Source: Candidatus Yanofskyibacteriota bacterium (lineage in GTDB: Bacteria; Patescibacteriota; Minisyncoccia; 2-02-FULL-40-12; GWA2-44-9). From it: a stretch of 43,417 bases of DNA. This document shows, piece by piece, positions 1-43,417 of this stretch; the first letter of the stretch is position 1; every line of letters begins with the position of its first letter. The stretch is taken from NCBI GenBank assembly GCA_023245235.1, contig JAHFKT010000005.1, forward strand, positions 3,073-46,489, in the 5' to 3' direction. A model generated the notes under the pieces. The model was not told the DNA's origin. It was given only the letters and a program-made list of their open reading frames with translations, and did no database searches. The position numbers were made by a program, and so were the translations under genes.

Positions 1-53
1 TGATCTCATGAAAAAGCGGGCCCAACGGTTGGGCCCGCTTTTTCATGAGATCA
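1..53. terminator. Bidirectional hairpin at the ftsZ 3' end
   Basis: Perfect 25-bp inverted repeat tgatctcatgaaaaagcgggcccaa / ttgggcccgctttttcatgagatca with a 3-nt loop; contains the ftsZ stop codon. Confidence 0.85.
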
Positions 54-1217
54 CTTATTCATTTTCCGTCTGATAAATGCCGGAATATCGAACTCAGACT
101 CATTTATTGAGTCGTCTACGAATTCCTTGACCTGCAGCTTCTGGCTCGGGCTTCCATTGGCGGAACCATTTGCGGAAGGTGCGCTCTTCTTCACGCTTTC
201 GAAAAGACTTGGAACATCGCCGCCGAAGACGCTGCCCGCGGGACGGGCCGGAGTCGGATGACCATTATTGAAACCTGTTGCGACGACTGTGATCTTGACC
301 TCGCCCTTCTTGAGCTTATCATCGATGACCGCACCGAATATGACTTTCGCATCAGGGTCGATATGTTCTGTAATGATCCGGGCGGCTTCATTGATCTCGG
401 CCATCGCCATATCGGGACCTCCGGATACGTTGAACAACACCCCTTTGGCGCCGTCGATCGAGACCTCCAGCAATGGCGAGTTGATTGCCATCTTCGCCGC
501 TTCAACGGCTCGGTCTTCACCGCTTGCCCGGCCAATGCCCATTAACGCCGAACCGGAATTGGACATGACCGCTTTCACGTCGGCAAAATCAAGATTGATG
601 ATACCGGGAATAGTGATGAGGTCGGAAATACCCTGCACACCCTGGCGCAATACATCGTCCACGATGGCGAACGAGTCAAGAAGGGGCGTCTTGCGGTCAA
701 TAATAGAAAGCAGCCGGTCGTTCGGGATAGTGATCAGCGAATCAACTCTTTCGCGGAGATTGCTCCATGAAACATCTGCTATCTTCAACCGCTGGGCGCC
801 TTCGAAACTGAACGGCTTTGTCACTACACCAAGCGTAAGTGCGCCCATCTCGCGGGCGATCTCGGCAATAACAGGAGCGGCGCCGGAAGCGGTACCGCCG
901 CCAAGACCTCCGGTAATAAAGACCATGTCGGCACCCTTCAATGCTGAGCCGATCTCTTCTTTGGTATCAATGGCCGCTTGTCTGCCGATCTCAGGATCCA
1001 TACCGGCGCCCAAACCGCGGGTAAGACTCTTGCCGATGTGAATCTTAACCGGCGCCACGGAACTATGGAGAGCCTGGGCATCAGTATTTATGGCGATAAA
1101 TTCAACACCGTGAATGCGGTTCTCGATCATCCGGGCAAGCGCATTACCGCCGCCGCCGCCGACGCCAATGACTTTGATACGGGCAAATGTTTCGAACTGG
1201 GGCTTGATTTGAGGCAT
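51..1217 (-). CDS. ftsZ: Cell division protein FtsZ
   Basis: [30 protein letters not shown] tubulin signature, C-terminal [10 protein letters not shown] peptide. Confidence 0.97.
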
Positions 1218-1337
1218 GAGAATCGAGTTAGGTTTAAATAAGTTACCTGCGTATTATCATAAATAAAATAGCGGCGCAAGGTATACGTCCGCTCCTGTGG
1301 ATAAAACTGTGTATAACCGGGCTCCGTCGCTAGGAAT

Positions 1338-2579
1338 CTAAGGCATGAAGTTCTTGAGCCAATCAACAACTTTGATGAATGGATTTTCGGAACTTCCCTG
1401 AAATACCCTCTTTGATTTAGTGTTCGGGGCTTCATGCTCTAATCCCCAGAGAACCAGGCCGGTGGCAACGGCAAAAGATGGATTGGCGGCAGCATCCACC
1501 ACCCCGTCAAGATTCAATGGCCGGGCGAGACGGACCGGCAGCCGTAAGGTATCTTTGATCAGTGCAAGGAGTCCCGGCAGATTCGCGCCCCCGCCCGACA
1601 CTACGATCCCGGCCGGCAACATTCCGTTCCGTGCAACTTTTTTCAATTCGGCCGATATCATATCAAGCAGCTCGGCGGCCCGGGCATCCACGACGCGTAT
1701 CAGTTGCTTCCGCGGAAGAACGAAGCTCTCCTCGCCCATGAGCGCGGAAAGGTCAAGGTTCTCTCTCCTCCGGAGATCGGATTCATTCGACGTAGCGGCG
1801 TGTTCGATCTTAATACGCTCCGCGACATCCATCGAAGTACGGAGTGCGACCGCAAGATCGTTCGTAATATGTTTAGAACCGATGGGTAATACGACGCTGT
1901 GCAACAGATCGGCTTCCTCGAATATCGTGAGGCTTGACGTTCCCCCGCCGAAATCGAGATTCATTACCCCGTATTCCCGCTGATTTTTATCGAGCACCGA
2001 CAATGAAGCGGCAAGCGGAGCGAAGACCAATCCGGCTACTTCAATGCCGTTCTCATTCACGCACTTGGCGATATTCCGAAGATAGGGCGAAAGTCCGTCA
2101 ATAATGAACACCTCCGCCTCAAGGCGGACGCCTTTCATCCCCAGCGGATTCTTAACATTCTCCGTACCATCGATGATGAAGTTCCGCGGAATAACATGAA
2201 CGATCTCGCGATTGGCAGGAAGACTTATCACCGAAGCGGCCTGGATGACCCGGTCGATATCGTTCTGAGAGATCTCGTTATCGGCCCTTGAAACCGCAAT
2301 GACACCCCGGGAAGCTTGGGTTTTGATATGAAGTCCGTTCACCGCAACGTAAGCCCGTTTCAGCTTTGTTCCGGCCATGGCCTCGGCCCGCTGGACCGCA
2401 GTGGCAACATTCTGGATAGTCTCTTCCATATCCACAACCATGCCCCGGCGCAGGCCGTGGGACGGTGCGGAGCCTACGCCTAAGACTTCGGGCCTGGGAT
2501 GGTCCCTGTCAAGCTTGGCGATAACAACTTTAATTTCGGAATTACCGATATCAATACCCGACAAGAGGTACGGTTTCAT
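1338..2579 (-). CDS. ftsA: Cell division protein FtsA
   Basis: GIDIGNSEIKVVIA, NLDFGGGTSSLTIFEE actin-fold motifs, C-terminal amphipathic tail; adjacent to ftsZ. Confidence 0.95.
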   Translation of the reverse strand: MKPYLLSGIDIGNSEIKVVIAKLDRDHPRPEVLGVGSAPSHGLRRGMVVDMEETIQNVATAVQRAEAMAGTKLKRAYVAVNGLHIKTQASRGVIAVSRADNEISQNDIDRVIQAASVISLPANREIVHVIPRNFIIDGTENVKNPLGMKGVRLEAEVFIIDGLSPYLRNIAKCVNENGIEVAGLVFAPLAASLSVLDKNQREYGVMNLDFGGGTSSLTIFEEADLLHSVVLPIGSKHITNDLAVALRTSMDVAERIKIEHAATSNESDLRRRENLDLSALMGEESFVLPRKQLIRVVDARAAELLDMISAELKKVARNGMLPAGIVVSGGGANLPGLLALIKDTLRLPVRLARPLNLDGVVDAAANPSFAVATGLVLWGLEHEAPNTKSKRVFQGSSENPFIKVVDWLKNFMP

Positions 2580-3022
2580 AGGTCTAATGATTGAATTATA
2601 TCTTCCTGGAGACCGATCATCTCATTTTCTGCAGCGGCCGAGCGCTCATGATCATAACCGAGCAGATGCAATAATCCATGAACGGCCAAACGGGCCAGTT
2701 CTTGGCTTATCGGTATTTTCAGCGCCTCGGCCTGTTGTCTTGCGACATCGAGACAGATGAAAATATCTCCTAACGGCATTATATCATACTTATTCAGAGT
2801 GCTATCCTCCAGCGGAAATGAAAGGACGTCGGTCGGCTTGTCTTTGTGCCGGTATTTATTGTTAAGCTCCCGGCTCTTCTCCGGACCGATCAATTGAAGC
2901 CCCAGCTCAACGTGTTTATCATTAAGTTTAAGAAAACGGATCGCCCGATCGAAGATCCTGGTAAAAAATTCTTCCGGCCAATCCCGGTCAGAAACATGAT
3001 TTTGGAATACCATATCCACCAT
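2576..3022 (-). CDS. ybeY: Endoribonuclease YbeY
   Basis: HGLLHLLGYDHE metal-binding motif; 4-nt overlap with ftsA. Confidence 0.93.
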   Translation of the reverse strand: MVDMVFQNHVSDRDWPEEFFTRIFDRAIRFLKLNDKHVELGLQLIGPEKSRELNNKYRHKDKPTDVLSFPLEDSTLNKYDIMPLGDIFICLDVARQQAEALKIPISQELARLAVHGLLHLLGYDHERSAAAENEMIGLQEDIIQSLDL

Positions 3023-3059
3023 ATGCCGAGATTATGCAGGAATTACTGATGAATTACAA

Positions 3060-3101
3060 ACCAAAAACCGCCATTCGGTCTGAAGCGGCGGTTTTTTGGT
3101 T
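3060..3101. terminator. Intrinsic terminator hairpin
   Basis: ccaaaaaccgcc ... ggcggttttttgg inverted repeat. Confidence 0.7.
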
Positions 3102-3599
3102 TTATTTCGGAAGTTCTTCTTTAACCATCGAGCTGACGCGCTGTCCATCGGCCGTACCTTTGACCTTGGCCATGACGGCTCCGATAACCTTGCCCATGTC
3201 TTTTGCGCTCATGGCGCCGGTCTCTTTGACGGCCTGCTGGACGAGGCGACGCAGCTCATCATCGGGCATCTGGGCCGGCATATATGCCATCAATATCTCG
3301 CTTTCTTTGCGCTCGCTTTCCGCAAGCTCGGGCCGATTCCCCTTCTCAAATTCGGTCGCGGCATCCTTACGGCGCTTTACTTCTGATGCGATGACCTCGA
3401 GCGTCTCTTCGTCGTTCAGCTGGCTCTGCTGGTCAAGCTGCGTCGGATCAGAGACCGTTTTTGAAAGTTTGGACCGCTTCTCAAGCTCTTTGTTCTTAAC
3501 AGAAGACATGACCATGCCGATGAGCATCCGCCGGGCGCTGTCCCCTGACTTCAACGACTGCTTCAGGTCTTCTTTCAGCTGATCTTTTATAGTGGGCAT
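3102..3599 (-). CDS. GatB/YqeY domain-containing protein
   Basis: YMPAQMPDDELRRLVQQAVKETGAMSAKDMGKVIGAVMAKVKGTADG typical of the YqeY family. Confidence 0.9.
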   Translation of the reverse strand: MPTIKDQLKEDLKQSLKSGDSARRMLIGMVMSSVKNKELEKRSKLSKTVSDPTQLDQQSQLNDEETLEVIASEVKRRKDAATEFEKGNRPELAESERKESEILMAYMPAQMPDDELRRLVQQAVKETGAMSAKDMGKVIGAVMAKVKGTADGQRVSSMVKEELPK

Positions 3600-3600
3600 G

Positions 3601-3867
3601 TTACAGGTCTATTTCTTGTTTCAATTTTCTTTTTTCTTCTTCGAATGTTTCGTCGTCGTATTTGCCGAGTTTCTCCAATCTCTTACGGAGTTCCGCCAAG
3701 TGCATGCCCATGATGGCCGCATTCTTCTCTTTGCGGTCTGTCATTTTTTTCTCCCGGAACTGAGATTTTTTCGCCTTAAGCAAAACGCCGCTTTGCTGGA
3801 CGAAGCGGTTGAACCGGCGCATCAGACTGCCGATGGATTCGTTGGGTTTTCGTTTGACTTCTACCAT
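3601..3867 (-). CDS. rpsU: 30S ribosomal protein bS21
   Basis: VEVKRKPNESIGSLMRRFNRFVQQSGVLLKAKK; preceded by an aaaggagg Shine-Dalgarno. Confidence 0.88.
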   Translation of the reverse strand: MVEVKRKPNESIGSLMRRFNRFVQQSGVLLKAKKSQFREKKMTDRKEKNAAIMGMHLAELRKRLEKLGKYDDETFEEEKRKLKQEIDL

Positions 3868-3923
3868 AGAGGGCCTCCTTTCATGCCGAGCATACCATTG
3901 ATGAACCGATTTTTCAAGTGAGG

Positions 3924-4268
3924 CTACTGGACTATCTTGGGACCGAGACGCTTGCCGCCGAGAAGATGAATATGAAAATGAGGCACGAGCTTTCCGCCAT
4001 GATCACCCTCGTTGATGATGAGGCGGTAGCCGTTGCCGTCGAGCCCGACCTGTTCGGCTACGATATTAACAACGAGCATGGCCCGGCCCAGAAGAGCCGC
4101 GTCATCTTTAAAGTCGTTGAGGTCCGTGAAATGTTTCTTGGGCAGAATGAGCAGATGTACGGGAGCTTGCGGATGAAGGTCTTTGATGACCAAAAATTCA
4201 TCGTTTTGCCATACGACATCGGCCTTCAGCTCTCCGTTAATTATCTTGCAAAATACGTCGCTGATCAT
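3924..4268 (-). CDS. HIT family protein
   Basis: ISDVFCKIINGEL; HFHIHLLGG histidine-triad motif. Confidence 0.93.
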   Translation of the reverse strand: MISDVFCKIINGELKADVVWQNDEFLVIKDLHPQAPVHLLILPKKHFTDLNDFKDDAALLGRAMLVVNIVAEQVGLDGNGYRLIINEGDHGGKLVPHFHIHLLGGKRLGPKIVQ

Positions 4269-5563
4269 TCGTGCCGTTCTTTAAGACGCTTTTTGACCTC
4301 GTCGACGATCTTATCAAGGAGGATCGTCTCCTGAACACCGGTATCCATCTCGCGCAGGATGATCGTGCCCTCAAGCGCTTCCCTCTGTCCGAAGATCAGC
4401 GCGAACCGCACGCCAAGGCGGTGAGCGATACGAAGCTGGGATTTGATGCTATCGCGGCCCAGTGAAGATTTAGCCTCTACTCCCGCCTTGCGGAAGCTTT
4501 CAAAGAGCGGCAGCGCCTTGCGCTTGGGAGCTTCGCCAAGCTGGACCAGGAAGACCTTCGGTTTGGGGCTCGCATCGGGAACATGGACATTTTTCTCCTT
4601 CATCACCATGATTATGCGTTCGATGCCCATAGCCCATCCTGCAGCCGGCATCTTGACCCCGCCAAGCTGTTCGATAAGCCGGTCGTATCTCCCGCCGGCC
4701 ACTAAGGTTGACTGGGCTGTGGCATTTTCATCAGGAACCAGTTCAAAAACCGTACGCGTATAGTAGTCGAGTCCCCGCACCAGGTACGGGTTCAGAATAT
4801 ACGGCACCTTGGCTTCATCGAGAAACTCAAGTACATGCTTGAAGTGCAATCGGCATTGTTCATCGAGAAAATCCATCATCTGGGGGGCTTCTTTGGCCAG
4901 CTCCTTGCATCCTTCCTCTTTGCAATCCAAGATCCTGAGCACATTTTCCTTTAAACGCACCTTGCATGTAGCACAAAGCTTCTTTGATCGGTTCTTAAAA
5001 TAATCCCTTAGGGCCTTGATATATGCGGGCCGGCAGTTCTGGTCTCCGATACTGTTGATCTGTACGCTGTAGCCGTCCAATCCGAGAGACTCGAGTAATT
5101 TATAAGCCAGGAAGATCAGCTCGGCATCAACCGCCTCGGACCCGTCACCGATCGTTTCGACGCCCAATTGATAGAACTGACGGAACCGCCCGTGCTGTGG
5201 TTCGTCGTGGCGGAACATGGGGTCAATATAATACAGCTTGACCGGGTGGGGCCGGACATTCATGCCATTCTCAAGATACGCCCGCACGGTCGGTGCCGTG
5301 CCCTCGGGTCGCAACGCCAAAATATCGCCGCCCTTGGTCTTGAGGGTATATATCTCTTTGGCGACGATATCGGATGTTTCTCCGACGGACCGGGTGAACA
5401 GTTCGACCGATTCCAATATCGGCGTTGAGAATCGTTCAAAGCCGTAATACTCAAGAAGTGTTTCGGCTTTCTTTTGAACGTACCGCCAGTATTTCTGGTC
5501 CTCGGGCAGAATATCGTGCATGCCCTTGGCCGACTGGATCTGTTTTGGTTTTATTTTGGACAT
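4265..5563 (-). CDS. hisS: Histidyl-tRNA synthetase
   Basis: class II motifs: GMHDILPEDQ, LRPEGTAPTVRAYLEN, RHDEPQHGRFRQFYQLGVE, GGRYDRL. Confidence 0.96.
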   Translation of the reverse strand: MSKIKPKQIQSAKGMHDILPEDQKYWRYVQKKAETLLEYYGFERFSTPILESVELFTRSVGETSDIVAKEIYTLKTKGGDILALRPEGTAPTVRAYLENGMNVRPHPVKLYYIDPMFRHDEPQHGRFRQFYQLGVETIGDGSEAVDAELIFLAYKLLESLGLDGYSVQINSIGDQNCRPAYIKALRDYFKNRSKKLCATCKVRLKENVLRILDCKEEGCKELAKEAPQMMDFLDEQCRLHFKHVLEFLDEAKVPYILNPYLVRGLDYYTRTVFELVPDENATAQSTLVAGGRYDRLIEQLGGVKMPAAGWAMGIERIIMVMKEKNVHVPDASPKPKVFLVQLGEAPKRKALPLFESFRKAGVEAKSSLGRDSIKSQLRIAHRLGVRFALIFGQREALEGTIILREMDTGVQETILLDKIVDEVKKRLKERHE

Positions 5564-5567
5564 GTTG

Positions 5568-6158
5568 TTATATTGAATACCCTACGTGAGGGATTTTTGC
5601 AACCCGTGAGAGCGGCCACAGCCGGATAAATGCGCGGCCGGTGATGAGTGAACGGTTCACGGCACCCCAGCGGCGTGAGTCGGAACTGCGGAGCCGGTTA
5701 TCGCCCAATACAAAATATTCCGTGTCGCCTAATTTCAGCCGCGTATCGCCGAGAGTTTCCTGGCCCGGGTCCAGATAGGGCTCATCCAGAACAAGTCCCT
5801 CCGGATTTTTTTGGTTATAGATAATGACCTTATTATTTTTGATCTCCACGGTCTCCCCCGGCAGGCCGATGACCCGCTTGATAAAAAATTGTGACTGGTC
5901 GAGAGGATAACGGAATATGACCACATCGCCCCGATTCGGGCTCGAGAGCTCATAAGAAAGCTCGTCGACGAAGATATAGTCCCCGTCTTCAAAATTGGAT
6001 TCCATCGAAGCGCCTTTCACGAAAAACGGCTGTACAAGATAGTAGCGGATCGGCAGGATGATAGCCAATGAGATCGCTACAACCTTTATGGTTTCCCATA
6101 TAAAAGCGAGTATCTCGTTACGCAAAGTACCCTGATTTTGAGGAGTTTCTTCAGTCAT
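5568..6158 (-). CDS. lepB: Signal peptidase I
   Basis: VKGASMESNFEDGDYIFVDELSY catalytic Ser box, RGDVVIFRYP, FIKRVIGLPGETVEI, GDNRLRSSDSRRWG. Confidence 0.95.
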   Translation of the reverse strand: MTEETPQNQGTLRNEILAFIWETIKVVAISLAIILPIRYYLVQPFFVKGASMESNFEDGDYIFVDELSYELSSPNRGDVVIFRYPLDQSQFFIKRVIGLPGETVEIKNNKVIIYNQKNPEGLVLDEPYLDPGQETLGDTRLKLGDTEYFVLGDNRLRSSDSRRWGAVNRSLITGRAFIRLWPLSRVAKIPHVGYSI

Positions 6159-6193
6159 CTGCTTATTTTATCAGATTTTTCAGATTGGTTCAA
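6159..6193 (-). promoter_or_regulatory. Predicted lepB promoter (leaderless geometry)
   Basis: Minus strand TTGAAC (6188-6193), 17-bp spacer, TAAAAT (6165-6170), 6 nt to ATG. Confidence 0.6.
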
Positions 6194-6204
6194 CCGTCGA
6201 AAAA

Positions 6205-6239
6205 TTGCAAAATATCAGGCAAATCAGTATACTGAAGCC
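6205..6239 (+). promoter_or_regulatory. Predicted pth promoter (leaderless geometry)
   Basis: TTGCAA (6205-6210), 17-bp spacer, TATACT (6228-6233), 6 nt to ATG at 6240. Confidence 0.6.
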
Positions 6240-6806
6240 ATGAAATTGATCGTCGGCATCGGCAACCCGGATCCGCAGTACCAGAACACCCGCCATAATA
6301 TCGGGTTCATGTTCGTGGACCATCTGGCCGGAAAGCTCGGCGCAAATGATTTTGAGTCCGACAAAAAGCTCAACGCCCTGGTCAGCAAGTCCAAAATAGA
6401 AAAAACCCCGGTCGTTCTGGCGAAACCGCTGTCCTACGTGAACAAAAGCGGCGAGGTCGTCTCAAAACTGGCGAAGATGTACAAAGTGAAGCCGCATGAC
6501 ATCATCGTCATTCAGGACGACCTCGATATCGAGTTCGGCTCGTTCAAAAACTCGTTTGATAAGAATTCCGGCGGCCATAAGGGCATCGATTCCATTATCA
6601 AGGCCCTGAAGACCAAAAAGTTCCAGCGTATCCGCATCGGCACTGCCGTGCGGGCCCTGCAAAAGGCCCGCCAGGAATCAGACAAAAAGAGGGATGCATT
6701 CGTTATGGACTTCGTACTCTCGAAATTCTCGAAAAAGGACGAGGAAACGATCAAGAGCCTGTTCAAGAATATCTACGAGCGGCTTCTTCTGGTCATCCGC
6801 CAGTAA
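6240..6806 (+). CDS. pth: Peptidyl-tRNA hydrolase
   Basis: MKLIVGIGNPDPQYQNTRHNIGFMFVDHLA; ORF opens at 6138 but homology and promoter place the start at 6240. Confidence 0.95.
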   Translation: MKLIVGIGNPDPQYQNTRHNIGFMFVDHLAGKLGANDFESDKKLNALVSKSKIEKTPVVLAKPLSYVNKSGEVVSKLAKMYKVKPHDIIVIQDDLDIEFGSFKNSFDKNSGGHKGIDSIIKALKTKKFQRIRIGTAVRALQKARQESDKKRDAFVMDFVLSKFSKKDEETIKSLFKNIYERLLLVIRQ

Positions 6807-6812
6807 CTAGCA

Positions 6813-6846
6813 ATCAAAAAACGGCCGCTTGCGGCCGTTTTTTGAT
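6813..6846. terminator. Bidirectional terminator between pth and the convergent gene
   Basis: atcaaaaaacggccgc tt gcggccgttttttgat inverted repeat. Confidence 0.85.
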
Positions 6847-6855
6847 CCGGGAGAA

Positions 6856-7539
6856 CTAATCCCCGATGCGCTTTCTGAGATTGCCCAGCATCTCGTCAGC
6901 GTGTTTTGCTCCGCCGATACCGAACGCAAGCCCGAGGGCCAATGCGCCGGCGGCGATCAAACCGGTAATAACGATCTTGATGATATCGCCCGCTACCTGG
7001 AGCCGGTCCAGGGCGATCAGCAAACTGAATACGACAACCGCCCACTTGGTCATAGTGCCTAAGAAATTAGCCGAAACCAATCCGGCCGCCTTTACCGAGG
7101 CACGTACGAGCCCTTCCATGAACTTGGCAACTAAAATTCCGACCAACAGAATGATCGCTGCCATAATGACGTTCGGGAGATACAGGACTACCGTCTTCAA
7201 AAAGTCGGTAACCTGGTCTAATCCCAGAATATTCGTTGCCGCCATCAAAAATACGACGACAAAGAACCATTTCACCAGTTCATAAAAGAACATGGGGGTA
7301 TCGAGCTTGAATCCGCTCTTCTCCCACGCGTTGCGAAACCCGACCCTGCTCAGAGCAGAATCGATGTGTAATAGTTTCACGACCTGGTAGGCCAGCTTGC
7401 CCAATAGGACAGCGATGAGCCAACCGACGAGAAATACAACAAGTGCCGCGATAAAACGTGGTACAAAGCCGGCAACCCCGGTCCACAGGGTTAGTAATGA
7501 CTGACTTACAACATCTGATGCTTGTACTACTGCTATCAT
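6856..7539 (-). CDS. Mechanosensitive-channel-like membrane protein (conserved TM-helix repeat type)
   Basis: Multiple TM segments, Gly/Ala-rich AAGALALGLAFGIGGAKHADEMLGNLRKRIGD; ATG at 7539 preceded by AAGGAGGTG. Confidence 0.65.
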   Translation of the reverse strand: MIAVVQASDVVSQSLLTLWTGVAGFVPRFIAALVVFLVGWLIAVLLGKLAYQVVKLLHIDSALSRVGFRNAWEKSGFKLDTPMFFYELVKWFFVVVFLMAATNILGLDQVTDFLKTVVLYLPNVIMAAIILLVGILVAKFMEGLVRASVKAAGLVSANFLGTMTKWAVVVFSLLIALDRLQVAGDIIKIVITGLIAAGALALGLAFGIGGAKHADEMLGNLRKRIGD

Positions 7540-7635
7540 ATGCACACCTCCCTTCTTTACCTTCCTCCTTATCAACCTCTTTGCTTAAATTCTAGCATTT
7601 TGGCAGGAAAGCGGCAGGACTGATGTTGATAACAA

Positions 7636-7661
7636 AAAGCCCGCTTATGCGGGCTTTTGAC
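7636..7661. terminator. Intrinsic terminator hairpin
   Basis: aaaaagcccgc ttat gcgggctttt. Confidence 0.75.
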
Positions 7662-8064
7662 CTGGAATTCCTTCCAGTTCAAGCAATATGACGAAATCGT
7701 TCTCCCGGACCAGGACATTCCCGCCTTCGGTGACGGTATTGTAGTAAGACCGGGACAGTATCGGCATGATCTCGGCCTGATGCTGGGGCCCCACACAGCC
7801 TTTCAGCTGGTTTCGGGTAAGGTCTCTCAGTCTTAGAACATGGACCCGACGTATCTCGGCCTGGAACGAGATGACCTTGCGCGAGTAATTCCGACAGACA
7901 AGCAGAACCTTGGGCTTATCACCCCAGCCGGAGAACATATGTTCGTAAGGGCTGAGGGGGCTTTCCTGCGGGGCAACGATAATTGAGAACCTGCCGGCAG
8001 TATGGGCAAGGTCCCTCAATCGCTCGATGAACTCATCGGAACGCTGTATGCGGGCATTCATCAT
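7645..8064 (-). CDS. Hypothetical protein
   Basis: Uninterrupted 139-aa ORF bounded by terminators; no family recognised. Confidence 0.55.
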   Translation of the reverse strand: MMNARIQRSDEFIERLRDLAHTAGRFSIIVAPQESPLSPYEHMFSGWGDKPKVLLVCRNYSRKVISFQAEIRRVHVLRLRDLTRNQLKGCVGPQHQAEIMPILSRSYYNTVTEGGNVLVRENDFVILLELEGIPGQKPA

Positions 8065-8099
8065 AGAAAAGAGCGCGTTAGTTTTATCATGGACCGGCT

Positions 8100-8137
8100 G
8101 AAAAGTAAAACCGCTCCTTCGAGCGGTTTTACTTTTC
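8100..8137. terminator. Terminator hairpin downstream of the pyrophosphatase gene
   Basis: gaaaagtaaaaccgctc cttc gagcggttttacttttc perfect inverted repeat. Confidence 0.85.
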
Positions 8138-8141
8138 TATC

Positions 8142-10118
8142 CTACAGGAACCGGGCGATCAGAAGCGCAACGATATTGGCAACCTTGATCATCGGATTGA
8201 TGGCCGGACCGGCAGTATCCTTGTACGGGTCCCCGACAGTATCCCCCGTGACCGCGGCTTTGTGGGCAAATGACCCCTTGCCTCCGTAACTTCCGTCTTC
8301 GATATACTTCTTGGCATTATCCCAGGCGGCGCCGCCGGATGTCATCGAGATTGCTACGAAGATACCGGTAACAATGGTGCCGACAAGGAGACCCCCGAGG
8401 GCTTCGGGGCCGAGCACAAACCCGACGAGAACCGGAATAACGATCGGGATAAGGGCCGGCAGTATCATCTCGCGCAGAGCCGCCCGCGTCACAATATCAA
8501 CCGCAGCGGAATAATCAGGCTTGGCTGTGCCCTCCATAATGCCTTTGATCTCCCGGAACTGCCGGCGGACCTCGTCAACAATGGCGGAACCTGCTTTTCC
8601 GACGGCCTGCATCGCCAGCGAAGCGAACAGATAGGTCATGATGCCGCCCACGAACAATCCCACCAGCACATGAATATCCGACAGCTCAAATACCACATGC
8701 TTGCCGTATTCGGCGAGTTCCTGAGTATACGCGGAAAAAAGCACCATAGCCGCAAGGCCGGCCGATGCGATGGCATAGCCCTTTGTGACGGCCTTGGTCG
8801 TATTACCGACCGCATCAAGCGGATCGGTCACTTCCCGGACCTCCTTGGGCAGATTCGCCATCTCGGCGATACCTCCGGCATTGTCGGTGATAGGGCCGAA
8901 CGAATCGATGGCAACGATAATACCGGTCAGCGACAGCATGCTCATGGTTGACAAAGCAATACCGTACAGACCCGCCAGCATGTATGCCGCGTACATTCCG
9001 GCGGCGATAGAAACGACCGGCAATGCGGTCGATTGCATTGAAACGGCGAGACCGGTGATGATATTGGTGCCATGGCCGGTCGTTGAAGCCTGGGCAATGT
9101 CTTTGACGGGCTTAAAGCTCTTTGAAGTATAGTAGTCCGTGATGACGACCATGAGTGCGGTCACGGCTATACCGGTAAATAAGGACCAGAATACCTCTGA
9201 CGCTGACAAACTGTAGATGGGAACATTCTGGGACAGCCAGTAGAACAAGCCGACCAAAATGACCCCGGTCGCCACCAGGCCCTTGTACAGCGCCGCCATA
9301 ATGCCCCTGGTCAGGCGTACGAACAGTGAGCCGATGATAGAAGCATAGATGGCCAAGGAGCCGATCATAAGCGGGAATGTGACCACGGCCTGATTGCCCC
9401 CGAACAAAAGACTCCCCAGCAGCATGACCGAGAGGGCCGACACGACATATGTTTCAAAAAGGTCGGCCGCCATACCGGCACAGTCCCCTACGTTATCGCC
9501 GACATTATCGGCAATGACCGCCGGATTGCGCGGGTCGTCCTCGGGAATACCGGCTTCAACTTTGCCGACAAGATCGGCGCCGACATCCGCGCCCTTCGTG
9601 AAAATACCGCCGCCAAGCCGGGCAAACACGGAAATCAGAGAAGCGCCGAAACCGAGACCCACAAGTGCCTTGACGTCACCCGACCACCAATAAAAAAGCG
9701 TCAGCGACAGAAGGGCGAGGCCGACAACAAAGAAACCCGTCACCGCGCCGCCCTTGAAAGCCATCGAGAACGCCCGTCTCAATCCATGTTTGGCCTCTTG
9801 GGCGACCCGGGCATTTGCACGGACCGCGACCATCATGCCGATGTAGCCGGCCAGCCCCGAAGCAACGGCGCCGACGACAAAACCGACCGCAACCGGAAAA
9901 CCGAGTACCTTCCACATTACGATGGCAACGGGAACGCCGACCCAGAGAACCGTCTTGTTCTGGCGTCCGAGGTACGCAGAAGCTCCCTCCTGGATGGCCT
10001 TCTGTATGGCCTGCATCTTCTCATCGCCTGGCGACTTTTTCAGAACGAGCCATATCAAAACAGCGCCATACGCGATGGACGCAAGCGCCGCAACCAGTGC
10101 GAGTAGTAATGTATTCAT
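8142..10118 (-). CDS. hppA: Membrane-bound ion-translocating pyrophosphatase
   Basis: [49 protein letters not shown] and [21 protein letters not shown]; start MNTLLLALV placed at 10118. Confidence 0.96.
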
Positions 10119-10154
10119 GAGAACTAGGATACAAGATTCGGCGCCCAATTTCAA
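10119..10154 (-). promoter_or_regulatory. Predicted hppA promoter (leaderless geometry)
   Basis: Minus strand TTGAAA (10149-10154), 17-bp spacer, TATCCT (10126-10131), 7 nt to ATG. Confidence 0.55.
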
Positions 10155-11224
10155 TCCTGGACGACCGGAGTATTGAGTTTCCTAACCTCGTCACCGCCCG
10201 ATGATTCACCGATCTCGATCACGTTCTTAACGCGATCAACCATAAGATTGAGACGTTTTTCGGAATCATCATATGCAGACTTGGTGTTTGATATATGCTT
10301 TCCGAGGCGCTGAAAATCTTCGGCAAGCTTGCCGCCATCGGTCGATATGCGTTCCAGGCGCTTGATAATATCTCTGGTCTGTTTTGAGAACTCCACGTCT
10401 TTGAACCAATGACGGATCGCGGAGACGGAGAGGGCAAATGTATTCGGCGACACAAGGAATACCTTTTTAGCCCTGGCGTAGTTGGGAATATCGACATCCT
10501 TGATGTTATTGATTATCTCGTAATAGACCGTTTCGGCCGGAATGTACATGAGGGCGATATCGGTGGTATTTTCGGAAGGTAAAAGATATTTTGAAGATAT
10601 CTCGTCAATCTTTTTCTTAACATCACTGTAGAATGTCTTCTGATACAGCTCCCTGTCCATGTCATTCTGGGCATTCACCATTTTCTGAAAGTTATCCCAA
10701 TTGAATTTTGAATCTATCGGCAGCAGCAGGTCGTTCGGCAATTTCAGTACCGCATCAACCGCCTCGCCCGATCTGAAGTAATGCTGGATCTCGTAGTTAT
10801 CCTTTGAGAAGTATTGGCTGAGCGACGCCTCGAGCGATTGCTCGCCCCAGATACCGCGGAGCTTCGGGGAGCGAAGCATGTCCTGGAACGAAGAAACGCC
10901 TTTGACCGATTCGTGCATCTGCTTCATGTTCTCCTGAAGCTGGGTCATGTTTTGAGTGAAACTTTGGACTTGGCGGTTAACATTCTGAGTGGCCCGCTCT
11001 GAAGCCTGGCGATTCTGTTCGAGTTGCGTATTGATGAGCTGGGAGACTGACAACGGGGCTCCCTCCACGTCCTTCAGGAGGGTGTCGAAGCGCTGGTTCA
11101 GCTGGTTGAGCATCTGATAGGTCGGATTTGTTTCGATAGGCTCGGCTGGCTTTTTACGGCCCTGCCATATCAAATAAATGACCGCGAGTGCCAGCAGTAC
11201 TATAACGATATATAGGGCTCCCAT
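10151..11224 (-). CDS. rmuC: DNA recombination protein RmuC family
   Basis: N-terminal TM, coiled coil, [54 protein letters not shown]. Confidence 0.92.
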
Positions 11225-11230
11225 GGCGAG

Positions 11231-11500
11231 TTAATTCTTTTGACTTATCTGATTTAGATCTTTCTCGATACTGCTCAAGAAACTTTCCAAGTCTTCCGGT
11301 TGAGCAGAGGTTAATACGGCAGTCCCCTGATTCTCGAGTCTCTTATGAATTGCCGCCGAGAGCGTGGCAAGATTCTCTTTGATAGCGACGGTCTTAGTAC
11401 GCTCTTTTTTAACGGTCAGCATTAAGTACACATTGATGCCGATCATAATGAGCGTGGAGAGAGAAACCATTACTACCAATACAGAAAGCGGGTTTGTCAT
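11231..11500 (-). CDS. Hypothetical single-TM protein
   Basis: MTNPLSVLVVMVSLSTLIMIGINVYLMLTVKKERT; upstream part of the ORF overlaps the tRNA and was trimmed. Confidence 0.55.
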   Translation of the reverse strand: MTNPLSVLVVMVSLSTLIMIGINVYLMLTVKKERTKTVAIKENLATLSAAIHKRLENQGTAVLTSAQPEDLESFLSSIEKDLNQISQKN

Positions 11501-11527
11501 AGTTTTTTGGATAAAGTGCCGTATTTG

Positions 11528-11600
11528 TGGACCGTACCAGATTCGAACTGGTGACCTCCTCATTGCAAATGAGGCGCTCTACCAACTGAGCTAACGGCCC
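11528..11600 (-). tRNA. tRNA-Ala(TGC)
   Basis: GGGCCGTTAGCTCAGTTGGTAGAGCGCCTCATTTGCAATGAGGAGGTCACCAGTTCGAATCTGGTACGGTCCA; cloverleaf folds by eye with G3:U70; CCA not encoded. Confidence 0.95.
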
Positions 11601-11676
11601 CTTGAGGGGTAACGATATGCTATATTCTATCATACAATCGGGCGCTTTAAAAGATGCGGTTACGGACGGTAAAAAA

Positions 11677-11706
11677 ACAAAAACGGCCCCAAGGGCCGTT
11701 TTTGTT
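11677..11706. terminator. Intrinsic terminator downstream of the left pilin gene
   Basis: aacaaaaacggccc caa gggccgtttttgtt. Confidence 0.8.
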
Positions 11707-11728
11707 AGTACTGAGCAGAGAGCTGCGC

Positions 11729-12187
11729 TTAGCGGCTCACAGAGATCGGGTCACCGATACCGCTGGTATCGGGGGTAGCGGCAACAGTAACGCGTCCAGA
11801 GGAATCTTGGACAATTGAATAGCCGGTATCTACGCCGTCCTGAAGTCCGGACGGGTCCATGACCATTGTGGACACATAGGTGGGCACGATGCATGGCTCC
11901 AGGTTAATAAGACCCACACCGCTGCCGATATTCGTTGGCGTCGGTGGCAATGTAGCTGTGCAGGTAATGGCATCAGTTGTCCAGACACCCCTATGATCGG
12001 CCATACGCTGACCGACCGCGTTCAGGATGGTGTTGACGTTGCTCCAGCGCTGGGTATCACGCGCTTGGGCGAACTGACGGGCCGGGTTGATGGCGATGAT
12101 GACGACCGCGGCCAAGATGGCGATAATACCGATAACGACCAGGATTTCGATAAGGGTGAACCCTTTCTGATTACGGATTGTATTCAT
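11729..12187 (-). CDS. Type IV pilin, copy A
   Basis: MNTIRNQKGFTLIEILVVIGIIAILAAVVIIAINPARQF prepilin signal and helix; paralog of 18719-19162. Confidence 0.9.
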   Translation of the reverse strand: MNTIRNQKGFTLIEILVVIGIIAILAAVVIIAINPARQFAQARDTQRWSNVNTILNAVGQRMADHRGVWTTDAITCTATLPPTPTNIGSGVGLINLEPCIVPTYVSTMVMDPSGLQDGVDTGYSIVQDSSGRVTVAATPDTSGIGDPISVSR

Positions 12188-12225
12188 AAATGTAAGATAT
12201 TATTTAATTGGTTGATAAATGCTGA
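11997..12225 (-). repeat. Left arm of a 229-bp inverted repeat (pilin 5' half plus upstream 38 nt)
   Basis: By-eye alignment to 18681-18909: 226/229 identical; 12060-12225 is 166 bp with no mismatch. Confidence 0.93.
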
Positions 12226-12430
12226 CAATGATTATTTTCGCTGAGGCGCCATGCATGGAGCGACCCAACGGTATCGACCTTATTTTCACTCTTTAGTATA
12301 TCACAGTGCCGCAATCGACCTTATCCACATATCACTATTCCCCCGGATGAGCCCGAAAACCTCCGGTACCGATGATAACACGGGCTTATTATATGAAAGG
12401 AATTGCCGGCATGGTATACTTGATGGATAT

Positions 12431-13741
12431 ATGAAGGATACGAAGATCAAGCCCAAAATCACCGAATCGCCGGGGGAGATCACCAAGTCCAAAATCACCG
12501 AACCCCCCGCCGGGATCAAGGAACTCTATGAACGCATCCAGCAGATGGTCAATCTTCCTGAACCGGAAGTCTCTATCATTGAACTTGTAGATGACCTGTT
12601 TACGTATGCCTTCTTGATGCGAGCTTCAGACGTCCATTTAGAGCCCTTTGAGGATAAGCTTCTCGTCCGCATGCGCATCGACGGCATACTCAACGATATT
12701 TTCACTGTTCCGGTAGCCATGCACTCCAGTATCATCACCCGCATCAAGGTGCTCGCCGGCATGCGTACAGATGAACACCAGGCCGCCCAAGACGGCCGCT
12801 TCAAGGTGAAGATCGCCAAGCCGGAAAGAGAGTTCGATGTCCGGGTCAGTATGGTTCCGACGTACTACGGTGAAAATGGCATTATGCGGCTTCTCGCGGA
12901 ACAAACCACCATTAATTCATTGGACGATCTGGCTTTCACGGATGACGACCGCAAAAAGATCCGCCGGGCCGTCCAGACCCCCTACGGCATGATCCTGGCG
13001 ACCGGTCCCACCGGTTCGGGAAAAACCACAACGCTGTACACCATCCTCAAAGAGCTTAATACGCGCGAGGTATCCATCATCACCATCGAAGACCCTATCG
13101 AATATTCGCTGGAGGGTGTTGACCAGATACAGGTCAGTACGCGCACCGGCCTGACATTCGCGGACGGCCTGCGCTCGATCCTCCGGCAGGATCCTGACAT
13201 CATCATGGTGGGAGAGATCCGTGATGAGGAGACGGCTTCTATTGCGGTAAACGCCGCCCTGACGGGTCACAAGTTACTCTCAACTATCCACACCAACGAC
13301 GCCGCTACGACGCTGCCGCGCCTTTTAGACATGAAGATCGAGCCGTTCCTGGTGGCATCCACCATTAATGTCGCCATCGGCCAACGGCTGATCCGGATGA
13401 TCTGTGAAAACTGCAAGGAACCCCGAAAGATCACTGATGCCGAATTCGAGGCGCTCAAAGAAAACATCCCCGCCAAACTTCTGGATGATCACCATGACTT
13501 CTTTCAGGGTAAGGGCTGTCCCGTTTGCAATACAACGGGCTACCGGGGACGAATGGGGATCTACGAGATCCTTGAAATGACCGACGCCATCAGGGAAGCC
13601 ATCATGCGCCGGGCGGACGCCGGAGAGATCAAAAAGATCGCCATGGCAGCCGGTATGACCACGCTTCTGGAGGATGGTTTTTCTAAGGCGGTCAAGGGTC
13701 TTACAACCATTGAAGAAGTCCTGCGGGTAGTCCATGAATAA
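12431..13741 (+). CDS. pilB: Type IV pilus assembly ATPase PilB/GspE
   Basis: ATGPTGSGKTTTLYTIL Walker A, ITIEDPIEY, GEIRDEETASIAVNAALTGHKLLSTIHTND, CPVCNTTGYRGRMGIYE; start MKDTKIKP at 12431. Confidence 0.93.
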   Translation: MKDTKIKPKITESPGEITKSKITEPPAGIKELYERIQQMVNLPEPEVSIIELVDDLFTYAFLMRASDVHLEPFEDKLLVRMRIDGILNDIFTVPVAMHSSIITRIKVLAGMRTDEHQAAQDGRFKVKIAKPEREFDVRVSMVPTYYGENGIMRLLAEQTTINSLDDLAFTDDDRKKIRRAVQTPYGMILATGPTGSGKTTTLYTILKELNTREVSIITIEDPIEYSLEGVDQIQVSTRTGLTFADGLRSILRQDPDIIMVGEIRDEETASIAVNAALTGHKLLSTIHTNDAATTLPRLLDMKIEPFLVASTINVAIGQRLIRMICENCKEPRKITDAEFEALKENIPAKLLDDHHDFFQGKGCPVCNTTGYRGRMGIYEILEMTDAIREAIMRRADAGEIKKIAMAAGMTTLLEDGFSKAVKGLTTIEEVLRVVHE

Positions 13742-13750
13742 CAACCCACC

Positions 13751-14827
13751 ATGTCCTGGTCTGATAAAATAAACAATCTGCTCTTCCGGCTCAGCGTGAA
13801 AGATAAGGTGATGTTTGCGCGCCACATGGACCTGATGACCCGCTCCGGCATGCAGCCGCTCGATGCGTTGACCGTCCTTAAGAAGCAGACGACCAGCAAG
13901 CCGTTCCTCGTCGTCTTGGACGGCCTCATTAAATCTGTGCAGGGCGGACACTACTTGTCAGACGGAATGGAACAATACCGTGCTGTCTTCGGTGATTTTT
14001 TCATCAATCTGATCCGGGTCGGTGAAACATCGGGCACCCTGTCGGAGAACCTCCGTTACCTGGCCGACGAGCTGACCAAGCAGGCCGAGCTCCAGCAAAA
14101 GATCAAAGGCGCCATGGCGTATCCCATCGTCATTTTGGTCGCCACTCTCGGTATCACCGGAGGCATGTCGTTCTTTATCTTCCCCAAGATCTTACCGGTC
14201 CTCAAAAGCCTGAATACCACCCTGCCTCTTTCCACGCGGATCTTCATCTCCGGATCGCAGTTCATGTTCACCTATGGCCTGTGGGTGCTCCTGGCCGTCA
14301 TAGCCCTTCTCGTCGCCTTTTTCCTGCTGTTGCGCAGACGTCCCTTCAAGCTCGCCTGGCACGGTTTTATATTAAAAATACCCTACGTCGGCCTCATCTC
14401 GACCGAGATCAATATTATCGGGATGTCCCGCACGCTCAATCTTCTCCTCCGCGGCGGCATCAAGATCGTCGAAGCGCTGGATATCACCTCCAACACGCTC
14501 AGCAACCTGGTCTACCAGGATGAAATAAAACGAATCGCCGAAACCGTACGGCGTGGTAACCCGATGAGCCGGGAAATGATCGAAAATCCCCGCCTGTTCC
14601 CGTCAACCTACGCTCAGATGTCGAGCGTCGGAGAAAATACCGGAAAACTCGATGAAACAATGGTATTTCTGGCCGACTTCTATGAAAAGGAATTGGACAA
14701 TTCCACTAAGAATATGAGCAGTATTTTAGAACCGGCCATGCTTTTGTTCATGGGCCTTATTGTTCTGTTCGTTGCTGTCTCGATCATCACGCCGATCTAC
14801 TCTTTAACCCAGAGCTTGGGACGCTGA
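13751..14827 (+). CDS. pilC: Type II secretion/pilus inner-membrane platform protein PilC/GspF
   Basis: FARHMDLMTRSGMQPLDALTVLKKQT, GETSGTLSENLRYLADEL, SVGENTGKLDETMVFLADFYEKELDNSTKNMSSILEPAMLLFMGLIV. Confidence 0.93.
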   Translation: MSWSDKINNLLFRLSVKDKVMFARHMDLMTRSGMQPLDALTVLKKQTTSKPFLVVLDGLIKSVQGGHYLSDGMEQYRAVFGDFFINLIRVGETSGTLSENLRYLADELTKQAELQQKIKGAMAYPIVILVATLGITGGMSFFIFPKILPVLKSLNTTLPLSTRIFISGSQFMFTYGLWVLLAVIALLVAFFLLLRRRPFKLAWHGFILKIPYVGLISTEINIIGMSRTLNLLLRGGIKIVEALDITSNTLSNLVYQDEIKRIAETVRRGNPMSREMIENPRLFPSTYAQMSSVGENTGKLDETMVFLADFYEKELDNSTKNMSSILEPAMLLFMGLIVLFVAVSIITPIYSLTQSLGR

Positions 14828-14828
14828 T

Positions 14829-16586
14829 ATGACCTATGTTCGTGCACAATCAGGATTTACTATCCTTGAGACGGTTATCGGAATGGCGATTCTGACCATT
14901 GTCAGTACGAGCATCTTTTTTTCATACTCCAATGTGCTGGATATCATCCAGGCGACACGGTACAACAATGCCGCCCTGAGCATTATGGAGTCGCGCATCG
15001 AGACGGTTCGCAACATGGCGTACGAAGATGTCGGCGTGATCAGCGGAGTGCCCGCAGGAAAGCTCAAGCAAACAGAGGTGGTCATACTCGGTTCCATACC
15101 TTTCACACTGCATACGTATGTGCGCAATATTGATGACCCCTTTGATGGCACGCTCGGTGGTGTCCCCAATGATACCGCCCCCGCGGATTACAAACTCGTC
15201 GAATACCAGATGACCTGTGACACCTGCGTGCGGTACAAACTCCTCACGATGGCTACGTATGTTGCTCCCAAGAATCTGGAAAGCGCGGCCGGGAACGGAA
15301 ATCTATTCATACAGGTGCTCGATGCTTCCGGCTTGCCGGTCAGCGGTGCCACCGTACACGTAACCAATACCATCGTGAACCCGCACATCGATCTGACCGA
15401 TATTACCAACAGTAACGGATTACTTCAGCTCGTCGACATAAAGCCGAGCTCCGCCGGATATCACATCGTGGTCAGTAAAACAGGATACAGCAGCGACCAG
15501 ACATATCCCCCGGGCAATCCCGCACATCCGGTCAAATCTGATGCGACTGTCGCATCCCAGCAGGTTACCAACGCTACACTGTCTATCGACCACCTCGGTA
15601 CACTGGCCGTCCTCGCCCGCGATCAGTTCTGTGTACCCGCGGCAGGTTTTGATTTTCTGATGACAGGGACGAAACTGATCGGCACGTTACCGAATGTTCC
15701 GAAATACTCCTCTACCCTCACCACGGCCGGCGACGGCACATTCAACACTGCTCTTGAATGGGACACTTATTCCATACGACCGACCGATACTGCGATGGAT
15801 ATCGCCGGCACAGAGACACCTCTTTCGTTCACTTTAAACCCGGGAGCGGCTCAAAATCTGATTTGGATGACCGCCCCGCGCTCCGGCAACGGTTTATCGG
15901 TTTCCGTCACCGATCAAAACGGCCTGTCGCTCAATGACGCAAACGTACAGGTGGCAAAAACAGGCTATAGCAGTACGCAGGTAACCGGAAATTCCGCCCT
16001 CCAACAGACAGACTGGTCGTCCGGTCAATTCACGGATAAAAGCAGTTATCTGGATGCGTCCTCTCCCGGCGTGCTTACCTTGGGACTCTTGAACGGTTCA
16101 TATGCCAGCACGAGCGTTGAGTGGCTCATCTCCGATACCTATGACCTGGGTACTTCGAGCACAACCATCAAGAGTCTGAACTGGACTCCCGTCTCCCAAC
16201 CGCCGCAGGCCGGCACAGACGCTCTGCGGTTCCAGCTTGCCGCGAACAACGATAATGCTACCTGGAACTGGATCGGTCCTGACGGCACTCCCTCGTCTTA
16301 TTTCACCGCACCCGGACAAACGGTTCCGGCGGCACTGAACGGTCATCAGTACCTGCGCTATAAGGTATACTTGAGTACCACCGATTCTAAATACACTCCC
16401 ACACTGCAGGATGTGACCATCGGTTTCTCTTCCGGATGCGTCATGTCCGGTCAGGCTTACTTTAATGGGCTTACGACCGGCAGCACCTATACGATCACCG
16501 TCACCCGCACCGGTTATCAGACGAGCGTATCGACTTTCACGATCAGCGACACATGGCAACATGCGATCATCCAGCTTACCCCATGA
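14829..16586 (+). CDS. Pseudopilin-like protein with large extracellular region (carboxypeptidase-regulatory/PEGA-like segments)
   Basis: QSGFTILETVIGMAILTIVSTSIFF prepilin-type N terminus; LDASGLPVSGATVHVTNT and VTDQNGLSLNDANVQVAKTGY beta-domain motifs. Confidence 0.8.
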   Translation: MTYVRAQSGFTILETVIGMAILTIVSTSIFFSYSNVLDIIQATRYNNAALSIMESRIETVRNMAYEDVGVISGVPAGKLKQTEVVILGSIPFTLHTYVRNIDDPFDGTLGGVPNDTAPADYKLVEYQMTCDTCVRYKLLTMATYVAPKNLESAAGNGNLFIQVLDASGLPVSGATVHVTNTIVNPHIDLTDITNSNGLLQLVDIKPSSAGYHIVVSKTGYSSDQTYPPGNPAHPVKSDATVASQQVTNATLSIDHLGTLAVLARDQFCVPAAGFDFLMTGTKLIGTLPNVPKYSSTLTTAGDGTFNTALEWDTYSIRPTDTAMDIAGTETPLSFTLNPGAAQNLIWMTAPRSGNGLSVSVTDQNGLSLNDANVQVAKTGYSSTQVTGNSALQQTDWSSGQFTDKSSYLDASSPGVLTLGLLNGSYASTSVEWLISDTYDLGTSSTTIKSLNWTPVSQPPQAGTDALRFQLAANNDNATWNWIGPDGTPSSYFTAPGQTVPAALNGHQYLRYKVYLSTTDSKYTPTLQDVTIGFSSGCVMSGQAYFNGLTTGSTYTITVTRTGYQTSVSTFTISDTWQHAIIQLTP

Positions 16587-17179
16587 CCAACCGCGGATTT
16601 ACCCTTATTGAGATCCTCATCGCGATGGCGCTCACCTCTGCGATCTTGGTATTCGCCACGTACTTTATGGTGGATATTTCTAATCTCGGAACCAATCTGA
16701 GCGACAAGCTCGGGGCAGAATTTGAACTGCAGCTGACATTGGGTACCATGATCTCGGAGATCCGCTCGATGGGACCGGCCGGCAACGGAGCCTATCCGAT
16801 CGCCACGGCGACGACTACGACATTCACCTTCTACAGCGACATCGACGGCGACGGCACATTCGAACAGGTCAGATACTTCCTCCAGGGCACCACGCTCAAG
16901 AAAGGGGTCATTCATCCCATAGCAACCCAGCCGGTACAATATCCGCCCGCCAATGAAGTAATATCCGATGTCGTCCACTACATGACTCCCGGTGTTATTT
17001 TCACGTATTATCCCGCAGGATTGCCGGATGAGATGACTCCCCTCGCCGCTCCTGTCAATATATCGCAAATACGGCTTGTTAATATCATCGGTACCATCGA
17101 CAAAGACCCCGCAAAACCCCCGCCGGCGACAACGCTCTCTACGAGGGTCACGATCCGCAATCTCCGCGGCGAAATATGA
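16583..17179 (+). CDS. Prepilin-type N-terminal domain protein (minor pseudopilin)
   Basis: MTNRGFTLIEILIAMALTSAILVFATYFMVD; start inside the upstream gene's 3' end. Confidence 0.85.
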   Translation: MTNRGFTLIEILIAMALTSAILVFATYFMVDISNLGTNLSDKLGAEFELQLTLGTMISEIRSMGPAGNGAYPIATATTTTFTFYSDIDGDGTFEQVRYFLQGTTLKKGVIHPIATQPVQYPPANEVISDVVHYMTPGVIFTYYPAGLPDEMTPLAAPVNISQIRLVNIIGTIDKDPAKPPPATTLSTRVTIRNLRGEI

Positions 17180-18618
17180 AAAACACCATCAACCGACAAT
17201 CAGGCCAGATCACCCTCTACGTACTTATATTCAGCGCGGTTTCGATCATTATTCTGTCGGGATTTGTCCTGTGGGCTGATGTGAATATGCGGGCTGTCTT
17301 CCGGGACAGTGACAAGGCCCAGGCCTTCATGACGTCGGAGGCCGGCATTGAGTACTACCGGTGGCATTTGGCGCACGCTCAAAGCGATTATAAAGACGGC
17401 ACAAGCGGAGCCGGTCCGTATGTCCACCAGTTCCGCGACAAAGACGGCGCCATCATCGGCGCGTTTTCGCTGAACATCACGGCTCCCCCGGTCGGCTCGA
17501 CCGTCGTCACCCTCAACTCAACAGGAACTGTCACTATAAACCCGACGGTCAGCAAAATTATTGAAGCAAAGATGGCAATCCCATCTTTTGCGAAATATGC
17601 GGTAGCCGTCAATGATTTCGTATGGTTCGACGTGGGCACCGAGATCTTCGGGCCGATCCATTCAAACGGCGGCGTACGCGTAGACGGCCTCGCGCATAAT
17701 CTGGTCACGAGTGGCGTCGCAACGGTTAATGACCCTAACCATTCGGGACAAGCGGAGATCGGCGTCCACACTCATGTAGCTCCGATCGACCCGCTCCCAC
17801 CCGCACCTGCGCCAAACCGGCCGGATGTATTCATGGTAGGTCGGCAATACCCGGTTGCCCAGATCGACTTTGCCGGCATCTCGCAAGATCTTTCAACCAT
17901 CAAAACAAACGCCCAGTCCGGCGGATTCTACCGCAGCCCCTCCAACAGCGGCGGATACCATATTGTCCTGAAGACCAATGACACCTTTGACCTCTACAAG
18001 GTCACGAAGACCCTGAAGCCGCCCAATGGCTGTGTCACTGTCCTTGGCGAACAGGACTGGGATACCTGGACCATCCAAACCGAGACCCTGCTGGGCACGT
18101 ATGCATTTCCCGCAAATGGCCTTATCTTCATCGAAGACAATGTGTGGGTAGAAGGTCAGATCAATACTGCACGCCTTACCATCGCGGCAGCGAATTTCCC
18201 CGAAAACAAAACTAAGTACGCCCATATCACGGTCAATAATGATCTTCTGTACAGTAATTACGACGGCCAGGATGTTATAAGCCTTATTGCACAGGGAAAT
18301 TTCAACGTGGGCATGTATAGCAGCGACATCCTTCGCATTGATGCGGCCCTCATCGCCCAGAATGGCCGCGTCGGCCGCTATTACTACAAATCAGGATCCG
18401 GAAACCAGAACCGGTGCAGCCCCTACGATACCCGCCAGAAGATCACCCTATACGGCATGATATCATCCAATGAGGGCTATGGTTTTTCGTACAGCGACTT
18501 CACGGGGTATGTCACCCGCATCATTATCTTTGATCCGAATTTCCTGTACGGACCGCCGCCGAGTTTTCCGCAAACCGCTGATTTCTACACGCCCATCTTC
18601 TGGAACGAGTTGAAATAA
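17176..18618 (+). CDS. PilX-like pilus assembly protein
   Basis: RQSGQITLYVLIFSAVSIIILSGFVLWADVNMRAVFRDSDKAQAFMTSEAGIEYYRWHL; operon position. Confidence 0.7.
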   Translation: MKNTINRQSGQITLYVLIFSAVSIIILSGFVLWADVNMRAVFRDSDKAQAFMTSEAGIEYYRWHLAHAQSDYKDGTSGAGPYVHQFRDKDGAIIGAFSLNITAPPVGSTVVTLNSTGTVTINPTVSKIIEAKMAIPSFAKYAVAVNDFVWFDVGTEIFGPIHSNGGVRVDGLAHNLVTSGVATVNDPNHSGQAEIGVHTHVAPIDPLPPAPAPNRPDVFMVGRQYPVAQIDFAGISQDLSTIKTNAQSGGFYRSPSNSGGYHIVLKTNDTFDLYKVTKTLKPPNGCVTVLGEQDWDTWTIQTETLLGTYAFPANGLIFIEDNVWVEGQINTARLTIAAANFPENKTKYAHITVNNDLLYSNYDGQDVISLIAQGNFNVGMYSSDILRIDAALIAQNGRVGRYYYKSGSGNQNRCSPYDTRQKITLYGMISSNEGYGFSYSDFTGYVTRIIIFDPNFLYGPPPSFPQTADFYTPIFWNELK

Positions 18619-18680
18619 CGTATTGTTGATAATTATACTATCGTCAACCGTATACTATTATAAGGAGGGGTCGATTCATA

Positions 18681-18909
18681 TCAGCATTTATCAACCAATT
18701 AAATAATATCTTACATTTATGAATACAATCCGTAATCAGAAAGGGTTCACCCTTATCGAAATCCTGGTCGTTATCGGTATTATCGCCATCTTGGCCGCGG
18801 TCGTCATCATCGCCATCAACCCGGCCCGTCAGTTCGCCCAAGCGCGCAATACCCAGCGCTGGAGCAACGTCAACACCATCCTGAACGCGGTCGGTCAGCG
18901 CATGGCCGA
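18681..18909 (+). repeat. Right arm of the 229-bp inverted repeat
   Basis: Matches the reverse complement of 11997-12225 with 3 mismatches by eye. Confidence 0.93.
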
Positions 18910-19162
18910 CAACAGCGGCATCTGGGTGGCCACCGGCGGCTGTCCCGCACCCATCCCATCCACTCCGACCAGCATCGGCACGGCCGGATTCAATCTGGCA
19001 GTCTGCATCGTGCCCACCTATGTGTCCACGATGGTCATCGACCCTTCCGTCGGCAATCTCGCTTCGACCGGATACACTATCTTTCAAACAGCCGGAACCG
19101 GCCGTATAACAGTCGCGGCACCGTACGCAGATCTTACTGAGGTGATCTCCGTCACCCGTTAG
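18719..19162 (+). CDS. Type IV pilin, copy B
   Basis: Same N-terminal 43 aa as copy A, different C-terminal half. Confidence 0.9.
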   Translation: MNTIRNQKGFTLIEILVVIGIIAILAAVVIIAINPARQFAQARNTQRWSNVNTILNAVGQRMADNSGIWVATGGCPAPIPSTPTSIGTAGFNLAVCIVPTYVSTMVIDPSVGNLASTGYTIFQTAGTGRITVAAPYADLTEVISVTR

Positions 19163-19173
19163 GAGAACCATAC

Positions 19174-19199
19174 GAAGCGCCCCGCATGGGGGCGTTTTG
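19174..19199 (+). terminator. Terminator after pilin B
   Basis: gaagcgccccgcatgggggcgtttt hairpin plus T-run. Confidence 0.7.
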
Positions 19200-19242
19200 T
19201 GTTCGTGGGAGTGGTGGTGGGCCTATGGTATACTTAGATTAC

Positions 19243-20898
19243 ATGAAGATATTTCTGGTATTGCTCATCGGTGGGCTGTTGTGGGCGTCCCCGGGCCATG
19301 CGGCAGTATTCTATGAGTTCGATCCCGATTATTCTCAAAGCCTCCTGGTCGCCTCTTCGGAAACGGTTTCCGAGGTGTTCCTGCCGCTCAACGATTACCT
19401 CGGCTCTTTGGACTTCTGGGTCAGTAATGCAAATACGTCGGGGGTTGTGACTTTTACGCTGTACAATACCGCCGGAACGGCAGTAGCGGAACGCACAGTG
19501 AACGTGCCGGCGATCGCTGATACGGAAGACGGTACGCGTCTTCATGTTGCTTTGCCGGCACAGCTAGCGGTGACCGGCAATACTCCATACCGTGTCCGCA
19601 TTGCAACCGCAATTCCGACGTTCCGGCTGTACTATGCCGATGCAGTACGTCTGCTGGCTCATAACGGATCGCCGCTACCGACGTATACGGGCGGCCTCGC
19701 ACGGATCGGAGACAACGATATGGCGTTCAGCTTTAAATTCGCGCTGTATGAAGATCATGAAAGCACGCCGCCGCAGCTGACCGGAGTAACGGTCACCCAA
19801 CAAAGCTCGACCCGGACCGATATTACTTTTAATGCGAATGAGCCTGTTGACCGCCGTCTGCAATATGGCGGGATCGCCATCAACTACACCGGCGAATATC
19901 CCTCATGCGCCCCGGACATACAGGTATGCTCATTGACCCTTGCTGTCTCTCCGGCGACAACGTATCAGTACACGCTAACCGTACAAGATGTCTGGGGTAA
20001 TCAATCGACGGCGACCGGCAATTTCACTACGCTCGGCACGGGCCAAGCCCCGACACCTACTCCTGCGGCCAGCATCCCGGCAAGTCCGACACCGACCGTA
20101 AGTCCGTCGCCTACGCCCGATACTACGGCGCCGGCGATGATCAACGCACGCCTTATTGCCTCCACGGCGCATACCGCCTCATTCGCCTGGACGACAAATG
20201 AGGCTGCCAACAGCACCGTCGTCGTGCAACTGCTGCCATACCTGATAACCGCCGGAGCTAACAGTGACAGTACTCTGGAACTGGAACATTTTATTCAGGT
20301 GGTCAACCTTTCTCCTGACGCTTACTTTCGTGCCACTATCACCTCTTCGGATGCCGTCGGTAATTCCTCTCAAGCGACGGTTGATTTTTTGACGCCCGGC
20401 GAGACGACCGCGCCGACTCCGACCCCGTCGAAAACCCCCGGAGCAACGCCCCCACCCGCGATCTCACCGACTCCAACCCTGACTCCCGTCGGTACACCGG
20501 GAGTGACCGGTCCGCCGGATAACCCGCAAATTACCTGGTCACCGCCCGCCGGCGGCGACCCGGCGGCCGGATATCGCGTCGATATTTTTGACAGCACAAA
20601 TAAATTCATAAAAACCATTATTGTACCCCCGGGACAGCATCAGGTTGCTGCGGGCACTCTTCCGGCAGGAAATAATCGCGTGATAGTATACGCAAATAAT
20701 AACGGAGTATTCGAAAAGGTCGCCGCACCGAAATACCTGAACACGGGATCACGGAGCTTCCTGGAGCGCGCCGTAAGTGCCCTGCCGTACGTGCTTGGCG
20801 GCATCGTTGTTATTATTTTTATCGTCGTCATGGTGATGAAACTGCGTAAGCCGAAACCTCCCGTTATACCACCTCCAGCCGGTCGGACCGGCCGATAA
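19243..20898 (+). CDS. Secreted, C-terminally anchored Pro/Thr-rich fibronectin-type surface protein
   Basis: Signal peptide MKIFLVLLIGGLLWASPGHAA; TPTPAASIPASPTPTVSPSPTP linkers; C-terminal TM YVLGGIVVIIFIVVMVMKLRKPK. Confidence 0.75.
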   Translation: MKIFLVLLIGGLLWASPGHAAVFYEFDPDYSQSLLVASSETVSEVFLPLNDYLGSLDFWVSNANTSGVVTFTLYNTAGTAVAERTVNVPAIADTEDGTRLHVALPAQLAVTGNTPYRVRIATAIPTFRLYYADAVRLLAHNGSPLPTYTGGLARIGDNDMAFSFKFALYEDHESTPPQLTGVTVTQQSSTRTDITFNANEPVDRRLQYGGIAINYTGEYPSCAPDIQVCSLTLAVSPATTYQYTLTVQDVWGNQSTATGNFTTLGTGQAPTPTPAASIPASPTPTVSPSPTPDTTAPAMINARLIASTAHTASFAWTTNEAANSTVVVQLLPYLITAGANSDSTLELEHFIQVVNLSPDAYFRATITSSDAVGNSSQATVDFLTPGETTAPTPTPSKTPGATPPPAISPTPTLTPVGTPGVTGPPDNPQITWSPPAGGDPAAGYRVDIFDSTNKFIKTIIVPPGQHQVAAGTLPAGNNRVIVYANNNGVFEKVAAPKYLNTGSRSFLERAVSALPYVLGGIVVIIFIVVMVMKLRKPKPPVIPPPAGRTGR

Positions 20899-20987
20899 GA
20901 ACCCCGCGCACCCTACTCGAATGGCCCTTTTGACGGGTCAACGATTATGCTATAGCATGGCACAGAGAACCTTGAAATTCTGAAGCC

Positions 20988-21344
20988 ATGATCACCGTCG
21001 AAGCTATCGCCGCTTCTAAGATCAGGGAACTGATGTCCCGAGAGAATCCTGACGGCATTCCGGAGACGGCGGGCCTGCGGCTCTTTGTCCGGGGCGGCGG
21101 ATGCTCGGGATTTCAATACGGATTGACATTGGAATCAAAACCGAACGAAACCGACCAGGTTTTTGAAGTTTCGGGATTGAGGGTCTTTGTTGATCCGATC
21201 AGTATCCGATACGTCGACGGCGCTGAGATCTATTACCACCATTACGACAGCATCCTCGGCGGCGGGATCGCCATCAAGAATCCCAACGCAACAAGCACCT
21301 GCGGCTGCGGACAGTCGTTCACGACGGAACCCCCTCAAGAATGA
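20988..21344 (+). CDS. A-type Fe-S cluster assembly/insertion protein (IscA/ErpA/HesB family)
   Basis: GLRLFVRGGGCSGFQYGL and TSTCGCGQSF conserved cysteines. Confidence 0.92.
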   Translation: MITVEAIAASKIRELMSRENPDGIPETAGLRLFVRGGGCSGFQYGLTLESKPNETDQVFEVSGLRVFVDPISIRYVDGAEIYYHHYDSILGGGIAIKNPNATSTCGCGQSFTTEPPQE

Positions 21345-21354
21345 GGGTTTTTAC

Positions 21355-21383
21355 TTGAATATAAAGCCGGTATTTGATACTAT
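21355..21383 (+). promoter_or_regulatory. Predicted tRNA-Ile promoter
   Basis: TTGAAT (21355-21360), 17-bp spacer, TACTAT (21378-21383), 12 nt before the tRNA. Confidence 0.6.
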
Positions 21384-21395
21384 GCATGGGCCTTT

Positions 21396-21467
21396 GGGTG
21401 CGTAGTTCAGTGGTAGAACGCGTTCCTGATAAGAACGAGGTCGTAGGTCCGATTCCTACCGCACCCA
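21396..21467 (+). tRNA. tRNA-Ile(GAT)
   Basis: GGGTGCG...CGCACCC acceptor, CTGATAA anticodon loop, TCCGATTC T-loop. Confidence 0.93.
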
Positions 21468-21481
21468 CCGAAGTGAGTACT

Positions 21482-21512
21482 GATAAAACACCGTTTATGC
21501 GGTGTTTTATCG
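21482..21512 (+). terminator. Terminator after tRNA-Ile
   Basis: gataaaacaccg tttatg cggtgttttatc. Confidence 0.8.
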
Positions 21513-21587
21513 TTCCGGGGCTTGCAAAAAAATCGAAAAAATGTTAATGTATTGGCACTACAAAGAGGACACGATCAACCTATACGT

Positions 21588-22160
21588 ATGAAGACGGTCC
21601 CAACCACAACTTCCGAAGAATTAGTCAGGGTCAACAAAGCCCTGAAAAAGAAATTTCAGGATAAGAAACTGATATTCGGGAGTGGTTCTGTCGACGCAAA
21701 AGTCATTTTCGTCAGCGAGATCCCGGGTGCCGATGAAGAGCGGGAATCAAAACCCCTCACCGGCAACTCCGAAAAAGTCCTCCATCAGGTTCTCCGCACT
21801 CTTGGTATCGATAAGAAGAAGATCTACGTGACCAGCGTGGTCAAATACTTTCCGACCGGCGGCAAGATACCGTCTCCGAAAGAGATCAAATCGTATGTCC
21901 CCTTCCTGAAAGAAGAGATCAAAACGATCAATCCGCAAGTTGTGGTCACGCTCGGAAACATGGCTTTGAACGGCATCGGTCTTCGACAGCCGCTTGATAA
22001 TGTCCATGGCCGTACATTCAATTTCGGCAGTTACGAACTGGTCCCCACATTTCACCCGAGCCATGCCGCCAAGAATCCTCAGATCCGGGGACTTATGGAG
22101 GCCGATCTCGCAAAGCTTAAAGAACTGCTCAAAAAACCGGTTGAACCGGAACAGGCGTAA
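21588..22160 (+). CDS. Family-4-like uracil-DNA glycosylase fold protein
   Basis: FVSEIPGADEE (motif A-like), PLTGNSEKVLHQVLRTLGI, VTLGNMALNGI, PTFHPSHA. Confidence 0.8.
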   Translation: MKTVPTTTSEELVRVNKALKKKFQDKKLIFGSGSVDAKVIFVSEIPGADEERESKPLTGNSEKVLHQVLRTLGIDKKKIYVTSVVKYFPTGGKIPSPKEIKSYVPFLKEEIKTINPQVVVTLGNMALNGIGLRQPLDNVHGRTFNFGSYELVPTFHPSHAAKNPQIRGLMEADLAKLKELLKKPVEPEQA

Positions 22161-22193
22161 ATAAAACCGGGGCCTATGGCCCCGGTTTTATTA
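22161..22193. terminator. Bidirectional terminator
   Basis: aataaaaccggggcc tat ggccccggttttatt. Confidence 0.85.
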
Positions 22194-23171
22194 TTTCTTT
22201 CTCGAGATAACTTTTTTGACCGCCTCTTTGATGGCATCTTTACCGAGCCCGAAAGCCTGTATCAGCTCGGCGGCCGTGCCCGATTCTCCGAACCGGTCCT
22301 GAGCTCCGATGAATTCCTGCGGTACCGGATAGTTCTTGGAGAGTACTTCAGCGATCGCTGAACCCAGACCGCCGTTGACCTGGTGCTCCTCTACCGAAAC
22401 GACTGCGCCGGTCTTTTGCGCCGCCGCGACGATGGTCGCAACATCGATAGGTTTTACGGTATGGGAGTTGATGACCATGCACTCTATCCCCTCACCCGCC
22501 AGTTCTTCGGCAGCAATCAGCGCATTATGAAGCAGTATCCCGCAACCGATGATGGCGGCGTCTTTGCCGTCCCGGTAGATCTCCGCCCGGCCAAGCATGA
22601 ATGGAGTATCCGGCGTCGTGAACACCGGGGATTTTTCCCGGCCCAGCCTGATATAGCTCGGCTTATCGTTGAACGCGACGGCCACCGTCGCCTTTTCCGC
22701 TTCAACCACATCACAGGGCACAACTACGGTCATGTTCGGCTGGACCCGCATCAATGCGATATCTTCAAGGGCCTGGTGAGTTGCACCGTCAGGGCCGACC
22801 GATATGCCGGCATGGGCTCCGGCTACTTTGACCGGCACATTATTAAGGGAAATATTTGTGCGGATCTGCTCATTGTTGCGGCCGGGGCTGAACACGGCAT
22901 AGGAAGAGATGAACGGAATTTTGCCGTAGTTAGCAAGGCCTGAAGCAACGGTCGCAAGATTCTGCTCCGCCACGCCGATCTCGATGAAGCGGCCGGGGAA
23001 CTTCTCTTTGAATAAGTGCGAGAATGTCGATTCGGTCAGGTCGGCACACAGCACTACTACCCGCTCATCCTTTTCTCCGGCCGTAACCAAACCCTTGCCG
23101 TATCCCTGCCGGGTCGGCGCCATTTCGGTCTTGGACAGGTCTGCAACTAATTTTGCGTCCGGATACGTCAT
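22191..23171 (-). CDS. Transketolase C-terminal subunit
   Basis: FIEIGVAEQNLATVASGLANYGKIPF, GPDGATHQALEDIALMR, VVSVEEHQVNGGLGSAIAEVL. Confidence 0.92.
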   Translation of the reverse strand: MTYPDAKLVADLSKTEMAPTRQGYGKGLVTAGEKDERVVVLCADLTESTFSHLFKEKFPGRFIEIGVAEQNLATVASGLANYGKIPFISSYAVFSPGRNNEQIRTNISLNNVPVKVAGAHAGISVGPDGATHQALEDIALMRVQPNMTVVVPCDVVEAEKATVAVAFNDKPSYIRLGREKSPVFTTPDTPFMLGRAEIYRDGKDAAIIGCGILLHNALIAAEELAGEGIECMVINSHTVKPIDVATIVAAAQKTGAVVSVEEHQVNGGLGSAIAEVLSKNYPVPQEFIGAQDRFGESGTAAELIQAFGLGKDAIKEAVKKVISRKK

Positions 23172-23231
23172 ATCGATATATCATATGCGGTCTCTGTAAC
23201 TCCGCCCTATTGAGAGAGCGGAGCAAAGAGA

Positions 23232-23516
23232 CTACATCTTCTCTTTCATTCCATCCTTTAGCCCGTCTTTCATGCCATCCTTCATCATGCCGTGCCAGCC
23301 GCAGCAGCCGCACGATTTAGTAGTCTTGGTCAATAATACCAAAATAATTACTACCCAAGCCCAATAACCTGCGCTGAATCCCCAGACCATCCGGTTACCC
23401 CAGCTTGCCCAGAAGAAGAGGACCGCTGATACCCACGCTAACACGCCCAACACCATGTCTACTTTATGGTGCGGACACTTGCACATATTTCCGTTCATAT
23501 TCCACATAACCAACAC
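23232..23516 (-). CDS. Small Cys/His-rich membrane protein
   Basis: ATG preceded by aaaggaggtgttggtt; MCKCPHHKVD, two TM segments, CGCCGWHGMMKDGMKDGLKDGMKEKM tail. Confidence 0.65.
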   Translation of the reverse strand: MLVMWNMNGNMCKCPHHKVDMVLGVLAWVSAVLFFWASWGNRMVWGFSAGYWAWVVIILVLLTKTTKSCGCCGWHGMMKDGMKDGLKDGMKEKM

Positions 23517-23537
23517 CTCCTTTCAAAATGCATCATA

Positions 23538-24479
23538 TTATTGATGTTCGCTCGTTATTTTACCGCCCAGCGTCCGTAACTCATCCAAAAATTTCTTTGC
23601 CTCTTCCGGCTTGGGCGGTTTGCCATGCCAGTTATAATCAAATTCCATCTCGCGGATCCCCTTCCCCGGAATGGTGTGGGCGATGATGACCGTCGGTTTT
23701 TCGAAAATTGCCGCTGCTTCATGTGTGGCATCGACGAACGCTTCGATGTTATTGCCGTCTATCTCAAGTACGTGCCAGTTGAACGCTTCGTACTTGGCCC
23801 GCAAGCTTTCCAAGGGCATAATATCCTCGGTCATTCCGTCTATCTGGATATTGTTGCGGTCAATAATAGCGGTCAGGTTGTGGAGTTTGTTCTTGCCGGC
23901 GAATAATACCGCCTCCCACGTAACGCCGGAGTCGTGCTCCCCGTCGGACATCGCGCAATAGGTCCGGAATTTCTTGCCGTCCATCCGTGCGCCATAGGCC
24001 ATACCGCAAGCCTGACCGAGACCCGAACCGAGCGGACCCGATGTTGTCTCGACGCCCGGCAAGCGCATCCGCTCGGGATGACCCTGGAGACGAGTGCCGA
24101 ATTTCCGCAGTGTTTTAAGCTCTTCGACGGGGAAATAGCCCGACATCGCCATCAGCACATAGTGGATGGGGCAGATATGGCCGTTGGAAAGAATGAGCCG
24201 GTCGCGCTCGGCCCAATCGGGGTTCTTGGGATCATGGTTCAGTACATGAAAATACAGGGCCGTAAAAATATCGGCCATGCCCAGCGGCCCTGCCGTGTGT
24301 CCACTCCCCGCCTCCGTCAGCATCTCAATCAAAAGCTCCCGCGCATCATTCGCCTTTATTTCCAACTCCTCTACTTTTTTGTCATCAATATATTGGGACA
24401 CGTAACCGGTTTTGAGAGCCTCTGCTATAGTTGTGCTACAAGCAGGACATGCTTCAACAGCATCGCGGAGTAGCCCCAT
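23538..24479 (-). CDS. Transketolase N-terminal subunit
   Basis: AGSGHTAGPLGMADIFTALYF, GHICPIHYVLMA, TTSGPLGSGLGQACGMA, SDGEHDSGVTWEA, HTIPGKGI; exact start uncertain because it overlaps gap. Confidence 0.92.
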   Translation of the reverse strand: MGLLRDAVEACPACSTTIAEALKTGYVSQYIDDKKVEELEIKANDARELLIEMLTEAGSGHTAGPLGMADIFTALYFHVLNHDPKNPDWAERDRLILSNGHICPIHYVLMAMSGYFPVEELKTLRKFGTRLQGHPERMRLPGVETTSGPLGSGLGQACGMAYGARMDGKKFRTYCAMSDGEHDSGVTWEAVLFAGKNKLHNLTAIIDRNNIQIDGMTEDIMPLESLRAKYEAFNWHVLEIDGNNIEAFVDATHEAAAIFEKPTVIIAHTIPGKGIREMEFDYNWHGKPPKPEEAKKFLDELRTLGGKITSEHQ

Positions 24480-25432
24480 TCGTTGTCGTACCAGGAAAAT
24501 ACCTTGACCAAGTTGCCGTCGGCAACACGGGTCAGGGCCAGATCAACAATGGAACCGTATTCGGTGGCCAGAATATCCGTGGAGACGAGCGGTTCTTCGG
24601 TCACGGTCAGTATCCCCTGCCATTCGGGAGCCGCCGCCGCTTTTTTGAAAATATCGTTGACCTCTTCTTTCGTTGTCGGGCGGGATGCAATGAACGTAAC
24701 GTCGATGAGCGAACCGGAAAGCACCGGCACGCGGATGGCGATGCCGTCGAACTTGCCCTCAAGCGCGGTGATGACCCGGGTCGTAGCTTTGGCGGCGCCG
24801 GTTGTGGACGGTACGATATTGGCCGCAGCGGCGCGGGCCCGGCGGAAGTCGTCTTTTTTATCAGGACCGTCAACGAGACCCTGGGTCGCGGTATAGCCGT
24901 GGACGGTAGTAAGCAGGGCTTTCTCGATGCCGAGACTGTTCATCATGACCGAGATGACCGGATTGGTGGCATTAGTGGTGCATGAAGCGTTGGAGGTGAT
25001 CTTGTCTTTGCTTAAAACATCAACGCCGACATTCGGAGTGGCGGTCGGAGTAACATCGTCATGCGCCGGAGCGGTGATGACTACGCGCTTAGCCCCTGCG
25101 TTCAGGTGTACAACCGCCTTATCCCTGGAGTCAAAGACGCCGGTCGATTCTATCACGACATCAATGTTCAGGTCTTTCCAGGGCAGTTTGGAGGGATCTT
25201 TCTCCTGCAACAGAGCTATTTCTTTGCCGTCGACTATCATTTTACTGTCGGCCAGCTGGACCGGCTTGTTGTAGCGGCCGTAGACGCTGTCGTACTTCAA
25301 AAGATAGGCCAGGTTAGCCGCCGTACCAAGGTCGTTGATTGCCACGATCTCGATCTCGGGGTTACCGAACGCCTGCCTGAAAAATATCCTGCCGATCCGA
25401 CCAAAACCATTGATTGCGATACGTGTTGTCAT
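24425..25432 (-). CDS. gap: Glyceraldehyde-3-phosphate dehydrogenase
   Basis: MTTRIAINGFGRIGRIFFRQAF, SNASCTTNATNPVISVMM, WYDNEWGYS. Confidence 0.97.
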   Translation of the reverse strand: MTTRIAINGFGRIGRIFFRQAFGNPEIEIVAINDLGTAANLAYLLKYDSVYGRYNKPVQLADSKMIVDGKEIALLQEKDPSKLPWKDLNIDVVIESTGVFDSRDKAVVHLNAGAKRVVITAPAHDDVTPTATPNVGVDVLSKDKITSNASCTTNATNPVISVMMNSLGIEKALLTTVHGYTATQGLVDGPDKKDDFRRARAAAANIVPSTTGAAKATTRVITALEGKFDGIAIRVPVLSGSLIDVTFIASRPTTKEEVNDIFKKAAAAPEWQGILTVTEEPLVSTDILATEYGSIVDLALTRVADGNLVKVFSWYDNEWGYSAMLLKHVLLVAQL

Positions 25433-25476
25433 ATATAAATGATAGCAAAAACAAAAAAAGCCCGCCAGCCGAGATA

Positions 25477-26109
25477 TCAATAATCCAGGCGGAATGAGCG
25501 TCGGTGTATGGGCGAGGGTCCCAGGGCAGCCAGTCGGACCTGATGGTATTTAGTGGCATAACCCTTGTGTTTCTCGAATCCATAGCCCGGATAACGCCTG
25601 GCATAGTTGTCCATCATCTTATCCCTATAAACCTTGGCGATTATCGAAGCGCAGGCAATGGCGAATACCTTCCGGTCTCCTTTCACGATAGCCCGCTGGT
25701 CGTGTTTTAATCCTTGTATCGTTCCCCTCCCGTCCACGAGGACTATTGTTCTGAGGGGTATGGCCGGTTGTATCTTCCCGACCGCGATGCCCATGGCCCG
25801 GTGCGCCGCTTGGTAAATATTGATCCTGTCTATAGTTTTCGGATATGAATACGCGACCGCATGGGCAAAGTTCTTCTGGGCCAGAAGCTCCTGCGCGAAC
25901 ATTTCCCGTTGATGGGGCAGTAACAGCTTGGACTCGCGCAGCCAATGCAATTTTTTATGATGTTTCTTATAGAACGTGTTGGTGATACCGACCGCGCATA
26001 CTACGACCGGGCCGGCTAAGCATCCGACACCGACCTCATCGACGGCGCAAATATATCCGTAGCCGGAATCAAATAATTTACGCTCTAATGTCTTACGGGG
26101 TAGTTTCAT
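25477..26109 (-). CDS. rnhB: Ribonuclease HII
   Basis: YICAVDEVGVGCLAGPVVVCAV, ESKLLLPHQRE, ASIIAKVYRD. Confidence 0.93.
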   Translation of the reverse strand: MKLPRKTLERKLFDSGYGYICAVDEVGVGCLAGPVVVCAVGITNTFYKKHHKKLHWLRESKLLLPHQREMFAQELLAQKNFAHAVAYSYPKTIDRINIYQAAHRAMGIAVGKIQPAIPLRTIVLVDGRGTIQGLKHDQRAIVKGDRKVFAIACASIIAKVYRDKMMDNYARRYPGYGFEKHKGYATKYHQVRLAALGPSPIHRRSFRLDY

Positions 26110-26155
26110 TGAATCAAAAGCCGATCGCTAGGATGATCGGCTTTATTGTAATCAT

Positions 26156-26470
26156 TTATTGAATGGCGTCCAGCTTTTTATCTGTCGCATCGGCAATGGC
26201 ATCGGCCTCTTTATCGAGCTGGTCCAGAGTGGCGGTATACTCGTGGTCGGCAGCATCCAGCTCGACTCTCGCCTTCTGGATCATCGGCGCGACAACGGTT
26301 TCGATCTGATTGCTGATATCCCGCTCCTTGCCGTTCACAAAATCGCTGAATATCTTTTTTCTCTGGTCCTCGCTTAGCATCGGGTCCTGTATCTTTGAGA
26401 GCAGGAACAGCTTCTCCTCGTCGGGCAGTTGCAGTTCTTTGATAAAATCGATGAGTTTTGAGTAATCCAT
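26156..26470 (-). CDS. Hypothetical coiled-coil protein
   Basis: 104-aa ORF, 2-nt gap to the next minus-strand gene. Confidence 0.65.
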   Translation of the reverse strand: MDYSKLIDFIKELQLPDEEKLFLLSKIQDPMLSEDQRKKIFSDFVNGKERDISNQIETVVAPMIQKARVELDAADHEYTATLDQLDKEADAIADATDKKLDAIQ

Positions 26471-26472
26471 GA

Positions 26473-27225
26473 TTACGCGGCTGCCGATATAAGACCGAGT
26501 TCGATGAGTTGTTGCTTCAGTTTAATATTCTCCTGGCGGACCCTGAGCAATTCCCGGTATGCCGCATTAAGCCGTTCTTCCCGGATCAGATCGGCCAGGA
26601 CGTCGGATTGGCGTTTATCAAACCGGGCATACGCGACGGTGGCGCGTTCCTCAACGCCGTCGAGCTGGCCGGCGGCTTCAGGCAAAAATCCGTATTCCTG
26701 CATGGGGATACTGGTAAATGCCCTCTCCATCACTCCGGCCACGCTGCTGGCGACTTTTTCAAATTTCTCTCCCGCCTTTCTTTTCGCAATATCGGGAGCA
26801 TGCCGATAAAACTCCATACTGTGTTCGGCAAGTTCCGGCACGGACCACACGAACCGGGAGGTCTCCTCTTTTGTCCGCGTCCAGGCTTTCTTGCCGGCCT
26901 TATATGCCGCTTTAATGTAACTGCCGCCGAGGTTCTCGACAGTCCTGCTCTTCCATGAGGCTACTCTCTCCCGGAATCGTTCCCGGCGGGCTTCGCCTTC
27001 GGCCGTGAGTTCCTTGTACGACTTTGGTTCAAATTCTTCCGAGCCGAGCGGTTTGTGCTCGAACATTTTATATTCCTGAATTTCCGGAACGGGTTTGCTG
27101 ACGTCTGCGATCGGGATTTCGATTATTTTTCCGTCTTCAATCCTAAAACCCTTCACTTCTCCACTAGTGTCTTTGGGCGATGGTTTTCCCGGCTCTTCGC
27201 GTAAGTATTTACCGATTGATTCCAT
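26473..27225 (-). CDS. Hypothetical protein
   Basis: 250-aa ORF in an apparent two-gene unit; no family recognised. Confidence 0.65.
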   Translation of the reverse strand: MESIGKYLREEPGKPSPKDTSGEVKGFRIEDGKIIEIPIADVSKPVPEIQEYKMFEHKPLGSEEFEPKSYKELTAEGEARRERFRERVASWKSRTVENLGGSYIKAAYKAGKKAWTRTKEETSRFVWSVPELAEHSMEFYRHAPDIAKRKAGEKFEKVASSVAGVMERAFTSIPMQEYGFLPEAAGQLDGVEERATVAYARFDKRQSDVLADLIREERLNAAYRELLRVRQENIKLKQQLIELGLISAAA

Positions 27226-27315
27226 GTACTCTCATACTGCCCTGAATTGAGGCGTAGTTCAATATTGTTTATGCACAAGCTTCCATGATAATCTTAACGT
27301 AAGTACCTTTATACA

Positions 27316-27585
27316 ATGCCCGTCCCCGAAGAGATACTGCGACTATTACAGCGGTTGGCGGGCTGTTCGTGGGGCCTGACCCTCACGTACGATCCGGATG
27401 CGCTCTGCGATGTCTGCCACAAAAAAGACCGCGTGAAGCGGCACTATCTGATGAAATGGACGCTCTGCGAGTCCTGCTACGGGCATGGTTGGCGGCCGCC
27501 CAGATACATCAAGATCTGCGGCGATACAAAATTCCTTACCTACACGACCGCGACATGCTCGCTTACCGTCCCCTTTCCCGGATAA
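27316..27585 (+). CDS. Small zinc-ribbon-like protein
   Basis: CDVCHKKDRVKRHYLMKWTLCESC (two CxxC); overlaps the end of the convergent gene by 23 bp. Confidence 0.55.
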   Translation: MPVPEEILRLLQRLAGCSWGLTLTYDPDALCDVCHKKDRVKRHYLMKWTLCESCYGHGWRPPRYIKICGDTKFLTYTTATCSLTVPFPG

Positions 27586-28024
27586 CATATGCGGCTATTC
27601 CGAATGCAACCGCGACATTCAAGCTTTCTTTTCGGCCATACATGGGTATGGCTATTGTTTTATCCGAACGGCGCAATAACTCTTCCGGCAGCCCGTCGAC
27701 TTCGTTGCCGATGATAACGGCAACAGGAAACTCCGGCTTGAGCTCAAAAATGTCTTTAGCGCCTTTGGTTTTTTCCAGTGCGATCATCCGATAGCCCTCC
27801 TTTTTTAACTGTTCGATAAGCCGCCAGGTCTGGCGGTGATATTCCCACGGCACGGCGTTCTCGGCTCCGAGGGCGGTTTTGGATATTTTCTCATGCGGCG
27901 GCCGGGGCGTGATACCGCAGAGATACAGCTTGGAAATACCGGCCCCATCGGCGGTGCGGAAGATCGAGCCGACATTCTCCCTGCTCCGTATGTTGTGCAT
28001 AATTGCAACGATCTTTTTATCCAT
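27563..28024 (-). CDS. TrmH/SpoU family RNA methyltransferase
   Basis: NIRSRENVGSIFRTADGAGISKLYLCGITP, VIIGNEVDGLPEELL, IPMYGRKESLNVAVAFGIAAY. Confidence 0.93.
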   Translation of the reverse strand: MDKKIVAIMHNIRSRENVGSIFRTADGAGISKLYLCGITPRPPHEKISKTALGAENAVPWEYHRQTWRLIEQLKKEGYRMIALEKTKGAKDIFELKPEFPVAVIIGNEVDGLPEELLRRSDKTIAIPMYGRKESLNVAVAFGIAAYVIRERGR

Positions 28025-28044
28025 AATATGGTAGTATGTATATC

Positions 28045-28887
28045 ATGAATCCCGTACGAAGTCCCGCTCGCCGGCCAAAGGCAGACGAGTCCCGCGGACC
28101 CCGGCGGGCTACTTCGTACGGGATGAACACATCATTTAAACCACTCGTTTGGGCAGGCAGTGCGGTACTGGTCATTTTAGCGGTTTTCCTCCTGGCGGAA
28201 ACGAATCAGGTCGTGAATACGGCCGCGACCACGAACACGGTCTCATTCAGCGGTGAAGGCAAGATCTCCGCCGTGCCGGATATCGCAACTATCTCGGCAA
28301 CTGTGCTCACTCAGGCCGCCGATACGAAAGTCGCCCAGGACGACAACGCCAAGAAATCCAACGCCGTTACTGATTTTCTTAAAAAACAAGGAATAGCCGA
28401 CAAAGATATCAAGACGAGCGGGTACAATATCTATCCTCAATACAGCTATCCCCGGCCATGTCCTCTCAATAGTACTTTTCCGTGCGTAGAAAATCAGCAG
28501 CAGATCACGAGCTATCAAGTCATCCAGTCGTTCGATATAAAAGTCCGGGACCTGACAAAAATAGGTACCCTTCTGTCCGGTTTGGTTTCGGCCGGCGCCA
28601 ATCAGGTCAACAACCTCGGTCTCCAGATCGAGAATCCGGATGCCCTGAAATCCCAGGCCCGCCAGCTGGCCATCGATGACGCAAAGAAAAAAGCGACCGA
28701 ACTCGAGAGTCAGGTCGGCATCCGACTTGGCCGCATCGTGAACTTTTCGGAAAATACCGGCGGCTACTATCCGCAACCGATGGCATTTGAGGCCAAAGGC
28801 TTGGGTGGCGGAGCAGCCGCTCCGGATATCTCTCCCGGTCAGAACGACATCACTGTAGACGTCAGCATCACCTATCAGATCAAGTAA
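28045..28887 (+). CDS. SIMPL (DUF541) domain protein with N-terminal TM
   Basis: VSFSGEGKISAVPDIATISATVLTQA, DIKTSGYNIYPQYSY; alternative start at 28123 (MNTSFKPL). Confidence 0.85.
   Translation: MNPVRSPARRPKADESRGPRRATSYGMNTSFKPLVWAGSAVLVILAVFLLAETNQVVNTAATTNTVSFSGEGKISAVPDIATISATVLTQAADTKVAQDDNAKKSNAVTDFLKKQGIADKDIKTSGYNIYPQYSYPRPCPLNSTFPCVENQQQITSYQVIQSFDIKVRDLTKIGTLLSGLVSAGANQVNNLGLQIENPDALKSQARQLAIDDAKKKATELESQVGIRLGRIVNFSENTGGYYPQPMAFEAKGLGGGAAAPDISPGQNDITVDVSITYQIK
28049..28124. repeat. Palindromic element
   Basis: 14-bp perfect terminal arms atcccgtacgaagt / acttcgtacgggat plus inner cccgc/gcggg. Confidence 0.85.
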
Positions 28888-29046
28888 ATGCGCAGGAGAA
28901 CGATCATTTATTTCGTCGTCATAGTTTTCCTCGTTATCGTTTTCTGGGGCCTCCTTGTACAACTGCCGGCCTGGACGTGGCCCGTTATCGGCATAGCCGT
29001 ATACCTTGGTAAACAATATCTGGAGCTTGGAAAGATTAAGTTCTGA
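28888..29046 (+). CDS. Small membrane protein (52 aa)
   Basis: MRRRTIIYFVVIVFLVIVFWGLLVQLPAWTWPVIGIAVYLGKQYLELGKIKF, starts directly after the SIMPL stop; absent from the supplied ORF track. Confidence 0.6.
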   Translation: MRRRTIIYFVVIVFLVIVFWGLLVQLPAWTWPVIGIAVYLGKQYLELGKIKF

Positions 29047-29086
29047 TAATCAAAAAGCCCGCCGGACGGCGGGCTTTTTGATTATC
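29045..29086. terminator. Bidirectional terminator
   Basis: gataatcaaaaagcccgcc GGAC ggcgggctttttgattatc, 19-bp perfect stem. Confidence 0.88.
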
Positions 29087-29119
29087 AATTTTGTACAGTT
29101 CACCAGCTACGGAAGGTTT
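29082..29119. repeat. Copy of the 16S trailer sequence
   Basis: ttatcaattttgtacagttcaccagctacggaaggttt; 37/38 identical to 30461-30498. Confidence 0.85.
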
Positions 29120-30296
29120 AACGCCTTAAAGAGAAACTGCCGAAACAACCGAAATTATCTTTATACGTTCCGCTCCCGGTATTGGTAGTCGAGTTAAGCG
29201 TTCCGGAATATGAGGCCGACAGTCCGGAATAACTCCAAGTTCCGCTAAAATGTCCGGAGTTATTGACGGTACCGGTTCCGGGAACCTTCACCCCTTTATT
29301 TATAGCGTAGCCTATGACGCTACCATTGCTACTGACGCTCAGACTCGCACTCCCTCCCGGCTTGCAGTCGGGACCGGTCAGAGAATTCGGAGTATAAGAA
29401 CCGTTCCACTCTCCGGCAAATTGTGCCACGGTCGAAGAAGGCTGGGCTGATGAAGTGGATGTAGCTTGCGGGGCGGAAGGCTTAGAACTGGGAGCAGCGG
29501 GAAGCAGGGCCGGCGTAGGTGACGGTGAATAGGAGGGAGCCGGTGATGAAGCGGTATGAACCGTCGTAGTACAGCCATCGGTGTTGACCGAAACGGCGGA
29601 TGTAACGACGTTGATAATATGAGCACTGCGCCTGATCTGCACGGAAGAATCACCGGAAGAGACGGAGATTGCCTGATCTGCGCTGACATCAGCTTTGATC
29701 TGTGCTGCGATCTGATTGCTGTCCGATCTGAACAGGAATGCGTACCATGGCAATGTTACGGCGACATTGCCGTCCGCTGAGACCTGGACGGTTCCGTTAA
29801 GATCAGAGCTGAAAATACCGAGGAACCGGGCGGGTTGTGTGTACTGGACCTCAACTGTCGCACCGGGAGTCGAGATCGTTTTTAAACCGGAACAATTCTC
29901 CAGAACCAATTGCTTGTAGCTGTTCAGGTCGCTGTCTGATCTGATCAGGGCATCCGTACCGCCCTGAAGAGAAACTATTGCGTCCATGGCGGACTTACCC
30001 AAAGCCCCGCGGCTGACCTGTACATCCAAACCATCGTTCGTTTGTACTTGGATATTCTGCCCGCCAATATTGACGTTCAGGGTATTGTTGCCCGTCGTAA
30101 CATTCAACTCTTGGCCGCCGGGATACTGGATGTTCACATTACTGCCATTTTGGTCGACATTAATGGTCCTCCCCGGCAGGGTGACACTGACGGCGAAGAC
30201 TTCAATAGTAGGCGTGAACGCTAAAGCTACCGCTACAAAAAGGCCGAAATATCGAGTAGCAGGGGCATATTTGCTCAGTTTGTTCAGTTTGTTCAT
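29118..30296 (-). CDS. Secreted protein with beta-rich domain and Pro/Ser/Thr linker
   Basis: Signal peptide MNKLNKLSKYAPATRYFGLFVAVALAFTPTIEVFA; SSPAPSYSPSPTPALLPAAPSSKPSAPQATSTSS linker. Confidence 0.75.
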   Translation of the reverse strand: MNKLNKLSKYAPATRYFGLFVAVALAFTPTIEVFAVSVTLPGRTINVDQNGSNVNIQYPGGQELNVTTGNNTLNVNIGGQNIQVQTNDGLDVQVSRGALGKSAMDAIVSLQGGTDALIRSDSDLNSYKQLVLENCSGLKTISTPGATVEVQYTQPARFLGIFSSDLNGTVQVSADGNVAVTLPWYAFLFRSDSNQIAAQIKADVSADQAISVSSGDSSVQIRRSAHIINVVTSAVSVNTDGCTTTVHTASSPAPSYSPSPTPALLPAAPSSKPSAPQATSTSSAQPSSTVAQFAGEWNGSYTPNSLTGPDCKPGGSASLSVSSNGSVIGYAINKGVKVPGTGTVNNSGHFSGTWSYSGLSASYSGTLNSTTNTGSGTYKDNFGCFGSFSLRR

Positions 30297-30430
30297 GTGA
30301 TGTGCGGCTCACCTTATGGTAGGCCGGATTAATGCTTTTACTTTATTATATCGAGAAAACAAAGGTAATAAGAGGTTCCGGTGTGGATAAAGAATGGCCG
30401 GTCTTAGGGTATTTTGGGATCATGCAAAAC

Positions 30431-30460
30431 GCAAAGGCCCGCCGGAAGGCGGGCCTTTGC
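30431..30460 (-). terminator. rRNA transcript terminator
   Basis: gcaaaggcccgcc GGAA ggcgggcctttgc, followed on the minus strand by GTTTTGC. Confidence 0.75.
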
Positions 30461-30498
30461 TTATCAATTTTGTACAGTTAACCAGCTACGGAAGGTTT
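30461..30498. repeat. 16S trailer repeat copy
   Basis: ttatcaattttgtacagttaaccagctacggaaggttt; contains the 3' strand of the 16S processing helix. Confidence 0.85.
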
Positions 30499-30723
30499 TA
30501 GTTCCCTTCTTACGAACTCCGATTTCGCGGTCGGACCCCGCATAGCCTTGCGGCTATATCGACTTCTTTATTTGAGGTCAGAGCGTTTGATGTGAGAAAT
30601 TAGAAACTAATTTCCCGTCTCTCATCTCCTACCTTCTAACCTTTCTACAATATAGACAGTGAGCGCTTCTTTCATGGCCACCGTGAGGCGGCTTAAAATA
30701 GTGCTGAGCTGCTAAAAAAATAT

Positions 30724-32195
30724 AGAAAGGAGGTGATCCAAGACCAGCTTCCGCTAGCCTTGCCTTGTTACGACTTAGTCCCTGTCACTGAGCCTACCGT
30801 GTTCCCAATAAATTTTGGATCTTCGGGTATTCCCAGCTCCCTTGACTTGACGGGCAGTGAGTGCAAAATTCGAGAACGTATTCACCGCTGCGTTCTGATC
30901 AGCGATTACTAGCGATTCCAGCTTCAAGGAGGCAAGTTTCAGCCTCCTATCCGAACTGAGGACGCTTTTGATGGGATTAGCTCCCCCTCGCGGGTTGGCG
31001 ACCCATTGTAACGTCCATTGTATCATGTGTGTAGCCCAAGGCATCAGAGGGCCACGCTGACTTGACGTCATCCCCACCTTCCTCTCGCTTACGCGAGCAG
31101 TTTTGCCTGACACGTATAACAGACAATGGGGGTTGCGCTCGTTAATCCACTTAAGGAAACCATTCACATGACGAGCTGACGACAGCCGTGCAGCACCTGT
31201 CCAGCACCCTCGAAGGCGACTCCGTTTCTGGAGCTTGCAGCTGGATTTCAAGCCTTGGTGAGGTTCCTCGCTTAGAGTCGAATTGAACCACATGATCCAC
31301 CGCTTGTGCGAATTCCCGCCTATTTCTTTGAGTTTTAATCTTGCGATCGTACTTCCCAGGCAACACACTTAACGCGTTAGCTTCGCCACTGGAAGGGTCG
31401 ATGCTCCCAATAGCTAGTGTGTAACGTTTAGGGCGTGGACTACAAGGGTATCTAATCCTTTTTGATCCCCACGCTTTAGTGATTGACCGTCAGCAGAGCA
31501 CTAGCAGACTGCTTTCGCTTTTGGTGTTCCGTGCAATATCAATGGATTTCACCCCTACACTGCACGTTCCGTCTGCCTCTTACCCGCTCTAGTCGTGCCG
31601 TTTCCAACGCGGTCTCATCGTTGAGCAATGAGATTTAACATTGGACTAGCATGACCGGATGCTCACGTTTTACGCCCAGTAATTCCGGATAACGCTCGGG
31701 GTCCTCGTATTACCGCTGCTGCTGGCACGAGGTTAGCAACCCCTTATTCTTGTGGTACCGTCAAAGTTCTTCCCACACAAAAGCAGTTTACAGGCCGAAG
31801 CCCTTCTTCCTGCACGCGGCGTCGCTCGATCAGGCTTTCGCCCATTGTCGAATATTCTCGACTGCTGCCACCCGTAGGTGTACGAACCGTATCTCAGTTT
31901 CGTCGTTGAGGGTCGTGCTCTCACACCCCCTACCCGTCATAGCCTTGGTGGGCCGTTACCCCGCCAACAAGCTGATAGGACCTAGGCTCCTCTCAAAGCG
32001 TCTTGCGACTTTACTCTTGCGAGACTATCGGGAATTAGCCAATCTTTCGACTGGTTGTGCCCGACTTCGAGGCAGATACCAAGGTGTTACTAACTCGTTC
32101 GCCACTATGCAGAGTATTGCTACCCTGCACCGTTCGACTTGCATGCCTTATCCACGCCGCCAGCGTTCATCCTGAGCCAGAATCAAACTCTCTTA
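30724..32195 (-). rRNA. rrs: 16S ribosomal RNA
   Basis: 5' AGAGTTTGATTCTGGCTCAGGATGAACGCTGGCGGC; GTGCCAGCAGCAGCGGTAATAC; GGATTAGATACCC; 3' GTAACAAGG...GGATCACCTCCTTTC; ends approximate. Confidence 0.98.
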
Positions 32196-32301
32196 AGAAA
32201 TCTCGGTAACCGTTAAAAACGATTACCTAGACTAAATTCACTGGTTAACTATACAAAATTGACAATGATCTTTCCTGGTTACGCGTTTTTAGAGAATAGC
32301 A

Positions 32302-32340
32302 TAACCACGATTATCCAGGCAACCCGGACAATCGTGGTTA
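32302..32340 (-). other. 16S leader hairpin 1
   Basis: taaccacgatt / aatcgtggtta 11-bp stem plus inner tcc/gga. Confidence 0.7.
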
Positions 32341-32363
32341 AACTACGTGTCTAGTTGTACTGC

Positions 32364-32399
32364 AGTAAAGATCGGGTCTCTAAGGTCACAATCTTTACT
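32364..32399 (-). other. 16S leader hairpin 2
   Basis: agtaaagat / atctttact 9-bp stem. Confidence 0.65.
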
Positions 32400-32417
32400 A
32401 CTTGAATGGTACTGTCT

Positions 32418-32445
32418 ATTATACTCGGCGGAGCAAAAGAGTCAA
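32418..32445 (-). promoter_or_regulatory. Predicted rRNA promoter
   Basis: Minus strand TTGACT (32440-32445), 16-bp spacer, TATAAT (32418-32423), about 220 nt upstream of 16S. Confidence 0.8.
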
Positions 32446-32455
32446 GAGGTCTAAA

Positions 32456-33106
32456 TTACTTGGTATTTTTCTCACGCCATTCGGCTATTTTTTTGTGGTC
32501 ACCGGAGAGAAGGACCTTCGGCACCCGGAGTTTTTTCTTACCTAATACAACAACTTCCGGGCGGGTATAGTGCGGGTGTTCCAAATTTGAACCGTTAGAA
32601 AAGCTCTCGTTTTGGGTAGATTCTTCTTTGGCGACCACGCCCGGAATAAGCCGGGAAACCGCCTCCATCACCGCCATGGCCGGCACTTCGCCTCCGAACA
32701 ACACATAGTCGCCGACCGAGATCTCTTCGTCGGCAAGCTCATCGATCACTCTCTGGTCTATGCCCTCATAGCGGCCGCAGATCATGATCAATTGGTCGAG
32801 CTTTGCCCACTTTTTGGCCATGGCCTGGTCGAATTTTTTACCCTTCGGATTAAAGACGACAATGGTAACTTTCTTTTTCTTCCTGATGGCTTTGATGGCT
32901 TTCCGGAGGGGTTCAAAAAGCAGGACCATGCCGGCACCGCCGCCATACGGCCGGCCATCAATAGTCCCCCGCTCGTCATCGGCATAGTCCCGAAGATTGT
33001 GAGTTTGGATAGAAATTAATTTCCGGGCTTGGGCGCGAGAAATCAGAGCTTCTTGTTTGAAGCTTTCGAAAAACTCCGGGAAAATTGTGATGATATCGAA
33101 TTGCAT
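32456..33106 (-). CDS. trmD: tRNA (guanine-N1)-methyltransferase
   Basis: MQFDIITIFPEFFESF, YGGGAGMVL, CGRYEGIDQRVID, ISVGDYVLFGGEVPAMAVMEAVSRLIPGVV. Confidence 0.96.
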   Translation of the reverse strand: MQFDIITIFPEFFESFKQEALISRAQARKLISIQTHNLRDYADDERGTIDGRPYGGGAGMVLLFEPLRKAIKAIRKKKKVTIVVFNPKGKKFDQAMAKKWAKLDQLIMICGRYEGIDQRVIDELADEEISVGDYVLFGGEVPAMAVMEAVSRLIPGVVAKEESTQNESFSNGSNLEHPHYTRPEVVVLGKKKLRVPKVLLSGDHKKIAEWREKNTK

Positions 33107-33112
33107 TTTTCA

Positions 33113-33148
33113 AATAATAACCCCGATATGAATCGGGGTTATTATTAT
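33113..33148. terminator. Terminator hairpin
   Basis: aataataaccccgat atga atcggggttattatt. Confidence 0.8.
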
Positions 33149-33166
33149 TCGAGTTCTGTTTCCGAT

Positions 33167-33514
33167 TTACATATCCAGGCCTTCCATGGCCTCATCAAGC
33201 GTCTTCTCTTTGCCGTCACCCAGACCGGCCATCGGAGCCGCTTCGGGCTTCTCCATCCGTCCGCCCTCCGGTTCCTCGATACGCAGGTTAACGCGGGCAT
33301 TGTTACGCATGCCTACAATGCGGGCCAGTGTTCTGATGGCCTTGGCGGTCGAACCGCTCCGGCCGATCAGAAGTCCCATATCCTCACGGGAAACCTTCAC
33401 CGAAAGAAGGACGCCCAGCTCATCTACGGTCCTGGACACCTCAACGGCATCCGGATTATTTACGATCGCTTTAATAATGTATTCTACAAAATCTCGATCT
33501 CGATCTTCGCTCAC
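33167..33514 (-). CDS. KH-domain RNA-binding protein (KhpA/YlqC-like)
   Basis: DFVEYIIKAIVNNPDAVEV, EDMGLLIGRSGSTAKAIRTLARIV; GTG start. Confidence 0.88.
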   Translation of the reverse strand: MSEDRDRDFVEYIIKAIVNNPDAVEVSRTVDELGVLLSVKVSREDMGLLIGRSGSTAKAIRTLARIVGMRNNARVNLRIEEPEGGRMEKPEAAPMAGLGDGKEKTLDEAMEGLDM

Positions 33515-33645
33515 AGTTCAGAAGCCGATACATGCTATGAAGTTCGTCCGCCGCTCGGCGGAGAATCATCACTCGCCTATCAAGCCGGTTATGCAATCTT
33601 ATTGCTGATAGAGTACCGCAAAATCAAAAAACGGTCAATCAGTCG

Positions 33646-36075
33646 CTAGATGACGATGTTAGCAAGCTTATCCTGAACATAGATGAACTTCTTCGGTTCT
33701 CCGCCGGCAAGATATTTCTTTATCTTGTCGCTTGCCAGCACGATACTTCTGGCTTCAGCCTCGGAAAGTCCGGGCTTTATTGTGATAGAGTCCCGAAGCT
33801 TACCGTTGACCTGGATGATCAGGGTCACGGATTCCTCGGCCAGCAGTGACTCATCGATCTCCGGCCAGGGTTCCAGGTGGATGGAGCCCTCGTGCCCAAG
33901 CACCGTTTGCCAAAGCTCTTCGCTGATATGGGGCGCAAATGGCGCGATCAGCTTAAGCAGAGCCCGGTACTGCTCTTTCGAAAGCCTGCCGTCACCGGCC
34001 CGGTCTTCCAGTTCATTCAGGAGCTTCATGAGATGGCTGACGCCTGTGTTGAACTTGTGCTGCTTGATCTGGCTCCCGATCTCTTTTGCCGCCCGGTTCA
34101 GTGCAACCTTAATATCCTGGCTATCTGCTGACTTCAGTTTTGTATCCGTATGGCGATGCACAAAATACCAGACCCGGTTCAAGAAACGAGCCACACCGAT
34201 CAAGCCCTCTTTTTTCCACGGAGCATTCAGTTCGTTATACGGGCCAAGGAACGCAAGATACATGCGGACAGCATCGGCGCCGTAGGCCGCAACTTCAGGG
34301 TCAGGATCCACCACATTGCCCTTCGACTTCGACATTTTATGTCCGTCCGGTCCGAGTACAGTACCGTGATTACGCCGGCCCAAAAACGGTTCTGAAAAAT
34401 CAATGAGGTTCTGGCTGCGCAAGGCCTTCGTGATGAACCGTGAATACAACAGATGCATCGTGTTATGCTCCGCCCCGCCGAAATATAATGGAACCGGCAG
34501 CCAGCGGGCCATTTTCTCCATAGAGGCGAAGTCCTTGTCGTTATGGGGATCAGTATAGCGTAAGAAATACCATGACGAATCGACGAAGGTATCCATGGTG
34601 TCGGTCTCACGCTCGGCTACGCCGTCGCATTTCGGACATTTTGTCTTGAGCCAGGTTGTCGCCTTGGCCAACGGCGAGCGGCCGTCATCGGCCGGCAGGA
34701 AGTCCTTCAACGGCGGCAGCTTCACCGGAAGTTCCGACTCCGGCACCGGCTGATATCCGCAGGTCGGGCAATTCACCATCGGTATCGGTACGCCCCAATA
34801 GCGCTGACGCGACAGTACCCAGTCATGCAACCGGTAGTTCTTCTGGAACTCCCCCGCCTTTTTGTCCTTTAATGCTTGGGTTATCTTCTTTTTTGCTTCC
34901 GACGAGGACATGCCGTCGAACTGGCCGGAACTGATAAGGACGCCTTCATTTTCGTTGGCCTCATCTTTCAGGTCGTCCTCGTTCAGAATAACTTCCTTGA
35001 TGGGCAGGCCGTATTTCTTGGCAAAATCAAAATCACGCTGGTCATGGGCCGGCACGGCCATAATTGCGCCGGTACCGTAATGACCAAGTACGTAATCGGC
35101 AACCCAGACCGGTATCTCTTTTTCGCTCATCGGGTTCAGTGCGTTAAAACCGGCGGAGATGCCTGTTTTGTCCCTCACATCTTCCTGCCGCTGAAGCTCG
35201 GTCTTTTTGAAACTCCGGGCAATATAGTCTTTGAGGTCAGGGCCGGCCTGCCAACCCATATCTATCCACTTCTGGGCCAGCTCCGGAGAGACAACTAAGA
35301 ACGTAGCGCCGAAAATAGTGTCGGGCCGGGTCGTAAAGACTTCGATCGAGTGTGACTCGGCCTGACCGGGAACACTGAACCTGATATGCGCACCCTCGGA
35401 ACGACCGATCCAGTTCTTCTGGGCCAGTTTGGTCGCTTCGGGCCAATCAAGGTCCTCAAGGTCATCGATGAGCCGGTCGGCAAATGACGTTATCTTGAAC
35501 ATCCACTGGGCCAGCTCGCGCTGTTCGACGGCCGTACCGCAACGGTCGCATCTCCCCTCTTTGACCTGCTCATTGGCAAGAACCGTCTTATCTTTCGGAC
35601 ACCAGTTCACAAAGGTCTGAGCCCGGTAGGCCAGGCCCGCTTTATATAACTGAAGAAATATCCATTGGGTCCATTTGTAGTACTGCGGCTCGATGGTGCT
35701 CACTTCGCGGGACCAATCGAAGGCCGCGCCCATGCTCCGGAGCTGTTTTGACATCTTGGTGATGTTCTTTTTGGTCCAATCGCGCGGATGGATATCTCTC
35801 TGTATCGCCGCATTTTCGGCCGGCAGGCCGAACGCATCAAATCCGATCGGGTACATAACGTTGAATCCGTTCATCCGCAGATAGCGGACGTAGATGTCAG
35901 GAATAGCAAAAGCATACCAATGACCGACGTGCAGATCGCCGGACGGGTACGGGAACTCCACCAGGACCATGAAATTCCTCTTGTCCCGGTCAAAGTCAGC
36001 TGTTTCGTAAAGCTTTTTGGTCTCCCAATATTTCTGCCACTTTTTCTCTATTTTTGCCGCGGTATATTTAGGCAT
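33646..36075 (-). CDS. leuS: Leucyl-tRNA synthetase
   Basis: FPYPSGDLHVGHWYAFAIPDIYVRYLRMNGFNVMYPIGFDAFGLPAENAA, MSKSKGNVVDPD; start MPKYTAAKIEKKWQKYW at 36075. Confidence 0.97.
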   Translation of the reverse strand: MPKYTAAKIEKKWQKYWETKKLYETADFDRDKRNFMVLVEFPYPSGDLHVGHWYAFAIPDIYVRYLRMNGFNVMYPIGFDAFGLPAENAAIQRDIHPRDWTKKNITKMSKQLRSMGAAFDWSREVSTIEPQYYKWTQWIFLQLYKAGLAYRAQTFVNWCPKDKTVLANEQVKEGRCDRCGTAVEQRELAQWMFKITSFADRLIDDLEDLDWPEATKLAQKNWIGRSEGAHIRFSVPGQAESHSIEVFTTRPDTIFGATFLVVSPELAQKWIDMGWQAGPDLKDYIARSFKKTELQRQEDVRDKTGISAGFNALNPMSEKEIPVWVADYVLGHYGTGAIMAVPAHDQRDFDFAKKYGLPIKEVILNEDDLKDEANENEGVLISSGQFDGMSSSEAKKKITQALKDKKAGEFQKNYRLHDWVLSRQRYWGVPIPMVNCPTCGYQPVPESELPVKLPPLKDFLPADDGRSPLAKATTWLKTKCPKCDGVAERETDTMDTFVDSSWYFLRYTDPHNDKDFASMEKMARWLPVPLYFGGAEHNTMHLLYSRFITKALRSQNLIDFSEPFLGRRNHGTVLGPDGHKMSKSKGNVVDPDPEVAAYGADAVRMYLAFLGPYNELNAPWKKEGLIGVARFLNRVWYFVHRHTDTKLKSADSQDIKVALNRAAKEIGSQIKQHKFNTGVSHLMKLLNELEDRAGDGRLSKEQYRALLKLIAPFAPHISEELWQTVLGHEGSIHLEPWPEIDESLLAEESVTLIIQVNGKLRDSITIKPGLSEAEARSIVLASDKIKKYLAGGEPKKFIYVQDKLANIVI

Positions 36076-36085
36076 TTGTATGCTT

Positions 36086-36114
36086 AATATAATCAATTTT
36101 CCCCATTTAATCAA
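36086..36114 (-). promoter_or_regulatory. Predicted leuS promoter
   Basis: Minus strand TTGATT (36109-36114), 17-bp spacer, TATATT (36086-36091), 10 nt to ATG. Confidence 0.55.
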
Positions 36115-36131
36115 AGCTTGCTCCGTTCCCA

Positions 36132-36200
36132 ATCTTAAAGGCGCCGACAGAGAGTTTTACCGCTAAGGCACGGTACACTCCGAGAAGGCGCCTTTAAGAT
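36132..36200. other. Long intergenic hairpin with structured loop
   Basis: atcttaaaggcgcc / ggcgcctttaagat 14-bp perfect arms; inner taccg/cggta. Confidence 0.8.
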
Positions 36201-36218
36201 ACTGCTGACCGCCACATC

Positions 36219-38018
36219 CTAGAATCTCAGCTTCTGTTTGACCCAGCCCTTGCCGGTCGTGAATTGCCGGCTGAAGTTCCTGCCCGGAATGAACGTGGCC
36301 GGAGTATAGGCCGATATGGTGTAGTCGCCTTTAGGTACGAGGAGGAAGTAGCGGCCCCGTTCATCGGATACGGTGAAGGCAACGCGCTTGCCGTATGCAT
36401 CATTTAAGGTGATGAGGGCAAATGACAGCGGGTTACCGGTCAGGGAATCAACAACTATGCCGTAGGGCTTGGCGGCTAAGCCGGCCAGTCTCGGAATATT
36501 GACGACGCAGAAGAAGGCCAGGATCGAGATATTGAGGACATTAGGCTGGGCAATGACCGCCAGCGGAGCCGTTACTAATCCGACATAGAAGCCGATGTTC
36601 AATACCTTGATGCCGATATTATTAAGTGTGGCCGGTGGCTTTTTAGGCGGTACAAATGCCGGAGGATTTAGTTCATCCATCGGCAGGTCAAAGTGGGCCA
36701 GTCCTTTGACATCGATGGTGACGACGCCGCCGACATAGACATCAGCATAGAGAATCGTGTCATCGGACGGCACAATCCCGGCCGCCGGGAAGATGTAGCC
36801 ATCCTTGCGGGCCTTGAGCTGAATATCAATGGTCTCTTTTTCAGTCGACTCAGGAGTGACCAAGAATCCGTAGCGGCCGTCGGCGTCGCTGACCTGAGTA
36901 TCCAATACCCGGAATGAAGCATCGAGCAGTTCAACCTTAGCCAGGGGGATGGGTTTCTTGGTTCTGGCGTTGTATACGGTGCCCCAGGGTTTGCGTTTAC
37001 GCTTTAATGCAAAGATAGCCACCAGATTCTGGCGCAGAAGCTGGAGGAGAAAGCCGAAATTGCTGGCTGAACTGGCGAGCGGAACAACCGCGACAGCGGT
37101 CGAGACCGCGGTTAAGACTGCGGTCGCTCCGGCAACGACCGGTGCCGACCCCCGGACAACAGGGGCAACGGCTTTCGTTACTTCGACGGCAGCCTGGACC
37201 GTTTGATTGACCGCGTCCTGGACTCCCTGGGGCAGGAACTGGATGCCGGGAACCACAGGCGGTGTTGGCCCGCCTCCTCCCGGTCCTCCGGGTGGTGGTG
37301 TGCCTGTTGGCGTCGCCGAAGGATTGGGGGTTTCGGATGGGCCCGGAGTTGGAGATGCGGTGGGAGTGGGGGTACTGCTCGGAGTAGGCGTTGGTGATGC
37401 GGTCGGAGTTGGAGATGCGGTGGGAGTGGGGGTACTGCTCGGAGTAGGCGTTGCATAACCTCCTCCTCCGCCGGGCGGTGCTGCTCTGCTGTTGCTGGGA
37501 ACATAATCCGTATTGACTCCGTAGTCCACGGTGCCGCATGAACTGGTGTTTGAACAGTTGAAGGAGATCCAGCCCGTGTTCTCGCTCCAGGCGTAACCGG
37601 TAAAAATTCCGGTGCCATCAATCGCAACGCCGTAGTCCACGGTGCCGCATGAACTGGTGTTTGAACAGTTGAAGGAGATCCAGCCGATATTTTCGCCCCA
37701 GGCATAACCGGCAAGATTGCCGTCGGCATCAACTGAAACGCCGTAGTCCACGGTGCCGCATGAACTTGTGTTTGAACAGTTAAGAGATATCCAGCCCACA
37801 TTCTCGCCCCAGGCATATCCGGTCATTCCCGCATCAGTTATGTGAACGTCCCCCTCCGGAGTGCCGAAATTGACCCAGCCGATATTTTCGCCCCACGCGT
37901 ATTTAAATACAGAATCGATAGTTCCATCCGTTGTTGAAGCCCGGACACCGAAAGGCATCGCAAGGTAGGTTGCGATAGCCAGAAAAAGAATGATGTGTCG
38001 GGAAGTAGTTATGGGCAC
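36219..38018 (-). CDS. Surface protein with YAWGENIGW repeats, Pro/Thr linker, TM segments and carboxypeptidase-regulatory-like domains
   Basis: Signal peptide; repeated YAWGENxGWISxNCSNTSSCGTVDYGV; GTVYNARTKKPIPLAKVELLDASFRVLDTQVSDADGRYGF. Confidence 0.8.
   Translation of the reverse strand: MPITTSRHIILFLAIATYLAMPFGVRASTTDGTIDSVFKYAWGENIGWVNFGTPEGDVHITDAGMTGYAWGENVGWISLNCSNTSSCGTVDYGVSVDADGNLAGYAWGENIGWISFNCSNTSSCGTVDYGVAIDGTGIFTGYAWSENTGWISFNCSNTSSCGTVDYGVNTDYVPSNSRAAPPGGGGGYATPTPSSTPTPTASPTPTASPTPTPSSTPTPTASPTPGPSETPNPSATPTGTPPPGGPGGGGPTPPVVPGIQFLPQGVQDAVNQTVQAAVEVTKAVAPVVRGSAPVVAGATAVLTAVSTAVAVVPLASSASNFGFLLQLLRQNLVAIFALKRKRKPWGTVYNARTKKPIPLAKVELLDASFRVLDTQVSDADGRYGFLVTPESTEKETIDIQLKARKDGYIFPAAGIVPSDDTILYADVYVGGVVTIDVKGLAHFDLPMDELNPPAFVPPKKPPATLNNIGIKVLNIGFYVGLVTAPLAVIAQPNVLNISILAFFCVVNIPRLAGLAAKPYGIVVDSLTGNPLSFALITLNDAYGKRVAFTVSDERGRYFLLVPKGDYTISAYTPATFIPGRNFSRQFTTGKGWVKQKLRF
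37344..37453 (-). repeat. Exact 50-bp direct repeat, period 60 bp, in the Pro/Thr linker
   Basis: cggagttggagatgcggtgggagtgggggtactgctcggagtaggcgttg at 37344 and 37404. Confidence 0.92.
37521..37800 (-). repeat. Three tandem 111-bp repeats (37 aa) with paired cysteines
   Basis: gtagtccacggtgccgcatgaact starts at 37521, 37632 and 37743. Confidence 0.93.
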
Positions 38019-38287
38019 GTTCCGGTATTTATCTTACTGATGATACATTTCATGATCTGGAGGGCATTGCCGTTCACATCAGCCGTAACCAATGAAGAAT
38101 CATACGATGAGCTGGCCAGCGGGTCGAATACTTCCTGCAATGTTTTCATGGTGGAAGCCGGCGGACCCGAAGGCGTCAGGCTACCGGCTTGTACTATTTT
38201 TACAAGGTAGATCACGCCGACAATACTGATGATGAGTATCAGTATCTCTCTGACGACTTTTTTCATTGTATCGGGGAAATTAGGCAT
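38009..38287 (-). CDS. Small membrane-anchored protein in the surface operon
   Basis: KKVVREILILIISIVGVIYLVKIVQAGSLTPSGPPASTMKTLQEVFDPLASS; overlaps the next gene start by 10 nt. Confidence 0.7.
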   Translation of the reverse strand: MPNFPDTMKKVVREILILIISIVGVIYLVKIVQAGSLTPSGPPASTMKTLQEVFDPLASSSYDSSLVTADVNGNALQIMKCIISKINTGTCP

Positions 38288-38298
38288 TGATCCTTATA

Positions 38299-41200
38299 TT
38301 ATGTCGTTGGGGCTGGACTATCGCTTGGCGCCGGTGCCGGGGTAGATTGGTCGGGGGTCGGCGTAGGCGTAGGACTATCGCTCGGAGTTGGTACTGGGGT
38401 ATCAGACGGACTCGGCTCTGGCATGTCCGAAGGTGACGGCTGAATTGACGGACCCGGCGTATCTGACGGTGATACCACTGGCGGTGTCGTAGCAGCTGAA
38501 GAACAGCTCCCCTTTTGTTTATCCCACTCGCCGTTCACAATACGGACACAGTACATATCGCCGGTGGCGCTGTCCTGGATCTCCAACGATTTGGTCTGGA
38601 CAGTGCCGGCTACAAGTTTTTTGACCTGCAGGACCGCATCTTTCAGATAGCTTATGATCGCGGCCAGGATGTCCCCGTCCGAATTTTGATTCTGGATGCT
38701 GACCGCAGAAGTAAGGCTTCCTGCGTCCGGCGCCCAATAACCCATATTAACAAAAGCGAGGACTGTATCATAGGAACCGGAAGAGATGGTGCTGAACGGT
38801 TCAAGGGCGATACCGACCGTCATTCCGGCTTTGGTGGCTTTCACGGCGACACCGGGTACTGACCCGACGGTCAATCGGTCACCAACGGCTATCGGCCCGT
38901 TCTCAAGAGATACCCTGACCGGGACACGGCCGGTGAGAGCGACCGGCGGATTCGTCTTATCCCAGGCATCGCTCATTATCACTCCCGGAGCGGTTGATAT
39001 GACACCGAACAGAACTCCGGTACCATCGGCTTTTTTGATCGCCACCGCCACATCCTTGCCGGTCCTAGCCTCTGCTCCACCGCGCAGATCAACGACTTGG
39101 GTATTGCTCTGGTCGGAAACAGTCTTGTCGGGCGGCGGATTAGGGTCGAGCATCACTACATCTCCGGCCTCTACAGAGTCCGAAGACGGGTATCGTTCTG
39201 CGACGTCAGGGCCGGCATGAGTGGTGCCATAGATATCGGTTGCGTGGAGTGTCATCCAGCGGTATGAGGAGGTACCAAAATTTTGTTCGTTATCAACGCC
39301 CGGCCTGATATCGTTGGAAGCTGATTTGAAAACCATAACCGTGTCTGCGGTACCGGGCCCGCCACCGGTGAATTTAGACAACATCAGATCGTTTTGTTGT
39401 GATGCCGAGGCGAAGGCATCGCCGCGAGCCGACCAGTTCCACAGCTTATCACCGGTATCATTGAATCCGCTGAGATTGGAGTCCTTGGTGAACCAGTTCC
39501 AGTCACGCTGGGAAGGGACGTCTCCTTTTTGGTCAGTGATGAACCCGCTCTGAGTGAAGAGCGTGCCGGATCCGTCAATCCGGAGATTATTGGCGCCACT
39601 GCCGACGGAGAAGAGCCCTTGGGGTGCGGTAGTACCGATGCCGACGCTGCCTGACGCGGTGATGACGAACGGACCCGAGGTTGAATAAAGAGCATAGTTT
39701 TCAGTCACGCTGTCTGCTATGCCGGTCTGGTCATCGATAAATATTCCGTAATTACTCCCGACGGTTCCCGACCCGTCATGGTCAGGCCGGCCGACATAAA
39801 GACCCGTCATTTCGCTCACATTACCAGAACCCTTCTGGTTAACATAAGTGTTAATACTGTGCACGGACAGCAAGCCTCCGGAACCGGTGTTTTCTGCGTC
39901 TCCCTCAATTGCGACAATGCCCTTAGTGCCCGAACTGGTGTTGGTAGAAGTCGCAAATCCGTATAGGCCGACGAGGGGTTGAGTCAGATCATTGCTCTCG
40001 GCAACACTCATCAGGCTGGTTCCGCGGCCGGCCCCATTATTATCATCCAACGAAGCGAAAACATTACTGCCGAAATCTATGTATCCTTGTGTCTCGGCAG
40101 TAAAGTCGTTATATGAAGGTCCGGAGTACGTAATAAGGCCGGTAGTGCCGCGGACCTCAAGTTTGGTATTTGCCGGGTCTGCTGATGCGCTTGCCGTTCC
40201 AATGCCGACAAGGCCGTTCTCAAGGACCGCCAACCTCGTATTGGAAGCCGAGGCGATAGTGAAGAAGGATTTGCCGTTGCCAACCAAGTCGCCGGTAATG
40301 TTCAATATTGCGCGGGGGCTGGTCGTGCCGATACCGATGTTGCCGCCGGCAGCAATGTAAAAGCGCGGGGTACCGGCAGTTTGCAAAGCCAGACTGCCGG
40401 CGTTGCCGCCACCCACAGCTGAAGTGCCGAACGATAACGAAGAGCCGGAGCCGAAGGTTATCTGACCGAGGGTGTAACTGGCACCTGCGCCTCCGGTGCC
40501 CGTTGTTGAAGTTATATTGAAAGAACCCGGTCCCACATTAACGCTCTCCCAGCGATAATTATTACTGCCAAGAGAGTAGGTATTATCTGTGCTGGGATCA
40601 AAATCACCGGAGATGGAGGCAGCGATGCCGAAGGTGGTTATATTAGCGGTGGTCGCAGTCAATTGGTTAATGCCGGTAATATTATTACTCCCGCCGGTGA
40701 TGGTGCCGCCGAGCGTGAAAGCGTTGAGCTGAAGCGTGCCTGAAGATTGAATAACATTAGTGCCTCCGCCGTTGAAGGTCAGGCCGTTACCGGAGCCACC
40801 TATCGTTACCGCTCCGTTCAGAAATGTACTGCCCGCGACCTCAAGCTTATAGCCGGGAGTCGTTGTGCCGATGCCGACATTGCCGCCGGTGAACAGTGCC
40901 GAGTATGTCGGGTTGGTGAAGGTCCATGATCCCGAGATAGTCTGGGAGATACTGCGGGAAGCGGGGCCGTTGATGTAGTCCAGGGCGATGGATGAGAGGG
41001 GTGAGGCATTGGTGACATTGAAGGCGCTTTCACTGAAGGAAAGCGAAGATACATCGGTGAATGAGCCGCCGAACTCTCTGACGCCGATCATGGTACCGCT
41101 GCCTCCGCCGGTGGGCGTACCGCAGCCAAAGAGACCACCGGTCCATTGGAGGAAGTCAGAGCCGTTGCATGTCGAAAGTCCGCCGCTGAAGTATTGCGAG

Positions 41201-43417
41201 GCGGAGGCGGCGCCGACTACTTCGAACTTGGCGTCGATATTGGTCGCGCCGATACCGACATTGCCGGTCTGATCGATCCTCATTCTTTCACTCAGTGACC
41301 GTAATGTTGTTCCGCTTGCGCCGGCCTGTGCCGTAGAGAATATGATACTTCCGCCGGCCCCCGCGCCTGTCGGCTGGCCACCGGCGATGCCGATATCACC
41401 ACCGCCGATATCCGTGCCCACACCCGCAGTGCCGTTAATAGTGTACAGCGTCGGCGCGGAAGCAGAAGCGCCCTTGCCGAAGTAAACGTTATCTATGGAC
41501 CGGGCTCCCGTGCTAGCGCCGGCAACGAAAATATTCGCGGTATTAGCATGAGCGCCACTGCCCAAAGCAATGGAAGCGTACCCGTTGCTTTGGGCGCTTT
41601 CGCCTATGGCGACACCCGCTTGGTCGGTTACCTTTGCATTGGGACCTATGGCTATGCCGTTGTTGGTTCCGGCGTTAGTATTACCGCCTATAGCTATGCC
41701 CCCGCTGGCGGTATTGGCGCTGCTGCCGATAGAAACTCCGGTACCGACCGTACTGGCGCCTATACTGATACCTCCGGAGCTGGTGTTCGTGGCACTGTAA
41801 CCGATAACGATCGCTGAGTCCTTAGCCACCACATTGTGGCCGATGCCGATGGCCTGGGATAGGTTGGACGTGACCCCCGTTATGTTATCGCCGATGAATA
41901 TTCCCCCGCCTCCGCCCGTTGAAGGGCTCAGATTGGTTCCCGCACCTATGATGATCCAATCCGGCGTGTTATTTATCGAGTGCATGGAGCTGTTATAACC
42001 GATCAGGGTAACTTTACCGGCGCCGGTATATCCCTTTGAATCTTTTCCGATGACAACGCTGTCGGAACTGGAGGCCTGGGCGCCAAATCCGAACTTTTCG
42101 CTGTTTGCACCGGTTCCCGGACTGGTGAACATGGATGCCGAAGCGGTACCGGCTATCTCAAACTTGGCATCGATATTGGTCGTTCCGATGCCGACATTGC
42201 CGGCCGAATCTATTCTCATCCGCTCTTTGTTCGCCGCATAGCCTCCCGCGTAGAAGCGGAGGTCGCCGGCGGCTTCATAGGCAACGATGTCAAAACCGGT
42301 TCCGGTGGCCGGGGCGGTTGAAATATAACTGCGTCCGGCTCCGAAAGAACCGTAGTTTACCGGGCTCGCTCCGAGATATGAGACGATGGTTCCCGCTTTG
42401 GCGGCATACTCAGCATAGGCATTCGCCGTGTCGGAGGGGTTGTAGAGCAAGCTCTGAACTTCTCCGTCAGTGCTCCGGTACGCTTCAAGTAATTGAGTGG
42501 GGCTGGTTGTGCCGATGCCGATGTTACCGAACTGATCGATCCTCATTCTTTCGTTCAATGACCTGAGCGTCGTTCCGCTTGAGCCGGCCTGTGCCGTAGA
42601 AAATGTAATATTTCCGCCGATCCCCGCTCCGGTCGGCTGGCCTCCGGCGAAAGAAAGACTTGCGCCGGAAATATCGGTTCCGCTTCCGCTGGTACCATGG
42701 ATTGTATAGTCATACGGGGTTGTGGAGATAACACCGGTACCGAAATAAACGTCCTCGATCGGCCCCTGCACGCTATCACCCAAAGCGCCCGCCACAAATT
42801 GACTGACGGCAGTGGCGGTGGACGCTTTACCGATAACGATGCTCGGAAAGTTAGTAACCGCACTTGCGCCGATAGCGGTACCGCCGTTAGAAACAGAGTG
42901 GTTGCCTATCGCGATACTATTGAAACTATTGGTAACTTGAGCATCCAGACCGATAACCAGATTATCATAGGAGTTTTGCTGTGTTTTGGCGCCGTTGCCG
43001 ATGATGATATTATTTCCGGCAACTGTGCTTGCGCTTTCACTGGCTAAATTTCCTATCAAAATACTTGCCGAATTACGGCTCACCGCACCGTATCCGACAA
43101 CGATGGAATCTTGGCCTGAACTAAAGCCCTCTACCGAAACGTCCGCATTTTTCCCGATGGCCAGAGACCGGGCTCCTGCCGCCAGAGCACCCAAGCCGAA
43201 TTTTTCGGAATCCACGCCAGTTCCGGGACTAGTGAACTCTGATGCCGAAGCGATGCCGGCTATCTCAAGTTTGGCGTCGACATCGGTCGTCCCCACCCCC
43301 ACATTACCGCTCTGTCCTATATATAGGCGTGGTGTGCCGGCGGTCAGAAGAGCCAGGGTGCCGGTAGAGCCTGAACCTACCGCGGAAGTGCCGAATGATA
43401 AGGAAGAACCTGAACCG
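38299..43417 (-). CDS. Giant repetitive surface/adhesin-like protein (partial; N terminus beyond window)
   Basis: Frame is open to the window end (GSGSSLSFGTSAVGSGSTGTLALLTAGTPRLYIGQSGNVGVGTT); repeated ERMRIDxxGNxGIGTT units, YadA-head-like SIALGSGAHA/AIGxxA repeats, C-terminal PSDTP-rich tail. Confidence 0.85.
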   Translation of the reverse strand, partial: GSGSSLSFGTSAVGSGSTGTLALLTAGTPRLYIGQSGNVGVGTTDVDAKLEIAGIASASEFTSPGTGVDSEKFGLGALAAGARSLAIGKNADVSVEGFSSGQDSIVVGYGAVSRNSASILIGNLASESASTVAGNNIIIGNGAKTQQNSYDNLVIGLDAQVTNSFNSIAIGNHSVSNGGTAIGASAVTNFPSIVIGKASTATAVSQFVAGALGDSVQGPIEDVYFGTGVISTTPYDYTIHGTSGSGTDISGASLSFAGGQPTGAGIGGNITFSTAQAGSSGTTLRSLNERMRIDQFGNIGIGTTSPTQLLEAYRSTDGEVQSLLYNPSDTANAYAEYAAKAGTIVSYLGASPVNYGSFGAGRSYISTAPATGTGFDIVAYEAAGDLRFYAGGYAANKERMRIDSAGNVGIGTTNIDAKFEIAGTASASMFTSPGTGANSEKFGFGAQASSSDSVVIGKDSKGYTGAGKVTLIGYNSSMHSINNTPDWIIIGAGTNLSPSTGGGGGIFIGDNITGVTSNLSQAIGIGHNVVAKDSAIVIGYSATNTSSGGISIGASTVGTGVSIGSSANTASGGIAIGGNTNAGTNNGIAIGPNAKVTDQAGVAIGESAQSNGYASIALGSGAHANTANIFVAGASTGARSIDNVYFGKGASASAPTLYTINGTAGVGTDIGGGDIGIAGGQPTGAGAGGSIIFSTAQAGASGTTLRSLSERMRIDQTGNVGIGATNIDAKFEVVGAASASQYFSGGLSTCNGSDFLQWTGGLFGCGTPTGGGSGTMIGVREFGGSFTDVSSLSFSESAFNVTNASPLSSIALDYINGPASRSISQTISGSWTFTNPTYSALFTGGNVGIGTTTPGYKLEVAGSTFLNGAVTIGGSGNGLTFNGGGTNVIQSSGTLQLNAFTLGGTITGGSNNITGINQLTATTANITTFGIAASISGDFDPSTDNTYSLGSNNYRWESVNVGPGSFNITSTTGTGGAGASYTLGQITFGSGSSLSFGTSAVGGGNAGSLALQTAGTPRFYIAAGGNIGIGTTSPRAILNITGDLVGNGKSFFTIASASNTRLAVLENGLVGIGTASASADPANTKLEVRGTTGLITYSGPSYNDFTAETQGYIDFGSNVFASLDDNNGAGRGTSLMSVAESNDLTQPLVGLYGFATSTNTSSGTKGIVAIEGDAENTGSGGLLSVHSINTYVNQKGSGNVSEMTGLYVGRPDHDGSGTVGSNYGIFIDDQTGIADSVTENYALYSTSGPFVITASGSVGIGTTAPQGLFSVGSGANNLRIDGSGTLFTQSGFITDQKGDVPSQRDWNWFTKDSNLSGFNDTGDKLWNWSARGDAFASASQQNDLMLSKFTGGGPGTADTVMVFKSASNDIRPGVDNEQNFGTSSYRWMTLHATDIYGTTHAGPDVAERYPSSDSVEAGDVVMLDPNPPPDKTVSDQSNTQVVDLRGGAEARTGKDVAVAIKKADGTGVLFGVISTAPGVIMSDAWDKTNPPVALTGRVPVRVSLENGPIAVGDRLTVGSVPGVAVKATKAGMTVGIALEPFSTISSGSYDTVLAFVNMGYWAPDAGSLTSAVSIQNQNSDGDILAAIISYLKDAVLQVKKLVAGTVQTKSLEIQDSATGDMYCVRIVNGEWDKQKGSCSSAATTPPVVSPSDTPGPSIQPSPSDMPEPSPSDTPVPTPSDSPTPTPTPDQSTPAPAPSDSPAPTT

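Follow-up and report, generated by a model that had tools for sequence, protein, structure and literature searches.

The 43,417-nucleotide stretch of DNA analysed here (the window) belongs to a metagenome-assembled genome (MAG) of an uncultured, ultra-small member of the Patescibacteria, 826 kb in 42 contigs and 95%-complete, whose relatives among public genomes are Candidatus Yanofskybacteria, Azambacteria, Wolfebacteria, Harrisonbacteria and similar Patescibacteria. It contains a pilus-assembly operon with a major-pilin-like gene at either end, pilinA and pilinB, the 5′ ends of which point inward (Table 1). pilinA lies between a tRNA-Ala gene and pilB. The start of pilB, previously placed at 12251, is most likely at 12431, following a putative −10 element, so that the divergently oriented pilinA and pilB are ~240 bp apart. 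Of the genes that the first-pass annotation had recognised inside the pair, pilB and pilC stand as described; its three pseudopilins are better separated into two class III (N_methyl) pilin-like proteins and one PilX-like protein.

Table 1 Features of the pilus locus, in window coordinates
Feature	Position	Strand	Description
tRNA-Ala(UGC)	11527..11600	-	Directly downstream of pilinA
Intrinsic terminator of pilinA	11676..11706	-	
pilinA	11729..12187	-	Additional major pilin-like gene (152 aa), divergent in the head and identical to pilinB in the 5′ half
Second island, pilinA	11848..11893	-	Around the conserved cysteine (CIVPTYVSTMV.DPS)
Arm A	11997..12225	-	38 nt of leader and codons 1-64 of pilinA
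Leader A	12226..12303	-	TATACT, AAGGTCGAT, hairpin (CTGGGTCGCTCCATGCATGGCGCCTCAGC) common to the operon pilins of sister genera
pilB, assembly ATPase	12431..13741	+	Probable start 12431, after TGGTATACT -10 element
pilC, platform protein	13751..14827	+	
Minor pilin-like protein	14829..16586	+	585 aa; N_methyl and carboxypeptidase-regulatory-like domain
Minor pilin-like protein	16553..17179	+	208 aa; N_methyl
PilX-like protein	17176..18618	+	480 aa; no family match, no recognisable N_methyl motif
Leader B	18610..18680	+	Two TATACT boxes, GGTCGAT, no hairpin
Arm B	18681..18909	+	38 nt of leader and codons 1-64 of pilinB
pilinB	18719..19162	+	Operon-terminal pilin, 147 aa; resident, position conserved in relatives
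Second island, pilinB	19004..19049	+	Partner of 11848..11893

The two pilin genes share a pair of inverted arms whose extent and content, a short leader end and 64 codons in each gene, are as first annotated. The copies differ at exactly 3 positions (226/229 identical; mismatches at 12059, 12058 and 12005 against 18847, 18848 and 18901), and the first 166 positions, among them all of the non-coding 38 nt, form a mismatch-free core. An exact inverted 166-mer is expected by chance at about 1e-91, and a chance origin is excluded. A repeat search extends the arm pair to 245 nt at 96% and detects a second inverted pair, 46 nt at 93%, around a conserved cysteine; BLASTN merges arms and island into a single alignment (11848–12225 with 18681–19049) at 86%. 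No further copies of the arm were found elsewhere in the genome.

Both proteins have the characteristics of type IV pilins with a class III signal, namely a GFxxxE N_methyl motif and an N-terminal hydrophobic helix. The two match PF07963 at 1e-9 and 9e-10 and TIGR02532 above its cut-off, and sequence profiles match Geobacter and Neisseria pilins in the PDB. An AlphaFold model of the pilin (mean pLDDT 86) consists of a single helix, residues 12–64, followed by a head. Foldseek returned no confident match for this model, only a weak one to PulG (E 0.49), so that the pilin identity rests on sequence. The end of the arm coincides with the end of the predicted helix, and the arm encodes the assembly helix of the model.

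The two leaders are unlike. TATACT boxes and a GGTCGA element lie upstream of both genes; the element occurs upstream of 33 of the 63 pilins examined, mostly as AAGGTCGA. In pilinA and in three sister loci (L037–L039) the element precedes a nearly invariant hairpin, which is absent from pilinB, where the arm starts a few nucleotides after GGTCGAT. No known RNA family was matched in the leader. As the leaders differ, the two ends of the intervening segment are not equivalent, and inversion would place each head behind a different leader. A test for a single promoter found TATACT boxes before both pilins, so that neither is clearly silent, and the leader hairpin at pilinA only.

In many relatives the operon is conserved and runs pilB–pilC–minor pilin–minor pilin–pilX–pilin, the pilin following the assembly genes, and in the nearer relatives this operon pilin is succeeded by an Fn-like gene of 570 aa (Fn570). 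In the sister loci for which both flanks are available (L037 and L038), as in the window, HppA and RmuC genes lie to the left of the operon and Fn570, UDG and transketolase genes to its right. Among the loci examined, pilinA was found in this genome only, and none of the relatives carries a pilin ahead of pilB; the inverted arrangement is absent from the other loci, and where several pilins occur in one of these they stand in tandem. This synteny identifies pilinB as the resident gene, pilinA as the extra one and the present operon orientation as ancestral. A fixed inversion relative to the sister genera was considered and rejected, the orientation of the operon matching theirs. Together, pilinA and tRNA-Ala occupy the place of a gene present in sister genera. 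The tRNA-Ala(UGC) gene, which lies to the left of the operon here and to its right in three sister loci, indicates by its position that a rearrangement across the operon has occurred; neither one inversion between the arms nor two simply account for its move. A search of a viral collection gave no contigs of the same species.

Synonymous sites separate the arms sharply from the remainder of the genes. Among codons for shared amino acids, 57 of 60 are identical in codons 1–64, 11 of 13 in the cysteine island and 7 of 26 elsewhere in the head (Fisher 1e-10 and 0.0015). The comparison of substitution patterns proposed by the first-pass annotation gives a pilinA/pilinB dS of 1.95 over the 3′ part but 0.08 over the 5′ part, with a sharp boundary between them. 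That annotation had also allowed that a recent simple duplication would explain the repeat equally well; this no longer holds, as synonymous sites in the 3′ halves are saturated and a single duplication date cannot yield a dS of 0.08 in the arms and ~2 in the heads. The 5′/3′ contrast is equalled or exceeded by 0.06% of 1642 between-genome pilin pairs. Synonymous conservation is slightly higher in the 5′ half between genomes too (mean log odds 0.21), and codon constraint was rejected as the cause of the 5′ identity because this excess is weak and the 38-nt leader is non-coding. In the cysteine island, the codons of the pair match those of other genera at only 3–5 of 10–13 sites, and the near-identity there is specific to pilinA and pilinB. 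Their heads share 50% of amino acids, against 66% between pilinB and a pilin from another family (L035), and are as far apart as pilins of different genera. In a weakly supported tree of head domains the two are not sisters.

A near-identical 5′ half and cysteine island, with saturated divergence separating the two, indicate that old alleles have recently exchanged DNA, and exchange between the arms is the sole explanation considered that fits the identical arms, the saturated head and the second island. Recent exchange between two old pilin alleles, most likely through RecA-type gene conversion, is well supported by this pattern. The genome encodes RecA (PF00154, E 2e-135), and RecA gene conversion is the economical mechanism; we infer both conversion and its recurrence. 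Our preferred reading, to which we assign a probability of roughly 0.7 from this one MAG, is that old divergent alleles have been homogenised by RecA-type conversion at the helix and the cysteine island, with the heads left divergent. On this reading, recombination has recently copied the leader end and the whole assembly helix (codons 1–64) between the two alleles, which face apart at the ends of the assembly operon, as well as a short tract around the conserved cysteine, and the exposed head segments have stayed divergent. If the same reaction gave a crossover, 6.5–6.9 kb, from pilB to pilX, would be inverted and the heads swapped between leader A, with its hairpin intact, and leader B, from which it has been lost, so that head and leader would be paired anew with no gene broken. 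A single past exchange and a recurring one would leave nearly the same picture here; only the separate 46-bp island speaks for more than a single tract.

Other pilin loci carry the same signature. Two tandem pairs (L043 and L046) are homogenised in the 5′ part in like manner (Fisher 9e-7 and 2e-5), and a third locus (L040) has three tandem pilins with 5′ stretches 91–96% identical and different heads, one of them with an insert of about 180 residues. The pilin arrays of L053 and L063 are not homogenised and that of L102 weakly so. The contrast of the first three loci with L053 and L063 indicates that exchange among pilin paralogues recurs in the class and is not universal; two or three relatives carry this signature independently in their tandem pilins.

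This recurrence bears on an unlikely alternative, a one-off chimera in which the resident 5′ half was copied once onto a divergent head from a related species and the locus has been static since. The head of pilinA is not closest to that of pilinB, pilinA and tRNA-Ala replace a gene of the sister genera, and one recent event could also produce 3 differences in 229 positions. However, the second island (11/13 against 7/26) requires an extra tract, and the finding of the same pattern in unrelated tandem pairs suggests a recurring process. As for pilinA itself, its head may alternatively have come from a relative, with 5′ conversion afterwards, a history that the weak head tree does not separate from that of an old duplicate.

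The first-pass annotation had proposed a variation system working through inversion or gene conversion. Its conversion part stands, with identity restricted to the 5′ half plus a single 3′ island; its inversion part is mechanically possible, given the inverted arms, the 166-bp perfect core and RecA, but the operon is oriented as in sister genera. Since crossing over of inverted repeats within one chromosome produces an inversion, flips are expected at some rate; their use as a switch is possible, though unproven. An active switch like those of Campylobacter fetus sap and Moraxella pilin, in which the arms would flip pilB to pilX often enough for a programmed two-state change of head, would suit the geometry, with inward 5′ ends, arms inside coding sequence at a domain boundary, the machinery and both leaders within and the heads outside. 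The reading frame would survive a flip and leaders A and B are unlike; the homogenised arms imply that recombination between them happens or has happened, RecA being present; and the position of tRNA-Ala(UGC), on opposite sides of the operon here and in three sister loci, records a rearrangement across it. Against such a switch stand the operon orientation shared with sister genera, the absence of the inverted pair from relatives, the TATACT boxes at both pilins, neither of which is clearly silent, and a search of the 95%-complete genome for IS110/Piv proteins, in which no DEDD recombinase of this family (PF01548) was found; nor does a simple flip between the arms explain the tRNA move. We consider a switch of this kind improbable. 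That the operon as a whole is invertible, recombination of the opposed pilin 5′ halves flipping the machinery and heritably switching the displayed head, is likewise doubtful, and slightly more so.

Misjoining of the repeat during metagenome assembly is very improbable: the 166-bp core approximates the length of a short read and the MAG is in 42 contigs, but synteny with sister genera extends over both outer flanks and the operon on unbroken contigs, the pilins differ in head, leader and terminator, and a misjoin could only have set a wrong orientation, not created the pair. Least probable of all is a recent duplication of the entire pilin gene, static thereafter, which would give the high arm identity, leader included, but not heads at a dS of about 2 beside arms at 0.08.

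Type IV pili are leading candidates for host attachment in Patescibacteria, and to our knowledge few surface-variation systems have been described in these bacteria; in the open-access literature we found no paper linking the candidate phyla radiation, pilin and phase variation. The bacterium studied here probably recombines this pilin stretch and may flip it, changing its surface fibre. Recombination between pilin alleles with a constant helix and a free head would be a cheap route to a change of host range or antigen in a 0.8-Mb genome, and an invertible operon, if real, would be a heritable switch of the host-touching fibre in host-dependent cells. The two junction sequences of a flip constitute an exact and easily tested prediction.

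Among known systems, the T4P-2 pilus of the Saccharibacteria member TM7x has large PilX-type minor pilins, and normal binding to the host requires its major pilin PilA2 as well as PilX2 (PMC12206443). It shares such minor pilins with the present system and is likewise a second pilus system of a Patescibacterium; its locus layout differs and pilin recombination is not described there. By analogy, the contribution of PilA2 and PilX2 suggests a possible host-contact role for this pilus. In Moraxella, about 2 kb of pilin DNA is inverted by a dedicated recombinase, Piv, a relative of IS110. The inverted repeats of Moraxella bovis and Moraxella lacunata lie in pilin coding DNA and inversion swaps the C-terminal end of the expressed pilin (PMC9585708). 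The present locus likewise has inverted repeats in pilin coding DNA that would exchange heads on inversion, a likeness of geometry only that appears second-closest after Campylobacter fetus sap; here 6.5 kb of machinery would flip, the homology is long and no IS110-family recombinase was found in the genome. In C. fetus sap, an invertible segment of ~6 kb, with the export genes and the promoter inside it, is flanked by opposed structural genes whose 5′ ends are conserved. The promoter is situated between sapC, the transporter gene, and a sap homologue, and transcription is limited to the homologue downstream of it (PMC3887049); a recA-disrupted strain has served as a phase-locked mutant, with some inversion occurring without RecA (PMC5634654). 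In geometry this is the closest match, opposed homologues with conserved 5′ ends bracketing the export machinery and leaders, but the present locus involves a pilin and pilus machinery rather than an S-layer and type I export, each pilin has its own leader and inversion is putative. By mechanism, the closest match is Neisseria pilE/pilS, in which a constant 5′ assembly helix, a variable head and cys1/cys2 islands of homology support RecA-type conversion (PMC6796969). The constant helix part and conserved cysteine island recur here, although pilS loci are promoterless silent cassettes lacking the constant region, whereas these are two full-length genes with leaders that share it; a head-domain search of the genome matched only these two genes and no silent 5′-truncated donor cassettes. 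As defining features of the pilS and Piv systems are missing, the locus belongs to neither; it unites Neisseria-like conversion islands with C. fetus-like opposed genes around export machinery.

A short 5′-leader element, GGTCGA, most commonly in the form AAGGTCGA, precedes pilin genes across the class (33 of 63), including those of loci L035–L039, L067–L069 and others, and often lies a short way downstream of a TATAAT-like box. In the nearest relatives it is followed by a conserved hairpin of one of two different types; a comparison of the leader element and hairpins with Rfam returned no family match.

The tRNA-Ala(UGC) gene, for which the genome holds no second match at more than 80% identity, lies on opposite sides of the operon in the window and in three sister loci, which amounts to a relocation across the operon. 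Derivation of this arrangement by inversion of the pilB–pilX segment between the repeat arms was attempted and did not succeed.

Coordinates of the features discussed (window unless a locus or contig is named)
Feature	Position	Strand	Remarks
tRNA-Ala(UGC)	11527-11600	-	left of operon, adjoins pilinA (extra pilin)
tRNA-Ala(UGC), sister loci	L037 12717-12791; L038 12719-12793; L039 12677-12750		right of operon, beside tRNA-Ile
GGTCGA element; hairpin	12273-12281; 12226-12272	-	leader comparison across loci
Three direct repeats	L074 4666-4965, 6531-6814, 7277-7576		~300 nt each, 85-98%
Three tandem pilins	L040 879-2859		Candidatus Azambacteria MEYR01000001.1
Second type IV pilus locus	G000:C15:29728-29916 and around		L075
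Two long surface-like proteins, internal repeats	36219-38018; 38299-43302	-	

Elsewhere in the source genome, another contig encodes pilB and pilC homologues together with distant pilins, and the genome therefore has two pilus systems. Within the window, the internal repeats of the surface-like protein pair include GYAWGENxGWISxNCSNTSSCGTVDYGV; one of the two proteins, 1667 aa long, has repeated modules.

The direct repeats of L074, from another genome of the same order, are close to pilC and the pilin gene there. The tandem pilins of L040, the second of which is broken by an assembly gap of N, have nearly identical 5′ halves. In the third, about 180 extra residues are inserted ahead of the cysteine loop.
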